Shown: piece after piece, positions 1 through 64,000 of the stretch
Layout: each line of letters begins with the position of its first letter
Numbering within the stretch: the stretch's first letter is position 1
Assembly (NCBI GenBank): GCA_016841825.1
Contig: JAENYK010000001.1
Coordinates: forward strand, 310,001-374,000
Direction of reading: 5' to 3'
Length of the DNA stretch: 64,000 bases
DNA from: Halothermothrix sp.
Lineage (GTDB): Bacteria; Bacillota; Halanaerobiia; DY22613
Position numbers and translations under genes: made by a program
The notes under the pieces: generated by a model
Databases searched by the model: none
What the model was told of the DNA's origin: nothing
What the model saw: only the letters and a program-made list of their open reading frames with translations

Positions 1-333
1 TACCGCTATTCCCAGACCAACTAAATCTTTGATAATCACTTGACCCGATTCGATCGGTGCTGAGACGATCAAACTACTAATCTCCTGCATCGCCTGGCCA
101 ATCCTCTCTTTAGGTATTGGTTTTATAGTTTTTACAGGTATCACTGCATAGACTCCACCTCTGACCCGAACTGTTGTCGTCAAAGTCCGGGTTGGATGAT
201 AGATCTCCTCTTCAGCATAACCTATCCCCCGCCGACACCGATTACCATGCACGGCTAAGATCTTCACTTCATCAAATTCTACATTAAGCAGACATCCACG
301 AGGACATTGAATACAGATCACTTCTCGCTGCAT
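1..333 (-). CDS. DUF1667 domain protein, third gene of the glycerol-3-phosphate oxidation operon (3' end off window)
   Basis: An open frame starts at ATG 331-333 behind a strong AGGAGG site and stays open to base 1, giving 111 visible residues. It begins MQREVICIQCPRGCLLNVEF and ends near IIKDLVGLGIAV at the window edge. The N-terminal CxxCxxGC motif and the later Cys of the NRCRRG segment match the DUF1667 family, usually about 120 residues, so only a few residues should be missing. In Clostridia and Halanaerobiales this family lies behind two FAD oxidoreductases related to GlpA/GlpB, which is the order seen here (15-base gap to the gene upstream). The Cys residues suggest a bound metal or Fe-S centre serving electron transfer; this is inference. 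The family assignment is quite sure, its biochemical role is not. Confidence 0.85.
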   Translation of the reverse strand, partial: MQREVICIQCPRGCLLNVEFDEVKILAVHGNRCRRGIGYAEEEIYHPTRTLTTTVRVRGGVYAVIPVKTIKPIPKERIGQAMQEISSLIVSAPIESGQVIIKDLVGLGIAV

Positions 334-348
334 TTGCAGACCTCCTTT

Positions 349-1623
349 TTAAGATACCTCTTTTATCACAACAGATAGTTTTCCAACTTGAATCATCTTC
401 TCCCAATTAGTGAAACTAACTGTAATCCGTATCATTTCTGCCGGTTTCAAAAATTTTTTCTTTGTACGATAGATCTCTTCTTTCCCAACCCAAAACTGTA
501 TCTCTCCTACACTCATAGGTTCTGTCACTCTGAAATAGAAATCTATCGGATCAGTGATCGGTTCCTGTATCTTTTGCGGTATAACGTAACGAACATTGTT
601 ACCTGGGCTGATTTCAATCTGTTCTCCCTGTACCCTCTGACTATCAATATACCTGGCTGCTGCTCTTCCGGCAAGATTTGCCTCTTCTGTCACATAATCT
701 ACCAGATCATGTACTTGCAGCACATTGCCACAGGCAAAAATTCCAGGAATACTCGTCTCCCGATTCTGATTAACTAGAGCACCTCCCGTTACCTTATCCA
801 ACCCTATCTCAGCCATACGGGTTAACTCATTCTCAGGTATCAATCCAACTGATAACAGCAAAGTGTCCACTGCTTGATAGCGTTCTGTTCCCGGTATTGG
901 AACCAGATTAGCATCAACTCTGGCGATAGTCACTCCTTCAATCCTCTCAAATCCATGAATCTGCACTACAGTATGACTCAACAACAGTGGTATCTGATAG
1001 TCTTCCAGACACTGAACGATATTTCTGGTCAATCCATTAGAATAAGGCATGATCTCCAATACACCTAACACCTGGGATCCTTCCAAAGTCATTCGCCTGG
1101 CCATAATAAGACCAATATCTCCAGATCCTAAAATCAAAACCTTTTTCCCCGGTAAATATCCCTCAATATTGATATATCGCTGAACAGTACCGGCGGTGAA
1201 TATGCCGGCTGGTCTACTGCCTGGAATTCTAATTGCCTCTCTTGTTCGCTCCCTACAGCCCATTGCCAGAACTACTGCTTTTGTCTGATAGATCACCATT
1301 CCATCAGTCCGATTTACTGCATAGACCCACTTTTCCTGTCCTTTAGCTGCAATTTCTAAAACCATTGTATTGGTTTTAATCTCAATTTTGGTTTCAGCTA
1401 CCCAATCTATAAACCGCTGAGCATATTCTGGTCCTGTCAATTCCTCCCCAAAATAATGTAAGCCAAATCCATTATGAATACACTGGTGGAGGATTCCGCC
1501 CAATTCTATATCACGTTCAATTAGAACAATGTTCTGAACTTTTTCTTCATCAGCCGCCAATGCTGCCGCCAATCCTGCAGGTCCGCCACCAATAACCACC
1601 AGGTCTACCTTCCTTTTTTGCAT
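349..1623 (-). CDS. FAD/NAD(P)-dependent pyridine nucleotide-disulfide oxidoreductase, GlpB-like partner
   Basis: A 424-residue protein with an N-terminal FAD Rossmann motif (GGGPAG at residues 12-17), a second NAD(P)-binding motif (GSGDIG, 166-171) and the FACGN segment near residue 300 that closes the FAD site. This is the layout of class II pyridine nucleotide-disulfide oxidoreductases. No redox-active CxxxxC pair is visible, so it is not a thioredoxin reductase. It starts 17 bases after the GlpA-like gene and is followed by the DUF1667 gene, so the three are probably one transcript. By family knowledge such trios oxidise glycerol 3-phosphate to dihydroxyacetone phosphate and pass electrons on to a soluble carrier; the exact acceptor cannot be read from sequence. 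HcnB-like amine oxidase subunits are close relatives and remain an alternative. Confidence 0.85.
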   Translation of the reverse strand: MQKRKVDLVVIGGGPAGLAAALAADEEKVQNIVLIERDIELGGILHQCIHNGFGLHYFGEELTGPEYAQRFIDWVAETKIEIKTNTMVLEIAAKGQEKWVYAVNRTDGMVIYQTKAVVLAMGCRERTREAIRIPGSRPAGIFTAGTVQRYINIEGYLPGKKVLILGSGDIGLIMARRMTLEGSQVLGVLEIMPYSNGLTRNIVQCLEDYQIPLLLSHTVVQIHGFERIEGVTIARVDANLVPIPGTERYQAVDTLLLSVGLIPENELTRMAEIGLDKVTGGALVNQNRETSIPGIFACGNVLQVHDLVDYVTEEANLAGRAAARYIDSQRVQGEQIEISPGNNVRYVIPQKIQEPITDPIDFYFRVTEPMSVGEIQFWVGKEEIYRTKKKFLKPAEMIRITVSFTNWEKMIQVGKLSVVIKEVS

Positions 1624-1640
1624 ATTACCCCCTTCCTTTC

Positions 1641-3089
1641 TTATTGGCCTTTGGTAACTCCACTAAGAATATAAGAATTTCCACCTTCTTTAGTAATCTC
1701 CAATTTCGACAGATTACTGTATTTAGCAATTAGATCCATAATCTTTGAACCGCAAAAACCTCCCTGACATCTACCCATTCCGGCACGAACTCGACGTTTA
1801 ATTCCACCCAGTGTTCTGGCCGGAAGCGGTCTAGTCAAAGCATCGACCACCTCTGCTTCTGTTACCTGCTCACAGCGGCAGATTATCTGCCCATAACGGG
1901 CATCCTGATCGATCAACCTGGCCTGTTCTTCTCGCGAAAGATCACTAAAACGGATAACAGGTTTCCGATAATACCCGAAACTCTTCTTAGGACGAAGAAT
2001 AATTCCATCCATCTCACCTATCAGTTGAACTACATATTCCCCTATAGCTGGTGCAGCAGTCAAACCTGGTGATTGAATACCGGCGACATGAATCAGTCTT
2101 TTACAGTTAGCTGAAGTTCTAATAAAAAAATCTTCTGTCTCTTTGATCACACTGCGTAATCCCGCAAAAAGATTGATTACTTCTCCTTTTTGTAGATTGG
2201 AAATTATCCTTTCTCCACCCAACATAACCTCTTCCAATCCTTTTCTGGTAGTCTGACGGTCTTCCCGACTGGTTATCTCTTCTGCATTAGGCCCTACCAA
2301 CAAATTACCGTCTACTGTAGGTGTCACCAGAATTCCCTTACTAACCTCAGTAGGCACTGAAAATAGAATATGATTGATAATATTTCCACAATTTCGATCA
2401 AACAGATAATATTCTCCTCGACGTGGAGTTATGGTAAATTCATAATCTCCAACCAGAGTGCCAACTTTGTCAGAATGCAGCCCTGCTGCATTGACTACTA
2501 CTTTACCTTGAAAAATTCTTTCGGTAGTTAATACTTCCATCCGACTCTCCTGTTCTCTAAGTCCTATCACCTCTGAATCCAGATAGATCCTCACACCGTT
2601 CAAAATTGCATTCTCCCCCAGAGCAAAGGTGAACTCATATGGAGAGATAATTCCCGCCTGCTTAGCCCATAGTGCAGCACACGCCTTATTATTAATTTCG
2701 GGTTCTAAGTCCATTACCTGCTCTTGATTCAACCAGCTTATAGCCGGAAGATTTAGTTTCTGTATTTGCACATATAAATTCTCCAATTTTGCAACCTCTG
2801 TAGAGGAATAAGCAACCACCAATGCACCAATCTGTTTAAAAGGTACATGTAAATTATTCATCAGTTTCGGGCCAATCTCCATCGCCCGTAAATGTAATTT
2901 ACCTTTTAACGTCTCAGGATTAACATTATACGGAGCATGGAATATTCCACTATTCGCTTTACTGGTTCCCGAGGCCAGGTCGCTTTCCTTCTCTAAAAGC
3001 ACTACATTCAGCTCATATTCAGCCAGTTTATGAGCAATGGCTGCTCCCACAACTCCCCCTCCAATTATAATTACATCATAGTCTTCCAT
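1641..3089 (-). CDS. GlpA-like FAD-dependent glycerol-3-phosphate dehydrogenase with C-terminal BFD-type Cys domain
   Basis: A DAO-family FAD oxidoreductase of 482 residues. The dinucleotide motif IIIGGGVVGAA lies at the N-terminus, and a four-Cys BFD-like [2Fe-2S] domain closes the protein (CRC and CQGGFC, about residues 404-446). This is the architecture of anaerobic GlpA and of LhgO-like oxidases with an added iron-sulfur domain. The longest frame opens at 3116, but the better start is ATG 3087-3089, preceded by GAGGGGTG; the upstream stretch is that binding site. It is the first gene of the operon and sits behind a promoter and a leader terminator that GlpP probably relieves. Substrate is inferred as glycerol 3-phosphate from context: GlpP is encoded 2 kb upstream. 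Confidence 0.88.
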   Translation of the reverse strand: MEDYDVIIIGGGVVGAAIAHKLAEYELNVVLLEKESDLASGTSKANSGIFHAPYNVNPETLKGKLHLRAMEIGPKLMNNLHVPFKQIGALVVAYSSTEVAKLENLYVQIQKLNLPAISWLNQEQVMDLEPEINNKACAALWAKQAGIISPYEFTFALGENAILNGVRIYLDSEVIGLREQESRMEVLTTERIFQGKVVVNAAGLHSDKVGTLVGDYEFTITPRRGEYYLFDRNCGNIINHILFSVPTEVSKGILVTPTVDGNLLVGPNAEEITSREDRQTTRKGLEEVMLGGERIISNLQKGEVINLFAGLRSVIKETEDFFIRTSANCKRLIHVAGIQSPGLTAAPAIGEYVVQLIGEMDGIILRPKKSFGYYRKPVIRFSDLSREEQARLIDQDARYGQIICRCEQVTEAEVVDALTRPLPARTLGGIKRRVRAGMGRCQGGFCGSKIMDLIAKYSNLSKLEITKEGGNSYILSGVTKGQ

Positions 3090-3145
3090 AGCTACACCCC
3101 TCTTTCTCAAATTCACTTTAACTCAATCCCATACGTTTCCCAAAT

Positions 3146-3202
3146 AAAAAGACCACATTCACGTAAAAGGACATACTAATCCTTTAATACATGAATGTGG
3201 TC
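3146..3202 (-). terminator. Leader terminator/attenuator in the 5' UTR of the glp operon, probable GlpP target
   Basis: Arms at 3151-3171 and 3181-3202 pair almost perfectly (GACCACATTCA with TGAATGTGGTC, then GTA and AGGA) and, read on the minus strand, are followed by a run of U at 3150-3146. The hairpin lies between the promoter at 3254-3283 and the start codon at 3089, so it would stop transcription before the coding region. Bacillus subtilis glpD has such a leader terminator, overcome by GlpP with glycerol 3-phosphate. GlpP is encoded in this window at 5140-5712. Confidence 0.8.
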
Positions 3203-3253
3203 TCTCCTCATCTCCGCCACACACTGCATTTTCTATAATATTGACTTACTTTT

Positions 3254-3283
3254 ATTATACCATACCTTCCTTCCAAATGATAA
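3254..3283 (-). promoter_or_regulatory. Promoter of the glp operon
   Basis: On the minus strand TTATCA (3278-3283) and TATAAT (3254-3259) are separated by 18 bases. Transcription would start near 3247, giving a leader of about 155 bases that contains the attenuator hairpin. Confidence 0.65.
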
Positions 3284-3317
3284 TCTCTTATAAATAAATT
3301 TTCTAACATCCTACCAA

Positions 3318-3379
3318 CAAAAAACCATATCCATATACAGAAAATTTTCGGGTCTTCAAACCTCTGCATACAGATATGG
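3318..3379 (-). terminator. Terminator of the antiporter gene
   Basis: Arms 3325-3340 and 3364-3379 pair imperfectly (CCATATC / GATATGG core plus TAT and CAG). On the minus strand they are followed by a U run at 3324-3318, so this ends the GlpP / P-II-like / antiporter transcript before the glp promoter. Confidence 0.7.
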
Positions 3380-3421
3380 CTTTATCTGGTATAATTCAAA
3401 AAGATAAATAAGTTCAACAAG

Positions 3422-4633
3422 TTATATGCTGGTAGAAATATCCCTGATATTCCGTTTATTATCGTGAGGAATCTCACCAGCCATCTCCAGAGCTTTTCTA
3501 GAAAATACTGGGCCAAGCAGCTCAGAGATTACCACTGAAGTTAAAACAATGTTTAAAAGTAACTTGCCACCTTCAGGATAAATTCGCTGAGCTACCATGG
3601 TCAAACCTACAACCACACCGGCTTGAGGCATTAACCCCCATCCCAGATATTTCTTAACCACAGGTAAAGCTCTGCCAATCTGACCACCTGCGTATGCACC
3701 ACTAACTTTACCAGCCATTCTGGTAACTACATATGCCAGACCAACCAGTCCTACCTGACCTAACATTCCAACCTCCAGACTGGCACCAGCCAGAGCGAAA
3801 AAAGCCACAAAAATTGGAATCTCGATCCCTTCGATCAGGTTAAAGATCTTCCGACGTCTAGGACTGGTATTAACCAGAATAGCTCCAACTACCATATTTG
3901 CCAGAATAGCAGAAAGTCCCCAGTGATACGCTAATCCAGCAGTCAGGAAAACTATCCCTAAAGTGTAAGTTAATAATGTTTGATTTTTATTAGATCGCCG
4001 TGCGATATAGGCTAAAATAAATCCTGACACTGCTCCTAGCAGAAGTGAATAGAAAATTTCAATAAAAGGTGCACTAATCAAATGTCCCATCGAAGCACCT
4101 TTCTCTCCTCCAACCACTACTTTCGCCACAGCTGCCATTAGCCCAAAAACGATAACACCTAATGCGTCATCCAATGCAACGATTGCCAATAGGCTTTCAG
4201 TTACCGGCCCTCTGGCCCTGGCTTCTTTGACTACCGCCACAGTAGCAGCTGGTGCAGTAGCTGTAGCCAACCCACCTAAAAGTAAGGCAATAGGTAGTGG
4301 CTGCCCCAATAAAAGCATAATGCCACAGACAAGAGCTGCAGCTCCTAAGATCTCCATTACTCCAATCCACATAATACTCTTACCCAATTTTCGTAGTGTT
4401 TTAATCTCCATCTCTCCCCCGATTACCAGAGCAATCACCCCCAGGGCGATAGAGTTAATAGGATTTAAGTATTCTATAGATTCAACTGAGACCAATTTAA
4501 GAATGGCAGGACCTACTACTAAACCCGCAAGAATATACCCAGTTACAGCAGGTAATTTAAAACGATTAATCAAAATACCCCCAAATAATCCTGCCAAAAG
4601 CAGGACACCAAGCGGTTCCACTAAATTTTCCAC
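3422..4633 (-). CDS. Cation:proton antiporter, CPA2 (KefB/NapA-like) membrane domain
   Basis: A 403-residue protein made almost entirely of hydrophobic segments (about 12 helices), with the Na+/H+ exchanger family look: an N-terminal GYILAGLVVGP helix, a VIGGEMEIKTL segment, and an LDDALGVIVFG helix holding the paired aspartates typical of electrogenic exchangers. No RCK/TrkA-N or TrkA-C regulatory domain follows, unlike KefB/KefC. Instead a separate P-II-like protein is encoded 51 bases upstream on the same strand, suggesting that nucleotide sensing is supplied in trans. Exchange of Na+ or K+ for H+ is family knowledge; the ion cannot be chosen from sequence. Confidence 0.9.
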   Translation of the reverse strand: MENLVEPLGVLLLAGLFGGILINRFKLPAVTGYILAGLVVGPAILKLVSVESIEYLNPINSIALGVIALVIGGEMEIKTLRKLGKSIMWIGVMEILGAAALVCGIMLLLGQPLPIALLLGGLATATAPAATVAVVKEARARGPVTESLLAIVALDDALGVIVFGLMAAVAKVVVGGEKGASMGHLISAPFIEIFYSLLLGAVSGFILAYIARRSNKNQTLLTYTLGIVFLTAGLAYHWGLSAILANMVVGAILVNTSPRRRKIFNLIEGIEIPIFVAFFALAGASLEVGMLGQVGLVGLAYVVTRMAGKVSGAYAGGQIGRALPVVKKYLGWGLMPQAGVVVGLTMVAQRIYPEGGKLLLNIVLTSVVISELLGPVFSRKALEMAGEIPHDNKRNIRDISTSI

Positions 4634-4684
4634 TACTATTCGCCTCCCAAGAGCGTTGAAATTAGAAATAACTTACTTCTATAC

Positions 4685-5017
4685 TCAATTAGTAAGACCC
4701 CTAACAATACCCAGGGGTATAGTAAAAATTACTGCAGTATGGGGGTCATTTACATCTCCGACAATCTGTTCACCAACCTCAATCGCTCTCTCCAGTGTTT
4801 GTGGATCTTCCACAATAGAAAAGATTGTCTTATTATGCTTCTTACGACCATCTGCAATCTTACTAAGTTTACCGAAAATAGATAAATTCTCATTAAAAAG
4901 ATGACCCGAACCATAACTATCAACTACAGTAACACCTTTGATTCCGATATCAACAAACGCTTCAAAAATCTCATCCAAATCTTTTTCTCTATCTACCACC
5001 ATAACTAATAATTGCAC
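4685..5017 (-). CDS. P-II-like signalling protein linked to the antiporter
   Basis: A protein of about 110 residues with a beta-alpha-beta ferredoxin-like pattern and the phrase GIKGVTVVDSYGSGHL, typical of P-II-like proteins. It lacks the uridylylated Tyr loop of GlnB/GlnK. The open frame extends upstream to 5161 and overlaps glpP, but a GTG at 5015-5017 directly follows the strong site GGAGGTGAGGG, and the upstream stretch reads poorly as protein, so the GTG is taken as start. P-II-like proteins such as SbtB bind adenylyl nucleotides and gate neighbouring transporters. Placement just before the antiporter suggests the same here; no binding residue is proven. Confidence 0.8.
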   Translation of the reverse strand: MQLLVMVVDREKDLDEIFEAFVDIGIKGVTVVDSYGSGHLFNENLSIFGKLSKIADGRKKHNKTIFSIVEDPQTLERAIEVGEQIVGDVNDPHTAVIFTIPLGIVRGLTN

Positions 5018-5042
5018 ATCCCTCACCTCCTCAATCCAGCCT

Positions 5043-5076
5043 TTGGGGCAAAATTTCCCGTCTCCTTCAGCCCCAA
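5043..5076 (-). other. Short GC-rich hairpin between glpP and the P-II-like gene
   Basis: TTGGGGC (5043-5049) and GCCCCAA (5070-5076) form a perfect 7-bp stem with a 20-base loop. It lies about 25 bases upstream of the P-II-like start and has no U run after it, so it is not an obvious terminator. It may be an mRNA processing or stabilising element, or a control hairpin; no known riboswitch class was recognised. Confidence 0.4.
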
Positions 5077-5139
5077 TATTTACATTAATTCGTATTGAAA
5101 ATGAATAATCCTCTTTACAAATAAAAAAATTTTTAGAAT

Positions 5140-5712
5140 TTATTTGGAGGTGTATTTCCATAATTCTGCATCACTCGTAGAAATAGCGAGAACATTATTT
5201 TTTAGCAGAATCTGAATATCCTCAATGCTAGTAACCAATCCCCCTGCAATTATTGGAATACCCAGATGTCGGAGTGCAGCTTTTATCTGAGGGATAACAA
5301 TTCCGGGTAAGATCTCCACTAAATCAGGTTGAGATTCTTTGATCATCGCCTTTCCAGTATCAATTGCTGCAGAATCAACAATAAATAATCTTTGGATCGT
5401 TATCAGAGCAAACTCTTTGGCATATTTGATCAAATGGTTTTTCGTAGTTATTATCCCATCAATCCCCAATACATCAGCTAGATATTTAATCCCTTCCCGA
5501 TCACGGCCAATTCCGTGGGCCAGATCCAGATGAACAAAGACTAGTTTATCATTCTCCTGAGCCCACTGAACAAAGCTGTTAACCTCTGAAATTCCTACAT
5601 TTAGGAGAAAAATTAAATCCACATTATCTAGTGGAATCCTTGTCAGATCTGCCAAATTTTTAACCGCCGGAATTAACGGATGCTTTTGCAATAGATGTTC
5701 AATATAAGACAT
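5140..5712 (-). CDS. glpP: Glycerol-3-phosphate-responsive antiterminator GlpP
   Basis: A protein of 190 residues, the usual GlpP length. It carries the family segments FVHLDLAHGIGRD, DGIITTKNHLIKYAKE, TIQRLFIVDS, EILPGIVIPQI, GGLV and AISTSDAELW, which form the TIM-barrel ligand site. In Bacillus subtilis GlpP binds glycerol 3-phosphate, then the glpD leader mRNA, and prevents termination. A leader terminator of the expected kind lies before the GlpA-like gene at 3146-3202. GlpP is first in a minus-strand run with the P-II-like gene and the antiporter, separated from its presumed target operon by a terminator. Confidence 0.93.
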   Translation of the reverse strand: MSYIEHLLQKHPLIPAVKNLADLTRIPLDNVDLIFLLNVGISEVNSFVQWAQENDKLVFVHLDLAHGIGRDREGIKYLADVLGIDGIITTKNHLIKYAKEFALITIQRLFIVDSAAIDTGKAMIKESQPDLVEILPGIVIPQIKAALRHLGIPIIAGGLVTSIEDIQILLKNNVLAISTSDAELWKYTSK

Positions 5713-5852
5713 TATTCTTTATCCTCCTTTGTTTACGACCAGGTTAACCAATCGACTCTAACCTATTCGCCAGATTTCGTTTTTATTCCTCCCAATTAAA
5801 CTGGATAAATTTACATATAAGCAAGGCGCCTTATCCAGGACGCCTTATCGCT

Positions 5853-8210
5853 TTATTTGACAATCTTAATCTCGTATTTTTCCCCAACAGATAGAGTAAT
5901 AATTAACTTATCGGCAGTATAAATTATCTCCTCCTCAACCTCATTAATCAGTACTTTCTGAGCTTTAATGTCACCGATATGCAAAATATAATCTTTCACC
6001 CCATCAACATATTCACGCTGCAAATCAGTAATAGTTATCACCAGAGACTCAACATTATCTTGCAAAGTAAAACCAGTTTGATTATATTCTCCATGCAAAT
6101 ATGCCATCGTCTCGCCATCGTCCTCATAATATTCATACTCCCCATTACCAGGATAGATCTCCAGATACAAATTCTCCATCTTTTTCTCACCAATATAATT
6201 AACTGGTTCATAGTTAGGGATTACACTACCAGCCTTCACAAATAGAGGCAGCACATCCAGTGGTGCAAAAAATACCATATGCTGCTCACCCATATACTTA
6301 TCTCCTGTAAAATAATCATACCATTCACCTGCCGGCAGATATATATGGCGATAATTAGTTCCTGGTGTAATCACTGGAGCAACCAGAAGACTTGATCCAA
6401 ACATAAACTGATCGTAAATCTGATAAACTTCAGGGTCATTGGGATATTCTAAAACTAAAGGCCGCATTATCGGAAGTCCTGATCTACTGGCTTCAACAAA
6501 AACATTATAGATATATGGCATAAGTTTATATCTCAGTCGAATATATTTGCGGTTAATCTCTTTAGTTTCCATATCAAAAGCCCACGGCTCCTGATCTTTA
6601 GTTCCCTTACTAGAATGATTTCTAAAAAATGGTGTAAAACAGCCAACCTGAACCCAACGGGAGAGCAGTTCAGGTGTACAATCATATTGAAAACCACCTA
6701 CATCTGTCCCAACAAAAGCCACTCCTGACATTCCCAGATTCATGCACATAGGCAGAGACATCTCCAAATGATCCCAAAAACTGTGATTATCCCCGGTCCA
6801 GAGAGCACTATACTTCTGAATCCCGGCGTAAGCTGCACGGGTCAGCACAAAAGGACGCTTTTGACTCAATTTACTCAAACCTTGATAAGTGGCCTTAGAC
6901 ATCATTAAACCATACACATTATGCATCTCATCATGAGTGGCCTGTCTGCCATCATTCTGATGAAGATTGGTGAGGGGCATGGTTTTTACTTCTTCAGGCT
7001 CCCGATCTTCACTGGGAATTGTGAAAATAGCAGGTTCATTCATATCATTCCAGATTCCTGCGACTCCAGCATCTAACAGGCTTTTATGCAGACTTCCCCA
7101 CCAATCTCTAACCTCTTCAGCAGTAAAATCCGGAAAAATGCAATCTCCAGGCCAGACTTTTCCGACATAGGGAATACCATCTTTATCTCGAACATAATAC
7201 CCTTTCTGTAATGCCTCCCGATACACAGAATATCCGCTATCTTTTTTGACTCCAGGGTCAACAATGGTGACCACTTTAAATCCCATCTCTCCTAATTCAG
7301 TCAACATTTTTGTCGGGTTTGAAAATTTTTCCTCATCCCAGGTAAAAACTCGAAATCCATCCATATAATCAATATCAAGATAGATTACATCACAAGGAAT
7401 CTCCTGCTCTCTCATCATGGTAGCAATCTCTTTAACCTGACTGTCAGGGCAATAACTCCATCGACACTGCTGATAACCCAATACCCACAGAGGAGGAAGA
7501 TTCATTCTTCCAGTAAGATAAGTATAATTCTGCATAACTTCTTTTATCTCTGGACCATAGATAAAATAGTAATCCAAATTACCACCGTCAGCAGCAAAAG
7601 AATAATATTCCGGGGAGCTTTTACCCATATCAAAATACGTCTTATATGTATTATCGAAAAAGATACCATAAGCCTCCCCCCGATTAAAACCAACAAAGAA
7701 AGGAATTGATTTGTATAATGCATGGATACTAGGGACATGAGGTTCTGGAATATCGCTACACCACATCTCCATCTCTTCTCCCGCTTTGTCCAAAAAGCCA
7801 GTTTTTTCACCAAACCCATAAAAATGTTCGTCAGAATTCAATTTTTTACATACCGAAACAGATTTAACATTAACAATATCACTTTTTTCTTCAATAGAAG
7901 GTAAATAATCTTCATTAATAACTTTACCAGTAACATCTTTAAAAATTAATCTAAAAGGATTTTTAACCTCTACAGTCAAAGCAGAAGAACTAATCATCAA
8001 CTCTTGATCATCTAAAACCACCAGGTCAATCTGAGCTATCTTATTCTGCAAATCTTCAATCGCTTTTGAAACCTGTTCAGATCGTTCAATAGGTGCAAAT
8101 ATATTTACTATTCTCTCATTAATAAACTTAAGGGTTACTTCTCCCCCAATTGTGCTAATTTTGAAGCTGTTTCCACTTCTTGTATACCCCAAAACCTCTC
8201 CAAAAAACAT
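5853..8210 (-). CDS. Glycoside hydrolase family 31 alpha-glucosidase
   Basis: A GH31 enzyme of 785 residues: N-terminal beta-sandwich (about 1-230), catalytic barrel (about 235-580) and C-terminal beta domains. The nucleophile motif GIWNDMNEP places the catalytic Asp at about residue 389, and the WTGDN motif places the acid/base Asp at about 474. There is no signal peptide, so it should act in the cytoplasm on short alpha-glucosides; alpha-xylosidase activity cannot be excluded. The longest frame opens at 8234 inside the preceding gene, but ATG 8208-8210 follows GAGGAGGTAAAGGAC and is chosen. It starts 16 bases after the HExxH protein gene, so the two are probably cotranscribed. A weak hairpin follows at about 5823-5850. 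Confidence 0.92.
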   Translation of the reverse strand: MFFGEVLGYTRSGNSFKISTIGGEVTLKFINERIVNIFAPIERSEQVSKAIEDLQNKIAQIDLVVLDDQELMISSSALTVEVKNPFRLIFKDVTGKVINEDYLPSIEEKSDIVNVKSVSVCKKLNSDEHFYGFGEKTGFLDKAGEEMEMWCSDIPEPHVPSIHALYKSIPFFVGFNRGEAYGIFFDNTYKTYFDMGKSSPEYYSFAADGGNLDYYFIYGPEIKEVMQNYTYLTGRMNLPPLWVLGYQQCRWSYCPDSQVKEIATMMREQEIPCDVIYLDIDYMDGFRVFTWDEEKFSNPTKMLTELGEMGFKVVTIVDPGVKKDSGYSVYREALQKGYYVRDKDGIPYVGKVWPGDCIFPDFTAEEVRDWWGSLHKSLLDAGVAGIWNDMNEPAIFTIPSEDREPEEVKTMPLTNLHQNDGRQATHDEMHNVYGLMMSKATYQGLSKLSQKRPFVLTRAAYAGIQKYSALWTGDNHSFWDHLEMSLPMCMNLGMSGVAFVGTDVGGFQYDCTPELLSRWVQVGCFTPFFRNHSSKGTKDQEPWAFDMETKEINRKYIRLRYKLMPYIYNVFVEASRSGLPIMRPLVLEYPNDPEVYQIYDQFMFGSSLLVAPVITPGTNYRHIYLPAGEWYDYFTGDKYMGEQHMVFFAPLDVLPLFVKAGSVIPNYEPVNYIGEKKMENLYLEIYPGNGEYEYYEDDGETMAYLHGEYNQTGFTLQDNVESLVITITDLQREYVDGVKDYILHIGDIKAQKVLINEVEEEIIYTADKLIITLSVGEKYEIKIVK

Positions 8211-8226
8211 GTCCTTTACCTCCTCA

Positions 8227-9090
8227 TCAATCAATTTCAGTAAAATAGCTTTCTGTATACTCCTTATACATGATTAATTTCATATTAAACAATTTCTCAA
8301 CTCCCAGGTCTTCAGCTACACTTCTGGCAATATCGTATCCATAATAATAACCGAAGCGTCCTGTCAAAAGATCGTTCATTCCAAATCCTTTGATAGAAAA
8401 CAGTTTATCAGTTAGTGTAATATCTTCCTGTTGATCATCAACTAATCGCCTTAAAGTAGCCCAGACAACTTGTCTCTCATTGCGAGCAATACGCATCCAT
8501 TGCCTGGCTGCAGTATGGTTCAAAAGTCCAAACCACAAATAATCCTCAACCTCACCTCTAAGAACCCAACTGGTCAGATAAGAAGCTACACCTTCAGCCA
8601 ACATTCTTTTTAGATATCGGTCTCGAACATTTTGATAATTTCCGGGATAGAATTCAGGAGCAAAATAATAGTGAATGGCATGCATGAACTCATGAGTAAG
8701 ATGAAAATCTAATCTAAATCCCGGATTATTCATCATCTCAACCATAGCAGTAAGGTCAAAAAATATATAAGGCTTACCATTAATCAATATTCCATGTCCG
8801 TCCCAGGAACCCACTCCAGCAAACAAAATCACCCCTACATCTATTTTTTTAGTCATATACTCATTTATCCTTGGTTCAAGTATCTTCAAAACACTGATAA
8901 TCTTATCAATTTTAATCCTGACATCATCTGAATTAGAATTTTCTAGCATCAAACCGGTATACTTAATAAATTCTTCCCGCTCACCAAAGGTCTGAAAGTA
9001 TTCTGTGAAAAAATCCCTATGTTCTGCTAACATCATCTCCAAATCCATCTCTGTTCTCAATTGTTTTTCAACAATATTGACAATCTCCAC
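8227..9090 (-). CDS. Putative zinc metallopeptidase of the gluzincin type (DUF2268-like)
   Basis: A 287-residue soluble protein carrying HEFMH at residues 133-137 and, 29 residues later, the third ligand candidate Glu166 in MLAEGVASYLT. This HExxH...E arrangement is that of gluzincin peptidases and resembles DUF2268 proteins, predicted Zn-dependent proteases. No signal peptide or membrane helix is visible. The C-terminal part (GRFGYYYGYDIARSVAEDLG) is typical of the family. It lies directly upstream of the GH31 gene with a 16-base gap; no functional link to sugar breakdown is obvious. Peptidase activity is an inference from the motif. Confidence 0.7.
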   Translation of the reverse strand: MEIVNIVEKQLRTEMDLEMMLAEHRDFFTEYFQTFGEREEFIKYTGLMLENSNSDDVRIKIDKIISVLKILEPRINEYMTKKIDVGVILFAGVGSWDGHGILINGKPYIFFDLTAMVEMMNNPGFRLDFHLTHEFMHAIHYYFAPEFYPGNYQNVRDRYLKRMLAEGVASYLTSWVLRGEVEDYLWFGLLNHTAARQWMRIARNERQVVWATLRRLVDDQQEDITLTDKLFSIKGFGMNDLLTGRFGYYYGYDIARSVAEDLGVEKLFNMKLIMYKEYTESYFTEID

Positions 9091-9523
9091 TCCTCTTACC
9101 CTCCTCTTCTCATTTAGCTTTATTGGATCTTTCCCTTTCTAGCAGTAACATTTTAGTATGCTAAGTTATCCTATATAGAAAAATATTTCTAATTCCCATA
9201 ATACCCAACCTTTCCACCCAAAGTAACAACTTTTCTATAATTACGCGGGATTCTGTAACAGTAAACTATTAGTTTCTACCAGACAATACTATTACGGTTT
9301 ATACTATTCTATATCTCCTTCTAATTTCCTTTTCGCATTTTCTTTTTCTTAAAATAAAATCTCCCCTTTTTTTGCCAATTAATGAAAATTTTCATTCCTT
9401 AATTCATAATTTTTTAAGATAAATCATTCTCCAAGTTTGCCATTATTTCAAAGGAATTTTGTTTTGAAGGGAGAAATAGGTAATAGCAGACAGTATTCTT
9501 AACCATAGGAAGAAGGGATAAAT
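9091..9523. other. Divergent intergenic region without a gene
   Basis: A very AT-rich spacer between the leftward metallopeptidase gene and the rightward exported-protein gene. It must hold both promoters, but no clear consensus pair, riboswitch or repeat was recognised. The rightward gene has a binding site (GAAGGG) just before 9524. Confidence 0.4.
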
Positions 9524-11176
9524 ATGAAGAAAATATTTCTGTTAGTATTTATAATTATTTTACAAATTTATCCTATAACAGTAAAAGCTGTTCCTACTGG
9601 TTGGGGTGAGGGGTGGTCTGATTATAGTATTCTCTCCACTGCTTCTTTAATCTCACCGGCCCCCCAGGTTTTAATTGATACAAAGGGTCATTACCATTTA
9701 TTCTGGCTTGATAAGCTTGATGGTAATATTCAGATCAAATATATGCAAACAAATAACTATGGTCAGACTATCCAGAAACCATATTTTTTGACTTCTGACC
9801 CTGACTGGATAGTCAAAGATTATGCTGCCTTTTTAGATGAAGATAATCAGATTCAACTATTCTATTCAACCCTATATAATGGGGATTTTGAGTTACGTTT
9901 CTCAAAGGTCGTTCCCGGAGAAGATAACATCTCGTACAAAATTCTTAAAGCCTTTTACCGTCCACTTCAAGGCCTAAATGGTGTGAAAGATTCCGCCGGT
10001 AATTTTCACCTCTTCTGGTCCAATTCTGACACAGGAAACCATGAACTATACTACTCCAAACTTAATCCCGAACTGGATTTTATCATTGACTCCAAAATGT
10101 TAACCATCAGCAAAGGGATGACCACATCTTCGAAAAGCGCTATCGATACTAAAGACCAAATTCATATCGTATACAATGATAATAGACTAGATACCACCTG
10201 GTCTTTAGAATATATGGTCATTGATTCTAAAGGTAACCCGCTAATCTACCCGCATGTCATCAGTGAATCAATGGAATACGAAGATCATGTAACCCCCGAA
10301 ATTATTGTTGATAACACTGACCAGATCTATCTATTCTGGTGTCTGATGAACCATGGAGGTTTTGGATCCCGTAATTTTGATGTCTATTATACCGTAATCA
10401 ATTCAGATCTACAGATCAAATATGAACCTATAATGCTTTCTGAACATTCAGAAACTGCCTATGCGATAACTTATCCCCCCAGCACATATGTAGACGACAC
10501 CAATCAAATACACGCAGTCTGGGCAGATTCAATTCTGGAGCCAATCAATATTATCTATAAAGTGATCAAAGAAGATCAGGTAATTAAGCCTGCAGAACAG
10601 TTAGCCGTAAGTCTAACTGGTTTTGTTCGCCCAACTATTATGATTGATAAATCTGGATATCGACATCTATTCTTCATGGAGATTATTGATCGAGGTTTAG
10701 CAAATATTTCCTACATGAATACTATTGATCCGGCCAAAATTACATACTGGAACTGGGCAGGTCTGGATGAAGACAATTTATTATTCAGTTTAGTTTATCG
10801 CTTAGTTCGCAATCTAGCTTTTGCAGCTATTGGAGTCTTGCTTAATGGAGTTCCAATATTTGTCGCAACAATTATCCTACTTCTTTTGGATAAATATAAG
10901 ATCAAAATTGCCCTTCCGCTCAAAGCTTTGCTCCTAATCCTAATAATCTTCTTAATTCAATTAACACCATTGGCAATAACCGTAATCGGTATCAGAACTA
11001 TTTATAAGATCCTAGCTTTTCTAAGTGCCGTAGGTCTTTTCTATCTCTGGATACATCTTACAAGAAAACGGATTAAGTTTATCGAAGTTTTTGCCTATCT
11101 CTTAGGTGGCGTTATCTTTGTCTATTTATATATTTTCATCTCCCTCTGGCCTGCAACGGCTATTCTGCTCAGATAG
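9524..11176 (+). CDS. Exported beta-propeller-like protein with C-terminal membrane domain, function unknown
   Basis: A 550-residue protein. Residues 1-22 form a signal peptide or first membrane helix (IFLLVFIIILQIYPITVKA). Residues 40-410 contain repeated motifs of the type D-x-x-x-x-x-H-L-F-W (for example HYHLFWLDKLDGN, NFHLFWSNSD, QIHIVYND, QIYLFWCLM, QIHAVWAD, YRHLFFMEI), resembling sialidase/BNR-type beta-propeller blades. Four hydrophobic segments follow (about 425-455, 460-480, 488-507, 515-548). The propeller should face the outside with the C-terminus in the membrane. I do not recognise a named family. It is 125 bases upstream of signal peptidase I in the same direction, possibly one transcript. 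Confidence 0.8.
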   Translation: MKKIFLLVFIIILQIYPITVKAVPTGWGEGWSDYSILSTASLISPAPQVLIDTKGHYHLFWLDKLDGNIQIKYMQTNNYGQTIQKPYFLTSDPDWIVKDYAAFLDEDNQIQLFYSTLYNGDFELRFSKVVPGEDNISYKILKAFYRPLQGLNGVKDSAGNFHLFWSNSDTGNHELYYSKLNPELDFIIDSKMLTISKGMTTSSKSAIDTKDQIHIVYNDNRLDTTWSLEYMVIDSKGNPLIYPHVISESMEYEDHVTPEIIVDNTDQIYLFWCLMNHGGFGSRNFDVYYTVINSDLQIKYEPIMLSEHSETAYAITYPPSTYVDDTNQIHAVWADSILEPINIIYKVIKEDQVIKPAEQLAVSLTGFVRPTIMIDKSGYRHLFFMEIIDRGLANISYMNTIDPAKITYWNWAGLDEDNLLFSLVYRLVRNLAFAAIGVLLNGVPIFVATIILLLLDKYKIKIALPLKALLLILIIFLIQLTPLAITVIGIRTIYKILAFLSAVGLFYLWIHLTRKRIKFIEVFAYLLGGVIFVYLYIFISLWPATAILLR

Positions 11177-11300
11177 ATCAGATCTGGGCTAATCGAATTA
11201 TTTTTTCGATCTGTGACATTTTCGTGAATACTTTGGATTACACTAAAAACGAGGCGTCAAGAGATACTTACGCCAACTGCATTGAAAAGGAGCTGACAGC

Positions 11301-11894
11301 ATGGAATTCAGAAAATTTTTTTCATCCAAATCTAACAAAAAGAAATCTAAATCTCCATTCCGAGAATTTGTCGAAACTATAGTTATTTCAGGTATTTTAG
11401 CTGCTTTTATCATTACTTTTGTTGTGCAGTCTTTTGTAGTGAAAGGTCAGTCGATGGAACCGACTCTGCATAATGGAGAACGTCTATTTGTCAACAAATT
11501 TCTCTATCGTTTCTCTGAACCTAAACATGGGGATATTATAGTTTTTAAACCCGATGGAGCACCAAAAGATCGTTTCATCAAAAGGGTTATTGGAATTCCC
11601 GGTGATACCATAACCATTAAAGATAAACAGGTCAAAGTAAATGGAGAACCAATTGACGAAACCAAATATACCGATATAGCCATTTTGCAAGACTTTGGGG
11701 AGTTTCGTGTTCCTGAAGGGCATGTATTTGTCCTGGGTGATAATCGTTACCGTAATGCCAGTTCAGACAGCCGATATCCAAGCCCAGTAGGTTATGTAGA
11801 TTATAAGTCCATTTCCGGAAAAGCTTTTATTACCTACTGGCCGATTACCAACATACGCCTCTTACAAAATCCAGATTATGAGAGTCTGGAATAA
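11301..11894 (+). CDS. lepB: Signal peptidase I
   Basis: A 197-residue membrane-anchored serine/lysine peptidase that removes signal peptides from exported proteins. One transmembrane helix (about 25-46) precedes the catalytic Ser51 in GQSMEPTL, the general base Lys94 lies in DRFIKRVIG, and the later box GDNRYRNASSDSR is conserved. The length fits the short Gram-positive type. It follows the exported propeller-like protein gene with its own binding site (AAGGAGCTGACAGC before the ATG) and ends at a strong bidirectional terminator. Confidence 0.95.
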   Translation: MEFRKFFSSKSNKKKSKSPFREFVETIVISGILAAFIITFVVQSFVVKGQSMEPTLHNGERLFVNKFLYRFSEPKHGDIIVFKPDGAPKDRFIKRVIGIPGDTITIKDKQVKVNGEPIDETKYTDIAILQDFGEFRVPEGHVFVLGDNRYRNASSDSRYPSPVGYVDYKSISGKAFITYWPITNIRLLQNPDYESLE

Positions 11895-11911
11895 AAATAG
11901 TGGTCATTTGA

Positions 11912-11936
11912 AAGCCCAGGTCATCGACCTGGGCTT
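11912..11936. terminator. Bidirectional terminator between lepB and the convergent desulfidase gene
   Basis: AAGCCCAGGTC (11912-11922) pairs perfectly with GACCTGGGCTT (11926-11936) across a 3-base loop. A U-rich stretch follows shortly after on the plus strand. It separates two convergent genes. Confidence 0.8.
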
Positions 11937-11945
11937 AGATAATTT

Positions 11946-13256
11946 TTAACAAGATGAATCAGATTGTTGCTGTAGTATATGTAAAATGATCTGATCCATA
12001 CCTCCCATTCCCGAAGTACTGATGCCGATCAAATTATTGATGGTTTGATCAATATCAGCACCTACAACACCCTGAAACCTCTCAATTCCCCATCCCAGAT
12101 GTGCCATGTTGGCTGCCAATACCGCCTCTGCTGCTCCAGTTCCTACTTTAAACGCACAGCTTTCTTTAGCTCCATCGCAGATCATTCCAATAATATTAGC
12201 TAAAACCGTCTGAACTGCTTTTTCGATCTGATTAACATCATCACCTCGCAGATAAGCAATCCCTGCTGCAGCTCCTGCGCCAGCAGCAGCTGTACACCCA
12301 CAGATAGGTGTCAGCCGTCCAGTTCTACTTTTAACAAAACTGGTAACCAGATGACTAACTGCCAGAGCTTTAGCCATCTCTTCATCCGATTTCCCCATTG
12401 TTTGTGCCAGATATCCCACAGGAATAATCGCAACCAGTCCATGATTACCACTTCCAGCACTACTCATCACTGGCAGGTTAGCTCCAGACATACGAGCATC
12501 CGATGCTGCCGAAGCCAGTAGACGCACCGAATTGACCGGATCATCCGCAATCATTCCACTTTCAATCATTTTTTTTATGCTTAGGCCAACCTTTAGTCCA
12601 TGATTTTGGCCTTCTATCCCCTCTTTAGCAACCTGCATATTCATTGTAAAACCTTTTAATAAATATGCCTCATCGTCAAGGGTAATCTCCTCTAAAAGCT
12701 TAAACAAATCTTTAAAATGCATTTTATTCATCACAGCAAAAATATCTACTCCATCATTGACAGTCTCTTCAAGTGACTCAAAGATTACCTGATCATCCTG
12801 TTCAATTTTGACAATATTAGTATGACTATCTTTGATAGTAACAGAACAGGTTCCCTCTTCTGCAAGTACTATCGCCTTAATAAACATTCCAGTTATACCA
12901 TCCAAACATAGAGCCTGGACTTTACAACTTTTTACCCATTCCCTGGCCTCTTCTAACATATCATCTGTCACATTTGCAAGCACTTCCAGTGCAGCCTCAG
13001 GTTTTCCACTCAGAGCACCTAAAGCCGCTGCCAAATTGTTTCCTTTCTCACCATTAGTACCTGGAATTCCAACATATTTTCCATTTTTATAAACATTCTC
13101 ACTCAATTCCAGACGTATCTTCTCAACCTTCACCTGAGAATGTTTATGAGTCAGCTCTTTCACAGCCCGGGCAACCGCCAGAGCAACCGCTGCTGGTTCT
13201 GTACAACCTAATGCAGGTTTAACTTCATTATAAAGAAACTGCTGAAAAGTAAACAC
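11946..13256 (-). CDS. L-cysteine desulfidase / UPF0597 (serine dehydratase alpha-like) protein
   Basis: A 436-residue protein of the UPF0597 family, related to the alpha subunit of Fe-S L-serine dehydratase and including CyuA (YhaM) and archaeal L-cysteine desulfidase. Visible family marks are EVKPALGCTEPAAVALA at the N-terminus, SAGSGNHGLVAIIPV in the middle, PICGCTAAAGAGAA, and GMICDGAKESCAFKVG. The Cys residues of the first, third and fourth segments are the expected [4Fe-4S] ligands. It probably breaks L-cysteine down to pyruvate, ammonia and sulfide; L-serine is an alternative substrate. It is a single gene between a bidirectional terminator and a divergent YibE/F gene. Confidence 0.88.
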   Translation of the reverse strand: MFTFQQFLYNEVKPALGCTEPAAVALAVARAVKELTHKHSQVKVEKIRLELSENVYKNGKYVGIPGTNGEKGNNLAAALGALSGKPEAALEVLANVTDDMLEEAREWVKSCKVQALCLDGITGMFIKAIVLAEEGTCSVTIKDSHTNIVKIEQDDQVIFESLEETVNDGVDIFAVMNKMHFKDLFKLLEEITLDDEAYLLKGFTMNMQVAKEGIEGQNHGLKVGLSIKKMIESGMIADDPVNSVRLLASAASDARMSGANLPVMSSAGSGNHGLVAIIPVGYLAQTMGKSDEEMAKALAVSHLVTSFVKSRTGRLTPICGCTAAAGAGAAAGIAYLRGDDVNQIEKAVQTVLANIIGMICDGAKESCAFKVGTGAAEAVLAANMAHLGWGIERFQGVVGADIDQTINNLIGISTSGMGGMDQIILHILQQQSDSSC

Positions 13257-13484
13257 AATGCTAACCTCCCATTTTCTTTAATGATACTCTCATTGTATAT
13301 TATGTTTCTGCATAAAGTTGATTTCTTCCTGCCAGAATAAAAATTAGTTCCATTTGGATATAAAAAATTTTTCCGATATTTTTATCTTAAACAGTCGGAC
13401 ATTTCTGATTTCAGCAGGAAAATAGCCTTTTTGCGACGAAGATTATCAGATGAAAAGATATTTTAAATTGAAAGGAGTTTGTCT

Positions 13485-14630
13485 ATGACCAGAGTCGAAA
13501 AATACATGATTTCCTACAACTACTTTATACCATTATTCATAGTTTTCCTTTTACTGTCCTCTACTGGTATTATCTTTGCTGAAGGAGAAGAGATTGACAC
13601 AGATATTATCGAAAGAGGTCGTGTTATCTCTATAGAAAGGAATATTCTCGAACCAACTGAAGAATATCCTTTTCCTGGTCAAATAGTTAAGATAGAAGTT
13701 ACAAGTGGTAAATATAGTGGAAAAGTGACTGAAGTATATAACATCTTTTCTAATAATCCAACTTATGATGTAAAAGTGAAAGCTGGTCAAAAAGTAATTC
13801 TAACCATTGATGAAAAGGATGGCCAATTCGACGCCGCTCACCTAAGTGATATAGCCAGAGATTTTCCTTTATTAGGTTTGAGTATTCTTTTCGTCATTGT
13901 TCTACTAATTTTAGGTGGTCTCAAAGGTCTAAAATCTCTGATCAGTCTAGCTTTTACCATAGCAGTTATATTTATCGTATTGTTACCATTGATTCTAAAT
14001 GGATATAATCCGATGATAATTACAATTATTCTTTCTGCGATTATCACTACCGTAACTTTGATTTTAGTTAGTGGTTGGCAGCGAAAGACATGGGGTGCGA
14101 TTTTAGGAATTGTTGGGGGTGCGACTTTTGCTGGTTTACTGGCATTTTTTTTCGGCAAAGCTGCCAGCTTAACAGGTTTAGGTTCACAAGAAGCTCAGAT
14201 GTTAGGTTATATCAGAGACTATAAACTGAACTTTCAGGGTATCCTATTCTCATCAATGCTTTTTGGTGCTTTAGGAGCTGTAATGGATGTTGGAATGTCT
14301 ATCGCTTCCGCAATTGAAGAAGTACATAATGCCAATCCTATTGCTACTCCTAAAGAATTGTTTAGTGCAGGGATGAATGTTGGTCGAGATATCATGGGTA
14401 CCATGTCTAATACATTGATTTTGGCCTATACAGGTGGTTCACTACCATTACTGCTCATTCTAGTTGGTTATCAACCATCTTTTCTTAAAGTGATTAACCT
14501 TGATTTGATTTCCAGTGAGATTGTTCGTGCCTTAACAGGAAGTCTTGGACTATTTATTGCTATTCCATTAACGGCTGCCTTTAGTACCTGGCTAATCTAT
14601 CAGGAAACAATGCGAAAATATTATAACTAA
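13485..14630 (+). CDS. YibE/F family membrane protein
   Basis: A 381-residue protein with an N-terminal signal-anchor helix (about 15-33), an extracytoplasmic beta-rich part with EEIDTDIIERGRVISIE and VTSGKYSGKV (about 35-115), and seven or more membrane helices afterwards, as in YibE/YibF proteins. A TTG at 13479 extends the frame by two codons, but ATG 13485 has the better spacing from AAGGAG. The family was linked to export in Lactococcus, but the substrate is unknown. It is a single gene with no visible partner. Confidence 0.88.
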   Translation: MTRVEKYMISYNYFIPLFIVFLLLSSTGIIFAEGEEIDTDIIERGRVISIERNILEPTEEYPFPGQIVKIEVTSGKYSGKVTEVYNIFSNNPTYDVKVKAGQKVILTIDEKDGQFDAAHLSDIARDFPLLGLSILFVIVLLILGGLKGLKSLISLAFTIAVIFIVLLPLILNGYNPMIITIILSAIITTVTLILVSGWQRKTWGAILGIVGGATFAGLLAFFFGKAASLTGLGSQEAQMLGYIRDYKLNFQGILFSSMLFGALGAVMDVGMSIASAIEEVHNANPIATPKELFSAGMNVGRDIMGTMSNTLILAYTGGSLPLLLILVGYQPSFLKVINLDLISSEIVRALTGSLGLFIAIPLTAAFSTWLIYQETMRKYYN

Positions 14631-14931
14631 TTAATGAAATTATTGCAAATTTGGCGGGTGACTCACTATCATTTTCTAGTATTATTAGCTGGAAATTTTA
14701 GTTGGGCCACCTGCCAGTATGTCTACCATAATATACCATAATATAAATTGATACATCATTTTTATTTACAATATTTTATACATAAAGATATTATCTCCCA
14801 TTTTTTACTACAAGGAACAATTTCGGTAAATGGAAAAGTTTTTTTGTTATAAAGGAATTTAACCTTGTATAGCGAATATAAAATAGTAATATTAAGCTGT
14901 ACCTGGTAACTCCTTAATTCGGAGGTGAATT
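14631..14931 (+). other. Spacer with a long-range stem before the HD-GYP gene
   Basis: GGCGGGTG (about 14653-14660) can pair with CACCTGCC (about 14708-14715), with one G-U pair, enclosing about 47 bases. It matches no c-di-GMP riboswitch consensus that I know, although the downstream gene is a c-di-GMP phosphodiesterase type. The rest is AT-rich with nothing recognised. Confidence 0.3.
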
Positions 14932-16551
14932 ATGTATTTAAAAAGACGGTATAATAAAGCTTTTACGATTTTTATTATTTTTCAATTTATTGTGGTGATT
15001 TTTTTAGTATACTTTCCAATGGATTCACATTTTAACGAATTTCGAAACTTTTATCTGCAAACTCAAAGAGAGATATTTGAAAAAATATTTAACAAAAAGA
15101 AAGCCGATCTAAAACAAAAAGTAGTAGAATCTGCTATCTGGGATGAGCTGTATAATCAAATTAATATTCAAGATGATGAATGGCTTAATGCTAAATTTGA
15201 TAATATGGATCAATCTTTATATGGCATAGACTCGGTAATCTTAATTGATGATAAAAAAAATATAATTTTTTCTAATACCAAGAATTTTCCACTTAACCCA
15301 GATTTTTTACAATCTAATTTTATTGATCAGGCTCTGAATGATGTGATTTATCAATCAGGTCTAATCCGCAAAGGTGACCGATTATATTTGATTGCGGTCA
15401 GTCCAGTTGTCAAATCTACTGCGCGCTTTAATCCCAATGGTGTTCTCATATTTATCCAGGTATTTGATTATTATTTCATTAATGAAAATATCGCAACTTT
15501 TATGGACTCAGATGACTTAACTATTAATATTGCCTATGAACCTGTAGAACAAATGAACCCAGACGAGACGATAATCGACCTTAAGTCTATAGATAATCAA
15601 TTTTTGGGTCAGGTAATTCTAAAATATAACAATCTCTTTCCCAAAGGTGCCAAAGAGTTATTCTTCCAGAATGTTCTGCTGAGTCTAATCGTACTATTCG
15701 TATTATTTATCTTTTTAAGTCAATTGTTATCGCGCAAACTGGCTCAAAGAATCGAACTTTTGCATTCAGAAGTTGAAACTGCCGTACAACGTAATTTCAA
15801 TTATGAGATCAAAGTTCAGGGTGATGATGAAATATCAGGTCTCGCAGATAGCTTCAATAAGATGTCTCAGACCATGCGGGACCATGTTAAACAGATTCTG
15901 CGGGCCAATGAGAAACTTAACAGTACATATTTAGAGATCATCCACGGATTGATTACCGCTATTGAATTAAAAGATCCTTATGCGCGAGGGCATTCTCAAC
16001 GAGTGATGATCTACTCTGAATTAATTGCTAAAAAGATCAAATATCCAGATATTGAGACTATTCGAATGGCTGCACTTCTTCACGATATTGGGAAAATTGG
16101 AATTCCTGAACACATCTTAAATAAACCTGACCTGCTTACTCCGGAAGAATATGATATTGTAAAAGCGCATCCTGATTATGGTTACAAAATCTTAAGTAAT
16201 ATCGAAGGTTTTAATCGAATTAAGAATATCATTCGCTTCCACCATGAAAGAGTTGATGGTAAGGGTTATCCTGCCGGAATGAAAGACATTATCATTCCTT
16301 TAGAGTCCAGAATTATTGCAGTGGCAGATACTTTTGACGCTATTACTAGCGACCGTGCTTATCGCAAAGGAATGACTTCTAAAGAAGCAATCGCTGAGTT
16401 ACAGCGGGTCAAGGGCACCCAGTTAGACGAGAAGATTGTTGATTATTTTATCAGCATTATTTATGAGAATGACCATTTCTCTGATCTGATTCAAAGAGAC
16501 AATGCTTTACCGCAAATTGAAGACTTAATCAATTTCAACACGGGGAGTTAA
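14932..16551 (+). CDS. Membrane sensor CHASE4-HAMP-HD-GYP, probable c-di-GMP phosphodiesterase
   Basis: A 539-residue sensor. It has a membrane helix at about 9-28, an extracytoplasmic CHASE4-like domain (about 35-235, with KKADLKQKVVESAIWDELYNQI), a second helix at about 243-263, a HAMP linker (265-320) and an HD-GYP domain (about 330-520). The phosphodiesterase motifs are GHSQRV, LLHDIGKIGIP, AHPDYGYKIL and HHERVDGKGYPAG. HD-GYP domains hydrolyse cyclic di-GMP or related dinucleotides; all metal-ligand motifs are present, so it should be active. It is a single gene with a good GGAGGTG site and ends at the terminator at 16739-16760. Confidence 0.92.
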   Translation: MYLKRRYNKAFTIFIIFQFIVVIFLVYFPMDSHFNEFRNFYLQTQREIFEKIFNKKKADLKQKVVESAIWDELYNQINIQDDEWLNAKFDNMDQSLYGIDSVILIDDKKNIIFSNTKNFPLNPDFLQSNFIDQALNDVIYQSGLIRKGDRLYLIAVSPVVKSTARFNPNGVLIFIQVFDYYFINENIATFMDSDDLTINIAYEPVEQMNPDETIIDLKSIDNQFLGQVILKYNNLFPKGAKELFFQNVLLSLIVLFVLFIFLSQLLSRKLAQRIELLHSEVETAVQRNFNYEIKVQGDDEISGLADSFNKMSQTMRDHVKQILRANEKLNSTYLEIIHGLITAIELKDPYARGHSQRVMIYSELIAKKIKYPDIETIRMAALLHDIGKIGIPEHILNKPDLLTPEEYDIVKAHPDYGYKILSNIEGFNRIKNIIRFHHERVDGKGYPAGMKDIIIPLESRIIAVADTFDAITSDRAYRKGMTSKEAIAELQRVKGTQLDEKIVDYFISIIYENDHFSDLIQRDNALPQIEDLINFNTGS

Positions 16552-16960
16552 AAATATTCTCTTCTCTGATTAAATGAGTATATACTATTTTATATATTGT
16601 AATAAATATTCACAGATTATTTGTTTAATTCATAGAATATATTAATCCATCCAATTGGTTGGCAAACCAAGACGATTAACTGGAAAATTAGAATTATTCT
16701 AATTAACACTAATCAAAGATGGCCTAAAAAGAAAAAATCCCACCTGAATAATCAGGTGGGTTTCATTTATATATATTTTATTATATACTCTATCAAATTG
16801 TTTAATCTATATCTCTTTAAACACAAATAGAATAATATGTTTTGCTTCTTTAGGATTATTTAATGTGGTCCCCTTCTCTTCCACCTAAAACATAAAATAA
16901 ACTTATTAATTAGGAGAATGTCTTCGACTCAAGTCTCAAAAAATCTATCGGTGAGTGTTT
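16552..16960. other. Intergenic region between convergent genes
   Basis: It holds the bidirectional terminator at 16739-16760. The remaining AT-rich sequence shows no further gene, repeat or binding site that I can support. Confidence 0.4.
16739..16760. terminator. Bidirectional terminator
   Basis: CCCACCTGA and TCAGGTGGG form a 9-bp stem with an ATAA loop. It is followed by TTTCATTTAT on the plus strand and by ATTTTTTC on the minus strand. Confidence 0.85.
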
Positions 16961-17236
16961 CTACATCGTAAATAATCCTACCAGATAACCAAAAGACATA
17001 GCCTTTTGTAATTTGCTCTTGACCATCTTATTGGTTAAACGATCAATAGTTTGAAACAGTTCGAGAATCTTAATCCAATATTCTTCATCGCCATATAGAA
17101 TCACATCATTTACGGATATCTCTATTTGCTCACTGGCTGTATTCAGAGTCACCGTATCTTTTGAACTACTGTCAATACTCTGCACATTGTCAAATGTTCT
17201 AACAGTACCATCATTCAGAAGAATGTAATAGTTCAT
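16961..17236 (-). CDS. Small hypothetical protein with a structured leader
   Basis: A protein of 91 residues starting MNYYILLNDG, with a beta-rich N-terminal half (NDGTVRTFDNVQSIDSSS, SEQIEISVNDVILYG) and a helical C-terminal half (WIKILELFQTIDRLTNKMVKSKLQKAM). A GTG three codons upstream is possible, but ATG 17234-17236 has better spacing from AGGTAGGTG. I do not recognise a family. It has an excellent promoter at 17357-17385 and a roughly 110-base leader with a 14-bp perfect hairpin, which supports it being a real, regulated gene. Confidence 0.65.
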   Translation of the reverse strand: MNYYILLNDGTVRTFDNVQSIDSSSKDTVTLNTASEQIEISVNDVILYGDEEYWIKILELFQTIDRLTNKMVKSKLQKAMSFGYLVGLFTM

Positions 17237-17261
17237 TCCCTGCACCTACCTTTCTGAAATG

Positions 17262-17319
17262 AGAGAGTAACCAGGATAAAAAGGGAAAGGTGAAGATTTT
17301 CAGAGCCTGGTTACTCTCT
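17262..17319 (-). promoter_or_regulatory. Leader hairpin upstream of the 91-residue protein gene
   Basis: A perfect 14-bp stem (17262-17275 with 17306-17319, core GAGTAACCAGG / CCTGGTTACTC) closes a 30-base purine-rich loop (pyrimidine-rich on the transcribed strand). It lies between the promoter and the start codon and has no U run after it, so it is not a plain terminator. No known riboswitch class was recognised. Confidence 0.6.
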
Positions 17320-17356
17320 GCCGCAAGAGTCTGGGGATAAATTCTCTCTATTCCTT

Positions 17357-17385
17357 ATTATATCTCTTCGTTTCATATTAGTCAA
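17357..17385 (-). promoter_or_regulatory. Strong promoter of the 91-residue protein gene
   Basis: TTGACT (17380-17385) and TATAAT (17357-17362) on the minus strand are spaced by 17 bases. Transcription should begin near 17350. Confidence 0.8.
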
Positions 17386-17981
17386 CAATAAAAAAACTCA
17401 TCTCATGTCGAGAAATATATTTCCTTCGACAAAATATTATTTTCCCAGATAATCAAATCCATTTTTGAATTTCTTATACTCTTATTATTCCCTGATCAAG
17501 ATCAAATAGACCCTCTGATTCTAAAAACCAGAGGGTCTATTTGATCTTAATCGAAATAAGTAGAAAAAATATTCACAAATTAAGATTATCTGTTATTCTT
17601 CCTTAATACTCTTAGTTTTCAGTCTATAGTCATCAGCTCAATTAATCCTCCAGTTTAAGATTATACGCAATCCCATACTCCCACCTATAGAAGCTTTAGA
17701 TACTACCCTCCTGAAATGTCGTTAAATCCCAAATCATGAAAACTAATGACCTCGAAAATCTTCTTTAGTGCACCCTTGCTCGAACATTTGTGATATTACC
17801 CGCTGGCACCACAAAGAATACTCTGCTGGATTAATTATGTATTACCAATTTTTCCATTTTAAGCAGTTCATAGTTCAACCTGAAATCTTTTTTATTGCAA
17901 ATTTTCTAGTAGGAAAACTTTTATGAATTTGACATGCCCAATTAAGGAATCCGACTTCCCGTACAAACCTTTTATAATATA
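17386..17981. other. Gene-free stretch with a perfect inverted repeat
   Basis: About 600 AT-rich bases without a supported gene. The only clear structure is the 20-bp inverted repeat at 17498-17548, listed separately. Some of the sequence may be decayed coding DNA, as the neighbouring acetyltransferase gene is broken. Confidence 0.4.
17498..17548. repeat. Perfect 20-bp inverted repeat, 11-base loop
   Basis: Bases 17498-17517 (AAGATCAAATAGACCCTCTG) are exactly complementary to 17529-17548. No U run follows on either strand and no gene ends nearby, so it is not a typical terminator. It could be the end product of a small mobile element, a lost gene's terminator or an RNA processing site. Confidence 0.7.
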
Positions 17982-18684
17982 TCAGTTCCTTTTTTTCCAC
18001 AAAGTACTTGTGGCAAAAGGACGCAAACCAATACTATAATAAAATTGTTGTGAAGATCCTACCAGAACTTTCTTTGCTCCTTTTTCTCCAACACGTTTAA
18101 TTCCCTCTAATACTGCAGCCTTCCCCAGACCCATCTTTCTATAATCAGGATCAGTTGCTACTGGTTCTATTAATGCAAAATCAGCCTCTGGATCATACCA
18201 CATACCGCAATATGAAACAAAATTTCCATCTGGTGCCACGACAGCAATCTTTAGATTCAAATCTAAATTAGGACGCATCATCTCTATCTCTGCTGATTTC
18301 TCATCTTCCTTTGAAAAGGTAAAATCCCCTTCACCATTCAACTCATGATTAAACCCTTTCCATAAAACACGCCTATATTGATATAGATCATAAGTCTCCT
18401 TCAGGGAAGTTATACGAAATCCATCTGGTAATTTATAGGATGTAGATATTTTATCCAGATAAAAAATCGCATCATTTTCCTTCTGCTCTGTAGCAATATA
18501 TCCATTGTCAGCTGCAATATCTTGAAACGCTATATCCTTATCCGAAATAACTATGAGTAACCATCCAATCCCATCTTGCATAGATAAATTCTGAATATCT
18601 CAATCCCATTAGAAAATCTCTTACATTATAATAATCCTCGGTAATACCTGGTTGATTTATATAATTTCTAAATTTTATTGACAT
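17982..18684 (-). pseudogene. GNAT acetyltransferase gene broken by an internal deletion and frameshift
   Basis: The 199-residue frame ending at 17982 is the C-terminal half of a GNAT protein (PVATDPDYRKMGLGKAAVLEGIKR is the acetyl-CoA loop), including LPDGFRITSLKE and SYCGMWYDPEADFALIEP. Its missing start is found just upstream in another frame. ATG 18682-18684 follows AGGAGG and reads MSIKFRNYINQPGITED and then YARWDWMVTHSYFG before a stop. Full-length relatives have roughly 100 residues between these two parts. The middle was therefore deleted with loss of frame, and the gene should be inactive. Confidence 0.8.
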
Positions 18685-18899
18685 AAATATAACCTCCTAT
18701 CGATATATCATATATTTGAACGGTCTTTCACAAAGCCAGGGTCTGGTTAAGATTCATGCTTTTTGCACGGGCGCTAGACAGGAATTAGATGGAGCAACAG
18801 CAAGATCTTAAACCTCATAGTGTACGGTGTATGGTCTCCCCACTATTCACGTGAACTATTTAAGAATTGTTTGCATATTTACGACCTGCTTTTACTCTT

Positions 18900-19196
18900 T
18901 TACCTCACTCTTTTATATTTTTTTTCATTAATTTCTTCTTTAAGAATAAACGCTTCTTCTAAATCGATTTCGTATACATTCGCTAATGCCACTACATAAT
19001 AAAGAACATCATATAACTCTTCTTCAACTGTGTCTTTAATATTTTTATTTATCATTCTTTTATCCTTGCGCAATACTTCTGATAATTCTCCAACTTCTTC
19101 TACTAGCTTCAGGAAATAAGCGTGTTTTAAATCTGGTTTAAAATCTTTCCTCTTTATGTAATCCTGTAAATATGATAGTGTTATTTTATCCGACAT
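18900..19196 (-). CDS. MazG-like nucleotide pyrophosphohydrolase
   Basis: A 98-residue all-helical protein with the MazG fold signature: KLVEEVGELSEVLRKDKR and, about 25 residues on, EEELYDVLYYVVALANVYEIDLEEAF. The EExxE and ExxD acidic residues bind Mg2+. Such enzymes hydrolyse NTPs or dNTPs to the monophosphate and pyrophosphate as house-cleaning. The frame opens at 19217, but ATG 19194-19196 lies at normal distance from GGAGTG and is preferred. It is a single gene in the accessory zone; the natural substrate is unknown. Confidence 0.8.
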   Translation of the reverse strand: MSDKITLSYLQDYIKRKDFKPDLKHAYFLKLVEEVGELSEVLRKDKRMINKNIKDTVEEELYDVLYYVVALANVYEIDLEEAFILKEEINEKKYKRVR

Positions 19197-19308
19197 ATAT
19201 CTCACTCCGATTTCCATTTAATATATTTTATTAGTCCATTTATTTTTTGCCCTGAATGCCTTCCTGAGTCAAAAAAATTATCTTTCCCTAGCCCAGATTT
19301 TACGTGTA

Positions 19309-20175
19309 TCAATTCAAATTCTTAACCATAAATAAACATGGGTTTTCTTTTCCCCAGATTTCTATGATCTCTTCTAAAGGATAAAATTCCAAAGCACTAT
19401 AAAACTTTCTTGTCTTTTTATAGTTTTCATCAGGATGAGATTCACTTAATGTTTTTACTGTTAAAAATTTCTTATCTTTTTTTCTCATCATATTGATTAC
19501 TTGTTCTATAAGTTTTTTGCCTATACCTCTTCCATGAAATTCTTTTAATATTCCTATCACATAAACCTCACTGGTATATCTGTTATGTTCTTTTATTGAT
19601 ATAAATCCAACAGGTATCTCGCCTACATAAGCAACAAGGAAAGTTTTATCTTTAACTCCATTAACGTATTCCTTTAATGCTTCCTCTATACCAAACCACT
19701 TAGGTAGATTTCTCAATACTAACTCACAAATATCCTCTCTGTCTTTGGAATTTGTTACGGTTTTTATGTGTATATACTCTTCTATATCGGAATGCAGATT
19801 TTCATGCATTAATCTACATTTTGTTAACCATAATCTCTGATAGTCTAAATCATTAATAATTCTGTCATCAAGGTCTTTAATTTGTTTTATTCCTGCTTCT
19901 TCACACCAATTTAGGTAGACAAAATATTGGATCCAGTCAAGATCCTCTTCATCCCAATATACTTTTACTTCTTCTTTCCCTGCTTTAAATAATGCAAGGG
20001 CTTTAGCATGACCATCGGTGAAAAATATCTTCTGTCCAATCTTTTTTATTGGCAAAGGTTCAAGATTATCTAAACCTACTGAATTAATATATTTCTCTGC
20101 TTTAGAAAATTGTTCTTTGTTGATATATAATTGACTAGGTTGTATCTCACTTATACTCTTAATGAATGTATTCAT
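19309..20175 (-). CDS. ParB-like domain fused to a GNAT acetyltransferase
   Basis: A 288-residue two-domain protein. Residues about 1-130 resemble the ParB/sulfiredoxin-like fold (IQPSQLYINKEQF, then FFTDGHAKALALFKAG and a WDEEDLDWIQYFVYLNWCEE segment). Residues about 140-288 are a GNAT domain with the acetyl-CoA loop KEFHGRGIGKKLIEQVI. The frame extends to 20316, but ATG 20173-20175 is preceded by AAGGAGG, and the upstream stretch belongs to a remnant gene. The GNAT part should acetylate an unknown small molecule or protein; the role of the ParB-like part is unknown. Confidence 0.75.
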   Translation of the reverse strand: MNTFIKSISEIQPSQLYINKEQFSKAEKYINSVGLDNLEPLPIKKIGQKIFFTDGHAKALALFKAGKEEVKVYWDEEDLDWIQYFVYLNWCEEAGIKQIKDLDDRIINDLDYQRLWLTKCRLMHENLHSDIEEYIHIKTVTNSKDREDICELVLRNLPKWFGIEEALKEYVNGVKDKTFLVAYVGEIPVGFISIKEHNRYTSEVYVIGILKEFHGRGIGKKLIEQVINMMRKKDKKFLTVKTLSESHPDENYKKTRKFYSALEFYPLEEIIEIWGKENPCLFMVKNLN

Positions 20176-20393
20176 AGTTTTCCTCCTTATAACCCCACAC
20201 CATATACTACAAGAACGATTCATCCAGTCTATATCTTGTAGTGTTACATCACCAATAACACTTTTACCTTCAATAATATATACCTCCTCAAACCTCTCTG
20301 GTAATCTCAAAAGCAAGCATCTTTTCCAAATATATTTGTTACTGCAATCTCAGTGCTAAAATCTACTATATCCTTTTGTTCTCCAAATTTCAT
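20176..20393 (-). pseudogene. Remnant of a degraded gene upstream of the ParB-GNAT gene
   Basis: ATG near 20393 starts MKFGEQKDIVDFSTEIAVTN and stops after about 28 codons. In another frame the sequence continues LLRLPERFEEVYIIEGKSVIG and then DVTLQDIDWMNRSCSIWCGV, which resembles the middle of a GNAT acetyltransferase (IG-x-V-x-L-x-D-I-D-W-x-NR). Frame change and loss of the C-terminal part suggest a decayed gene whose end now carries the binding site of the next gene. The family call is tentative. Confidence 0.4.
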
Positions 20394-20670
20394 CTAATAC
20401 CTTTTCTTATTATGCTATTTCCCATTGCTCCTCTCAATTTCTATTCATAATATTACTTTTACGACACAATTTCATAGTTTTCGAAGCCAGCTGAGATAGA
20501 GAAAATCATAGATATTCATATTTTAAAAAAATTTTATCTAAACTAATCCAAATTTAAAAAGGGACTGCCCCATTTGAGACAGCCCCCCGAGAGAGTTATC
20601 AGCTATTAAAATCAATTAGCTTTCCCATCATATAAACCGAATCGAATTCTAAATTGCTTCTAAGCTTATG
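20394..20670. other. Spacer with the lectin terminator
   Basis: Apart from the terminator at 20555-20586 it is AT-rich and shows no gene. Confidence 0.4.
20555..20586 (-). terminator. Terminator of the lectin gene
   Basis: GGGACTGCCCC (20561-20571) pairs with the GAGACAGCCCC segment ending at 20586, with a few G-U pairs. On the minus strand a U run follows at 20560-20555. Confidence 0.75.
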
Positions 20671-21015
20671 TTAAAAAGTATATTCAATTTCAATTACGCT
20701 CATTACACCTTCAACAATTGTAGTCCATTGACCTGTGAATTTAGCTCCATAAGAAGCGGCAATTACTGGCCCTATTTCTTGAGCTTCATCATTACTCCAG
20801 AGTGGACCTGCAAGAACATTTGTTTTGAATGAATGGTTACCTTCATTTTCAACATTTAACTCTACTTCCACAACACTCATCGCACCTTCAACCACGGTTG
20901 TCCACTGCCCTGTCCATTCACCTTGATGTGCAGCTGCTACTTTAGGAGCTTTTACCTTTGCATCATCATTGTTCCAAATAGGCCCTGCCGGAATGTTCAC
21001 TTTAAATTTTTTCAT
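20671..21015 (-). CDS. MVL-type mannan-binding lectin (two tandem domains)
   Basis: A 114-residue protein made of two homologous halves (about 1-55 and 59-114). Each half has the motif AGP-(I/L)-W-(N/S)-N-D-(D/E)-A, then a V-A-A/I-A-A segment, TGQWTT(V/I)VEG and MSV(V/I)E(V/I)E. This is the pattern of the lectin MVL of Microcystis viridis (113 residues, two 54-residue repeats), which binds oligomannose. No signal peptide is present, as in MVL. ATG 21013-21015 is chosen because AAAGGGGA precedes it; the ATG at 21036 lacks a site. It is a single gene with its own terminator in an accessory region and was probably acquired horizontally. Confidence 0.9.
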   Translation of the reverse strand: MKKFKVNIPAGPIWNNDDAKVKAPKVAAAHQGEWTGQWTTVVEGAMSVVEVELNVENEGNHSFKTNVLAGPLWSNDEAQEIGPVIAASYGAKFTGQWTTIVEGVMSVIEIEYTF

Positions 21016-21847
21016 AATTAAATAATCCCCTTTCATTTTTGACTTTCTTAAAATAATACTTTTCTCTGACTAAACCCACTACTACATCAAACAATTTTAC
21101 TTTATCTTATCTCCCCCTTCTTATCATCCTAACAGATATAGGATATAATCTAGTAAAAAAGGTCTCTTCTGTGTTTAAGAAGTTTTTGACCTTAAGCAAT
21201 ATGCTGGATTACTGTTAAAGTTTAACATTTGCATTACTGATTAATTTGTTTAGAGTAAATAATAAAAATCTTTAACTCTTTCACTTTCCAAGAAAATTAA
21301 CTATATAGCTACCTAGCCTGTTACAATTTTTTAATAGATATATCTCAAGTAATATGTAAAATAATTACTAAATAGCATTTTTCTATATATTATAGTTCGA
21401 CAAGTATTCCTGTATTCCTTCCTTAAATTATTAAATTTAAGAAAAATTTTATAAAAAATTATTTAATGCTATAAATAAAATTTTTTATTATTTTATCCTA
21501 TATTATTACATATTTTTCTAAATAAAATAAAAAGAGGAACATCTCCATAATACAGAGATCTTCCTCTTTTTACTGGGTTATTCTATTTCATTTTAAGCAA
21601 ATAAATAAACTTCTCTATCTCTTGAAAGTCTCCATAAAAATCTAGTTTGAATAACATACTAGTATCTAATCAACAAATATTCTTTAGATACCCTAACCCT
21701 TCCATTAATTCAGCCTGGAGTGTCATTCAGTTAAATCTGAACCCGGAGCTTCATGAGAGATTCAAACTCTACCTGAAGTAGAACAAGGCATCTCCTACTA
21801 ATAGAAATGGGAGTCATAGAACCTGGATATAGATTATTGAATAAATA
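21016..21847. other. Long AT-rich gene-free stretch with a terminator and possible gene remnant
   Basis: About 830 bases. A terminator hairpin lies at 21530-21570. Just upstream of it on the minus strand a short broken frame reads MTLQAELMEGLGYLKNIC, a stop, then LDTSMLFKLDFYGDFQEIEK and FIYLLKMK before a stop. This may be the tail of a lost gene that used that terminator; I do not recognise it. The remainder shows nothing. Confidence 0.35.
21530..21570. terminator. Terminator-like hairpin without an intact gene
   Basis: AAAAGAGGAA (21530-21539) pairs with TTCCTCTTTT (21561-21570), and TCTC/GAGA extends the stem inside. Poly-A/poly-T flanks make it usable in both directions. No intact gene ends at it. 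Confidence 0.65.
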
Positions 21848-22417
21848 TTAACTGTTCTCTTTTGTAGAATAACCTACAGATCCAATTGCTGAATCAATCT
21901 TATAATACTGTCCTGGAGCGTAGATTAATGGATCTACTTTAACCAGATCAATTTTCCCGTATGTAGTATCGGTTATCGTTTCATCAACCATTATATTTTT
22001 TATTTCTCCTACGTATATATATCCAGTGCCCTTTTCTATTATGTCAACAAGCGAACACTCATAGACCCAGGGTGATTCCAATAATACTGGAACATCCAGA
22101 ACACAACCTTTCATCTGTTCAACTGCGATCTCGTCACATTTATTTTTGCTATAACCAGATGTAGTTCCAAAATAATCTGCCATATACATCATTTTTGTTG
22201 TAACAAGATTTGCAGAAAACACACCTCTCTTTTCAACTAATTCACGAGTAAGTTTTTTACCTCTTGATGCAAACATTAGCATTGGAGGCTCGACTGAACA
22301 AAATGTAACCCAGGTAATCAGAGCAAAGTTTGGCGTATTATCATCCTTATATGTACCAATTAAATATGACGGTTGAGGGAAAAATCCCCGTTGTGGTTTT
22401 AATGATCGCTTTTGCAT
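21848..22417 (-). CDS. Flavin reductase family protein
   Basis: A 189-residue split-barrel FMN-binding protein. Family marks are FFPQPSYLIGTY near residue 15, PNFALITWVTFCSVEPPMLMFA, FSANLVTTKMMYMADYFGTTSG and the late APGQYYKI segment. Such proteins bind FMN and reduce flavin with NAD(P)H, or act as flavoredoxin-like electron carriers in anaerobes. It is a single gene with its own AGGAG site. No partner oxygenase is encoded nearby, and the organism looks anaerobic, so an electron-transfer or oxygen-detoxifying role is more likely. Confidence 0.87.
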   Translation of the reverse strand: MQKRSLKPQRGFFPQPSYLIGTYKDDNTPNFALITWVTFCSVEPPMLMFASRGKKLTRELVEKRGVFSANLVTTKMMYMADYFGTTSGYSKNKCDEIAVEQMKGCVLDVPVLLESPWVYECSLVDIIEKGTGYIYVGEIKNIMVDETITDTTYGKIDLVKVDPLIYAPGQYYKIDSAIGSVGYSTKENS

Positions 22418-22766
22418 AAATTGTAACTCTCCTTTGATTTTAGTTTATAAGATCATCTTAGTTTTCTGTTCCTTTTATATTTTCAATACAAAATGTTTAG
22501 TTTTACATCACCCCTTTAGTTAATATACATAGCAAAATTAACCACCCAAAACAAAACTGGCTATCAAGTAATTTTTACTGCCATAATTCGATCTTTTCGT
22601 CAAATATACCTGCTTGAATTCAAAAAACTTATTAATTTAATCCATCTTACTCGTAACTAATCTTATCTCTAAGTCTGAATTACAGTTAAAATCTCGTGCT
22701 GGATGACAGCACCACCTGTTGAACTATATAAAAAAACTATACCATGTTGAGGACTATCAAAGTCTA
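22418..22766. other. Intergenic stretch in the accessory zone
   Basis: AT-rich. A small stem GTGCTG-GATGA-CAGCAC (about 22702-22718) may end the acetyltransferase gene at 22767. A 26-codon open stretch ending at a stop near 22540 (minus) is too short to call. Nothing else seen. Confidence 0.35.
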
Positions 22767-23273
22767 TTACAAATTTTTTTCATAACAATAAAATGGAAGT
22801 TCTCTCTGGGGGAAATATAATTCAGCAGCGACTTTCTTATATCCGCGATTTTCATAAAAATTGATAGCTCTCAAGTTCCCACTATATGCATCCAGTCTTA
22901 TCGAAGCATACCCAGTTTTAAGAGCAAAATTCTCCGCAAAATCCAGAAGTCTGTGTCCTATTCCCTGCCCTTGAAAGTCAGGAGCTACTGCTAATCTATG
23001 AATAACTAATATTTTAGAATTATTGACAAACCATTTTAATGCCTCATACTCTGGAGGTTGGTTTTCATCAATAGATATAATCCCCAAACATCTACCTTCG
23101 TTCTCCAGGAGAAATAATGAAGCATGTTTAACATCTTTTTCAAAAAAATCTCTTGTAGGATAAAAACCCCATATCCATTGATAAATATTTTGAGACTCCA
23201 TATCTTTAATACAAGCTTCAATCAAACTCATGACATTATCAAGATCAGCATAATCAGCTTCTCTAATACTCAT
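22767..23273 (-). CDS. GNAT family N-acetyltransferase
   Basis: A 168-residue single-domain acetyltransferase. The acetyl-CoA binding motif lies in VAPDFQGQGIGHRLLDFAENF (about 110-130), and the C-terminal motif GNLRAINFYENRGYKKV (about 140-156) is typical. No gene neighbour hints at the substrate. It is one of several unrelated acetyltransferases in 18-27 kb. Confidence 0.88.
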   Translation of the reverse strand: MSIREADYADLDNVMSLIEACIKDMESQNIYQWIWGFYPTRDFFEKDVKHASLFLLENEGRCLGIISIDENQPPEYEALKWFVNNSKILVIHRLAVAPDFQGQGIGHRLLDFAENFALKTGYASIRLDAYSGNLRAINFYENRGYKKVAAELYFPQRELPFYCYEKNL

Positions 23274-23322
23274 TTTTCACCTCACATTTTAAATTTCCCG
23301 AAAAATATTAAATATAAATAGT

Positions 23323-23353
23323 ACATAGAGCAAGTGCAAAATTTTGCCTATGT
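23323..23353. repeat. Palindrome with outer inverted repeat, possible mobile-element end
   Basis: GCAAAATTTTGC (23336-23347) is a perfect 12-base palindrome. Outside it ACATAG (23323-23328) and CTATGT (23348-23353) are complementary, with a 7-base insertion on the left arm. Palindromes of this type occur at the ends of some insertion sequences, but no transposase or second end is visible. Confidence 0.35.
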
Positions 23354-23617
23354 TCCCATTTCACATAACAAACATTCATGATATAATTTGGAGTTTGGAG
23401 AGCTTTTTGCGGAGAAAAATTCAGGATATGTCTTGATCTTCGACGTTTTGGCGAAAAAATTTCCTTTTTTTTTCATTATAACGAGATATTCAAAATGCCT
23501 TTCGTAAATATTAAGTGAATCTGTATCATTAGATACAGAACTTCTTCTATTGTTATCAATCTTTAGAACTGGTGCTTCACCCCCTCTTCCTCCCAAATGA
23601 TAATTCTCAACAAACAT
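23348..23617 (-). CDS. Doubtful open frame after the TIM-barrel gene
   Basis: A frame of about 89 codons with the first ATG at 23617, which has no ribosome binding site. It is rich in Asn, Ser and Lys (LKIDNNRRSSVSNDTDSLN, then FFSAKSSPNSKLYH) and overlaps the palindromic element at its 3' end. I recognise no family. It may be non-coding or the remains of a mobile element. Confidence 0.25.
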   Translation of the reverse strand: MFVENYHLGGRGGEAPVLKIDNNRRSSVSNDTDSLNIYERHFEYLVIMKKKGNFFAKTSKIKTYPEFFSAKSSPNSKLYHECLLCEMGT

Positions 23618-23632
23618 AACAGCGTTCAAGTT

Positions 23633-24535
23633 TTAATCCAAACTTATTAATTCATTTATCCAATTATAACAGGAATCTAACTCTATTTTAGTAATAAGAT
23701 CAGATCTGTGTTCAAAAAATAACATTAAATTTTTATTTTCTTTTCTAATAACCTCAAATATTTCTTCTACATCCAACCAACCGTCTTCAGGGTTAAGAGT
23801 TGGTAAGAGCGGATAATGTCCATGCTCGACAATTTTACCAACTTTAGCATTCCAAAGATGCAAAATTTGCGTATATTTTATAAATCTTTTTAATATTTCT
23901 CTACTATCAAACATAGGATCAATTTTATCCTGGATATGCAGCCTACCAACATCTATACATAGCTTTATATTTGTATATTTTTCTAATAAATCCTCTACAA
24001 ATGATGTTTTGATAATATATTCATTTAGTGCATCTAATTCAAGAATCGGAATAAATCCATAGTCATTAGACGTCTTACTCAACCATTGAAATAAATTCAA
24101 ACTGTGTTCAACAAAACTTTCATAACTATATTCAGATTCATAAACATATTCTGAACGCTTATAAAATTTCCATCTTCTTAAATCAAATTCATCGGGTATG
24201 ATGACAGGTTTAGGATAATGAAATAATATATATGTAGGATTAATATTGTGATCATAAATAAAACTTATTTCTTTTTTAATATCATCAAAAGCTCTCTTTC
24301 TAACACTAGAATCCAAATCGAGGAATAGAGGGTCTCTAGATGAATAAACTCCAGAACGCAAAGGAAAATGTATTCCAATATTTAATTTTTTCCTTTTTGC
24401 TTCTTTTTGCAAAGCAATAATATCACCTTCTGTTGCTAACAAACACGCTTCTATTCCGTAAAATCCCTCACGATAATCTTTATCTAACTTTTTTTGATCA
24501 AAAGAACCATACTGTCCCATAATAAAATTCTTCAA
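23633..24535 (-). CDS. Sugar phosphate isomerase/epimerase-like TIM-barrel protein
   Basis: A 300-residue AP-endonuclease-2/xylose-isomerase-like TIM barrel. Metal-site segments are GIEACL near the N-terminus, IGIHFPLR, YILFHYPKP, ILELDALNEY, LCIDVGRLHI, ILHLWNAKVG and LMLFFEHRSD; the Glu, Asp and His residues of these strands would bind the divalent metal. Family members isomerise or epimerise sugars or inositols, but some act as endonucleases. It is a single gene with no sugar transporter or kinase nearby, so the substrate is open. Confidence 0.8.
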   Translation of the reverse strand: MKNFIMGQYGSFDQKKLDKDYREGFYGIEACLLATEGDIIALQKEAKRKKLNIGIHFPLRSGVYSSRDPLFLDLDSSVRKRAFDDIKKEISFIYDHNINPTYILFHYPKPVIIPDEFDLRRWKFYKRSEYVYESEYSYESFVEHSLNLFQWLSKTSNDYGFIPILELDALNEYIIKTSFVEDLLEKYTNIKLCIDVGRLHIQDKIDPMFDSREILKRFIKYTQILHLWNAKVGKIVEHGHYPLLPTLNPEDGWLDVEEIFEVIRKENKNLMLFFEHRSDLITKIELDSCYNWINELISLD

Positions 24536-24604
24536 TTTTCTCCTCCTTTGCTTTTTAATAAACTATTTTTAACATCTTAACAATCGCACCTGGTACTGCA
24601 TATT

Positions 24605-24795
24605 TCATAGATGCTTAACAATAGACAAATATCTGGGGTCAGTAAAGGAGGTAACTAATATATCTCCATTTTCCAGATTAGCATCTTCCATGTTTAAAAT
24701 ACACGAGTGCAGGCTTCGTTAACAGGAAAAAAGACAATCCCAATGGTTTCATGGCCGTATAGTTCTGATAAAGGCTGAGCAATTATTAAACTCAT
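24605..24795 (-). pseudogene. Remnant of a PEP-utilising (phosphohistidine) domain gene
   Basis: Minus strand: a 33-codon frame starts MSLIIAQPLSELYGHETIGI. In a shifted frame it continues MEDANLENGDILVTSFTDPR and YLSIVKHL to a stop at 24605. GDILVTSFTDP is the hallmark of the mobile phosphohistidine domain of PEP synthase, pyruvate phosphate dikinase and rifampicin phosphotransferase. Neither the catalytic His region nor the ATP-grasp domain is present, so this is only a scar of a lost gene. Confidence 0.45.
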
Positions 24796-24801
24796 CTCAA
24801 A

Positions 24802-25296
24802 TTATAGAATCATCCCCATATAATACTCATCCACATACTGCTTATCTATAATTATTGAATTTTTTTTGATTCCCTCTATTTCAAATCCGATCTTTTTATA
24901 AAGATCTACAGCCCTTTGATTATGCTTCATTACTGTCAACTCTAATTTTGTAATTTCATTTTCCCTTGCCCATTCTATTAATTCTACAAATAATCCAGCA
25001 CCGATTCCTTTCCCGCTTTCTCTTCCCAATACTCCTAACACTAAATATACACTATGTTTTATCCTTTTAAGCGGTACTCGATTTGCTGATATAAAACCTA
25101 CTAATTCGTTATTCACTTCGGCTCCTATTATAACTCCACCTGTAATGTTAGTCTGCTCTATTGTTTTTTCCATCTCTTTAATAGTAGTTTTTCTTTCATT
25201 CGGTTCATATAACATAAAAGTTGTCTCGACATCTAATTGTCTCATTAATTTTAAGTATCCCTCTCCATCACTTTTTTGAATTTTTCTATATCTCAC
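24802..25296 (-). CDS. GNAT family N-acetyltransferase
   Basis: A 164-residue acetyltransferase resembling the RimI/phosphinothricin-type group. The acetyl-CoA loop is LGVLGRESGKGIGAGLFVELIEWA (about 88-112, written here with its core GRESGKGIGAGL), followed by LELTVMKHNQRAVDLYKKIGF. It lies 19 bases downstream of the DUF3795 gene, so the two may share a transcript. Substrate unknown. Confidence 0.85.
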   Translation of the reverse strand: MRYRKIQKSDGEGYLKLMRQLDVETTFMLYEPNERKTTIKEMEKTIEQTNITGGVIIGAEVNNELVGFISANRVPLKRIKHSVYLVLGVLGRESGKGIGAGLFVELIEWARENEITKLELTVMKHNQRAVDLYKKIGFEIEGIKKNSIIIDKQYVDEYYMGMIL

Positions 25297-25315
25297 TATT
25301 TACACCTCAAATTAT

Positions 25316-25591
25316 TTAATTAATCTTTCCTTTCAATCTATTTACTCTATTCTCGACTTCTTTCAAATGTTGTTCTTGACTAATATTAGGATCTTTTAAT
25401 TCAATGAACATTTTGCATGGTAATTCATCACATTCACCACATGTATTAAAGTCTTTTTCTAAGCAGCAATTAAATAATTCACACCCTGTTTCAGTCCAAA
25501 ACGGTTTTCCTTTTACTTCTCTGCATCCTTCACAATCAGTCTGATAAAAATCACATCCATTGCAATCCAATCCACAAATACTAAATTTCAT
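25316..25591 (-). CDS. DUF3795 Cys-rich protein
   Basis: A 91-residue protein starting MKFSICGLDCNGCDFYQTDC, with about eleven Cys residues in CxxC-like pairs (GCREV, CELFNCCLEK, FNTCGECDELPCKMF). This matches DUF3795, small proteins thought to bind Zn or Fe-S centres. It lies between the GNAT-DUF952 fusion and a GNAT gene on the same strand with gaps of about 20 bases, forming a short operon. Function unknown. Confidence 0.8.
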   Translation of the reverse strand: MKFSICGLDCNGCDFYQTDCEGCREVKGKPFWTETGCELFNCCLEKDFNTCGECDELPCKMFIELKDPNISQEQHLKEVENRVNRLKGKIN

Positions 25592-25609
25592 TTATAATTC
25601 CTCCCGAAA

Positions 25610-26521
25610 TTATTTTGGTAATTCAAAATTATCCTCCTGATTAAGAATAAGATCTTTAATATCTTCTATAGCATCAATATTTATAGGCCCATATATATGC
25701 GGATAATCTTCACCCGCATTATATAAATCTTCGTATTTAATCTCTGCATCAACCTTATCTTCATTGATGTATAGTAATACTAAATCCCTTTGGCCCTTAA
25801 ACAAAGAATTGGCCACTTTAGTAACTTGATTTATATCTGAACAATGAATAAACCCATCACTATCAAGCGATTCACTAACATAAATGCCTTTCCTTTTCGC
25901 TTCGTTCCATAATTTTCGTCTTGTGATGTGAATTATCCATTTTAAGCGTTTTTGCATCACAAATCTTCCATCTGTTTCATTATATATAACGAATCCAAAC
26001 TTTTTATATAAATCTAATGGCCCAACATAATCATAATATATGTCGCTTTCGCCTTTGTTTGGATAAGCTTCAATATAATCAAAACCATCCCGAATAGCAT
26101 CTTCACAAACGCGACGTAAAAGCTGTGCTGCAATACCTTTTCTTCGCATATCAGGGGCCACAGTAAAGCAAAATACTGATTTAATATTTAAATTTGAATC
26201 CAAATCTTTATCATTTTTTGATATAAATTGCCATCCCCCACAATGCAAACAGTCTGACTTACGATTAGCATTACACCATCCAACAACCTCGTTTCCACAA
26301 TATGCCAGATAACCTTGTATTTTTCCGCTTTTTATATACTTTATCGCATACTCTCTCCTCACATCAGGAGATGAAAAATCAATATTTGCGTTAGCACCGC
26401 TGCAATAATTAAGACAATAACAACGATCCCATTCTTTGTTATCTGTGTGTGCCACATTTTCAAAAAAATACAGATAATCATCCAACATTTCAGGAGTAAG
26501 TTTACATATCCGAATATTCAC
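25610..26521 (-). CDS. GNAT acetyltransferase fused to a DUF952 domain
   Basis: A 303-residue protein. The N-terminal 190 residues are a GNAT domain (FCFTVAPDMRRKGIAAQLLRRVCEDA carries the acetyl-CoA loop; core APDMRRKGIAAQLL). The C-terminal 110 residues match DUF952 (WIIHITRRKLWNEAK, SDGFIHCSDINQV, DLVLLYINEDKV, HIYGPINIDAI). DUF952 has an ADP-ribosyltransferase-like small fold and unknown role. The frame opens at 26578 with TTG, but GTG 26519-26521 stands behind AAGAGG at the right distance and is preferred. First gene of a possible three-gene run with DUF3795 and a GNAT. Confidence 0.83.
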   Translation of the reverse strand: MNIRICKLTPEMLDDYLYFFENVAHTDNKEWDRCYCLNYCSGANANIDFSSPDVRREYAIKYIKSGKIQGYLAYCGNEVVGWCNANRKSDCLHCGGWQFISKNDKDLDSNLNIKSVFCFTVAPDMRRKGIAAQLLRRVCEDAIRDGFDYIEAYPNKGESDIYYDYVGPLDLYKKFGFVIYNETDGRFVMQKRLKWIIHITRRKLWNEAKRKGIYVSESLDSDGFIHCSDINQVTKVANSLFKGQRDLVLLYINEDKVDAEIKYEDLYNAGEDYPHIYGPINIDAIEDIKDLILNQEDNFELPK

Positions 26522-26652
26522 AATTAACCTCTTTTCTTCTTCATGAAATATTTTGTAATTGCTTATTAATCCAATCAACCCATCATAGAACGCAGTGCAT
26601 CTAATATTTCTAAAATAATTGATAATCTAACTCATTATAAATATCATATAAT

Positions 26653-27471
26653 TCAATTATTATTCCGAGACAAATCTTTTGTTTTCATCTTTTTCCTCAA
26701 AAGTGTTAGACCCATTGCAAAATGTTTCTGTATACTCCCGCCAAATTTTTCATCTATAAGTTCTTCAATATCTTTCAAAAATTTTATCCTTTGCTCTGGT
26801 TTCATTGATATAACCGCTGAATATGTATTGAGTAGTTGAATATACTTGCTGGCTGAATACCTAACAACAAGGGGAAATGTCTTGAAAAAAACTGGTATAA
26901 AATATTTGTTATCATATTTATCGAGTTTCAAATCTTCCACTAATTTCACACGCACATTAAAATCTTTCTCCTCTGGATAATATCTGTTATAAATAGGTTG
27001 TGTAGCATAAAAAAATTTGTCTTCTCTCTCCTCTGAAACATGATTAGTATGAATAATTGCCAGATACCCCCCATTCTTTAAAAGATCGTATGATTTTTTA
27101 AATTTGACTTCAGGTTTTATCCAATGAAAAGCAGTTGCGGAATATATTAAATCAAATGATGTTGATTCCAAATTAATCTCTTCAAAAGCTCCTGTAATAA
27201 TTTTTAGATTCTTATAATTTGCTAGCTTCTCTCTAGCAAATTCTGCAAGATTAGATCCAAGTTCCACTGCAGTTATATCGTATCCCCGTTTAACTAATGG
27301 TTCTGTTGCTTGCCCAGTCCCAGGTCCAATTTCTAAAAGTTTAGCATCTTCATCTAATCGAACAACCTTAACGATGGTATCAAAAAGTAGTTCAGGATAA
27401 TGTGGTCTAACTAAATCATATAATTCTGATACTTTGTCAAAAGTGTTGCGTAATTCGATGTCATTACTCAT
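26653..27471 (-). CDS. Class I SAM-dependent methyltransferase
   Basis: A 272-residue methyltransferase. The SAM motif I is LLEIGPGTGQATEPL (about residue 48), motif II acidic VELGSNLAEFA, and FDLIYSATAFHWI is typical of the UbiE/type-11 group that acts on small molecules. The frame runs to 27525, but ATG 27469-27471 follows AAGAGG and is taken as start. It is a single gene; its binding-site context resembles that of the GNAT-DUF952 gene. Substrate unknown. Confidence 0.86.
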   Translation of the reverse strand: MSNDIELRNTFDKVSELYDLVRPHYPELLFDTIVKVVRLDEDAKLLEIGPGTGQATEPLVKRGYDITAVELGSNLAEFAREKLANYKNLKIITGAFEEINLESTSFDLIYSATAFHWIKPEVKFKKSYDLLKNGGYLAIIHTNHVSEEREDKFFYATQPIYNRYYPEEKDFNVRVKLVEDLKLDKYDNKYFIPVFFKTFPLVVRYSASKYIQLLNTYSAVISMKPEQRIKFLKDIEELIDEKFGGSIQKHFAMGLTLLRKKMKTKDLSRNNN

Positions 27472-27634
27472 AATTTTTAACCTCTTTTCAAAAAAGTTTA
27501 ACATCTGAATTTTTCCAGGGCTCAACCATTTACATAAATAGGGAAATCATATTTTTTTCATGAAAGTATGTTTTCTTATATTGTTATAAAATTCATAGGA
27601 TTTAGCCTGAGATATTACATAATTGTTGATAAAA

Positions 27635-28185
27635 TCATAAATCAAAGCGTTCTTTTATCATATTTGCAACAAGTTCTGCCGAAAGATTAGAATTATCGAT
27701 TTTCATATAATCATCAAACAGTACCTCACCATCATCACTAACACAACGAACTTATTATCATCATTGATAAGTCTTTGATTAGAAATTTCAATATCCCTTT
27801 TTGAAACCTTATGCTTTAAGCGATTTTCAGTAGTATTTCTATGCAATCTTATTTCTTGAGGTGCAACAAGTTCCACATAATAAACATCAGCACCATTCTT
27901 TCTAAAGATATTAGTTACATGCTCAACATAATCCCAATCAGACTTTTGGTCAAAAGCCCACATATATGTGAATATTAATCCATAGTTATCTGACACTGCA
28001 AATTCTTCAAAAATAATCTCTCTCATTTTAGTTATTGATTTCTGATGAAAATAGCCAAATACTTCAATAACCGGTTCAATGGTCATATGATTATGGAATA
28101 ATCGTAAATCTGTAATTTTCATCAGTTCCTGTCCAACTGTCATTTTTCCTACCGCTGCATTCCCGATCAAAAACACCAACTTCAA
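27635..28185 (-). pseudogene. Small P-loop kinase/ATPase gene with a C-terminal frameshift
   Basis: The frame starts with TTG at 28183-28185 behind AGGAGGGG and reads an AAA/shikimate-kinase-like P-loop (FLIGNAAVGKMTVGQEL) and RNTTENRLKHKVSKRDIEIS. It then changes frame near 27748 and stops at 27703. In the shifted frame the expected tail continues CVSDDGEVLFDDYMKIDNSN and LSAELVANMIKERFDL to a stop at 27635. Loss of one base (a C next to TTC-GT) explains the break. The protein loses its last 35 or so native residues; it could keep partial function, or the base could be a sequencing error. Confidence 0.75.
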
Positions 28186-28202
28186 AATAATCCCCTCCTA
28201 TC

Positions 28203-28337
28203 TCAAATATTTTCCTCCTCCATTCTAATAAATGACAAAAATTTAAAATAACTTATAGAAAAATATACGGTTTGACCATTAATTTCTAGACAAGCATCTG
28301 CCCAACCAATATCATATATCTTGTAAGAAAATTTCAT
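28203..28337 (-). pseudogene. Short N-terminal remnant of a lost gene
   Basis: A 44-codon frame, MKFSYKIYDIGWADACLEIN, then GQTVYFSISYFKF, reads like the beta-rich start of a larger small-immunity-type protein and then ends abruptly at the binding site of the next gene. The family is only vaguely familiar and no name is given. Confidence 0.35.
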
Positions 28338-28535
28338 TGCACCACGTCTTTCTTTATATTTATAACTCAACTTAACACGAACTAACTTTGAAGCAAACCT
28401 GATGCTTCAGATTTTATTCTTTACATTTTTATACTAATTTCATAAAATTCATATAATCGGCCTTGTTTCACTATATTGGTAATTCATGATTTGTTTATTT
28501 TTCCTATCTTGAGAAAAATTCTTCCATAAACAAGA

Positions 28536-28736
28536 CTAATCATAAATAAATATGTCTTCAATTGGTACATTTAAAACTCTGGATATATCAATAGCCAATT
28601 TTAAAGATGGATTATATTTTTCTCCTTCCAATCGAAGAATAGTTTCTCTTCTTACATTTACCCTATCTGCTAATTCTTGTTGAGTCATTTTAGCAAGTTG
28701 TCGATATTTTTTCAAATTGCACTTAAATTCTGCCAT
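28536..28736 (-). CDS. XRE-family HTH transcriptional regulator
   Basis: A 66-residue Cro/CI-type DNA-binding protein made of a single helix-turn-helix (MTQQELADRVNVRRETILRLE, about residues 17-37; core QQELADRVNVRRETI) ending in PIEDIFIYD. It starts 5 bases after the DUF3796 gene with its site inside that gene's end, so the pair is one operon. A 16-bp inverted repeat over the operon promoter (29121-29157) is the likely operator and suggests autoregulation. Confidence 0.9.
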   Translation of the reverse strand: MAEFKCNLKKYRQLAKMTQQELADRVNVRRETILRLEGEKYNPSLKLAIDISRVLNVPIEDIFIYD

Positions 28737-28741
28737 TTTAT

Positions 28742-29101
28742 CTACTCTTTCTCAAAGTTATAGAATGCAACTGCATAAATTATAAGCAAAGACGCAAAAC
28801 ATAAAGCCAAAACTGCAGTCAAAATTTCTTTTGTAATAAATTTCATAGGAGCTACTAAATAAAGAATTGCAAATTCTAAAAGAGCAATATAAGAAATAAA
28901 GGCTCTAGCTCTACGGGAGTTTTCAAGATAACGTTCATCAATCATATCTCCTGCTATTTCCCCAACCCAATAATAAGCAAAAAATCCGAAAAAGGCGAAA
29001 TTACCCAGAGTGCTAATATTATAATTTTGAAAATACTGGAATCCCCCGAATCCTAAAAAACCCAAAAACCCTAAAAATTTTAATCTTTTACTCCTTTTCA
29101 T
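28742..29101 (-). CDS. DUF3796-like membrane protein, partner of the XRE regulator
   Basis: A 119-residue protein with three to four hydrophobic segments (about 8-22, 30-46, 68-84, 92-113). It begins MKRSKRLKFLGFLGFLGFGG, a pattern seen in DUF3796 proteins, which are commonly encoded next to a 66-70-residue XRE regulator in Bacilli and Clostridia. It is the first gene of the operon. A sensory or anti-regulator role at the membrane is an inference from gene pairing only. Confidence 0.78.
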   Translation of the reverse strand: MKRSKRLKFLGFLGFLGFGGFQYFQNYNISTLGNFAFFGFFAYYWVGEIAGDMIDERYLENSRRARAFISYIALLEFAILYLVAPMKFITKEILTAVLALCFASLLIIYAVAFYNFEKE

Positions 29102-29120
29102 AATTATTATTCTCCTTTTT

Positions 29121-29157
29121 GTGATATAATTGTCACTCCGTGTGATAATTATATCAC
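29121..29157. promoter_or_regulatory. Probable operator of the DUF3796-XRE operon
   Basis: GTGATATAATTGTCAC (29121-29136) and GTGATAATTATATCAC (29142-29157) are 16-base arms with one mismatch and a 5-base spacer. The right arm contains the -10 box. A related half site, GTGATAATTA, occurs at about 29230. This is a typical layout for repression by the XRE protein encoded downstream. Confidence 0.75.
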
Positions 29158-29176
29158 TTTACTTCTGGATTTACAA
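29148..29176 (-). promoter_or_regulatory. Promoter of the DUF3796-XRE operon
   Basis: TTGTAA (29171-29176) and TATAAT (29148-29153) are 17 bases apart on the minus strand and overlap the operator. Confidence 0.75.
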
Positions 29177-29308
29177 CTAAAATTTTTAATTTTTCTAATC
29201 TGAATGAATCTTTAGGTCTATACCAATATGTGATAATTAACAAACCTGTATACTATCAGCATGTTTGATCATCTGATTGGTAATATTTTGTTATCTGCTG
29301 CAATAAGA

Positions 29309-29938
29309 TCATTTCTTCAAAGCTATTGTAACTCCATCACCAATAGATAGGATAGTACTTTCAATTCTACTGTCGTTTATAACCAACTCATTAAATTCTT
29401 CAATAGATGGAATCAAATAACGCCACTTAGGATCTAAATCTATTACAGGAAACAATGTATCATCTGCAACAAATATTCCCCCTGGTTTTAATAACTTAAT
29501 ACAATCATCAAACAAAATAGGGTATAATCTTTTATCTACATCTTGAAATATTAAGTCATATTTTTTATTTAAATTTGGTACAATTCCTCTAGCATCACCT
29601 ATTTTTAGATCAATTTGGTCATCAACTCCAGACTTAATAAAGTTCTCTTTAGCTTGTTTTGCAACAGTTTCATCAAACTCAATAGTTGTTATATGACCTT
29701 TATATTTCTTCACCATTTGAGCCATTGATATTGCTGAATATCCAATGCTCGTTCCTATTTCTAAAATTTCCTTTGGACTACCTATTGCAACTATTAATTT
29801 CAAAAATCTAGCTACATCATCATCCACTACTGGTACAAAATCTTTTAGTTCTGTTTCATCTTGAAATTTTTTACGATTTAGTTCTTCTTTATCCTTATAC
29901 AAATTTTCTATGTAGTTGCTAATTCTTTCTAAGTCCAT
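29309..29938 (-). CDS. O-methyltransferase (COMT-like, class I)
   Basis: A 209-residue SAM-dependent O-methyltransferase of the caffeoyl-CoA/catechol family. The SAM site is ILEIGTSIGYSAISMAQMV, with TTIEFDETVAKQAKENF, IDLKIGDARGIVPNL, the metal/catalytic DLIFQDVDKRLYP and FVADDTLFP following in the standard order. The Asp of FQDVDK and the DD of VADDT bind the divalent metal in this family. A good AAAGGAG site precedes it. Substrate unknown. Confidence 0.9.
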   Translation of the reverse strand: MDLERISNYIENLYKDKEELNRKKFQDETELKDFVPVVDDDVARFLKLIVAIGSPKEILEIGTSIGYSAISMAQMVKKYKGHITTIEFDETVAKQAKENFIKSGVDDQIDLKIGDARGIVPNLNKKYDLIFQDVDKRLYPILFDDCIKLLKPGGIFVADDTLFPVIDLDPKWRYLIPSIEEFNELVINDSRIESTILSIGDGVTIALKK

Positions 29939-30098
29939 GTTTTTTCATCTCCTTTATAACTTTTAATTTTGGGTACCATAATTCGCACGATACGCTGTTT
30001 AGCAACAACTAAATGCCCTCAAAGAGGCTATCCCGACTGAACGAGTGTGTCTGCAAGTTTTCTGCGAAGTATCCTCTTAAAACAATAAAATTTACCAA

Positions 30099-30239
30099 TT
30101 AAGTTTGCCAAGTAAAACAGACAATACAGGCACAGCATTTCGCTATCCCAGCTTCCCCTGTTACAGATTTACCACACTCACACTCTTCTTCTGGAGAACC
30201 AAAAAAGGGATTACTCCTTAATGGTTTGTGAAAAAACAT
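30099..30239 (-). CDS. 46-residue Cys-rich peptide encoded directly behind asparaginase
   Basis: ATG 30237-30239 follows GAAGGGGTGT at ideal distance and lies 15 bases after the asparaginase stop. The 46-residue product MFFHKPLRSNPFFGSPEEEC continues ECGKSVTGEAGIAKCCACIV and CFTWQT. Six Cys residues (20, 22, 35, 36, 38, 41) crowd the C-terminal 27 residues, as in a metal-binding knuckle or a modified peptide. No leader-peptidase GG site or modification enzyme is nearby. It is too short for usual gene callers; coding status rests on the binding site, the spacing and the non-random Cys content. Confidence 0.6.
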   Translation of the reverse strand: MFFHKPLRSNPFFGSPEEECECGKSVTGEAGIAKCCACIVCFTWQT

Positions 30240-30254
30240 TTTGAGACACCCCTT

Positions 30255-31307
30255 CTAGCTTTCTCTCTGTTTCAATGGTGGTAAAGTTAATTCACCCCGC
30301 AGGTTTGACTGCATCTGAAGTTTGACTTCTTCTACTGATAAGCCCATACTAAAGAGATAAAATAATTTGGTTAATGCTGCTTCCTGGGTCATATCATGAC
30401 CACTAATTACACCTGCTTTTGCTAAAGCCGAGCCTGCAGCATACTCACCCAGATGAACTGCACCTTCTATACATTGAGTACAGGCTACAATAACTACTCC
30501 CCGATCTGTCGCTTTCTGTAGAGCTTTCATTAGATCTTTGTTATTATCAGGGCCATTACCGACCCCATATGTTTCCAGAACGAGCCCAATTAATGGTGGT
30601 CGTAAAATATTCTCCACAACCTCTGCCGAGATTCCCGGAAATAATCTGAGAGTAGCCAGGGAATATTTGCCTATCTCCTTTACCTCAATAGTATGAGTTT
30701 TATTCGTCTCAGGCGGTAAAACCAGATCCCAGTTAATCTTAATCTCTACCCCCGCTATTCCAAGAGGTGGGAAATTAGGTGAAGTAAACGCATCTAACTG
30801 ATCCGCACTGAATTTGATAGAGCGGCATCCCCTAAGTAACTTATCTCCAAAACATAAGCAAACTTCAGGTATTTTGTAATTACCCGCAACAATAAGTGCC
30901 GTAATGAGATTATCCCTTGCATCATTACGAATCTCACAGAGCGGGATCTGTGATCCAGTGATAACAACCGGTTTTTCTAATCCTTCCAACATAAAAGATA
31001 AGACTGAAGCAGTATAGGCCATGGTATCAGTGCCGTGAAGTACAATAAATCCATCATATTCATTATAATTATCTGCTATATCCTTAGCAATCGCTACCCA
31101 GTTCTCGGGACTCATATTAGAAGAGTCCAATAAAGGATTATATTCATGAATCACAAACTCTGGCATTCCCTCACTTTTCAGTTCGAGTACAGATTCCATC
31201 TGACTGGCTAAATAACCCGGAGTAGGCACATACCCTATCTCCGATCTAGTCATTCCAATAGTCCCCCCTGTGTACGCGATATAAACACGTTTCCTCTGTC
31301 TGGTCAT
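30255..31307 (-). CDS. ansA: L-asparaginase, cytoplasmic type I
   Basis: A 350-residue asparaginase that hydrolyses L-asparagine to aspartate and ammonia. The nucleophile region is YIAYTGGTIGMTRSE near the N-terminus, and the second catalytic Thr lies in VLHGTDTMAYTAS (about residue 93), followed by Asp and Lys-region segments. No signal peptide, so type I. The small Cys-rich peptide gene follows in the same direction. A weak GAGATGA site precedes the ATG. Confidence 0.93.
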   Translation of the reverse strand: MTRQRKRVYIAYTGGTIGMTRSEIGYVPTPGYLASQMESVLELKSEGMPEFVIHEYNPLLDSSNMSPENWVAIAKDIADNYNEYDGFIVLHGTDTMAYTASVLSFMLEGLEKPVVITGSQIPLCEIRNDARDNLITALIVAGNYKIPEVCLCFGDKLLRGCRSIKFSADQLDAFTSPNFPPLGIAGVEIKINWDLVLPPETNKTHTIEVKEIGKYSLATLRLFPGISAEVVENILRPPLIGLVLETYGVGNGPDNNKDLMKALQKATDRGVVIVACTQCIEGAVHLGEYAAGSALAKAGVISGHDMTQEAALTKLFYLFSMGLSVEEVKLQMQSNLRGELTLPPLKQRES

Positions 31308-31548
31308 CTCAATAGGCCTCCCGCAAATATAATATTTCCCTTAGTATAGTAATAATTATATATGTCCATCACTTAGATATATTGTACAATCTCAGACCTA
31401 TTCCTCTTTTCACTGAACAAATTGTTTACCTGACACTTTTCACTATAATCGACTCCTCTTAATTCTTCTAAGAAAAGTCTTCAATCCTTAAGTCTTTAGA
31501 TAGAACAGTACACTTCACAAAAGTAATTCACCTGCATATAACAAACCC

Positions 31549-32088
31549 TTACCATTGAATTCTAAACAGTTCCAGGGAAAGGGCCAGCTTCTGTAAGAAC
31601 AACCTGCGTTGTAAATCCTCTTCGGGTCTATCAAATGTATCAATAAAATAGTTATCACCTTTCTTGCAAAGATGAAATTTATTGGCATCTCCGCGCATCC
31701 ATGTTTTTTGACCATCAGGTAACAGCACTAACCTAAGTCCCTCCAACAAATCGGGAGTTATCGCCCCTAATAACCCCAACAGGCGTCGTCTTAATTTCAC
31801 CTTATCTTTGTCCTGTTCATACTTGCTAAAACAATTCCATAAGGCCACACCTATCCCAATCAGGTTGACAAATATTGAAGGAAACTCTTCTCGTAAAAGA
31901 TCAATTCTTGCAAAATCAATCCGAGCCAGATTGATAGGTCGTTCATTTACACATAGATCATATACTTCATGCTGTGCCACCCCCAATAGAAAAGCAATCA
32001 GATCATTATTGACCCAGGGATTGTTGCAATTCACCACAGCCTCATCAATAAAACTCTGCACTGCCAAATGTTCATCCCAATGTCCCAT
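31549..32088 (-). CDS. Conserved-looking hypothetical protein
   Basis: A 179-residue protein without signal peptide. It has hydrophobic helical segments (PSIFVNLIGIGVALWNCFS and LLGLLGAITPDLLEGLRLVL) and a His/Asp pattern (AFLLGVAQHEVYDL, AITPDLLEGL) that faintly recalls membrane-associated metal-dependent hydrolases of the phospholipase C/DUF457 type. The likeness is weak, and no function is assigned. ATG 32086-32088 follows AAAGGAATT. It is a single gene. Confidence 0.65.
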   Translation of the reverse strand: MGHWDEHLAVQSFIDEAVVNCNNPWVNNDLIAFLLGVAQHEVYDLCVNERPINLARIDFARIDLLREEFPSIFVNLIGIGVALWNCFSKYEQDKDKVKLRRRLLGLLGAITPDLLEGLRLVLLPDGQKTWMRGDANKFHLCKKGDNYFIDTFDRPEEDLQRRLFLQKLALSLELFRIQW

Positions 32089-32400
32089 AATTCAATTCCT
32101 TTCCGAATTATTACTCACCCTTACAGTTGTTGAACATACCTACCCCATTAACATTATATTAAACGTTATTGCTCATTCTCCTTAATTCTCCTGCATAATC
32201 CATCTTTTTCCCCGAAATATTTCCATAATACTCTGCTCTGCACACACTCTCTCTAAAGCCAGAGAGAAAAATTTATTACATTGAAAAGCCAACTTTTCGT
32301 GAACTTGTGGAAAACTTAGTCAAAATATTATCCATAAATTACAAAACCCGATAAGTAAAGATGTTCCTATCGGGTTGTTAATAATTGAAAATTTACCTTA
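32089..32400. other. Intergenic stretch with the histidine kinase terminator
   Basis: Contains the terminator at 32345-32376. A small TCTCT/AGAGA stem lies near 32250-32268. Nothing else seen. Confidence 0.4.
32345..32376 (-). terminator. Terminator of the histidine kinase gene
   Basis: AACCCGATA (32345-32353) and TATCGGGTT (32368-32376) form a 9-bp stem. On the minus strand TTTTGTAATTT follows. Confidence 0.75.
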
Positions 32401-33819
32401 TTAAAGTTTACCATCCATAACATTAACCAGTTCATATTCCCTGTCTTGATATAAAGGTAATTCAATAAAAAAGGAAGTGCCTTCATTCTCTATACTGCTT
32501 ACACACCACAGCCTTCCTCCGTGAATCTTCTCGATAATCTCTTTTGTGATAGTCAAACCCAAACCTGTTCCACTTGTGCCTTTAGTCGTAAAAAAGGTTT
32601 CAAAGATCTTATCCTGAATCTCTTCCGGAATCAGAGGGCCAGTATTGAATAACTCAAAAATAACATTATCCGCATTCTTATATGATCTGATCTCAAACCG
32701 CCTAATACCAGAAAATTTTTGTAAAACTTCCATAGCATTTTGAATAATATTTAAAAAAGCCTGGCGAATCAACTTACTGTCACCAACTATCTTCTGACAA
32801 TCACATAACTGCATCTGAAAACCAATTTCAAATTTGTCAAAAGATGACTTCAAAAGCTCGACCATATGTTCCATCAGATCAGGAATGCTAATATTCACCA
32901 TCTTAACTTTTTCTGGTTTGGAGAATTGCAGGATATCATTCATCAGGTCCAAAACATTATTAACTGCAACATCAATATTATTCAACAAGGCGTCAATTCT
33001 CTCAGAATCTAAATTACCTCTCTCTTTCCAAATATTTATCATCTGAACAGAGGATTTAATAATTTGTAGAGGATTGCGAACATCATGCATAATTCGAGCT
33101 GCCATCTCTCCAATCAAGAACATTCTTTCAGAATCAATCAGCTTTTTTTCCAATAAAATTCTTTCCGTCTCATCTGTACCCAGAGAAATACCACCAATCA
33201 CTTCTCCATCTCTGAGCAGGGGAATAGCTGTTACATCCACATACATCTTCTCATCATCTATAATATATTCACAAATCTCCCGAATAACCTGCTTCTGTTC
33301 AAGAGCCTTCAAAACTAATGGCGGCCTTCCCATAACAACTAATTCACTCTGTTCCTTAGTAAAGCCTAGATATTTCATTACCAGATTATTGGCATAGACC
33401 AGTTCTCCTTCTTTATCAACCAGCATCAATCCGACCCCAGCGTGGGAAAATTCGTCAAATAACATCTTTATTGAACGATTAAACCCAACTGTTCCTGTAG
33501 GCAAAAAACTGGCAAGATTTATCCCCAAAATTAACACCCTATTCCAATTAAGTACATCTGGAAGAACATAATACAAAAACTCAGTCTGATTTCCGATTTG
33601 TACACAGGAACAAGTATCAAAAAAAATCTCTTTACTTTCTAAAATTTTTTTAAATTTGCAATTTGCAATATCCAAAATTTCTATTAATTTTTTACCGATA
33701 ATATTATTTTTACGCAAACCAATGAACTTAATAGTCCATTGATTAATATCTAAAACTATTCCAGTAGTGTCAATTAATATTGCAAGCTGGGGAAAGGCTG
33801 TTAATAAATAGTCAAGCAT
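32401..33819 (-). CDS. Soluble PAS-domain sensor histidine kinase
   Basis: A 472-residue kinase without membrane helices. Two PAS-like domains (about 1-100 and 112-225) precede a HisKA domain with the phospho-acceptor His245 in ARIMHDVRNPLQ and an ATPase domain carrying the N box (FLNIIQNAMEVL) and G boxes (GTGLGLTITKEII). It resembles cytosolic NtrB/Spo0-type kinases. No response regulator gene is adjacent, so its partner is elsewhere. ATG follows AAAGGGGGC. Confidence 0.92.
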   Translation of the reverse strand: MLDYLLTAFPQLAILIDTTGIVLDINQWTIKFIGLRKNNIIGKKLIEILDIANCKFKKILESKEIFFDTCSCVQIGNQTEFLYYVLPDVLNWNRVLILGINLASFLPTGTVGFNRSIKMLFDEFSHAGVGLMLVDKEGELVYANNLVMKYLGFTKEQSELVVMGRPPLVLKALEQKQVIREICEYIIDDEKMYVDVTAIPLLRDGEVIGGISLGTDETERILLEKKLIDSERMFLIGEMAARIMHDVRNPLQIIKSSVQMINIWKERGNLDSERIDALLNNIDVAVNNVLDLMNDILQFSKPEKVKMVNISIPDLMEHMVELLKSSFDKFEIGFQMQLCDCQKIVGDSKLIRQAFLNIIQNAMEVLQKFSGIRRFEIRSYKNADNVIFELFNTGPLIPEEIQDKIFETFFTTKGTSGTGLGLTITKEIIEKIHGGRLWCVSSIENEGTSFFIELPLYQDREYELVNVMDGKL

Positions 33820-34021
33820 AAATATGCCCCCTTTATAAAACTTGAATGTAATATATGCCTTAAATAAAAATATTGAAAAAGTTCTTAATTAATTCGGTTT
33901 ACATTAGGATTTCTACCTAAATTCAGAATTTCCTTCATTATATCTTCCTTTTTACCAATAAAAACTATTTTATAATGTAAACTTTTCTGCCCAGCTTACT
34001 TCGCGAACCTGATATAAAGAA

Positions 34022-34046
34022 AAACACATCAGAGCAAGATGTGTTT
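34022..34046 (-). terminator. Terminator overlapping the stop codon of the 75-residue protein gene
   Basis: AAACACATC (34022-34030) and GATGTGTTT (34038-34046) form a perfect stem, followed on the minus strand by TTCTTT. The upstream arm starts inside the stop codon region. Confidence 0.75.
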
Positions 34047-34272
34047 AACCAGCCTTAATAGTAAATTCTTGGTGCAAATTAATCCGTTTAGAGTTTTCAA
34101 ATATCTGCCTCAAGGCAATAATATCGTTGTCTTTAAAGATCTGAATTATATCAGTTAATGTATTCAGCACATTCAACTCTTCGACTAATTCATTCCCAAG
34201 TCTTTGATACATAGATAAAGCTTTGTCCTCAGAATAGTCCTCTCTGCTCAACTTCGGTGCGTACAAGTTCAT
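34045..34272 (-). CDS. Small helical hypothetical protein with structured leader
   Basis: A 75-residue acidic, helical protein (LSREDYSEDKALSMYQRLGN, then ELVEELNVLNTLTDIIQIF) without signal peptide. ATG follows AGAAGGGAG. I recognise no family. A long inverted repeat (34286-34377) lies in its leader and a terminator overlaps its end, so the unit is compact and monocistronic. Confidence 0.65.
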   Translation of the reverse strand: MNLYAPKLSREDYSEDKALSMYQRLGNELVEELNVLNTLTDIIQIFKDNDIIALRQIFENSKRINLHQEFTIKAG

Positions 34273-34285
34273 TTATCTCCCTTCT

Positions 34286-34377
34286 TTTAAACATTTAGAA
34301 TCAAGAGCAATCAGGAGATGAGGAGGAAACTGGTGGGGATACCAAGTTCACAAATTCCCAATTGCTCTGGTTCTAAA
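34286..34377 (-). promoter_or_regulatory. Leader inverted repeat before the 75-residue protein gene
   Basis: TTAGAATCAAGAGCAAT (about 34287-34303) pairs with ATTGCTCTGGTTCTAA (about 34361-34376), enclosing about 57 bases rich in purines on the plus strand (a TTTCCTCCTCATCTCC-like tract in the transcript). It resembles in layout the leader of the other small-protein gene at 17262-17319. No known riboswitch was recognised. Confidence 0.5.
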
Positions 34378-34558
34378 AAAATATAAACATTCAACATCTT
34401 TTATACATTTATGTAAAATCAGGTAATCAATTAAGTTTTATCCGTTTTGACCGAATTTACTACCTCCAAACAAATTTTAGCATACCTTAAATTGACTGTC
34501 AAGATTTAAAGGTTTATTTTTTTCAAAAGTTTGGATATTTTCACTCTTATCCAAAAAA

Positions 34559-34580
34559 ATAAGCCTCCAAAGAGGCTTAT
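34559..34580 (-). terminator. Terminator of the beta-barrel protein gene
   Basis: ATAAGCCTC and GAGGCTTAT form a 9-bp stem with a CAAA loop. A U run follows on the minus strand (34558-34552). Confidence 0.85.
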
Positions 34581-34583
34581 CTC

Positions 34584-35240
34584 CTAAAAAACTAGTCCCG
34601 CAGATAGTCCACATATAGCACCATTAATTTTGAGTGGTGGCACAATATCAGTTCTGGCATTACCATCTTTCCATTGATCATTACCAACTCCATAATTATA
34701 GCCAACATTGGCCTGAAGACCAAACCATTCATTAACTTTATATCCAACTCCCACTCTTGGACCTCCCATAAACAAGAGATTAGTCACAAAAATCTTGTTA
34801 GGGTCAGCGAAATCTGTCAATACACCATCTCGCAGGGTCAGCTCATATGTACTGCCAGCCAGACTAATTCCTCCATAGACATCCAGATTATCCAGAATAC
34901 CATAACCATAATCTATAGTCAAACCCCAGGCAGTGAACCTTAAGTCACTTAAAGCATCCGCATTGACAGCTTTGGCCCGACCTTCATAATTATATAATCC
35001 CCAGCGAAGCCCATTGCGAGAGCCAATTCGGCTAGACCAGCCGTAATAAATCAATCCATCTGGTAAAGCAGGATAACCTGCATCTTCAGTAAGGGTTTTA
35101 AACTCACCCTGATTTAGCATCATATATCCACCTTCAAAACCACTACTGACAAAATCCGTCCCGGTATAATAATCTTCAGCAGCCAAAACATTAATTGAGA
35201 AAAGTAGGACTACGGATAGAACAAAAACTATTTTTTTCAT
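34584..35240 (-). CDS. Exported outer-membrane beta-barrel-like protein
   Basis: A 218-residue protein with a clear signal peptide (MKKIVFVLSVVLLFSINVLA, cleavage after ALA/AEE region near residue 20). The mature part alternates Gly/aromatic residues in short amphipathic strands (GLTIDYGYGILDNLDVYGGI, VGVGYKVNEWFGLQANVGYN, YGVG) and ends in GLSAGLVF, a terminal strand closing with Phe as in outer-membrane barrels. This supports a diderm envelope, as known in Halanaerobiales. Function and partners are unknown. A GAGAGGTG site precedes the ATG, and a terminator follows directly. Confidence 0.75.
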   Translation of the reverse strand: MKKIVFVLSVVLLFSINVLAAEDYYTGTDFVSSGFEGGYMMLNQGEFKTLTEDAGYPALPDGLIYYGWSSRIGSRNGLRWGLYNYEGRAKAVNADALSDLRFTAWGLTIDYGYGILDNLDVYGGISLAGSTYELTLRDGVLTDFADPNKIFVTNLLFMGGPRVGVGYKVNEWFGLQANVGYNYGVGNDQWKDGNARTDIVPPLKINGAICGLSAGLVF

Positions 35241-35447
35241 TACATTTCACCTCTCAGATTTATTTTGCATTACTACTTCGTCATCTCCCCAATAATCTCC
35301 TCTTCATTTTGCGGATTTTTTACTTTAGATTTTTATAACATTATAAATACACATATCTATCAACATTAATTATTCCAGACAATTTATTCATCTTCACAAA
35401 TGTTTATCCTTACACTACTTCTCGTAGAAAGGACAATCAAATAATAA

Positions 35448-35473
35448 GCCGCTCTTCAATAAACCAGAGCGGC
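35448..35473 (-). terminator. Terminator of the DUF1540 gene
   Basis: GCCGCTCT (35448-35455) and AGAGCGGC (35466-35473) form an 8-bp stem; TTATTATTTG follows on the minus strand. Confidence 0.7.
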
Positions 35474-35486
35474 GATCAAAAAATTA

Positions 35487-35879
35487 TTACTTGGGAAAAT
35501 AAGAAGCACAATTGGTATCCTGGCATTCATTTGCATTTTTCCCACTTATGTCGATTTCCTTAGCGTCACACAGATTACCTTCCTTATAATATTTACAGGA
35601 TTCTACTATACAGGTAACTGAAGGTGTTAGCTGAGTTCCTGAACTAAACAGTTCTGTAACTGCACCAGCCAAATTCAAATTGTCCATAGATCCCAACATA
35701 TTGCTTAAACTACTCCTAATTTCAAAAGTCTTGCATTCAGTCTGCTCGGAGTTTTCAGACATCTTTCCCACTTCTTCATACAAAATGTCGATATTGGTAG
35801 CACTACACAGGTCACCTGGAATATAATGGGTACAAGTATTGACAACACATTTTACCACTGGACTATGGTCATGAGGCAT
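35487..35879 (-). CDS. Protein with two DUF1540 domains
   Basis: A 130-residue protein with one Cys-rich DUF1540 domain at each end. The first has VVKCVVNTCTHYIPGDLCSA and a later EQTECKTF; the second has VTCIVESCKYYKEGNLCDAK and ECQDTNCASYF. A helical linker (SNMLGSMDNLNLAGAVTELF) separates them. Each domain has four conserved Cys, suggesting a bound metal. ATG 35877-35879 is preferred over the upstream GTG because GGAG stands 8 bases before it. DUF1540 proteins are common in spore-forming and clostridial groups; function unknown. Confidence 0.85.
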   Translation of the reverse strand: MPHDHSPVVKCVVNTCTHYIPGDLCSATNIDILYEEVGKMSENSEQTECKTFEIRSSLSNMLGSMDNLNLAGAVTELFSSGTQLTPSVTCIVESCKYYKEGNLCDAKEIDISGKNANECQDTNCASYFPK

Positions 35880-35932
35880 CAGTTTCACTCCTTTTTAATT
35901 CTGTTTTAACTTTATCTTACCCATTCTCTAAA

Positions 35933-35959
35933 AAAAAACAACGGCTTTACCGTTGTTTT
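35933..35959 (-). terminator. Terminator of the first TPR gene
   Basis: AAAACAACGG and CCGTTGTTTT form a stem with a short CTTTA loop, with poly-U on the minus strand. It directly follows the TPR stop codon. Confidence 0.85.
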
Positions 35960-36934
35960 TTATTCACCCAAGGGATCTATGTAATTTAAATAATGATGAT
36001 ACTCTTTCAAAAAATATTCAGCACGTTGAGGATTCTTATCCTGAAATAAAGCAGATAACTTCTTATAGATAACAACTACTTCAGGATAGTGCTTATGCTC
36101 AAGGAAACTGTATAATGCAGTATGCAGATAATTATAAGCATTATTAACTTTACCCAAATGAATCTGCATTAAACCCCGATAATAAAGGTTATAGGTCAAA
36201 GTAAGAAATTTACTATTCTCCAAAGCATATCTGGCAGCTCTCTCAAAATATTCCTCACTCTTATCTAAATCACCCATTAACGCATAAACCCTTCCCAATT
36301 CATTAAAGGTTTGCGCCTGATTATGGTCACCATCAGCATATTCTAAACTCTGCTCAAATGCTGTTAATGCCATCTGCAGTTCATCTTTCTCCAGATAGGT
36401 TAACCCCATATTAGAGGTGGCTTTATACATTGCTTTTCCCCCTACAGATGAGGCAATAGAAAAAGCAGCTTTAAAGTTATCCAATGCTAATTCGATGGAC
36501 TGATTCTCAGAAAAACGATGCAAGAAATAATACAACAATCCTAAATCAGTATGTGCCCGAAACCTTACTCGCTCAGAATCACTATACAAAATATCTTTCA
36601 AAATATTTTCTGCACTTCGGAATTGACCTTTACGATTTAAGGCAAAAGCTTTAGCTGTCAGACATAATTCTCTCTGTTCTGATTCTAACTGATAGTTATC
36701 CAATAAATCATTACTAAAATCCAAAACCTGGTCATATTCACATTTCAAAGCATAACAGAACATTATACCTTTCTTCGCTTCTGCTTCATTCTCCCGATCA
36801 TTCAAAATCTCAGCAGCATTCAATGCTCTAAAAAAATATGCTAAAGCATTGACATAGTTGCCCTGAATATATAACTCTTGTGCTTTTGTAAAATTCGTAC
36901 TCCGATTATTATTTATAAAATCCAATAATTCCAT
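35960..36934 (-). CDS. Cytosolic TPR-repeat protein, candidate receptor of the repeat peptide
   Basis: A 324-residue protein built from tetratricopeptide-like helix pairs over its whole length (for example AQELYIQGNYVNALAYFFRA, MGLTYLEKDELQMALTAFEQ, ELGRVYALMGDLDKSEEYFE). It ends in YFLKEYHHYLNYIDPLGE. It has no signal peptide, membrane helix or DNA-binding HTH. It lies 168 bases downstream of the secreted repeat-peptide gene on the same strand, but has its own strong promoter. TPR proteins with adjacent secreted peptides are the mark of RRNPP systems (Rap, NprR, PlcR, AimR); without an HTH it would be Rap-like. The link is inferred from position. A paralogue lies at 39479-40510. Confidence 0.85.
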   Translation of the reverse strand: MELLDFINNNRSTNFTKAQELYIQGNYVNALAYFFRALNAAEILNDRENEAEAKKGIMFCYALKCEYDQVLDFSNDLLDNYQLESEQRELCLTAKAFALNRKGQFRSAENILKDILYSDSERVRFRAHTDLGLLYYFLHRFSENQSIELALDNFKAAFSIASSVGGKAMYKATSNMGLTYLEKDELQMALTAFEQSLEYADGDHNQAQTFNELGRVYALMGDLDKSEEYFERAARYALENSKFLTLTYNLYYRGLMQIHLGKVNNAYNYLHTALYSFLEHKHYPEVVVIYKKLSALFQDKNPQRAEYFLKEYHHYLNYIDPLGE

Positions 36935-36978
36935 GAAATAACCCCCTTAAGACCAAGCGGTTTGGGATTCTTAGTATA

Positions 36979-37007
36979 ATTATACATTGTCTTTAAGGAA
37001 AAATCAA
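36979..37007 (-). promoter_or_regulatory. Promoter of the first TPR gene with a palindromic motif downstream
   Basis: TTGATT (37002-37007) and TATAAT (36979-36984) are 17 bases apart on the minus strand. Between the -10 box and the ribosome site the sequence CCAAGCGGTTTGG (about 36953-36965) is an imperfect palindrome and could be an operator. Confidence 0.75.
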
Positions 37008-37046
37008 GTAAATTGTTTGATTTTTTACATCATTAATTAGTTAATT

Positions 37047-37071
37047 CAAAAAAATACTGGCTTTCGCCAGC
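37047..37071 (-). terminator. Terminator of the repeat-peptide gene
   Basis: ACTGGC and GCCAGC form a stem closed by a GAAA tetraloop on the minus strand, followed by a U run (37054-37048). It separates the peptide gene from the TPR promoter. Confidence 0.8.
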
Positions 37072-37101
37072 ATTTTATGTAAATATGCCAAAATTTATCC
37101 T

Positions 37102-37449
37102 CTACGCAATGGTAAATGGATCATCGCCACCATTCTGTGGGTCACCTTCAGTTCTAAATGGTTCATCTCCTCCATTTTGTGGGTCTCCAGCTATTACAAA
37201 TGGGTCATCGCCACCATTCTGTGGATCACCTTCAGTTCTAAATGGCTCATCTCCTCCATTTTGTGGATCACAGATAATCACAAATGGTTTATCTCCAACG
37301 TTTTGTGAATCTCCCTGAGTCCTAAATGGTTCATCTCCTCCATTTTGTGGATCACTAACCATTACACCGTTTCGCAAATCTGATGCAATTACACTTATGA
37401 TCGCAAATAACATAGCAACAACCAAGAGAATTCCAAGCATCCTTTTCAT
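37102..37449 (-). CDS. Secreted precursor with six 14-residue repeats, candidate signalling-peptide precursor
   Basis: A 115-residue protein: Lys/Arg start, hydrophobic signal peptide (MLGILLVVAMLFAIISVIA, cleavage likely near VIA-SD), a short linker, then six tandem units of 14 residues to the C-terminus. Units alternate between DPQNGGDEPFRTEG and DPQNGGDDPFVIAG forms, so the real period is 28 residues, repeated three times; units 1 and 2 are diverged (DSQNVGDKPFVIIC). ATG 37447-37449 follows GAGGGGGT; a TTG one codon earlier is not needed. The strong promoter at 37496-37524 and own terminator show a dedicated transcript. Multi-copy secreted peptides next to a TPR protein suggest a pheromone precursor; a surface or metal-binding repeat protein is the alternative. 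Confidence 0.8.
   Translation of the reverse strand: MKRMLGILLVVAMLFAIISVIASDLRNGVMVSDPQNGGDEPFRTQGDSQNVGDKPFVIICDPQNGGDEPFRTEGDPQNGGDDPFVIAGDPQNGGDEPFRTEGDPQNGGDDPFTIA
37109..37357. repeat. Tandem repeat of 42 bases (84-base higher order) inside the peptide gene
   Basis: Six units of 42 bases encode the 14-residue repeats. Alternate units are most alike, giving three copies of an 84-base block. The repeat keeps the opposite strand open by chance, producing an antisense frame that is not taken as a gene. Confidence 0.85.
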
Positions 37450-38002
37450 CAAATCTACCCCCTCATATTTTTATTGCACCTTTCTCTATAAATATATTAT
37501 AACTTACTTTTCCTGTATTTTCAATACATTATATGCACAGCAGGGAAAATATATTCAATTGAAGATTATTTTGATTACTTATAAACCCTAATTTTTATGG
37601 TTAAACAAATTTTTATCATTCCATAAATGTGTTTTATTTACAACACTAAATCTATCCAAAAATAGTTATTTATCTGACAGATAACAGGAAAATTCGTCAA
37701 AATTACACACTATGTATTTTCCAGTTATTTGACTTTAAAATTTAAATACGCTAAATTTTGTAATTTTCATATTTAAACACCAGTACTTACCATGTCAATA
37801 TTTTGCAAACAAATTGTTTGACACTCTAAAGAATTATCGTTAATATTTCCCATAGAAAAATCTGGTCATAAATAGCAGATTTTTTACACCTAAATCAACT
37901 CTCTTTTTCCATTGGAATATTTGAAAACATAACATCAACAGAAAAGGTGTTTACTACTCAATGCCGAATGTATTATAGTATTGAAATGGAGGTGTTTTGT
38001 AC
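37450..38002. other. Divergent regulatory region between the repeat-peptide and MATE genes
   Basis: About 550 AT-rich bases. The leftward promoter is at 37496-37524. The rightward gene has GGAGGTG before its ATG, but no clear -35/-10 pair was chosen. No gene seen. Confidence 0.4.
37496..37524 (-). promoter_or_regulatory. Strong promoter of the repeat-peptide gene
   Basis: TTGAAA (37519-37524) and TATAAT (37496-37501) are spaced by 17 bases on the minus strand, close to the consensus. Transcription begins near 37490. Confidence 0.82.
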
Positions 38003-39349
38003 ATGTCATCATCTACATCAATTGACTACACCAATTATGACATCAAAAAAGGCTTAGTCAAACTATCCGTACCGGCAATGGGAGCTTCTATTTTGACAGC
38101 TTTATATGACCTTGCTGATATGTTCTGGGTCAGTAAATTAGGCACTGAAGCAATTGCAGGGGTAACTGTAGCCATGAGTCTTTACTGGTTTGGAGCAATC
38201 TTTAACGATCTCTTTGGTACTCCTTCTGTAATCTTATTTGCCAGACGGTATGGAGAAAAAGATCAGGAAGGAATGCAAAAAATCTTCTCCCAGACTATCC
38301 TGCTTAAATTAACCTTTGCCATTACTTTTGTCTTGCTTGCCTTTACTTTTCGCAAAACTTTGCTCTCCTTACTGGGAAGTGATGGGCAAGCTTTAGAGGC
38401 AGCAGTTGATTTTTTCAGCGCACGTGTCTGGTTTATGCCGATCGCTTTTGCCAGTTTTACCATTAACTCTGCTTTCCGTTCCAGTGGAGATGTCAGTCGT
38501 TTTGCCCGTTTACAGCTGATTGCGACAATCTTTAATATTATATTCGACCCAATCTTAATCTTCGTCTGTAAATTAGGTGTAGCCGGAGCAGCAATTGCCA
38601 CAGGAATCGCCGATACCATCGTCCTGACAGTCGGTTTATATTGGCTAACAACCGGGAAAAGTCGGGTTCAATTAACTATCTTTCATTCCATCAAACCTGA
38701 TTGGAAGATCATTAAAACCATGTTCCGTTTAGGTGCTCCTACAATTATAGATAGCGGTTCAAACCACTTTATCGGTTTGCTAGTAATTAGAATTTTGAAC
38801 TTCTATGGAGTAATTGTTGTGGCTGCCTGGGGATTGCTTGGCAGAATAAGAACAGTTCTTTTCATGGTCTCTTTCGCATTAGAGATGGCTGTCTCTACCC
38901 TTGTAGGACAAAATCTTGGAGCAGGATATAAAGATCGTGCCAAAGAAGCTGCCTTCGCCGGGATTAGAATAGATATGTTATTAATCGGTGCTTATGGAAT
39001 TGTCATGGCAATCTTTGCCCCCTGGGTTATTGCTGTCTTCCAAAATGACCCGGAGATTATCTCTATGGGAACTACGTTTATCAGAATCATGGCTATTGGA
39101 GATATCTTCTTCGCCGGTTATATGGCCTGTCTAGGAGCAATCTCGGGAGCAGGTGAAACACGAATAAACATGGCTATCAGTCTGGCCAGCAATTGGTTAA
39201 TCCTAATGCCTGGTCTGTTGATTCTGACTTACCTCCTAAAAGCCCCTGCTACCTGGTTACCCTGGGCTTATGCATTGAACAACCTCACTCTCTTTACCCT
39301 GAGCTTCCTCGTAATTCGAGGAGAACGCTGGTTAATGCGAGATTTATAA
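38003..39349 (+). CDS. MATE family efflux transporter
   Basis: A 448-residue exporter with twelve hydrophobic segments. Family marks are LSVPAMGASILTALYDLADMFW near the start (core GASILTALYDLADM), FNDLFGTPSVILFARRYGEK, VSTLVGQNLGAG and GAISGAGETRINM. MATE proteins export drugs or metabolites in exchange for Na+ or H+. The frame opens with TTG at 37997, but ATG 38003 has correct spacing from GGAGGTG. It lies between the two TPR genes and diverges from the repeat-peptide gene; export of a small signal is possible but unproven, as peptides are usually Sec-exported. Confidence 0.93.
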   Translation: MSSSTSIDYTNYDIKKGLVKLSVPAMGASILTALYDLADMFWVSKLGTEAIAGVTVAMSLYWFGAIFNDLFGTPSVILFARRYGEKDQEGMQKIFSQTILLKLTFAITFVLLAFTFRKTLLSLLGSDGQALEAAVDFFSARVWFMPIAFASFTINSAFRSSGDVSRFARLQLIATIFNIIFDPILIFVCKLGVAGAAIATGIADTIVLTVGLYWLTTGKSRVQLTIFHSIKPDWKIIKTMFRLGAPTIIDSGSNHFIGLLVIRILNFYGVIVVAAWGLLGRIRTVLFMVSFALEMAVSTLVGQNLGAGYKDRAKEAAFAGIRIDMLLIGAYGIVMAIFAPWVIAVFQNDPEIISMGTTFIRIMAIGDIFFAGYMACLGAISGAGETRINMAISLASNWLILMPGLLILTYLLKAPATWLPWAYALNNLTLFTLSFLVIRGERWLMRDL

Positions 39350-39380
39350 AACTCAATGAAAGATAGGTTTCCCATGATCA

Positions 39381-39404
39381 AAAATCACCCCAAAGGGTGA
39401 TTTT
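39381..39404. terminator. Bidirectional terminator between MATE and the second TPR gene
   Basis: AAAATCACCC and GGGTGATTTT form a perfect 10-bp stem with a CAAA loop, flanked by A/T runs on both sides. Confidence 0.88.
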
Positions 39405-39478
39405 GCTTATTAATATAATTTTGATCAACTACTTTATAAAAAATCGAACCATCATCTGGTAACTCTGATTAAAAAGAA

Positions 39479-40510
39479 CTACATCCACATTGAATCATCC
39501 TCTTCACTGATGTAATCAATATGTTCCACACCCATAGGACTGACATAATTCAAATAAAACTTATATTGTTCATAATATAAGTCACCTTTTTCGGGATTAA
39601 TTCGACGATAAAGTTCATAGAGTTCAAGGAAAGATTTCACAATTCCATAATAGTATTCTTTTTCGCGATAACCTGATAAAGCTAGTTCAAGATAATTGGC
39701 CGCTTCGTCAATTCGACCTCTCTTGCGATTTAGTTTACCTTTGGCGAATAGACACCCGGCCAATCCCAACACGTCCTGCGATTTTTCAAAATGATGTTGA
39801 GCTTTATCAATATATGCTTTTGCCAGATCATATTGAGATAATTTGATAAAGATAACAGCCATATCCACCAGAGTATTATGACGTTCATGTTGAGCTGGAG
39901 CATATTCCAGAGAATCTTGAAAAGCTGCCATACCCTTGACATCTTCACCCAATTCTGTATAGATGTGACCTAAATTATGATAAGCATAGTATAAAGCTAA
40001 TGAATTGCCATCAACCTCTGCTATTTCAATAGTTTTCTGACAATATTTAATAGCATCCTGAAAATAAAGTGAGTCTGTGAATTTACCTAGACAAAAATAC
40101 GCAAAAATCTCACTAAGCAAGGCATCTATATGTAATACTTCACCACTATCATGAAGCTCATTATATATTGCGATAGCCTTCTCATATTCCCCGCGATGAA
40201 TCAACGCTTTGGCACGATTTAACTGGACTTTAATATAATACTCATTGTCATCCATCTCTAGCAATTCACGATAGCATTCTTCAGCTAAATTAAAGTCCTG
40301 AGCAGAATTTCGTAACTGGTAAGTATGTCCCAGATGATATAAAATCTCAGCTTTTTTAGCCATATCTGATAAAATCTCACAGGTTCCTAGAGCCTTTTGA
40401 AAATATTCAATGGCTTTTTGTGGATTATTCTCCTCATAATATGCCTGACCTTTTTGAAAATTTTCTTCCATATGATGATATAATAGTTCATGATTTAATT
40501 CTACAGCCAT
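39479..40510 (-). CDS. TPR-repeat protein, paralogue of the 35960-36934 protein
   Basis: A 343-residue cytosolic protein of repeated TPR pairs (GQAYYEENNPQKAIEYFQKA, NLGHIYTELGEDVKGMAAFQ, AKGKLNRKRGRIDEAANYLE). The C-terminal segment NPEKGDLYYEQYKFYLNYVS-PMG matches in position and pattern the end of the other TPR protein (NPQRAEYFLKEYHHYLNYID-PLG), showing common descent. There is no HTH or membrane helix. It has its own promoter at 40549-40577. No secreted peptide gene was found beside it, so if these are receptors, the second one is an orphan or shares the peptide. Confidence 0.85.
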   Translation of the reverse strand: MAVELNHELLYHHMEENFQKGQAYYEENNPQKAIEYFQKALGTCEILSDMAKKAEILYHLGHTYQLRNSAQDFNLAEECYRELLEMDDNEYYIKVQLNRAKALIHRGEYEKAIAIYNELHDSGEVLHIDALLSEIFAYFCLGKFTDSLYFQDAIKYCQKTIEIAEVDGNSLALYYAYHNLGHIYTELGEDVKGMAAFQDSLEYAPAQHERHNTLVDMAVIFIKLSQYDLAKAYIDKAQHHFEKSQDVLGLAGCLFAKGKLNRKRGRIDEAANYLELALSGYREKEYYYGIVKSFLELYELYRRINPEKGDLYYEQYKFYLNYVSPMGVEHIDYISEEDDSMWM

Positions 40511-40548
40511 TTTAATCCCTCCGGTTATTTAACCTTTGATTTACTCTA

Positions 40549-40577
40549 ATTATACCGTAAACTTTAGAAAATATCAA
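40549..40577 (-). promoter_or_regulatory. Promoter of the second TPR gene
   Basis: TTGATA (40572-40577) and TATAAT (40549-40554) are 17 bases apart on the minus strand, very similar to the promoter of the first TPR gene. Confidence 0.8.
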
Positions 40578-40761
40578 GAATTGACAATAAAGAATACCAG
40601 TAAAATACACAAAAATTTTATTATTATTAATGAACAAATCTAAAAAAGTCATCTCTCTTTTATCTGTCTGGCTAATTTATTGACTCTGAAAATTCCTGTA
40701 CTCTGGTTAACCTATCTCCTGAAATACCTAAAAGTCATTTTGGATTCCTTCCCATAATAAA

Positions 40762-40812
40762 ACTCCCCTTATAATAGACTATATTACTTTAACTGTCTAT
40801 TATAAGGGGAGT
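40762..40812 (-). terminator. Long perfect hairpin ending the ferredoxin gene
   Basis: An 18-bp perfect stem (ACTCCCCTTATAATAGAC with its complement) with a 15-base loop, followed on the minus strand by TTTTATT. It is unusually long for a terminator. Confidence 0.8.
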
Positions 40813-40834
40813 ATAGCAAAATTCTAATCTTAAA

Positions 40835-41221
40835 TTACCCATGGATCATTTGAGGTAAACACTTAGCACATACCCAGACACTGTCTCCTTTATACCTAAT
40901 TGGAAAAAGAGGAGCCTGCTGATCAGTTCGAGTACAGTTAAAACAGCTAATCTCAATCTCCTGAGTCTCAGTATGAGGTGTCTTTTCCAAATGCTCTTCA
41001 ACAGCCTGATGGCTAAATGCTTCTGCTTCACGCTCTTCAATTGTCAGTGCACCTGTCGGACACACTCCTAAACAGAAACCTGCACCATCACATAACTCGT
41101 CTCTAATCACCTTTGCTTTACCATCAATGATCTGAATCGCACCTTCCGCACAGGGAGAAACACATCTCCCACAGCCATTACACTTTTCTTCATCAATTTT
41201 AACAATTTTACGTAATACCAT
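40835..41221 (-). CDS. Ferredoxin with two 4Fe-4S motifs and a C-terminal zinc-ribbon-like tail
   Basis: A 128-residue protein. [11 protein letters not shown] (about residues 14-24) supplies one [4Fe-4S] set and [12 protein letters not shown] (about 44-55) the second; here the usual CxxC is CxxxxC-like (CDGAGFC), so the second cluster site is atypical. A tail with CFNC and CAKC (about 93-122) could bind zinc. It should carry electrons for anaerobic enzymes. Single gene with GGAGTG site. Confidence 0.88.
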
Positions 41222-41390
41222 TTATTATCATCACTCCTTTTATCTCATCTATTGGCTTTATTATATCCACCATTTTTGTCTGCAACAATGATATATGTCA
41301 CAGTTCCGGGTTTTTATTCGAAACCTTTCTTTTGACTCAAATTTCTGATAGAATAGAACAAGAATACGCTTGTAGAAAGGTTGAACAATA

Positions 41391-41939
41391 ATGCTAACAA
41401 AATCTGATTTTGAATACATCTATCAACTATTAGATGATGTCACCCCACTATTTGGGGATTGTGGTGAACTCTGCTCCAGGCGATGCTGTAGTGACTGGGA
41501 TGACCAGGATGATGTCGGGATGTATCTTCTACCCGGTGAAGAAGTAATGTTTTCCACTAATGAAGACTGGCTTGTCATAGAAAAACACTCAACCATTGAT
41601 TATGAATTCCCACCTTCCTGGGAAGGAGAATATTACTTTGTAAAATGTATTAAACCTTGCCCACGAGATAAACGTCCCTTTGAATGTAGAACATTTCCAC
41701 TGATTCCTTATTACAATGCAGCGGATGACACTTTTGACTTAATTATGAATCCTGACGGGATTATTATCTGCCCTCTGGTTCAACATAGCGACTTAAATGA
41801 TTTGAATCCAGAATTTATTAAAAATTTACAGGAAGCCTGGTCTATCCTGCTTGAAGACCCTTTAATCGCAGACGACATCAAATTAAAATCTGCACAGTGG
41901 GATCAAGACCCCCCGTGGCAGAAATTTTTTACTGAGTAA
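41391..41939 (+). CDS. Cys-cluster protein related to the YkgJ type
   Basis: A 182-residue soluble protein with Cys clusters: GDCGELCSRRCCSDW near residues 22-36, FVKCIKPCPRD near 84-94, ECRTFPLIPYYN near 98-110 and GIIICPL near 126. CRxFPL is a family mark of YkgJ-like putative zinc or iron chelating proteins. It has its own AGAAAGG site. Function unknown; a bound Fe-S cluster is likely but not shown. Confidence 0.75.
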   Translation: MLTKSDFEYIYQLLDDVTPLFGDCGELCSRRCCSDWDDQDDVGMYLLPGEEVMFSTNEDWLVIEKHSTIDYEFPPSWEGEYYFVKCIKPCPRDKRPFECRTFPLIPYYNAADDTFDLIMNPDGIIICPLVQHSDLNDLNPEFIKNLQEAWSILLEDPLIADDIKLKSAQWDQDPPWQKFFTE

Positions 41940-42112
41940 ATTTCTTCTAGCTGACTATCTCAGTTTCTCACTCATACCCCTTGACAAAAAAACATTTCCG
42001 CAATAAAATAATCTTTGAAGGTCATTACCAACATTGAATGTAAGCGAAAGTCAAATACTTACATCTTAACAATTACTCTTAGCGATAAAAATCCCAAGGG
42101 AGGTGCTTTTAG

Positions 42113-42346
42113 ATGCCAACTTACGAATATTGTTGCGAAAATTGTGGGCAGTTTGAGAAATTTCAAAAAATCACTGCGTCTCCCCTGACCAAATGTCCAA
42201 CTTGCGGTGGGGAAGTAAGGAAAGTATTCACTGCTCCAGGTATCATTTTTAAAGGTTCAGGATTTTATGTAAACGATAGTCGGAACAATGATACCAAAAA
42301 GGAATCCAATAATTCCGCTTCTCAGTCCAGTGAAAAAGTGTCCTAA
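42113..42346 (+). CDS. FmdB-family zinc ribbon protein
   Basis: A 77-residue protein starting MPTYEYCCENCGQFEKFQKI, with a second pair CPTCGG near residue 35, giving the four-Cys zinc ribbon of the FmdB/CxxC_CxxC_SSSS family, followed by the usual Ser/Asn-rich tail. The family is a putative regulator first linked to formamidase expression. A strong GGGAGGTG site precedes it and a terminator follows. Confidence 0.93.
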   Translation: MPTYEYCCENCGQFEKFQKITASPLTKCPTCGGEVRKVFTAPGIIFKGSGFYVNDSRNNDTKKESNNSASQSSEKVS

Positions 42347-42374
42347 AATGTTTTGATTTTAAATTAATCGAATA

Positions 42375-42401
42375 AAAAGGAATCCCGACGGATTCCTTTT
42401 T
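42375..42401 (+). terminator. Terminator of the FmdB gene
   Basis: AAAAGGAATCC and GGATTCCTTTT form an 11-bp stem with a 4-base loop, followed by T residues. Confidence 0.88.
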
Positions 42402-42483
42402 ACTGCTACTTATAAAAGCAATAGAATCTTTAACCTCAGAGATTGCTTTCCGAAACATCTTATCAGCTTCTTACTTGGACAGA

Positions 42484-42825
42484 TTATCCCTTATCCCGTT
42501 CGTTCTCTGAAACCTGCTCTCTCGCCTTCTCCATCTTCATCTTTGATTTATTAACAACCACATAAATGTAAGCCTGTACCGCCAATAAAATTAATGCCAT
42601 CTTCCACAACTGATGTAGAACAAAGAAACCAACTCCAACTATTGCAGCCACCGCTATCAGAACTTTGATCAGTTTAGAATCGAATTTCCCTCTGGCTGCC
42701 AGAATCATTCTGACCTCCCAGGGAATCAACGCAGCTCCTACAAATACTCCTTCACTAACGTTAAAAACCAGGCCAAAGATTCCCATGAGCGAAAATATGA
42801 CCAGAAGAATCCAATGTAAAAACAC
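42484..42825 (-). CDS. Small integral membrane protein
   Basis: A 113-residue protein with four hydrophobic segments (about 3-22, 26-40, 54-72, 74-92) and a charged C-terminal tail (KSKMKMEKAREQVSENERDK). It starts with GTG 42823-42825 behind GGGGGGTGAC. I recognise no family. It is a single gene divergent from the ABC exporter pair. Confidence 0.65.
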   Translation of the reverse strand: MFLHWILLVIFSLMGIFGLVFNVSEGVFVGAALIPWEVRMILAARGKFDSKLIKVLIAVAAIVGVGFFVLHQLWKMALILLAVQAYIYVVVNKSKMKMEKAREQVSENERDKG

Positions 42826-43051
42826 AGTCTGTCACCCCCCAGATTAATTCACTTACTATGTATCAATTCGCTCAATATCGAAAAAAATCCTGTAAAATAA
42901 AGCTAAACTCTGAGAATTATCTCTATTGTTAACTGTAGGGCAGTTTTTTCCTTAATATTCTAGCAAAATGAGTAAAGAAATAGGTTTCTTTTTCTTTCGT
43001 GATGCGATATAATTTGTAACAGAACCATTATTTTTTAAAGGGGGATTAGCC

Positions 43052-44794
43052 TTGCGAAATTTTAAAACATTGTGGCCATTTCTACGGGAACATAAATGGA
43101 TGTATATTTGTGGACTTATCTGGATTTTATTTACAGATATTTTTCAGTTAATTACTCCACGGATTTTGGGTAATGTGACTGACTCATTTCAGGATGGAGA
43201 GATTGGATTTCGGGGATTATTATTATACACCCTGATGATTATCGGTATTTCCCTGGGTGTGGCTATCTTCCGTTTTCTCTGGCGCTGGTTTATTATCGGT
43301 ACCTCACGGAAACTGGAATATCATATCCGAAACAAATTCTTTGCACACTTGCAAACTTTATCGATTAATTTCTTCAACCACCATAAGACTGGAGATCTGA
43401 TGGCTCATGCAACCAATGATATTAACTCTATTCGGATGGCTATGGGTCCAGGTTTAATTTTTGCTTTTGATTCATTATTCCTATCTATTGTTACAATCAG
43501 TATTCTTTTATCAATCAATGTAAAATTAACTCTTTTATCTCTCATTCCTATGCCATTTCTGATACTTATCGTTGTAAAAGTTGGCAAACTGATACATAAA
43601 AGATTTAGAACTGTACAGGATGCTTTTGCCAAACTATCAGATCGGATTCAGGAAAACTTTGCTGGTATCAGAGTAGTAAAAGCTTTCGTCCAGGAGGATT
43701 TAGAGTTAAAACGTTTCACAAAATCAAACCAATATAACCTGGATACAAATATGAAATTGGTCAAGGTTATTGGCGTGTTCCATCCATTAATTGAAATATT
43801 CGCATCGTTAGGCTTTGTCATCATTATTGGCTATGGTGGCAGATTAGTTATGTTAGGTGATATCAGTCTCGGCGATTTTATTGCTTTCTATTCATATCTG
43901 GGACTGATGACCTGGCCAATTATGGCTATCGGTCGAGTAATCAACATATTCCAACGTGGTGCAGCTTCGATGGAGAGAATTAATACTATTCTTTTTGAAA
44001 GATCAGAGATCTATGATTATTCAGATATCATTGACGATCATCAAATTCAGGGGAAAATCGAATTCAAAAATCTGACTTTTGGGTACACCAAAAATAACCC
44101 AGTTCTTAAAAATATCAACCTGACTATCGAAAAAGGCCAGACCCTGGCTATAGTCGGACGAACTGGTTGTGGTAAAACTACATTGGTCAATCTATTATTA
44201 AGATTATTTAACACCAAAAGAGGTCAATTATTTATTGATGGTGTAGATATAAATAAGATTCCTCTGGCCTTCCTCCGTCAAAATATTGGTTATGTACCGC
44301 AAGATAACTTTCTCTTCTCCACAACAATTAATGAAAATATCTCTTTTTCCTTTGCGGAGGTTAATCAGGAACAAGTGGAAGAAGCAGCTAGAGTCTCTCA
44401 AATATATGATAATATCAAAGATTTCCCGGGAGGATTTGATACTCTTGTTGGTGAACGGGGAGTTACCTTGTCAGGAGGCCAGAAACAGCGCTCCTCAATT
44501 GCCAGAGCCATTATTAAAGACCCCAGGATTCTTATTCTAGATGACAGTCTTTCTGCTGTTGATACTCAGACTGAAGAAAAAATTCTTCAAGAATTAAAGA
44601 AACTTATGAAAAACCGAACCAGTATTATAATCTCCCACCGCATTTCTACGATAAAAGACGCCGATCATATTATTGTTTTAGAAAAAGGAGAGATTCTGGA
44701 ACAGGGTACACATGAGGAATTATTGAAAAATGATCGCCTATACAACTACCTCTACCAGAAACAGCTGCTGGAAGACAAATTAGAATCCGCCTGA
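43052..44794 (+). CDS. Heterodimeric ABC exporter subunit with degenerate catalytic site
   Basis: A 580-residue fused permease-ATPase: six helices (about 15-310) and a nucleotide-binding domain with Walker A GRTGCGKTT, signature LSGGQKQR and Walker B ILILDDSLSAVD. The expected catalytic Glu after Walker B is Asp, as in TM287 and similar subunits of heterodimeric exporters (BmrC/YheI type). It starts with TTG behind AAAGGGGGATT. The second subunit begins 17 bases downstream. Together they should export drugs or lipids. Confidence 0.93.
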   Translation: MRNFKTLWPFLREHKWMYICGLIWILFTDIFQLITPRILGNVTDSFQDGEIGFRGLLLYTLMIIGISLGVAIFRFLWRWFIIGTSRKLEYHIRNKFFAHLQTLSINFFNHHKTGDLMAHATNDINSIRMAMGPGLIFAFDSLFLSIVTISILLSINVKLTLLSLIPMPFLILIVVKVGKLIHKRFRTVQDAFAKLSDRIQENFAGIRVVKAFVQEDLELKRFTKSNQYNLDTNMKLVKVIGVFHPLIEIFASLGFVIIIGYGGRLVMLGDISLGDFIAFYSYLGLMTWPIMAIGRVINIFQRGAASMERINTILFERSEIYDYSDIIDDHQIQGKIEFKNLTFGYTKNNPVLKNINLTIEKGQTLAIVGRTGCGKTTLVNLLLRLFNTKRGQLFIDGVDINKIPLAFLRQNIGYVPQDNFLFSTTINENISFSFAEVNQEQVEEAARVSQIYDNIKDFPGGFDTLVGERGVTLSGGQKQRSSIARAIIKDPRILILDDSLSAVDTQTEEKILQELKKLMKNRTSIIISHRISTIKDADHIIVLEKGEILEQGTHEELLKNDRLYNYLYQKQLLEDKLESA

Positions 44795-44811
44795 TAAGGA
44801 GTTGAAAGCTA

Positions 44812-46908
44812 ATGCCGAATTTTCATGAAGAAGAGATATTAGGAAAGGCCTATGATTCGCGATTAATGAAACGTCTGTTAAAATATGCAAAACCATTCTG
44901 GGTATATTTTCTGATCTCGATCATCCTTCTGCTGTTTATTACAGGAATCCAACTAGCCAGACCGTATCTGATCAAGATCGCCATTGATGACCATATCAAC
45001 GCCTATAATCGACCATATCTGGTCTTCGACAATCAGACATTACCTGATGATCTAGATGAGATGGGTGTTATATACAACGACAAACGTTATATTCGTAGTG
45101 ATGAGATAGATATTACCCAATTTTCAGGTGTTCCACAAAATCAAATTATCTATAACAAAGGAAAATACTATCTAATTCCCGGAGTAATTGACACTGATAA
45201 TTCTTTTACAGTTGAATCTATTAATAATCAATTTATTGTTAAATCTGGAGATATAGAATATACTGCAGTGCCATTAGATGGTACTGTACTAAAAGTCTTC
45301 CGGGAAAAGGATGCCAATGCTGTCTATCATCTGGCTATCTTCTTCCTCTGTATCCTGTTAGGAGGATTTGTCCTTAATTTTGGTCAAGTCTACATCCTGC
45401 AGTGGACCGGGCAGAAGATTATCTTTAATATTCGCCAGGAACTATTTACTCATCTAGAAAAGCTATCTCTATCCTTTTTTGATAGTAACCCTGTTGGAAG
45501 ATTGGTTACCAGGGTTGCCAATGATATTCAAGCTTTGAATGAGATGTATACTGACGTATTAGTCAATTTATTCAAAGATATCTTTATGCTAGCCGGAATA
45601 TTGATTGTCATGTTCCAATTGAACCCCAAATTAGCACTCTACAGTTGTGCAGTTTTACCACTAGTAATTATCTCTACCGTTATCTTCCGGATTAAAGCAC
45701 GTCAAGCATATCGGAGAGTCCGGGTACGGCTAGCCAGATTAAATGCCAATATCGCAGAAAATATTAGTGGGATGAAGATTGTTCAGATCTTCAATCAGGA
45801 AAGAAAAAAATTCAAAGAGTTCGATAATATTAATCAAAGTTACTTTGCAGCAACCAGACAAGAACTGATGGCCTATTCTATCTTTAGACCGACGATGGAA
45901 GTTATCTCTTCCCTGGGATTAGCTACAGTACTCTGGTTTGGAGGTGGTGAAGTAATTCGTGGTCATATCCAATTTGGAGTACTCTTCGCCTTTATCAGTT
46001 ATATCCAACAGTTCTTCCGACCAATTCTGGATCTGACCGAAAAATACAACATTATGCAGTCAGCGATGGCTTCTTCAGAGAGAATCTTCCTTCTGTTAGA
46101 TGAAAAAGAAGGTATCTCCAATCCGGCTCAAGTGGAAAAACTCGGTCAGACTCAGGGTCTAATCCAATTTAAAGATGTCTGGTTTGCGTATAATGAAGGT
46201 GAATGGGTTTTGAAAAATTTGAACTTTACCATTAACCCCGGGGAAACAGTAGCCTTTGTTGGCGCTACAGGAGCCGGCAAATCCTCAATTATCAATCTTT
46301 TAAGCAGATTTTACGATATTCAGAAAGGACAGATCCTTGTAGATAATAAAGATATCAAAACTCTAGATAAATCTGAACTAAGATCAAAAATCGGTGTAGT
46401 TTTACAGGATGTTTTCCTCTTCACAGGAAATATCAAAAGCAATATCAGCCTGGGTAATGCAAATATAACAGATAAGAGAATCAGAGAAGTTGCCCGTTAT
46501 GTCAATGCAGATCAATTTATCTCCAATCTCGCTAAACAATATGATGAACCCGTGACCGAGCGCGGCTCTACACTTTCGGCTGGGCAGAGACAGTTGTTGG
46601 CCTTCGCCCGAACATTGGCCTACAACCCAGACATACTGGTCCTGGATGAAGCTACAGCTAATATTGATACCGAAACCGAGATACTAATCCAGGATGCTCT
46701 GCAGAGACTAATTAAAGGACGAACTACTTTAATCGTCGCCCACCGCCTCTCTACCATCCAACATGCAGACAAAATTATTGTTCTGCATAAAGGTGAAATT
46801 AGAGAGATGGGCAATCATCAGGAGTTGTTGGCTAAAGAAGGCTTATATCATAAATTGTATCAATTACAGTACAAAGAAGAATTTGATACCGAAGCAGAAC
46901 TGGCTTAA
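44812..46908 (+). CDS. Heterodimeric ABC exporter subunit with canonical ATPase site and extra loop
   Basis: A 698-residue permease-ATPase. Walker A GATGAGKSS, signature LSAGQRQL and Walker B LVLDEATANID with the catalytic Glu are intact. Between the first and second membrane helices lies an extra extracytoplasmic segment (about residues 62-170, beginning DDHINAYNRPYLVFDNQTLP), which explains the large size and is also seen in YheH/BmrD-like subunits. Its partner is the gene directly upstream, which has the degenerate site. Ends at the terminator 46930-46965. Confidence 0.93.
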   Translation: MPNFHEEEILGKAYDSRLMKRLLKYAKPFWVYFLISIILLLFITGIQLARPYLIKIAIDDHINAYNRPYLVFDNQTLPDDLDEMGVIYNDKRYIRSDEIDITQFSGVPQNQIIYNKGKYYLIPGVIDTDNSFTVESINNQFIVKSGDIEYTAVPLDGTVLKVFREKDANAVYHLAIFFLCILLGGFVLNFGQVYILQWTGQKIIFNIRQELFTHLEKLSLSFFDSNPVGRLVTRVANDIQALNEMYTDVLVNLFKDIFMLAGILIVMFQLNPKLALYSCAVLPLVIISTVIFRIKARQAYRRVRVRLARLNANIAENISGMKIVQIFNQERKKFKEFDNINQSYFAATRQELMAYSIFRPTMEVISSLGLATVLWFGGGEVIRGHIQFGVLFAFISYIQQFFRPILDLTEKYNIMQSAMASSERIFLLLDEKEGISNPAQVEKLGQTQGLIQFKDVWFAYNEGEWVLKNLNFTINPGETVAFVGATGAGKSSIINLLSRFYDIQKGQILVDNKDIKTLDKSELRSKIGVVLQDVFLFTGNIKSNISLGNANITDKRIREVARYVNADQFISNLAKQYDEPVTERGSTLSAGQRQLLAFARTLAYNPDILVLDEATANIDTETEILIQDALQRLIKGRTTLIVAHRLSTIQHADKIIVLHKGEIREMGNHQELLAKEGLYHKLYQLQYKEEFDTEAELA

Positions 46909-46929
46909 TGATCAATTTCCACATTTAAA

Positions 46930-46965
46930 AACCCCCGCCTCAGAATAAAATCTGATCCGGGGGTT
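46930..46965. terminator. Bidirectional terminator after the ABC exporter genes
   Basis: AACCCCCG and CGGGGGTT pair at the ends of a hairpin with inner CTCAGA/TCTGAT pairing, followed by TAGTTTTTAAT on the plus strand; it also ends the convergent HD-GYP gene. Confidence 0.82.
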
Positions 46966-46983
46966 AGTTTTTAATAAACCAGT

Positions 46984-48063
46984 TTAGGTTTCTTCGGTAT
47001 CACTTTTATCACCTATATCTTCAGTATGAACTCCTGAAGTCATCTTTTCTATCTCAATCGTGCTATCCATTGATAGATCGACAAAACCTGATTGTGTCTT
47101 AATAATTGGTCGAGAGACCCGGGAAGGATTGATAAAAATAATCTCACCCTTTTCCCCATTACTCAGGATAACTCGATGACCTACATAGTAGTTAGCAATA
47201 TTGGATAATAGAGTTCTGGTTATCTCCAGATTAAGTTTACCATAACTCTGATCTTCCATCATCTTTAACACATGAAATGGCGGTTTTTCATCCGAATATA
47301 CCCGATTAGATGTCATCGCATCATAAATGTCCGCTACTGCTATAATCTGGGCCATTAATGGAATCTGACCTTCTCTCATTCCATGAGGATAACCTGAACC
47401 ATCTAACCGCTCATGATGATAGAGAATTGCAGACTTTATCTCCCCACTCAGGAATTTGAGTGACTCAATCATCTGAAATCCATAAATTGTGTGCTTTTGA
47501 ACCTCCAAAAACTCCTCTTGAGTCAGGCGTCCAGGTTTATTCAGAATACTAGGATTTACCTTCAACTTCCCAAGATCATGTAAAATACCTGCATATATTA
47601 ACTGAGTTATTCGCTTATCATTATACTTTAACCATTTGCCAATTAACATAGCCAATAAAGCCACATTCAGGCTATGGCTATAGATATAGTATTCTGTTCG
47701 AAAATTTTCATTCAAACAAAGAACGATATCTTTATTACTATAGATCTGTCTGACTCCTTCGACAATATTAGTGAGAGAACTGAAATTAATTTTTCCTTCT
47801 TCTTTAACTTTATTTAAAAAAGATTTGACTTCTTCCATTATTGGAATATACCCTGTATTTTGTAAATTGGTGACCTCAATCTCATCTTCCTCCACATAGA
47901 CTTCGATAGCACGTATCCCCAGAGAACGCAACTTCTTAATATGCCGAAAATCTATTATCGTATCTTTATGAACTAAGAGGGTACCTAATTCAGAATAGAC
48001 ATTATGGGCTGTTTTCATACCCACTTTTACCTGAGCCAAAAGAATCTTTTTTACTCTAATCAT
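46984..48063 (-). CDS. Soluble HD-GYP domain protein, probable c-di-GMP phosphodiesterase
   Basis: A 359-residue protein: an N-terminal part with KVGMKTAHNVYSELGTLLVH, a short linker, then an HD-GYP domain (about 125-310) with YSHSLNVALL, ILHDLGKLKV, QKHTIYGFQMIES and YHHERLDGSGYPHG. Residues after 310 form a small PilZ-like beta segment (VGHRVILSNGEKGEIIFIN). All HD-GYP metal motifs are present. No membrane helix. It and the sensor at 14932 are the only c-di-GMP-related genes here; no GGDEF protein is in the window. Confidence 0.92.
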   Translation of the reverse strand: MIRVKKILLAQVKVGMKTAHNVYSELGTLLVHKDTIIDFRHIKKLRSLGIRAIEVYVEEDEIEVTNLQNTGYIPIMEEVKSFLNKVKEEGKINFSSLTNIVEGVRQIYSNKDIVLCLNENFRTEYYIYSHSLNVALLAMLIGKWLKYNDKRITQLIYAGILHDLGKLKVNPSILNKPGRLTQEEFLEVQKHTIYGFQMIESLKFLSGEIKSAILYHHERLDGSGYPHGMREGQIPLMAQIIAVADIYDAMTSNRVYSDEKPPFHVLKMMEDQSYGKLNLEITRTLLSNIANYYVGHRVILSNGEKGEIIFINPSRVSRPIIKTQSGFVDLSMDSTIEIEKMTSGVHTEDIGDKSDTEET

Positions 48064-48269
48064 CTGGATCTCACTCCAATCTCTCTCTCACTTTTCCACT
48101 GATCTACAGCAGTTCCCCGTTCTCTTTATTAATATAATTCTACACATTTTAAAACTTCCCTCCCCGGATTAGAATAAGTCCTGTGTACTCCCTTTTCTTT
48201 CTGTTAATAAGAATATATAATAGAATTAATCAATCTTAATAGTACAATTAGTAAAGGAGAATATAGCGC

Positions 48270-48554
48270 ATGTGGACAATCATGGTTACTTTAATTATCG
48301 GTTTTATCATTGGATACTCAAATCTAATTCCCAAAAAATATCTTTCGCTTACACACTGGATTACTACAGGAGGATTAATTGTCTTACTGGTAAGCATGGG
48401 TGCCAGTCTGAGTTCTAACCCCACAGTATTAGAACAAATCAATCAATTAGGCGTCAGAGCTTTCCTTCTCGCCTGTTCCAGTGTTATTGGTAGTGTTCTA
48501 CTGGTCTGGTTTTTGGAAAGAAAACTGTTCAAGCAGAAAGGAGTTGAAGATTAA
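48270..48554 (+). CDS. LysO-family exporter, N-terminal half encoded separately
   Basis: A 94-residue membrane protein with three helices (about 3-20, 32-48, 63-84) matching the first part of DUF340/LysO proteins such as E. coli YbjE. The next gene overlaps its stop codon (TAATG) and supplies the C-terminal part. In several Firmicutes LysO is split in this way. LysO exports L-lysine and its toxic analogue thialysine; the substrate here is inferred by family only. Confidence 0.85.
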   Translation: MWTIMVTLIIGFIIGYSNLIPKKYLSLTHWITTGGLIVLLVSMGASLSSNPTVLEQINQLGVRAFLLACSSVIGSVLLVWFLERKLFKQKGVED

Positions 48555-49147
48555 TGACCTGGTTGATATTAGCTGCTGTGGGTACAGGTTTCGGCTTAGG
48601 ATTTTTTCTCTCCGATGGAATGATTCAAAATTTAGATCAGATATCAACCATCGCTCTGGCTATTCTATTGTTGGGTATTGGGATAGATCTGGGCAGCAAC
48701 CGTAAAATCTGGGAAACCTTAAAAAAGATGGGTCTCAAAATTTTTCTTCTACCACTAGCTGTAGGAGGTGGAAGCATAATAGCAACTGGTCTTTGTGCTA
48801 TCTTAATCGGCTTACCGATAAATGAAGGCACAGCTGTAGGTGCAGGTTTTGGCTGGTATAGCCTCTCGGGGATTCTTTTGGCCAAACTTCATTCAGCCGA
48901 ACTGGGAGCTACAGCTTTTTTAACAAATGTCTTTCGAGAGCTGTTAGCTGTACTGACTATGCCTTTTATTGCAAAACACCTAGGTTATGTCACCACGATC
49001 GCCCCGGGAGGAGCCACCAGTATGGATACCACTTTGCCAATAATTTCCAAATTGACCAATCCCAATACTGCTCTACTGGCTTTTGTCACCGGAGCAGTTT
49101 TATCAGCCCTGGTCCCCATCCTGGTTCCACTATTAATTCAATTTTAA
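48554..49147 (+). CDS. LysO-family exporter, C-terminal half
   Basis: A 197-residue membrane protein with six helices. It carries DUF340 marks (LLLGIGIDLGSNRKIWETL, EGTAVGAGFGWYSLSGILLA, ATAFLTNVFRELLAVLTMPF, GGATSMDTTLPII). Its ATG overlaps the stop of the N-terminal half by one base, so translation is coupled and the two should form one transporter. A terminator follows at 49167-49195. Confidence 0.9.
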   Translation: MTWLILAAVGTGFGLGFFLSDGMIQNLDQISTIALAILLLGIGIDLGSNRKIWETLKKMGLKIFLLPLAVGGGSIIATGLCAILIGLPINEGTAVGAGFGWYSLSGILLAKLHSAELGATAFLTNVFRELLAVLTMPFIAKHLGYVTTIAPGGATSMDTTLPIISKLTNPNTALLAFVTGAVLSALVPILVPLLIQF

Positions 49148-49166
49148 AGAACTGTATTTATTTTTT

Positions 49167-49195
49167 CTGAATTTGCAGGGAATTCAGGCTTTTTG
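49167..49195 (+). terminator. Terminator of the LysO pair
   Basis: CTGAATT and GAATTCAG form a short stem followed by GCTTTTTG. Confidence 0.75.
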
Positions 49196-49274
49196 TTTAA
49201 TTAATGTAGTAGTAAGAATATTAATTGATGCATTTTTATTCATCAAAGTATAAACGTTCTAAGGGGGGTATTTT

Positions 49275-50753
49275 ATGGTTAAAACTTTGACAGATGCAAA
49301 ACTATGCGGTGAACATGGGTTTAGAACATTTGAAGAATTAAAACAGTACTGTGAAACCAATATGATTCAGATGATCAACTTCCGGATGATTGCTCTATCC
49401 GGACAGGTCAAACATTTGACAATTCCTGTTTCCAGATTATCTCCAAAATTATTTGAAGAAGGTATTGGATTTGATGGCTCCAATTATGGCTATGCCACAG
49501 TTGAAAAAAGTGATATGGTCTTCATTCCAGACATCACCAGTACGTTTAAAGATCCTTTTTGGGAATTACCAACATTGAGTATGATTGGCGATGTCTTCGC
49601 CCTTACTGATAGAAAAGAACCTTTTGATCATGACCCAAGATTTATTATCAAAAAAGCTGAAAACTATTTACGGGAGTTAGGTATCGCTGATAGCAATATG
49701 ATCGGTCCTGAATTTGAATTCTACGTATTCGACCATGTATCTTATAGAAATGAAGCTCATGATGTCAAATTAAAATTAGAAGCTGACAATGCTTATTGGC
49801 AATCTGGTGAAGATGAATATCAAAACTTGGGTTATCAAAATCGCAAACATGGGGGGTATCATGCAGCTCCTCCGATGGACATTCTACACAACTTGAGAAG
49901 TGAGATGACAGTCGAACTAGAGAGGGCTGGAATCGAAGTCAAATACCATCACCACGAAGTAGGTGGACCGGGTCAGTTAGAGATTGAATTAACCTTCGAT
50001 ACTCCCCGCAAGATGGCTGATAATACTGTTCTTTTAAAGTATATTCTACAAAATGTTGCTGTTCGTAATAATAAAACATTAACTTTTATGCCCAAACCTA
50101 TCTATGGTGAAGCAGGTAATGGAATGCATGTTCACATGTACCTGGTTAAAGATGGTATAAATATTTTCTCTAACCCACAGGGGTATGCTGGTCTAAGCGA
50201 TACTGCACTATACTATATGGGTGGCATCCTAAAACACGCTCCAGCTTTACTGGCTTTAACAAACCCATCAACTAACTCATACAAACGATTGATACCAGGT
50301 TATGAAGCACCTGTAAGCATCTGTTTTGCTACTTCGAATCGCAGTTCTGTAATTAGAATTCCAGGTTATGTCAAAGACCCTGCGAAGAAACGTTTTGAGT
50401 TCAGATCTTCTGATGCTACATGTAACCCATATCTGGCCTATTCAGCACTTTTGATGGCCGGAATTGATGGTATTGTCAACAAAATTCATCCAACACAAGA
50501 AGGATTTGGACCATTTGACTTCAACATCTTCGCTCTCTCAGATGAAGAGAAAGCTAAATATAACATCAAAGGTTTACCCGCCAGTCTAGAACAAGCGATG
50601 GATGCCCTGGAAGCCGACCATGAGTTCCTGCTAAAAGGTAACGTATTTAGCGATGCATTTCTACAAAACTGGGTTACTCGAAAACGGGCGGAAGCTAAAT
50701 TAGTTAGCACCCGTCCCCATCCCATAGAATTTGAACTGTATTATGGAAGGTAA
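49275..50753 (+). CDS. glnA: Glutamine synthetase, type I
   Basis: A 492-residue GSI that makes glutamine from glutamate, ammonia and ATP. Family motifs in order: FDGSNYGYATVEKSDM, GPEFEFYVFD, HHEVGGPGQLEIEL, TFMPKPIYGEAGNGMHVHMY, NPSTNSYKRLIPGYEAP, NRSSVIRIPGY and RFEFRSSDATCNPYLA. The adenylylation Tyr loop of the GSI-beta type is absent, as expected in Firmicutes. A strong AAGGGGGG site precedes it. No GlnR gene is adjacent. Confidence 0.94.
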   Translation: MVKTLTDAKLCGEHGFRTFEELKQYCETNMIQMINFRMIALSGQVKHLTIPVSRLSPKLFEEGIGFDGSNYGYATVEKSDMVFIPDITSTFKDPFWELPTLSMIGDVFALTDRKEPFDHDPRFIIKKAENYLRELGIADSNMIGPEFEFYVFDHVSYRNEAHDVKLKLEADNAYWQSGEDEYQNLGYQNRKHGGYHAAPPMDILHNLRSEMTVELERAGIEVKYHHHEVGGPGQLEIELTFDTPRKMADNTVLLKYILQNVAVRNNKTLTFMPKPIYGEAGNGMHVHMYLVKDGINIFSNPQGYAGLSDTALYYMGGILKHAPALLALTNPSTNSYKRLIPGYEAPVSICFATSNRSSVIRIPGYVKDPAKKRFEFRSSDATCNPYLAYSALLMAGIDGIVNKIHPTQEGFGPFDFNIFALSDEEKAKYNIKGLPASLEQAMDALEADHEFLLKGNVFSDAFLQNWVTRKRAEAKLVSTRPHPIEFELYYGR

Positions 50754-50788
50754 GAGACTAAATTGATTAATCTTTATGAGATAAAAAT

Positions 50789-50831
50789 TAAGGGTGTCTC
50801 CAAACCACTGCTGGTTGAGAGAGCACCCTTG
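50789..50831. terminator. Terminator between glnA and the CDF gene
   Basis: AAGGGTG and CACCCTT close a hairpin with an inner GTCTC/GAGAG stretch. It lies between convergent genes and may work in both directions. Confidence 0.7.
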
Positions 50832-50840
50832 ATTATTCTA

Positions 50841-51851
50841 CTATTCACCTTCCTCAATTCCATGATTCTGTAAATTTTCTGATACCTTCTCCAGTTCTTC
50901 ATCTCCCAACAACATCTCCCCCCGTGGCAGAGCACTACAGTGACCACAATGAGGACGATCGTCAAATTCATCAATCACATGAATACATGGATTGACATGA
51001 ACCAATACATCTTTGATCTCCGGAAGATGTTTTTTTATATGGTTTACCGTATCGTGAGCAATATCATGTCCTTTATATACAGGTATATGACGATTAACAC
51101 AGATCTTTAAATCTACATACACCAGGGGGCCATATGTTCGGGCTTTAATATCATGAACATTGATCACACCAGGAGTCGTAACAGTTGAACGAGCTATCTC
51201 TTTTAGAATCTCCTCATCAGGTGCATGATCCACCAGTTCCTGAATTGACTGCCAGTACAGTTCAGCTCCGGTTTTTAGAATCAAAATCGCCACGGCCAAA
51301 CCGGCAATCGGGTCCAGAATAGGATAACCCAAACGTCCTCCAGCAATACCAATTAATGCTGTAACAGAAGAGAAAGCATCAGAACGGTGGTGATGAGCAT
51401 CAGCAATCAGAGCATTACTTTTGATCTCCTCTCCTTTTTTCCTGGTATAACGATACATCCACTCCTTAATAACTATCGAGAGAGAAGCAGCCCATAAAGC
51501 CGAAGAACCTGGTACATTAAAGTCACCGGCAATTAAATTCTTCATCGCAGTCCAACCAATACCTGCACCAGTAACCATGATTAACATCGCTAAAATCTTC
51601 GTCGCCACAGTTTCTGCCCGACCATGCCCGTAATGATGTGTGGCATCGGCAGGTTTGTTAGATATCTTAATTCCTATCATTGCCACCACTGTACTTAGGA
51701 CATCTGACAATGAATGCACAGCATCAGAGATCATCGCTGTACTTCCCGCAACAAAGCCAGCTAATGCTTTCAGAATGGTTAAAATTATATTGCCATAAAT
51801 TGTTCTCACCAGAACCTGATTCCCAATAATTTCCCTTTCTTTCAAGTCCAT
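50841..51851 (-). CDS. Cation diffusion facilitator (CDF) transporter with Cys-containing tail
   Basis: A 336-residue CDF exporter of divalent metals. Six helices contain the binding motifs DAVHSLSDVLSTV (helix 2) and ADAHHHRSDAFSSV (helix 5), and HHYGHGRAETVATK is the conserved loop; a cytoplasmic domain follows (about 215-290). A non-typical C-terminal tail carries PHCGHCSALPRGE and could bind metal. The frame extends to 51923, but ATG 51849-51851 follows AAGGAGG. It is last in a minus-strand group with UbiA, polyprenyl synthase and ferredoxin genes. Confidence 0.9.
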   Translation of the reverse strand: MDLKEREIIGNQVLVRTIYGNIILTILKALAGFVAGSTAMISDAVHSLSDVLSTVVAMIGIKISNKPADATHHYGHGRAETVATKILAMLIMVTGAGIGWTAMKNLIAGDFNVPGSSALWAASLSIVIKEWMYRYTRKKGEEIKSNALIADAHHHRSDAFSSVTALIGIAGGRLGYPILDPIAGLAVAILILKTGAELYWQSIQELVDHAPDEEILKEIARSTVTTPGVINVHDIKARTYGPLVYVDLKICVNRHIPVYKGHDIAHDTVNHIKKHLPEIKDVLVHVNPCIHVIDEFDDRPHCGHCSALPRGEMLLGDEELEKVSENLQNHGIEEGE

Positions 51852-51919
51852 TCTCAACGTCCTCCTTACAAAAACTTGTATCAGTCTGCTCGTTAATTCA
51901 ATTAAATTATCCTTGTAGA

Positions 51920-52840
51920 TCACTTTAAAAAGGTCCAGGAGAGTCCTACAGCATTAACTATGGTGATCACTATAGTCAAAATCTCTGTCCTGGTCACTGC
52001 TTCAACCTGCTCCAGTCTAGTTTTATGAATTATATATAAGACCATAATAACCAAAAATCCCGAAATTAAAGTAATATCAGATCTATGCAAAAATACTCCT
52101 CCGATAATAGACATCAGTAAAGTCAGCGTAAGGTAACCCTCAATAACCCTTACCACACCTTTCCATCCACTTTTAAATTTGATGTAAGCAATAGTTGTCA
52201 ATTTAGGTGGTTTTGCCCGAAGATCGGCATCAATATCGGGAATATGGTGTAACATTAACCAGGTGATGCTAAAGGTAGCATGAATCATTCCAAATAAGAT
52301 ACTCTCACCGTATAATCTACCTCTACTCAATACATAACTTGTTCCCACAGTACAGATTAACATTGCAGGCCATGCACACAACCATTCACCCAGCCATGGG
52401 CGATAAGCTAATTTTAGAGGAGAACAGCTATAAGCTACAGCTGCCCAAAGACCCACTACCAGAAAAATTAAAATCTCATACCCGATTACATATATAAAAT
52501 ACAGTGCAATGACTAACACTGCCATTATACTCCACAAGGCAATAGAAGTCAATTCATTCTCCCGGATTAACTGTTTTGGAATAACCCGGGATCCTCCTGA
52601 TAGTATTCCAGGTGAATATTTATCAGTCCCACTCTTCCAATCTATCAGATCGTTATAGGCATGAGCAATTAAACCCTGCAGCAAAGCCGCACTTAAAATA
52701 ATTAAAAATAAATCCCTAAATCTGATCACAGACCAGCTAAGATGTCCCACGACAATACTCAAACCCAGGACAATTGCACTAAAACTCCATGACAAAACAG
52801 GGATAAACCGAAACAATACCCAGAAACCTTTAACTTTCAT
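51920..52840 (-). CDS. UbiA-family prenyltransferase
   Basis: A 306-residue membrane protein with about nine helices. The prenyl-diphosphate/Mg2+ motif is NDLIDWKSGTDK (near residue 64), and the second Asp-rich site lies in LHHIPDIDADLRAKPPKLTT (near 200-218). It resembles MenA-like enzymes. The polyprenyl diphosphate synthase gene directly upstream (12-base gap) would supply its substrate. No menaquinone biosynthesis genes are in the window, so the aromatic or other acceptor is unknown. Confidence 0.88.
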   Translation of the reverse strand: MKVKGFWVLFRFIPVLSWSFSAIVLGLSIVVGHLSWSVIRFRDLFLIILSAALLQGLIAHAYNDLIDWKSGTDKYSPGILSGGSRVIPKQLIRENELTSIALWSIMAVLVIALYFIYVIGYEILIFLVVGLWAAVAYSCSPLKLAYRPWLGEWLCAWPAMLICTVGTSYVLSRGRLYGESILFGMIHATFSITWLMLHHIPDIDADLRAKPPKLTTIAYIKFKSGWKGVVRVIEGYLTLTLLMSIIGGVFLHRSDITLISGFLVIMVLYIIHKTRLEQVEAVTRTEILTIVITIVNAVGLSWTFLK

Positions 52841-52852
52841 CTAGAATCACCT

Positions 52853-53815
52853 CTAATAATCCCTTTTCAAATTATAATAAGTCAATGATTCTAATATATC
52901 TTTTTCCTGGCAATCAGAGAATATTTTTAATTTTTCACGTGCTATTGTTCCCAGTCTTTCTACCTTGTTATGAGCATATTCTAAAGAACCCGATTGTTGG
53001 AGAATTGTGACCAGAAGTTTAAAATCTCTACTACCCAACTTGTCTTTAGACAAAATTGCCCGTAGTTTTTCCTGGTTATTACTATGGTTTAGTGCATGTA
53101 ATATGGGTAATGTATAAATACCATTACTAACATCTTTATACGTAGGTTTACCCAGGTGATGAGAATTTATAGAAAAATCCAGCAGATCATCAGCTATTTG
53201 AAACGCCATACCCAAATTCCGCCCATATTCTGTTAATGCTTCAACCTCTTCTCTGGTACTATTACTGGCCAGACCACCTAAGCGACAGCAATTGGCAATG
53301 AAAAAAGCTGTTTTGCAGTTTATCAAGCGCCAATAAATGTTCATTTCCTGATCTAACTTAAAACTATTCTCATACTGTAGGAACTCTCCCTGAACTAAGT
53401 TGGAGACGATCCCAGAGACCAGTTCAAATCCACCATCAGGTACTTTGCTCAAGATTTTTAATGATTTTGCATAGAAGAAATCCCCCAGTAGAACAGCTAC
53501 CTGATTACTAAAAACTTTGTTTACAGTAGTTATTCCCCGACGAAATTCTGCTTCATCCACTATGTCATCATGAATAAGTGTAGCCATATGCAATATCTCA
53601 ACTGCAGCTCCCAGGGCCAGTAATTCCGAATTCTGATTACCCGAAATCTTACCCGCCAGAATGACCAGAGCCGGTCTAATCATCTTCCCTCTTTTCTGCA
53701 ATAGATAAGAGATAAGTTGATCCAGAAAGCTCTGGTCACTTTTTAATTCCACCAACATTAAATTGTACACCTGATCCAAATCATTTTGAATATCTGCAAA
53801 CAGTCTTACAGCCAT
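52853..53815 (-). CDS. Polyprenyl diphosphate synthase
   Basis: A 320-residue trans-prenyltransferase. The first Asp-rich motif is LIHDDIVDEAEFRRG (near residue 80) and the second is QIADDLLDF (near 210), with GKMIRPALVILAGK before them. There are small residues before the first motif (MATLIHDD), as in long-chain synthases such as HepT or IspB. The frame extends to 53941, overlapping the ferredoxin gene, but ATG 53813-53815 with AAAGGA upstream matches the family start. It probably feeds UbiA. Confidence 0.9.
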   Translation of the reverse strand: MAVRLFADIQNDLDQVYNLMLVELKSDQSFLDQLISYLLQKRGKMIRPALVILAGKISGNQNSELLALGAAVEILHMATLIHDDIVDEAEFRRGITTVNKVFSNQVAVLLGDFFYAKSLKILSKVPDGGFELVSGIVSNLVQGEFLQYENSFKLDQEMNIYWRLINCKTAFFIANCCRLGGLASNSTREEVEALTEYGRNLGMAFQIADDLLDFSINSHHLGKPTYKDVSNGIYTLPILHALNHSNNQEKLRAILSKDKLGSRDFKLLVTILQQSGSLEYAHNKVERLGTIAREKLKIFSDCQEKDILESLTYYNLKRDY

Positions 53816-53852
53816 AGTTTCCATTCCTTTAAAAGATGATTTTCCCATTTTA

Positions 53853-54110
53853 CTAGTCAAGAATCCAACTATCCTGATCCTGATCTCGGGTCGTATCAAC
53901 ATCCCAGGGATCTTCTGCATCATTAATAGCCAGAATCGCATCAGTCGGACAATGCTCTATTGCATCAGTAGCTGCATCTTCAAAATCTTTGGGAACAATC
54001 CCCATCTCTTCTTCAGCTTTATGTTCAGTATTCCAGTCAAAAATCTCTCCACAGTGATTTACACAATATCCACAACTTATACATTTTTCCTGGTCAACTT
54101 CTACACGCAT
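53853..54110 (-). CDS. Ferredoxin, single 4Fe-4S type
   Basis: An 85-residue acidic ferredoxin. CISCGYCVNHC near residues 10-20 and the distant CP in EHCPTDAILAIN give the ligands of a single [4Fe-4S] cluster (Thermotoga/Thermococcus type), and the tail is very acidic. ATG 54108-54110 stands behind GGGGGGAG and is preferred over the upstream frame start at 54137. It is the first gene of the ferredoxin / polyprenyl synthase / UbiA / CDF group. Confidence 0.92.
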   Translation of the reverse strand: MRVEVDQEKCISCGYCVNHCGEIFDWNTEHKAEEEMGIVPKDFEDAATDAIEHCPTDAILAINDAEDPWDVDTTRDQDQDSWILD

Positions 54111-54259
54111 TTTGACTCCCCCCCAATATGTTTTCACTTTGATTTCTAGTATGTGTTTTCAACAGACAACTTATACCATGAACGACATACTATTTCAATT
54201 AAATTGGATTATTCACATCTTCTATCTAGCACATTGTAGGGAGAGTTTTTAACATAACG

Positions 54260-55288
54260 CTAAACGATCTTAGTCAACTCCTGTTTAATATCTCTAACCA
54301 ACTGATCTCTTTCCAAATTGGATAAAAAAGCAGCTTCAGCAGCATAAACAACCATCTGTTTTACCTCTTCTAAAGTAAAGCCCAGTTCATTGATCATCAG
54401 AAGATACTCCCCGGTCAATGATGTATCGGAGATCATCGGATTATCCGTGTTGATACTAACCTTGACACCATAATCAAAATAATCCTTCACAGGATGTTCT
54501 GCAATAGTATCTATTGCTCTGGTATGCTGATTGCTTTTGGGACATATTTCTAAAAGAACGCCTGTCGTTTTCACTCTTGCCAGAATCCGGGGGTCTTTAA
54601 ATACTGTGACCCCATGCCCAATCCTCTCAGCCCCCAATTCCATGGCTTTGGCTACACTTTCAGCTCCAGTTGCCTCCCCGGCATGAATTGTAATGTGCAG
54701 ACCATTTTTGTTGGCTTTTGCAAAGAGTTCTGTATGACCCTCAAGTGGATAATTGTACTCATCCCCGGCTAGATCAATACCTACAACCCCTTTATCCTTA
54801 AAATCAATAGCCAGATCGACAATTGCTAAATTCAATTCAATGGGATGGTGGCGCATCGCACACAGAATTAAACCCGCTTTGATGTCAAATTCTATCTGAC
54901 CTTCATTCAGTCCATCCAGTACTGCCTGAACAATATCATCTAGGGCTAAACCTTCTCTGGTATGATGCTGAGGTGCGAATCTGACTTCAAAATACCGAAC
55001 ATTCTCAGCAGCAGCCCTTCCACACAATTCATATGCGATTCTCTCCAGGGCATCATAAGTCTGCATAACTGCTAAGGGGAATTCAAACTTCTCCAGATAC
55101 TCACCCAAAGATTTACACTCATCAGAGACCTGGAGATACTGCTTTAAATCGTTTACATCTTCAGTTGGCAGAGCTATTCCCTGTTGATTGGATAATTCAA
55201 TAATCGTTTCTGTTCTCACTGTTCCATCCAGATGCAGATGCAATTCCACCTTTGGCATCCGAAAAATTTTATCCTCCAATTTTAACAT
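54260..55288 (-). CDS. add: Adenosine deaminase
   Basis: A 342-residue metal-dependent hydrolase that converts adenosine to inosine. Zinc ligands and catalytic residues are in HLHLDGTVR (near residue 17), ITIHAGEAT (near 198), GHGV (near 223) and SINTDNP (near 281). Single gene with GGAGAGGATG site. It fits purine salvage together with the MTA/SAH nucleosidase gene at 59627. Adenine deaminase-type relatives exist, but the lengths and motifs fit adenosine deaminase. Confidence 0.93.
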   Translation of the reverse strand: MLKLEDKIFRMPKVELHLHLDGTVRTETIIELSNQQGIALPTEDVNDLKQYLQVSDECKSLGEYLEKFEFPLAVMQTYDALERIAYELCGRAAAENVRYFEVRFAPQHHTREGLALDDIVQAVLDGLNEGQIEFDIKAGLILCAMRHHPIELNLAIVDLAIDFKDKGVVGIDLAGDEYNYPLEGHTELFAKANKNGLHITIHAGEATGAESVAKAMELGAERIGHGVTVFKDPRILARVKTTGVLLEICPKSNQHTRAIDTIAEHPVKDYFDYGVKVSINTDNPMISDTSLTGEYLLMINELGFTLEEVKQMVVYAAEAAFLSNLERDQLVRDIKQELTKIV

Positions 55289-55325
55289 CGCTTTTCATCC
55301 TCTCCATTAACAACATTTAAATTTA

Positions 55326-57083
55326 CTATATCACAACCACCATAGACTCAACCTGTCCAAAAATCGAATCTCTTCTTTCATAGTCAAAAAGTATATAAAA
55401 TGTCTCACATTTCAGCTCTCCAGTATAACCCTGTTTCTGATACTCAAATATATCAAAAGCAAAAGGCTGTATCAAAATTCTTCGCATAATCTGTCTGCTC
55501 TCTAACGCCTGTAAATGGGGCAGATATTTCGCAACTTTCGACTCATCATTAACAAACTGATAGCAGCGACTCTTGTAATTAGCAACATCTATAGAGATCA
55601 ACCATTCGGGTAAGTTACTGGTTCGATTATTTCGCAAAAAATCATACTTCACATATTCTTTAATAGCTAACTGGTCTTCAGCAAACCTCTCTAGACAAAA
55701 CTCCAGCAGAAACCGATACAAAACTATATCTTTCACTGGAGCATGATTATAACCTCCCTCTTGCCAGGCTGCTTTCAACTCCTCGAAAAACTTGTACGGG
55801 TTCTCCCAATACCAGCGAGTAATTATAAAATCAACAGACATCTCAAATCTATGAGAATTATAAAAAGTCTCCAGTAGATCTTCGACCAACTTCAGTTCTA
55901 GAATCTCTGCAAAACTTAACAGATCATTAGCCAGAATCTCATAAGGAGGTTCTGTCAGATATCTATAACCATACTCATCTGCATTATCTCGAATTCCTGA
56001 CCCTTTAAGCAATTTTAAGAACCCCAGCTGTAGATTATCAGGTTTAAGCTTAAATATATCATTAAAAGACTGCTGAAATCTGATATAATTCTCTGCTGGT
56101 AATCCGGCAATCAGATCCAGATGTAGATGAATATTTTTATACTCTGATAAAACCCTAACCACCTCTGTCAAACGATGAAAATCATCCACCCGGCGTATTT
56201 TTTGCAGTGTATCTTTATGGGTAGACTGAACACCAATCTCAAACTGGAACAACCCTGTTGGCACATCTTTTAAAAATCTCAATATCTCATCACTAATCAG
56301 ATGTGCAGTAATTTCAAAATGAAAATTAGTCTTTCGCTGATTTCGCAAAAGAAACTCCATGATTTCCAATGCATGTTCAGATTTGAAGTTAAAAGTACGA
56401 TCCACGAATTTGACTCTGGGAACCTCAGCTTCTATCAACTGTAACAGATCATTTTTAATCCTGTCCATGGAAAAAGTTCGAACACCCTGAAAAGTTGAAG
56501 ACAGACAATATTGACAGTTAAAAGGACACCCTCGACTGCTTTCATAATAAACCAATTTATTTTGAAACTCCTCCAGATAATCCAAAAAAGGAGAAGGAAT
56601 TTGATCCAGGTTAGCGATCAAAGACCTTTCGGGTCCACTAACAACCACATCATCTCTAATATACACAATCCCAGGTATCTGTTCAGGCGAAGATTCTTCC
56701 AGTAAGATGGTCAGTAATTCGTAAAAAGTCTCTTCACCTTCTCCGCGAACAATATAGTCTATATATTGATTTTCCTGCAAAATACTTTCCGGATCAAAAC
56801 TAACTTCAGGTCCACCCAGCACAATCTTGATCTCAGGAGCTACTTTCCGCAGACTATCACACAACTGCAAAATAGGTGTTATATTCCAGAGGTAGCAGCT
56901 AAATCCTATCAGATCAGCCCCGATCTTATAAATCTCAGCCAGCACATAATCCAATTGTTGGTTAATATTATACTCTTTCAGCACAATTTTAATTGGCAAT
57001 TCAGCACAATAAGCTCTAAGATACCGGATAGCCAGATTAGATTGTACATATTTGGAATTTAATGTTGTCAACAATACTTTCAT
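55326..57083 (-). CDS. B12-binding-domain radical SAM protein (DUF4080 type)
   Basis: A 585-residue protein: cobalamin-binding-like N-terminal domain (about 1-150), radical SAM core with CPFNCQYCLS (about 180-190) for the [4Fe-4S] cluster, and a C-terminal DUF4080-like domain. The usual DxHxxG cobalamin motif is not obvious, so B12 binding may be lost. Members of this family modify unknown substrates. It is a single gene with a GAAGGG site. Confidence 0.88.
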   Translation of the reverse strand: MKVLLTTLNSKYVQSNLAIRYLRAYCAELPIKIVLKEYNINQQLDYVLAEIYKIGADLIGFSCYLWNITPILQLCDSLRKVAPEIKIVLGGPEVSFDPESILQENQYIDYIVRGEGEETFYELLTILLEESSPEQIPGIVYIRDDVVVSGPERSLIANLDQIPSPFLDYLEEFQNKLVYYESSRGCPFNCQYCLSSTFQGVRTFSMDRIKNDLLQLIEAEVPRVKFVDRTFNFKSEHALEIMEFLLRNQRKTNFHFEITAHLISDEILRFLKDVPTGLFQFEIGVQSTHKDTLQKIRRVDDFHRLTEVVRVLSEYKNIHLHLDLIAGLPAENYIRFQQSFNDIFKLKPDNLQLGFLKLLKGSGIRDNADEYGYRYLTEPPYEILANDLLSFAEILELKLVEDLLETFYNSHRFEMSVDFIITRWYWENPYKFFEELKAAWQEGGYNHAPVKDIVLYRFLLEFCLERFAEDQLAIKEYVKYDFLRNNRTSNLPEWLISIDVANYKSRCYQFVNDESKVAKYLPHLQALESRQIMRRILIQPFAFDIFEYQKQGYTGELKCETFYILFDYERRDSIFGQVESMVVVI

Positions 57084-57199
57084 TATCTAACTTCCCTTCA
57101 TTATATACTCCCTCCTATTATACCAGTTTTCTCTAATAAACAACACTTTCTCTTCAAAACTTTTTTGTACTTCACTTTTACAAAATGCATGATGTGCTG

Positions 57200-57239
57200 A
57201 AAAAAGAAACGGCCTCTATCTCTATTGATAGAGACCGCC
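57200..57239 (-). terminator. Terminator after the protease remnant
   Basis: GGCCTCTATC (57211-57220) pairs with GATAGAGACCGCC (57227-57239); CGTTTCTTTTTTC follows on the minus strand. Confidence 0.75.
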
Positions 57240-57278
57240 TCTTTATTCTAATCCTGCACAGGATATTATTGTTCTGAA

Positions 57279-57383
57279 TTATTGATCCTGGTTGAGATAC
57301 AGATCATTAGCACCTGCACTTACATCCAAGAAGTAGTCACCGCTATCAGCATAATCGTAGATCTCGATTCTATAGGTTCCGGT
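57279..57383 (-). pseudogene. C-terminal remnant of a second subtilase (PPC domain)
   Basis: The minus-strand frame reads TGTYRIEIYDYADSGDYFLD, then VSAGANDLYLNQDQ and a stop. It matches the end of a pre-peptidase C-terminal (PPC) domain, like TGTYILEVVSYQGSGSYYLD in the intact subtilase at 57861-59528. There is no start codon; a stop lies just upstream, behind a GAAAGGAGG-like site. A promoter (57486-57514) and terminator flank it, so it looks like an internally deleted gene that kept both ends. Confidence 0.65.
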
Positions 57384-57485
57384 CTACCTCCTTTCTGAGA
57401 TGTAAATCCACCATGACTATATTTACCACCAACCACCTGTAACTAAAATCTAAACTTTTTCTATAAATTGGGTTTTTGTACTTTT

Positions 57486-57514
57486 AGTATAACAAATAAT
57501 TTAATGGAAGTCAA
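57486..57514 (-). promoter_or_regulatory. Promoter in front of the protease remnant
   Basis: TTGACT (57509-57514) and TATACT (57486-57491) are 17 bases apart on the minus strand. The transcript would run to the terminator at 57200-57239. Confidence 0.75.
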
Positions 57515-57592
57515 GTGATAATTTTCTTTATTTTTCCGTTTATAATAAAATTAACTTTTTTAGAGGAAGGGATAAGAGTTTGTTCACTAGAC

Positions 57593-57630
57593 AAAAAAAA
57601 GCCTGATCTCAACTCTAGTTAGTTGGTCAG
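57593..57630 (-). terminator. Terminator of the candidate small RNA
   Basis: CTGATCTCAACT and AGTTGGTCAG pair imperfectly (57603-57630), with a run of eight U on the minus strand (57600-57593). Confidence 0.7.
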
Positions 57631-57802
57631 ACTGTAAATAAAGGAGAAGCTCCCTACCTTTCCCCAGGTCAGGAAGCTTCCAAAAAATTATGAAATTAGA
57701 TATGAAAGAAAGATGATGTGTTAGTAACTCTCTCACCCTATGATCCTATCCCCCCAGATCACCATCTGTTTATTTACCATTTTTTAAATATTTATTATCC
57801 AT
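57593..57802 (-). ncRNA. Candidate structured small RNA of about 200 bases
   Basis: A strong promoter (57809-57837) faces a region without a convincing open frame that ends in a hairpin and U8 run. The 3' half holds two hairpins: one around GGAAGCTTCC...GGGAGCTTCTCC (about 57641-57680) and the last CTGA-CC-AACT / AGTT-GA-GATCAG (57603-57630). No known RNA family (6S, SRP, RNase P, tmRNA, T-box) was recognised. It lies 60 bases downstream of the subtilase stop. It may also be the leftover 5' region of a lost gene. Confidence 0.5.
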
Positions 57803-57808
57803 ATAACA

Positions 57809-57837
57809 ATTTTAGCACATGAAAACTTTTTAGTCAA
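57809..57837 (-). promoter_or_regulatory. Strong promoter of the candidate small RNA
   Basis: TTGACT (57832-57837) and TAAAAT (57809-57814) are spaced by 17 bases on the minus strand. Transcription begins near 57802. Confidence 0.75.
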
Positions 57838-57860
57838 GAGTTTTTGACAAATTTTCTCGA

Positions 57861-59528
57861 TTAAAGTCGATTATCCTCGACGAGATAAGCATTTAAGATA
57901 TCTCCATGTAAATCCAGATAATAACTACCACTTCCCTGATAGGATACTACTTCTAATATATATGTTCCGGTTGTGATAGGTTGATATGAGATCCACTCAT
58001 GACGACCGCCTTTCTCTCCCCTGGCTACCAGGTTACCGGCTGGGTCATATAAATACAAGTTCAAATTATCTTCCTGACCCGTTAAGTAGGAAACCATGGT
58101 TATTGCGAAAGACAGGTCTGTACTATAGAGATCAATAATCCACCGATCATAATATCCCTGTCCCGGTAAATCTTCCCCAACTTGAAAATGATTTTTCTTA
58201 GCTTCCAATCCATCACCTGTAAGTAGAAAGTTCAGTGCGGAATCCAGAAAAAGCCGTCCCCACCCATAATCTATATCCCAACCACCCGGTCCCCAGTCTT
58301 CAGCTGTGGTTAACAAAATATCTTTGACCTGTTCTGGAGTTAGGGTTGGCACTAAATCCAAAAGTTGTCCAATTGCTCCTGCAGTAAAAGGTGCGGTCAT
58401 ACTTGTCCCACTAAAAACTATGTATTGATCAGTTGTTCTCGCCAGTGGAGCCATAATCCTCCATCCAGGTCCAACCAGATCTGGCTTGGGACGACCATCC
58501 AGAGTAGGTCCCCGGCTACTGAAATATGCTAAGAACTCTCCACCTTCCCCTGCATCTGACATAGCACCAACAGTTATAGCTTTCTCTGCCGCTCCAGGTG
58601 AGCCAATATTCTGTCCTGTTGAGCCCAAATTACCTGCAGCGACCACCACATTGATTCCCTGATCTACAGCTAAATTAACTAATCTACAGGTAGAGTCACT
58701 ACCATTAGCAGAACCTTTACTACCAAAGGAGATGCTCAAAACATCTATCCCATACTGTTCTCGATGATCGATAATCCACTCAATTCCTGCATCGACAACA
58801 CTCATTCGACTTTTACCTGATCCATCTAAAGCTTTAACCATGACCAGACCCGCTCCAGGAGCTACCCCCGTATACACACTATCCCCAATACCTAAACCAG
58901 CAGCAATTCCGGACACATGAGTACCATGACCGTGGTCATCATAGGGTATTGTTTGACCATTAAGCAGATCCAACCATCCGAGCAGCTTGTTAGATGGAAG
59001 ATCAACATGATTGATATCAATTCCGGTATCTATAATCGCTATAACAACATCCTGTGGTGTAAATATCCCCGGATCACTATCCCGATCACCAGTTAAACCA
59101 TATCTCCATCCTGCGCTTACTCCATAATCCAGAGTAGCAGTATCCATATATATCTCTATAGGAACATCCCATTGAATCTTTTGAACTTTAGGATCATCCT
59201 GCAGCTTGCTAATCTGATCTTGGGTTAAGACTGCAGCCAATGCATTCAAATGACGGTAAATATAGGTAGGCGAAAATTCACCGATGCCTGTTCGAAGATA
59301 TTCTAACATTCCTGAATTGGCTGGCCCTGTAAGATGAAGGATAACCGGATATGGCCCCTGATTTGAATTCATCTCCATCTCCAAATCATCAAAGACTCTG
59401 TTCCCATTCAGATCTGCTACTGGCCGTTGTTGATCTAAAGGAATGATTCCAATCCCCAAAACCATTGGTTGAATTATTAGTATGGTCAATAATATTAGCA
59501 GGTTTCCTATAAATGCCCGACTTTTCAT
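57861..59528 (-). CDS. Secreted subtilisin-like serine protease (S8) with C-terminal PPC domain
   Basis: A 555-residue exported protease: signal peptide (AFIGNLLILLTILIIQPMV), inhibitor-like propeptide (about 50-125), S8 catalytic domain with Asp (IIDTGIDINH, near 167), His (HGHGTHVSG, near 201), the oxyanion Asn (VVAAGNLGS) and Ser (FSGTSMTAPF), then a PPC-type beta-sandwich at the C-terminus (about 460-550). The frame starts at 59561, but ATG 59526-59528 follows GGGAGG and directly precedes the signal peptide. The catalytic triad is complete. Confidence 0.94.
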   Translation of the reverse strand: MKSRAFIGNLLILLTILIIQPMVLGIGIIPLDQQRPVADLNGNRVFDDLEMEMNSNQGPYPVILHLTGPANSGMLEYLRTGIGEFSPTYIYRHLNALAAVLTQDQISKLQDDPKVQKIQWDVPIEIYMDTATLDYGVSAGWRYGLTGDRDSDPGIFTPQDVVIAIIDTGIDINHVDLPSNKLLGWLDLLNGQTIPYDDHGHGTHVSGIAAGLGIGDSVYTGVAPGAGLVMVKALDGSGKSRMSVVDAGIEWIIDHREQYGIDVLSISFGSKGSANGSDSTCRLVNLAVDQGINVVVAAGNLGSTGQNIGSPGAAEKAITVGAMSDAGEGGEFLAYFSSRGPTLDGRPKPDLVGPGWRIMAPLARTTDQYIVFSGTSMTAPFTAGAIGQLLDLVPTLTPEQVKDILLTTAEDWGPGGWDIDYGWGRLFLDSALNFLLTGDGLEAKKNHFQVGEDLPGQGYYDRWIIDLYSTDLSFAITMVSYLTGQEDNLNLYLYDPAGNLVARGEKGGRHEWISYQPITTGTYILEVVSYQGSGSYYLDLHGDILNAYLVEDNRL

Positions 59529-59626
59529 CCTTTTCAACCTCCCTGGTGCTTTTTGACCCAATTTTCAAAGCCAGTTCCATCCTTCTATTTAGATTATAGC
59601 ATGAATGTTATTTTTTGTATATAGTT

Positions 59627-60376
59627 CTACAGATATATCGTTTTTAAATTTGCCAGAACATCCTGAAGAATATGATAATTTATTTTGACCACTGAATCCA
59701 TAGATTCCATAGCTGTCTGCATCGCATCTTCATCGGCAAGGTCACTAATTGTTCTAATTATTAAGAAAGGCACTTCATTTAATACACAGGTCTGAGCAAC
59801 AGCAGCCCCTTCCATCTCCACACAATCTCCCTGAAACTGATCACACAATTCCTGAACTTTCGTTCTCGATGTAATCACCTGATCTCCCGTAAGAATTCTC
59901 CCAAAAGTGATAGTCAAATCTTTGCCCTGACGTCTTTTCTCTAAAACTGAAGGCAAAGGAGACCTTTTACTGACCAGTGTCTTCTGAAGCATTGCAATCA
60001 AATCTGGATCTGTACGAAATCGGTTACGGAAAATACTGGTTATAGTATTGGTTTTGATTCCTTCTCCCGCCAGATCAACATCATGATAAAAAGCCTCAAT
60101 CCCAATTACCGTATCTCCAACCATTAACTCCGAATGCAAAGCTCCGGCAATACCAGAAAAAATTACTATCTCAACAGCGAACTGATCAATTAATACTTGC
60201 GTACACAGAGCAGAACTAACCTTCCCGATTCCTCCAATGACAAATACTATATCCTGGCCCATATACTGCCCCTGATAAAACGTAGTCTTAAGTCTGATAA
60301 CCTTCTCTGTAATAACCATCTCCTGAAGAATATGTTCACTTTCTTCTTGAATAGCACAAATTAAACCGATTTTCAT
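59627..60376 (-). CDS. mtnN: 5'-Methylthioadenosine/S-adenosylhomocysteine nucleosidase
   Basis: A 249-residue nucleosidase that releases adenine from MTA and SAH. Family motifs are IGLICAIQEESEHIL at the start, VIFSGIAGALHSELMVGDTV, DCVEMEGAAVAQTC with the ribose-binding MEGAA, and the catalytic Asp in TISDLADEDA. It recycles the by-products of SAM chemistry and can supply the LuxS pathway. It starts 30 bases after the beta-lactamase-like gene, so they may be cotranscribed. Confidence 0.93.
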   Translation of the reverse strand: MKIGLICAIQEESEHILQEMVITEKVIRLKTTFYQGQYMGQDIVFVIGGIGKVSSALCTQVLIDQFAVEIVIFSGIAGALHSELMVGDTVIGIEAFYHDVDLAGEGIKTNTITSIFRNRFRTDPDLIAMLQKTLVSKRSPLPSVLEKRRQGKDLTITFGRILTGDQVITSRTKVQELCDQFQGDCVEMEGAAVAQTCVLNEVPFLIIRTISDLADEDAMQTAMESMDSVVKINYHILQDVLANLKTIYL

Positions 60377-60406
60377 CCTGTCTAAAACCTCCCATATATT
60401 TAGTGG

Positions 60407-61279
60407 CTAATCCCAATGATCTAAAGATTTATAATATTCGTAAACATAAACTCCGAGCTGCTGTTGAAAGCGGATTCCATCCTCATTATTTTTAAGATCA
60501 CCTGTAAAACAAGATATGATCACCTGACGGTCAGTTAAAAAAAGAATACCAACATCATGCTCTGCTCCAACTATCTCCCCAGTTTTGTGTGCAAATTGCA
60601 CCCCTGTAGCATCATGTCTGCGTAAATCAGTCTGACAGTTGGGACAGTTAACCTCATATTCAACTTGCTGCTTACAGATTGGACAGAAGAGAAGTTTGTC
60701 GGGAATTTTGTTATTCAACTGTTGTTTTGAGAGAAGATTAATCGCATAATCTTTTCTGAGCTGATCCAGCATCTGACCAGATATCAATGACTGTAACAGA
60801 ACAGCCGTATCCTGGGCAGTTGTATAATTGTATAAACCCGGAATCATGATACACAGTTTTCTGGCCAATCGTGTTTTCCGCAAGCCCATTCCATAGATAG
60901 CCTCATTTATCTCCTTAAGTCCCAACCGTTCAATTAATATATTTGTCGCTGTATTATCACTAAGACAGATCATCAATGAAGCCAGATCGTGCAATGTCAG
61001 CAGTATACCTGGCTGCATAATCTTCAATACACCACAACCACCTACCAGATCTTTGGTTTGCAGTTCTATCTTCTCATCCAGAGTTAACAAACCCTCCTGC
61101 CAACAATTCAACAATTCGACCAATACATAAAGTTTGATTATACTGGCAGCATCAAAGATCTCCCGTGCGTGAATTGCAATTCTTCTATTAGTCTTCAAAT
61201 CTTTAATTACTACTCCTACACGTCCATCCAGGAGAGCAATCTGATCTTGAATCTTCTCATATAATGTTTGCATCTGCAT
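60407..61279 (-). CDS. Class A beta-lactamase-like serine hydrolase with inserted zinc ribbon
   Basis: A 290-residue protein with all three class A / penicillin-recognising motifs: SxxK in DAASIIKLYV, SDN in CLSDNTATN and KTG in FAHKTGE. No signal peptide is visible, so it seems cytoplasmic. No clear omega-loop Glu (Glu166 type) is seen in the expected KLCIMIPGLYNYTTAQD stretch. Between the helical domain and the KTG strand a CPIC-x9-CPNC zinc ribbon (about residues 199-215) is inserted. Both features argue against antibiotic hydrolysis. ATG 61277-61279 follows AAGGAGTG. A peptidase or esterase role is open. Confidence 0.85.
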   Translation of the reverse strand: MQMQTLYEKIQDQIALLDGRVGVVIKDLKTNRRIAIHAREIFDAASIIKLYVLVELLNCWQEGLLTLDEKIELQTKDLVGGCGVLKIMQPGILLTLHDLASLMICLSDNTATNILIERLGLKEINEAIYGMGLRKTRLARKLCIMIPGLYNYTTAQDTAVLLQSLISGQMLDQLRKDYAINLLSKQQLNNKIPDKLLFCPICKQQVEYEVNCPNCQTDLRRHDATGVQFAHKTGEIVGAEHDVGILFLTDRQVIISCFTGDLKNNEDGIRFQQQLGVYVYEYYKSLDHWD

Positions 61280-61436
61280 ACAGTTCACTCCTTGCAGGAA
61301 ATAATTGTTATCCCTAAATTATAAATTTTACTGGAATAAATGGATTAAAAGTAGTATAATAACAAACGATAGTTATCTTGCCCATCCTGGCTGGGCATTA
61401 ATACCCTAATAAAATACTAAGGAGGAGAGTAAAACA

Positions 61437-62648
61437 ATGAAAAAATTGAACATTCTCATCCTGACTGCACTATTAATCTGCTCAATATATTTACCCTCCC
61501 GGGCTGAATCAACTAATACAAATCCCCCTGAGACTAAAAGAGTATCAATCCTCGATATGGAAACTTCTCAGCATACAGATTTGGATACTGCTAACGTAAT
61601 TGCACGTCAAGACACGGAACAGGACGTGCAAATTCAAAACGGAGCAAAGGATAGTGCAAATCAGGAACCAGTTATGACTGATGTAGCCGTCGCCAACAAT
61701 TTAGATCCTGAAGAGATTCCAGAGCATACAGCCAGTCCGATAAATAGTGACCTGCGAAGTTCTGTAGAGAATAATACTGAGGACAAGACAACCACAGAAT
61801 CAGAAGACGTGCAAAATGAGCAAATAGGCACTGAAACAGATAAATCTTCAGATGAAAAAACTACAGAACAGACACCTTCTGGCGATCATTTAAATGAAAA
61901 TTATCAGCATGAAAATCAAGCTCAAAAAAATGATCTCCAGACATCTGATGAAAGCAAAATTACTAATGATACCAAGATAGAATCTGCTTCAACTGCAGAT
62001 CAAATTAACGATGAGTCCGCAGAATCTGCCTCGTCTGTAAATCAAAATACCGATAATCCAACAGAGGTTAATTCTACTGCAGACCAGGCAGCCAATGAAT
62101 CTGCAGAGTCTGTCTCAACGGTAAATCAAAGTACCGATAATCCAATAGAGGTTAGTTCTACTGCAGACCGGGCTGCCAATGAATCTGCAGAGTCTGTCTC
62201 AATGGTAAATCAAAATACCGATAGTTCAAAAGAAGTTAATTCTACTGCAGACCAAATTATTAATGAGTCCGCAGAATCTACTTCCACTGAAGACCAAAGT
62301 GTCAGTGATTCAGCAAAATCTGATACTACTATCGACAAAGCTACCGTTAACAAGACAGAATCTAATTCTGCTGAAGATAAACAATCTCAAACAAATATCA
62401 CTGGTAAAAATGATAGCACTAAGACCCAAAGCAGCACCATTACCATTGAGAAAAATGATAAAACTAAAAATGAAACTCCGAATTCTGAACAAACTCGCCA
62501 GGATACCACAAGTAAAGATAAAGATTCTGTAAGTAAAGAAAAGAATGAGGAAAAATACGCTAATACTCAGGGAACATTAGCCAAAATACTCTTTCTATTT
62601 AAAGAATTTGGTGCCTGGCTAAATGGGCTTGTGTTAAGCATTTTCTAA
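61437..62648 (+). CDS. Exported, Ser/Thr/Asn/Glu-rich repeat protein
   Basis: A 403-residue protein: signal peptide (LNILILTALLICSIYLPSRA, about 4-23), then about 350 residues of low-complexity acidic Ser/Thr/Asn/Gln sequence without Cys. Residues 186-297 hold four tandem 28-residue repeats (consensus TADQAANESAESVSTVNQ-xTDNPxEVxS). The last 25 residues are hydrophobic and amphipathic (ILFLFKEFGAWLNGLVLSIF) and could be a membrane anchor. No LPxTG motif is seen. It may be a surface or stalk-like protein. A strong AAGGAGGAG site precedes it and a perfect terminator follows. Confidence 0.75.
   Translation: MKKLNILILTALLICSIYLPSRAESTNTNPPETKRVSILDMETSQHTDLDTANVIARQDTEQDVQIQNGAKDSANQEPVMTDVAVANNLDPEEIPEHTASPINSDLRSSVENNTEDKTTTESEDVQNEQIGTETDKSSDEKTTEQTPSGDHLNENYQHENQAQKNDLQTSDESKITNDTKIESASTADQINDESAESASSVNQNTDNPTEVNSTADQAANESAESVSTVNQSTDNPIEVSSTADRAANESAESVSMVNQNTDSSKEVNSTADQIINESAESTSTEDQSVSDSAKSDTTIDKATVNKTESNSAEDKQSQTNITGKNDSTKTQSSTITIEKNDKTKNETPNSEQTRQDTTSKDKDSVSKEKNEEKYANTQGTLAKILFLFKEFGAWLNGLVLSIF
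61992..62327 (+). repeat. Four tandem 84-base repeats in the exported protein gene
   Basis: Four units of 28 codons starting at TADQ/TADR; units 2 and 3 are most alike and the last is diverged. Such repeats may vary in number by slippage. Confidence 0.75.
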
Positions 62649-62663
62649 TAGAATGGTACTATC

Positions 62664-62699
62664 AAAAGTACTACAACCCGACGGTTGTAGTACTTTTTT
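62664..62699. terminator. Bidirectional terminator
   Basis: AAAAGTACTACAACC and GGTTGTAGTACTTTT form a 15-bp perfect stem with a 4-base loop, between convergent genes. Confidence 0.92.
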
Positions 62700-62707
62700 G
62701 AATTCGG

Positions 62708-63925
62708 TTAGAAAAACTCCAACATCCGTGGGGTAGGCAAACTAAAAGCACGGTCTAAAACCGGAATAATCTCCAGATCATTAACTACAACTTTTTCAAA
62801 ACTTGCCGCTTCACTGAAAGTAATATAGTTCGCAAAGAGTTGAGATAATACAGAGATGTCGAGCTTAATTACGCACTCACTCTTCTGATCTCTGATAACC
62901 TGCGGCTTACCATCTGTTAAGATCAGTTTATACATACCGCTATTGACGGGTAAAAAGCTATCTTCAACCTCAAAAGTAACCTCCAAATCTACCCCATGAT
63001 AGTTCATTCTACTCAAAAATGATCTTTCAACATCCACGAGTCTGAACATCCAACCAATACCCACTTTTTGCGAATGCTTATATAAGTGACAGATCATATC
63101 CTTATCTCGCCTTGGTTCAGCTAATAAAATGTGAAAGGGTTCATTACGACTGGCATAATACAGGACATTATCAAATTGATCCAGTTGGCTAGCAATATAA
63201 CTGAGTAATCCAAAATAAGCATCCTGAGTATTATAAATCATCTCTTCTATCTTTAAGACATTGTCCAAAAACCCGTTACCTTTCTCAAAAGCTACCTGCA
63301 GATAACCTTGAATCTCCCCATCTTTTTCAAAAACAAAGATATTAGGATTCTTTAATTTAAACTGCCAAACCCGCTCAGATCTTTTCGCCAGACAGTTACC
63401 TGCGCGGGCGAATCTGTCATAACAGACTGAGATCCCTTCTAAATCTGTCTCGTAAGATCTTCTGACATACAATCGCCGCTCATCAATGGGCAGAGAATTC
63501 GGATTAAACATATACTCTTTAACCTCTCCTACTTGACCCCATCCCATCTTCTGATAGAAATCATGCCTGAAAGGATAAAGGATAGATGTACTAATATTCT
63601 TCTCCTGCATCCTCTGCAATGCATCCATAATCAAGGCTTTGGCTACACCCTGCTTTTTAGAATCCAGAGCTACACAGACAGATCCAATCCCCCCCATAGT
63701 TAATTCATTATAATTCTGATAAATCTCAAAATCATACAGAGTATAACCACCCAAAATCCTGCCATCATCCCCTTCTGCCACCAGGGTTTTACTGGTTTTA
63801 CTCTCCAGTCTCTTTTCTAAATTTTCTGCCATCTTTTCCGGAATAATATCTACACCAGGATATGCACCACAATAGACTCTGATAAAATTGTCAAAGTCTT
63901 CTTTTCTAATCTCCCGAATTTTCAT
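62708..63925 (-). CDS. Eis-like GNAT acetyltransferase with SCP2-like C-terminal domain
   Basis: A 405-residue protein. The first GNAT domain (about 1-150) has the acetyl-CoA loop VCVALDSKKQGVAKALIMDAL, the second GNAT-like part covers about 155-285, and the last 110 residues resemble the sterol-carrier-like domain of Eis proteins (FEVEDSFLPVNSGMYKLIL and DISVLSQLFANYITF). Eis homologues acetylate amines, including aminoglycosides; the natural substrate here is unknown. AGGAGG precedes ATG 63923-63925. A gene on the same strand ends about 37 bases upstream. Confidence 0.9.
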   Translation of the reverse strand: MKIREIRKEDFDNFIRVYCGAYPGVDIIPEKMAENLEKRLESKTSKTLVAEGDDGRILGGYTLYDFEIYQNYNELTMGGIGSVCVALDSKKQGVAKALIMDALQRMQEKNISTSILYPFRHDFYQKMGWGQVGEVKEYMFNPNSLPIDERRLYVRRSYETDLEGISVCYDRFARAGNCLAKRSERVWQFKLKNPNIFVFEKDGEIQGYLQVAFEKGNGFLDNVLKIEEMIYNTQDAYFGLLSYIASQLDQFDNVLYYASRNEPFHILLAEPRRDKDMICHLYKHSQKVGIGWMFRLVDVERSFLSRMNYHGVDLEVTFEVEDSFLPVNSGMYKLILTDGKPQVIRDQKSECVIKLDISVLSQLFANYITFSEAASFEKVVVNDLEIIPVLDRAFSLPTPRMLEFF

Positions 63926-63961
63926 TTTGCCAAAACCTCCTAAAAAATAAAAGTGTTTAAT

Positions 63962-64000
63962 CTAATTTTCGGCAATCCCAACAAAAGTACCTTCTTCTAT
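63962..64000 (-). CDS. C-terminal end of a gene running in from the right edge
   Basis: The minus-strand frame from base 64000 reads IEEGTFVGIAEN and stops with TAG at 63962-63964. Only 12 residues are visible, so neither family nor coding status can be firmly stated. If real it would be the upstream neighbour of the Eis-like gene. Confidence 0.35.
   Translation of the reverse strand: MEEGTFVGIAEN

Follow-up and report, generated by a model that had tools for sequence, protein, structure and literature searches.

Is the secreted repeat protein encoded at this locus the source of a signalling peptide, and is the TPR protein encoded beside it the receptor? The two genes lie in the window, by which we mean the whole 64,000-nucleotide stretch of Halothermothrix sp. 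DNA that was analysed, and their features are collected in Table 1. We think it probable that they are an RRNPP-type peptide communication pair, consisting of a secreted precursor and a cytosolic TPR sensor. This reading is based on the gene structure, the repeats, the predicted fold, the recurrence of the pairing, and the presence in the genome of Opp-type binding proteins and of Spo0A, all of which are observed; export, cleavage, import, binding and output of the pair we infer.

Table 1. Features of the precursor gene, the adjoining TPR gene and a second TPR gene, in window positions.
Feature	Position	Strand	Remarks
Promoter-like site, precursor	37496..37524	-	TTGAAA-17-TATAAT, 11/12 consensus match only
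Precursor gene	37102..37449 including stop; coding 37105-37449	-	115 aa, ATG at 37449, RBS GAGGGGG
Signal peptide of precursor, MKRMLGILLVVAMLFAIISVIAS	37381..37449	-	residues 1-23; from hydropathy and charge; cleavage site inferred
Six 14-residue repeats of precursor	37105..37353	-	three 28-residue units; final copy 13 residues
Intrinsic terminator, precursor/TPR gap	37051..37076	-	
Promoter-like site, TPR gene	36979..37007	-	TTGATT-17-TATAAT, 10/12 consensus match only
HTH-less TPR protein, candidate cytosolic peptide receptor	35960..36934	-	324 aa
Second TPR paralog	39479..40510	-	343 aa, 28% identity; no neighbouring peptide gene found

At its N-terminus the precursor is basic, and a strongly hydrophobic core follows, as judged by hydropathy and charge. 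An earlier sequence-only reading had described a signal-peptide protein whose whole mature part is six 14-residue repeats in alternating forms; gene calls, hydropathy and Tandem Repeats Finder bear out a protein with a predicted signal peptide and alternating repeats, but these fall slightly short of filling its mature part, a nine-residue spacer separating MKRMLGILLVVAMLFAIISVIAS from the first of them. Copies 1 to 6 read, in order, DPQNGGDEPFRTQG, DSQNVGDKPFVIIC, DPQNGGDEPFRTEG, DPQNGGDDPFVIAG, DPQNGGDEPFRTEG and DPQNGGDDPFTIA, with the core DPQNGGD[E/D]PF. The tandem array is far above chance level, and Tandem Repeats Finder describes it both as 5.8 copies of 42 bp (score 241) and as 2.9 copies of 84 bp (score 342). 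The two periods imply that the alternating forms are one 28-residue unit, present three times over. Copy 2 is decaying. With this copy excluded, differences between copies within the ten core codons are synonymous in 27 cases and non-synonymous in 6, a descriptive count rather than a formal dN/dS test, and from this synonymous excess the repeat core appears to be constrained. Searches of its own genome and of that of a relative of the same family turned up no second copy of the precursor, the query matching itself alone. A scan of genome contigs gave a single weak Desulfobulbaceae fragment, and a tblastn match on an Oceanisphaera plasmid (E 8e-6, 43% across the repeats, unannotated) was judged to be chance low-complexity similarity.

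How closely are the two genes linked? The sequence-only reading had placed the TPR gene directly downstream of the precursor. Strand and order are as it said, but 168 bp, an intrinsic terminator and a promoter-like site intervene. A gap of this size lies inside the RRNPP adjacency range of -60 to 400 bp, and the order, precursor first with a terminator between, is unlike the commonest arrangement among the paralogs. The promoters that had been given to each gene exist as near-consensus sites, but such sites are no commoner in the region than in shuffled sequence (12 versus 11.0), and the palindrome that had been singled out before the TPR start codon is nothing special either, being no better than in shuffles (z -0.46).

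The 324-residue product of the downstream gene is made of TPRs (TPR_12 at E 1.7e-18 in a Pfam scan) and is inside the 250-500 aa range of RRNPP receptors. Its model, a prediction from two aligned sequences, is an all-helical solenoid of 16 helices with pLDDT 90. The eukaryotic peptide-binding TPR protein LGN outscores Rap as a fold match, and the best matches below it include RapI (Z 24.5), the pLS20 Rap (23.8) and NprR (23.4); TPR folds bind many ligands, which speaks against the RRNPP-type reading. An N-terminal HTH domain marks NprR, PlcR and AimR; the Pfam scan finds no HTH domain in the window protein, whose solenoid helices start at residue 2, nor in ten other TPR proteins of the family that were scanned, including those of 354-405 aa. 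With NprR, the receptor of NprX, the model can be aligned over almost its whole length (303 residues, rmsd 3.8), but at 14% identity and without the N-terminal HTH. It resembles the Rap-Phr systems in having an HTH-less TPR protein with an adjoining propeptide, here with a predicted Sec signal, and in fold (Z 22-24.5), and differs from them in that it is shorter than the about 370 residues of Rap, that the N-terminal 3-helix bundle with which Rap acts on Spo0F or ComA is not clearly seen (with some Rap chains the alignment begins at model residue 21-25, with others at 1), that the family's peptides are acidic and Pro-rich, and that many of its pairs adjoin an HTH gene.

How would such a pair work? 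The precursor would be exported via Sec, and extracellular proteases would cut the repeats into peptides of ~10 residues centred on the core, possibly in two variants. These would be re-imported by an oligopeptide permease and bound in the groove of the TPR protein; the 11 SBP_bac_5 genes of the source genome, which code for Opp-type binding proteins, provide candidates for the oligopeptide importer looked for in an RRNPP system. Because the TPR protein lacks a DNA-binding domain and the pair has no HTH gene alongside, its output would most likely be through contact with another protein, in the manner of Rap; the partner would be a response regulator or a separate HTH protein encoded elsewhere.

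Homologous TPR genes do not consistently lack a secreted precursor. As candidate peptide genes beside each TPR gene we took ORFs of 30-160 aa that had a ribosome-binding site and began with a stretch resembling a signal peptide, signal peptides across the pairs being called by hydropathy only; directly downstream meant -60 to +60 bp, and other genes of the same stretches served as controls. Such an ORF lies directly downstream of 24 of 51 TPR paralogs but of only 3 of 189 control genes (p=7e-16), and 61-250 bp upstream in 6/51 versus 0/189 (p=7e-5). Since two of the three control positives themselves sit in TPR-peptide loci (L033, L094), the contrast is understated. Relaxed rules, which have no matched control, yield 38 distinct pairs and a partner for 36 of the 55 TPR proteins of at least 230 aa, mostly directly downstream, and most propeptides of the family are 37-74 aa long. 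The adjacency of peptide and TPR genes in this genome is strongly non-random, and together with the fold match to NprR and Rap it lends strong support to the RRNPP-like reading that had been made from the layout. Receptor similarity correlates with peptide similarity (Mantel Pearson 0.37, p=2e-4; Spearman 0.14, p=0.009). This agrees with receptor and peptide being inherited together, but it could stem from the duplication of entire pairs and does not in itself demonstrate functional co-evolution.

Might the window TPR protein be an orphan or eavesdropping receptor, with the six-copy precursor signalling to another TPR protein, either the second one in Table 1 or one encoded elsewhere? The separate promoter-like sites and the intervening terminator would suit such an arrangement, as would the presence of that second gene only 2.5 kb from the first and the fact that 19 of 55 TPR paralogs have no peptide gene. 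We nonetheless consider it unlikely, given how far from random the adjacency is, also at 61-250 bp upstream. The second TPR protein in the window may itself be an orphan receptor. Among the peptide-less paralogs is L028 (G000:C2:291000-302000), which lies near oligopeptide permease genes and is the window TPR protein's closest relative in the tree, the two joining on a long branch. Three sets of peptide-less paralogs pair across the two genomes with 100% support, namely L027/L035, both adjoining the same ferredoxin-EtfA-like gene, L031/L037, both adjoining a patatin-like gene, and L029/L036; these are possibly housekeeping proteins or orphan receptors.

The family is sampled by two genomes only, the source genome (G000) and its relative (G001), whose TPR paralogs of 230 aa or longer together number at least 55. 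A single-sequence search recovers 12 paralogs of the window TPR protein, besides itself, in the source genome, and a profile search gives about 38 matches there and about 15 in the relative. At E<=1e-25 the profile found no members in 57 further genomes of the class, and one stray partial match came from a phylum sample of 398 genomes, some of them shared with the class sample, with no more than five candidates scored in each. On these searches the family looks like a lineage-specific expansion, as seen in the two genomes sampled. No relatives of the window TPR protein were found in phages, and none of the L010 TPR protein in viral contigs.

What do the putative peptides have in common? Pro, Asp and Gly abound in their mature regions, and a [DGNY]P motif is present in 35 of 35 against 22.3 in shuffles. 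By eye the motif takes two layouts, one right after the likely signal-peptidase site (DPVWDDEPD after VFA, GPTAPIEV after VLA) and one C-terminal (NGPWVPVTDD, NNWPDPDEN). A clade of four (L084/L071/L025/L088) has DPxW/Y-DEP-like peptides in common, and the codes of the family include DPVWDDEP and a fourfold GPTAPIEV. The window repeat DPQNGGDEPF agrees with the DP..DEP codes seen in single-copy peptides whose genes adjoin other TPR paralogs. Multi-copy precursors occur in five pairs: that of the window with six copies, L034 with about eight of GPIEQP, L130 (G000:C22:374000-382500), where just beyond the window's right end a TPR gene is followed by a precursor with four of GPTAPIE(V/A), and L129 and L030 with two each, the L030 peptide being GPIQKPV. 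These observations bear on a further alternative, that the repeat protein is a low-complexity structural or surface protein and the adjoining TPR gene unrelated to it. The precursor is indeed longer than typical propeptides, its 115 aa exceeding the limit of 10-100 aa that is a setting of RRNPP_detector (PMC10075063), a limit beyond which multi-copy precursors run; and secreted repeat proteins are not foreign to this DNA, since the window encodes a seemingly unrelated one of 403 aa (61437-62648), in which a tandem repeat of 84 bp gives a sequence with much Ser, Thr, Asn and Glu. The agreement of the repeat core with the single-copy codes and its mostly synonymous differences make this explanation very improbable.

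The RRNPP-type reading also has to be seen beside the regulators that accompany the pairs elsewhere. XRE-type HTH genes number 17 within 700 bp of pairs (77 kb) versus 4 farther off (352 kb; p=6e-10). Of the TPR genes with a peptide partner, 11 have an HTH neighbour, as does one without a partner, and all eight of the eight neighbours scanned are XRE-type, several with two HTH domains. Least credible of all is the idea that RiPPs or bacteriocins are made from the small secreted peptides, with the TPR proteins serving in biosynthesis or immunity: some RiPP systems do have TPR proteins, and there are weak ncbifam matches, far under the cut-offs, to HaaT and FxSxx TPR proteins, but the listed neighbours of the examined pairs include no evident maturase or dedicated transporter, HTH regulators clustering there instead, and the peptides are short, acidic and proline-rich with predicted Sec-type signal peptides.

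XRE proteins of ~170-180 aa stand beside TPR-peptide pairs at L131, L132, L071, L073, L081, L082, L084, L086, L088, L089, L025 and others. At L032 (G000:C4:1-9000) and L033 (G000:C35:1-10000) an XRE repressor, a secreted peptide of 55-68 aa (NAPGFDDDEE / NGPAYDDDESN) and a TPR gene form an apparent operon, opposite which lie another, small XRE gene and a transposase of Mu type. It is possible that these two loci represent an arbitrium-like system in split form that belongs to a transposable element. AimR-AimP likewise combines a peptide with a TPR receptor, and this related TPR-peptide-XRE set sits beside a Mu-like transposase gene; AimR is described with an HTH, whereas the window pair lacks one, and its neighbourhood showed no phage gene.

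The sequence-only reading had called a multi-copy precursor with two peptide forms unusual. Precursors with several identical or different peptide copies are already documented (PMC9765709, PMC11343458): atypically large NprX-type precursors contain repeats (PMC9765709), and up to eight pheromone copies are reported for Rap-Phr precursors (PMC11343458). An HTH-less receptor outside Bacilli, likewise thought unusual, had been predicted as well, such RRNPPA candidates being given for Anoxybacter fermentans as "subfamily 17" (PMC12700828); candidate subfamilies of this kind come from RRNPP_detector (PMC10075063). With both already published, the window pair is not a new kind. Subfamily 17 shares with our family HTH-less multi-TPR candidate receptors and adjacent secreted propeptides in Halanaerobiales, and is a prediction only; our family adds a second genus and dozens of pairs, among them pairs with separate HTH partners and pairs with multi-copy precursors too long for the 100-aa setting of that detector. 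Nothing pairing RRNPP with Halanaerobiales or with diderm was found in the literature searched, most subscription papers lying outside the search.

What is new is how large the repertoire is, that its HTH partners are separate proteins, that the cells likely have an outer membrane, and that one version lies beside a Mu-like transposase. The presence of Omp85 in the genome suggests that the host has an outer membrane, which we regard as likely. A secreted protein at 34584-35240 of the window, with a sub-threshold match to an outer-membrane beta-barrel, agrees with this. More tentatively, and with some doubt, we picture a very large split RRNPP network in an outer-membrane family of Halanaerobiales type, with lone TPR receptors, some forty private codes and separate HTH proteins as DNA-binding arms; the window pair would be its six-copy, two-variant member, and the version beside the Mu-like transposase would control a mobile element.

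About forty such pairs across the two genomes would amount to a large, almost unstudied peptide repertoire. If our reading is true, roughly thirty parallel peptide channels would operate in one genome, more than in the Rap set of Bacillus subtilis, which has eleven or so Rap proteins. RRNPP signalling has been described for Gram-positive cells; its operation across a likely outer membrane would raise the question of how peptides exit and re-enter. The separate HTH genes offer a way to relate HTH-TPR fusions such as NprR to split forms, and the multi-copy precursors of five pairs supply peptides ready for binding assays.
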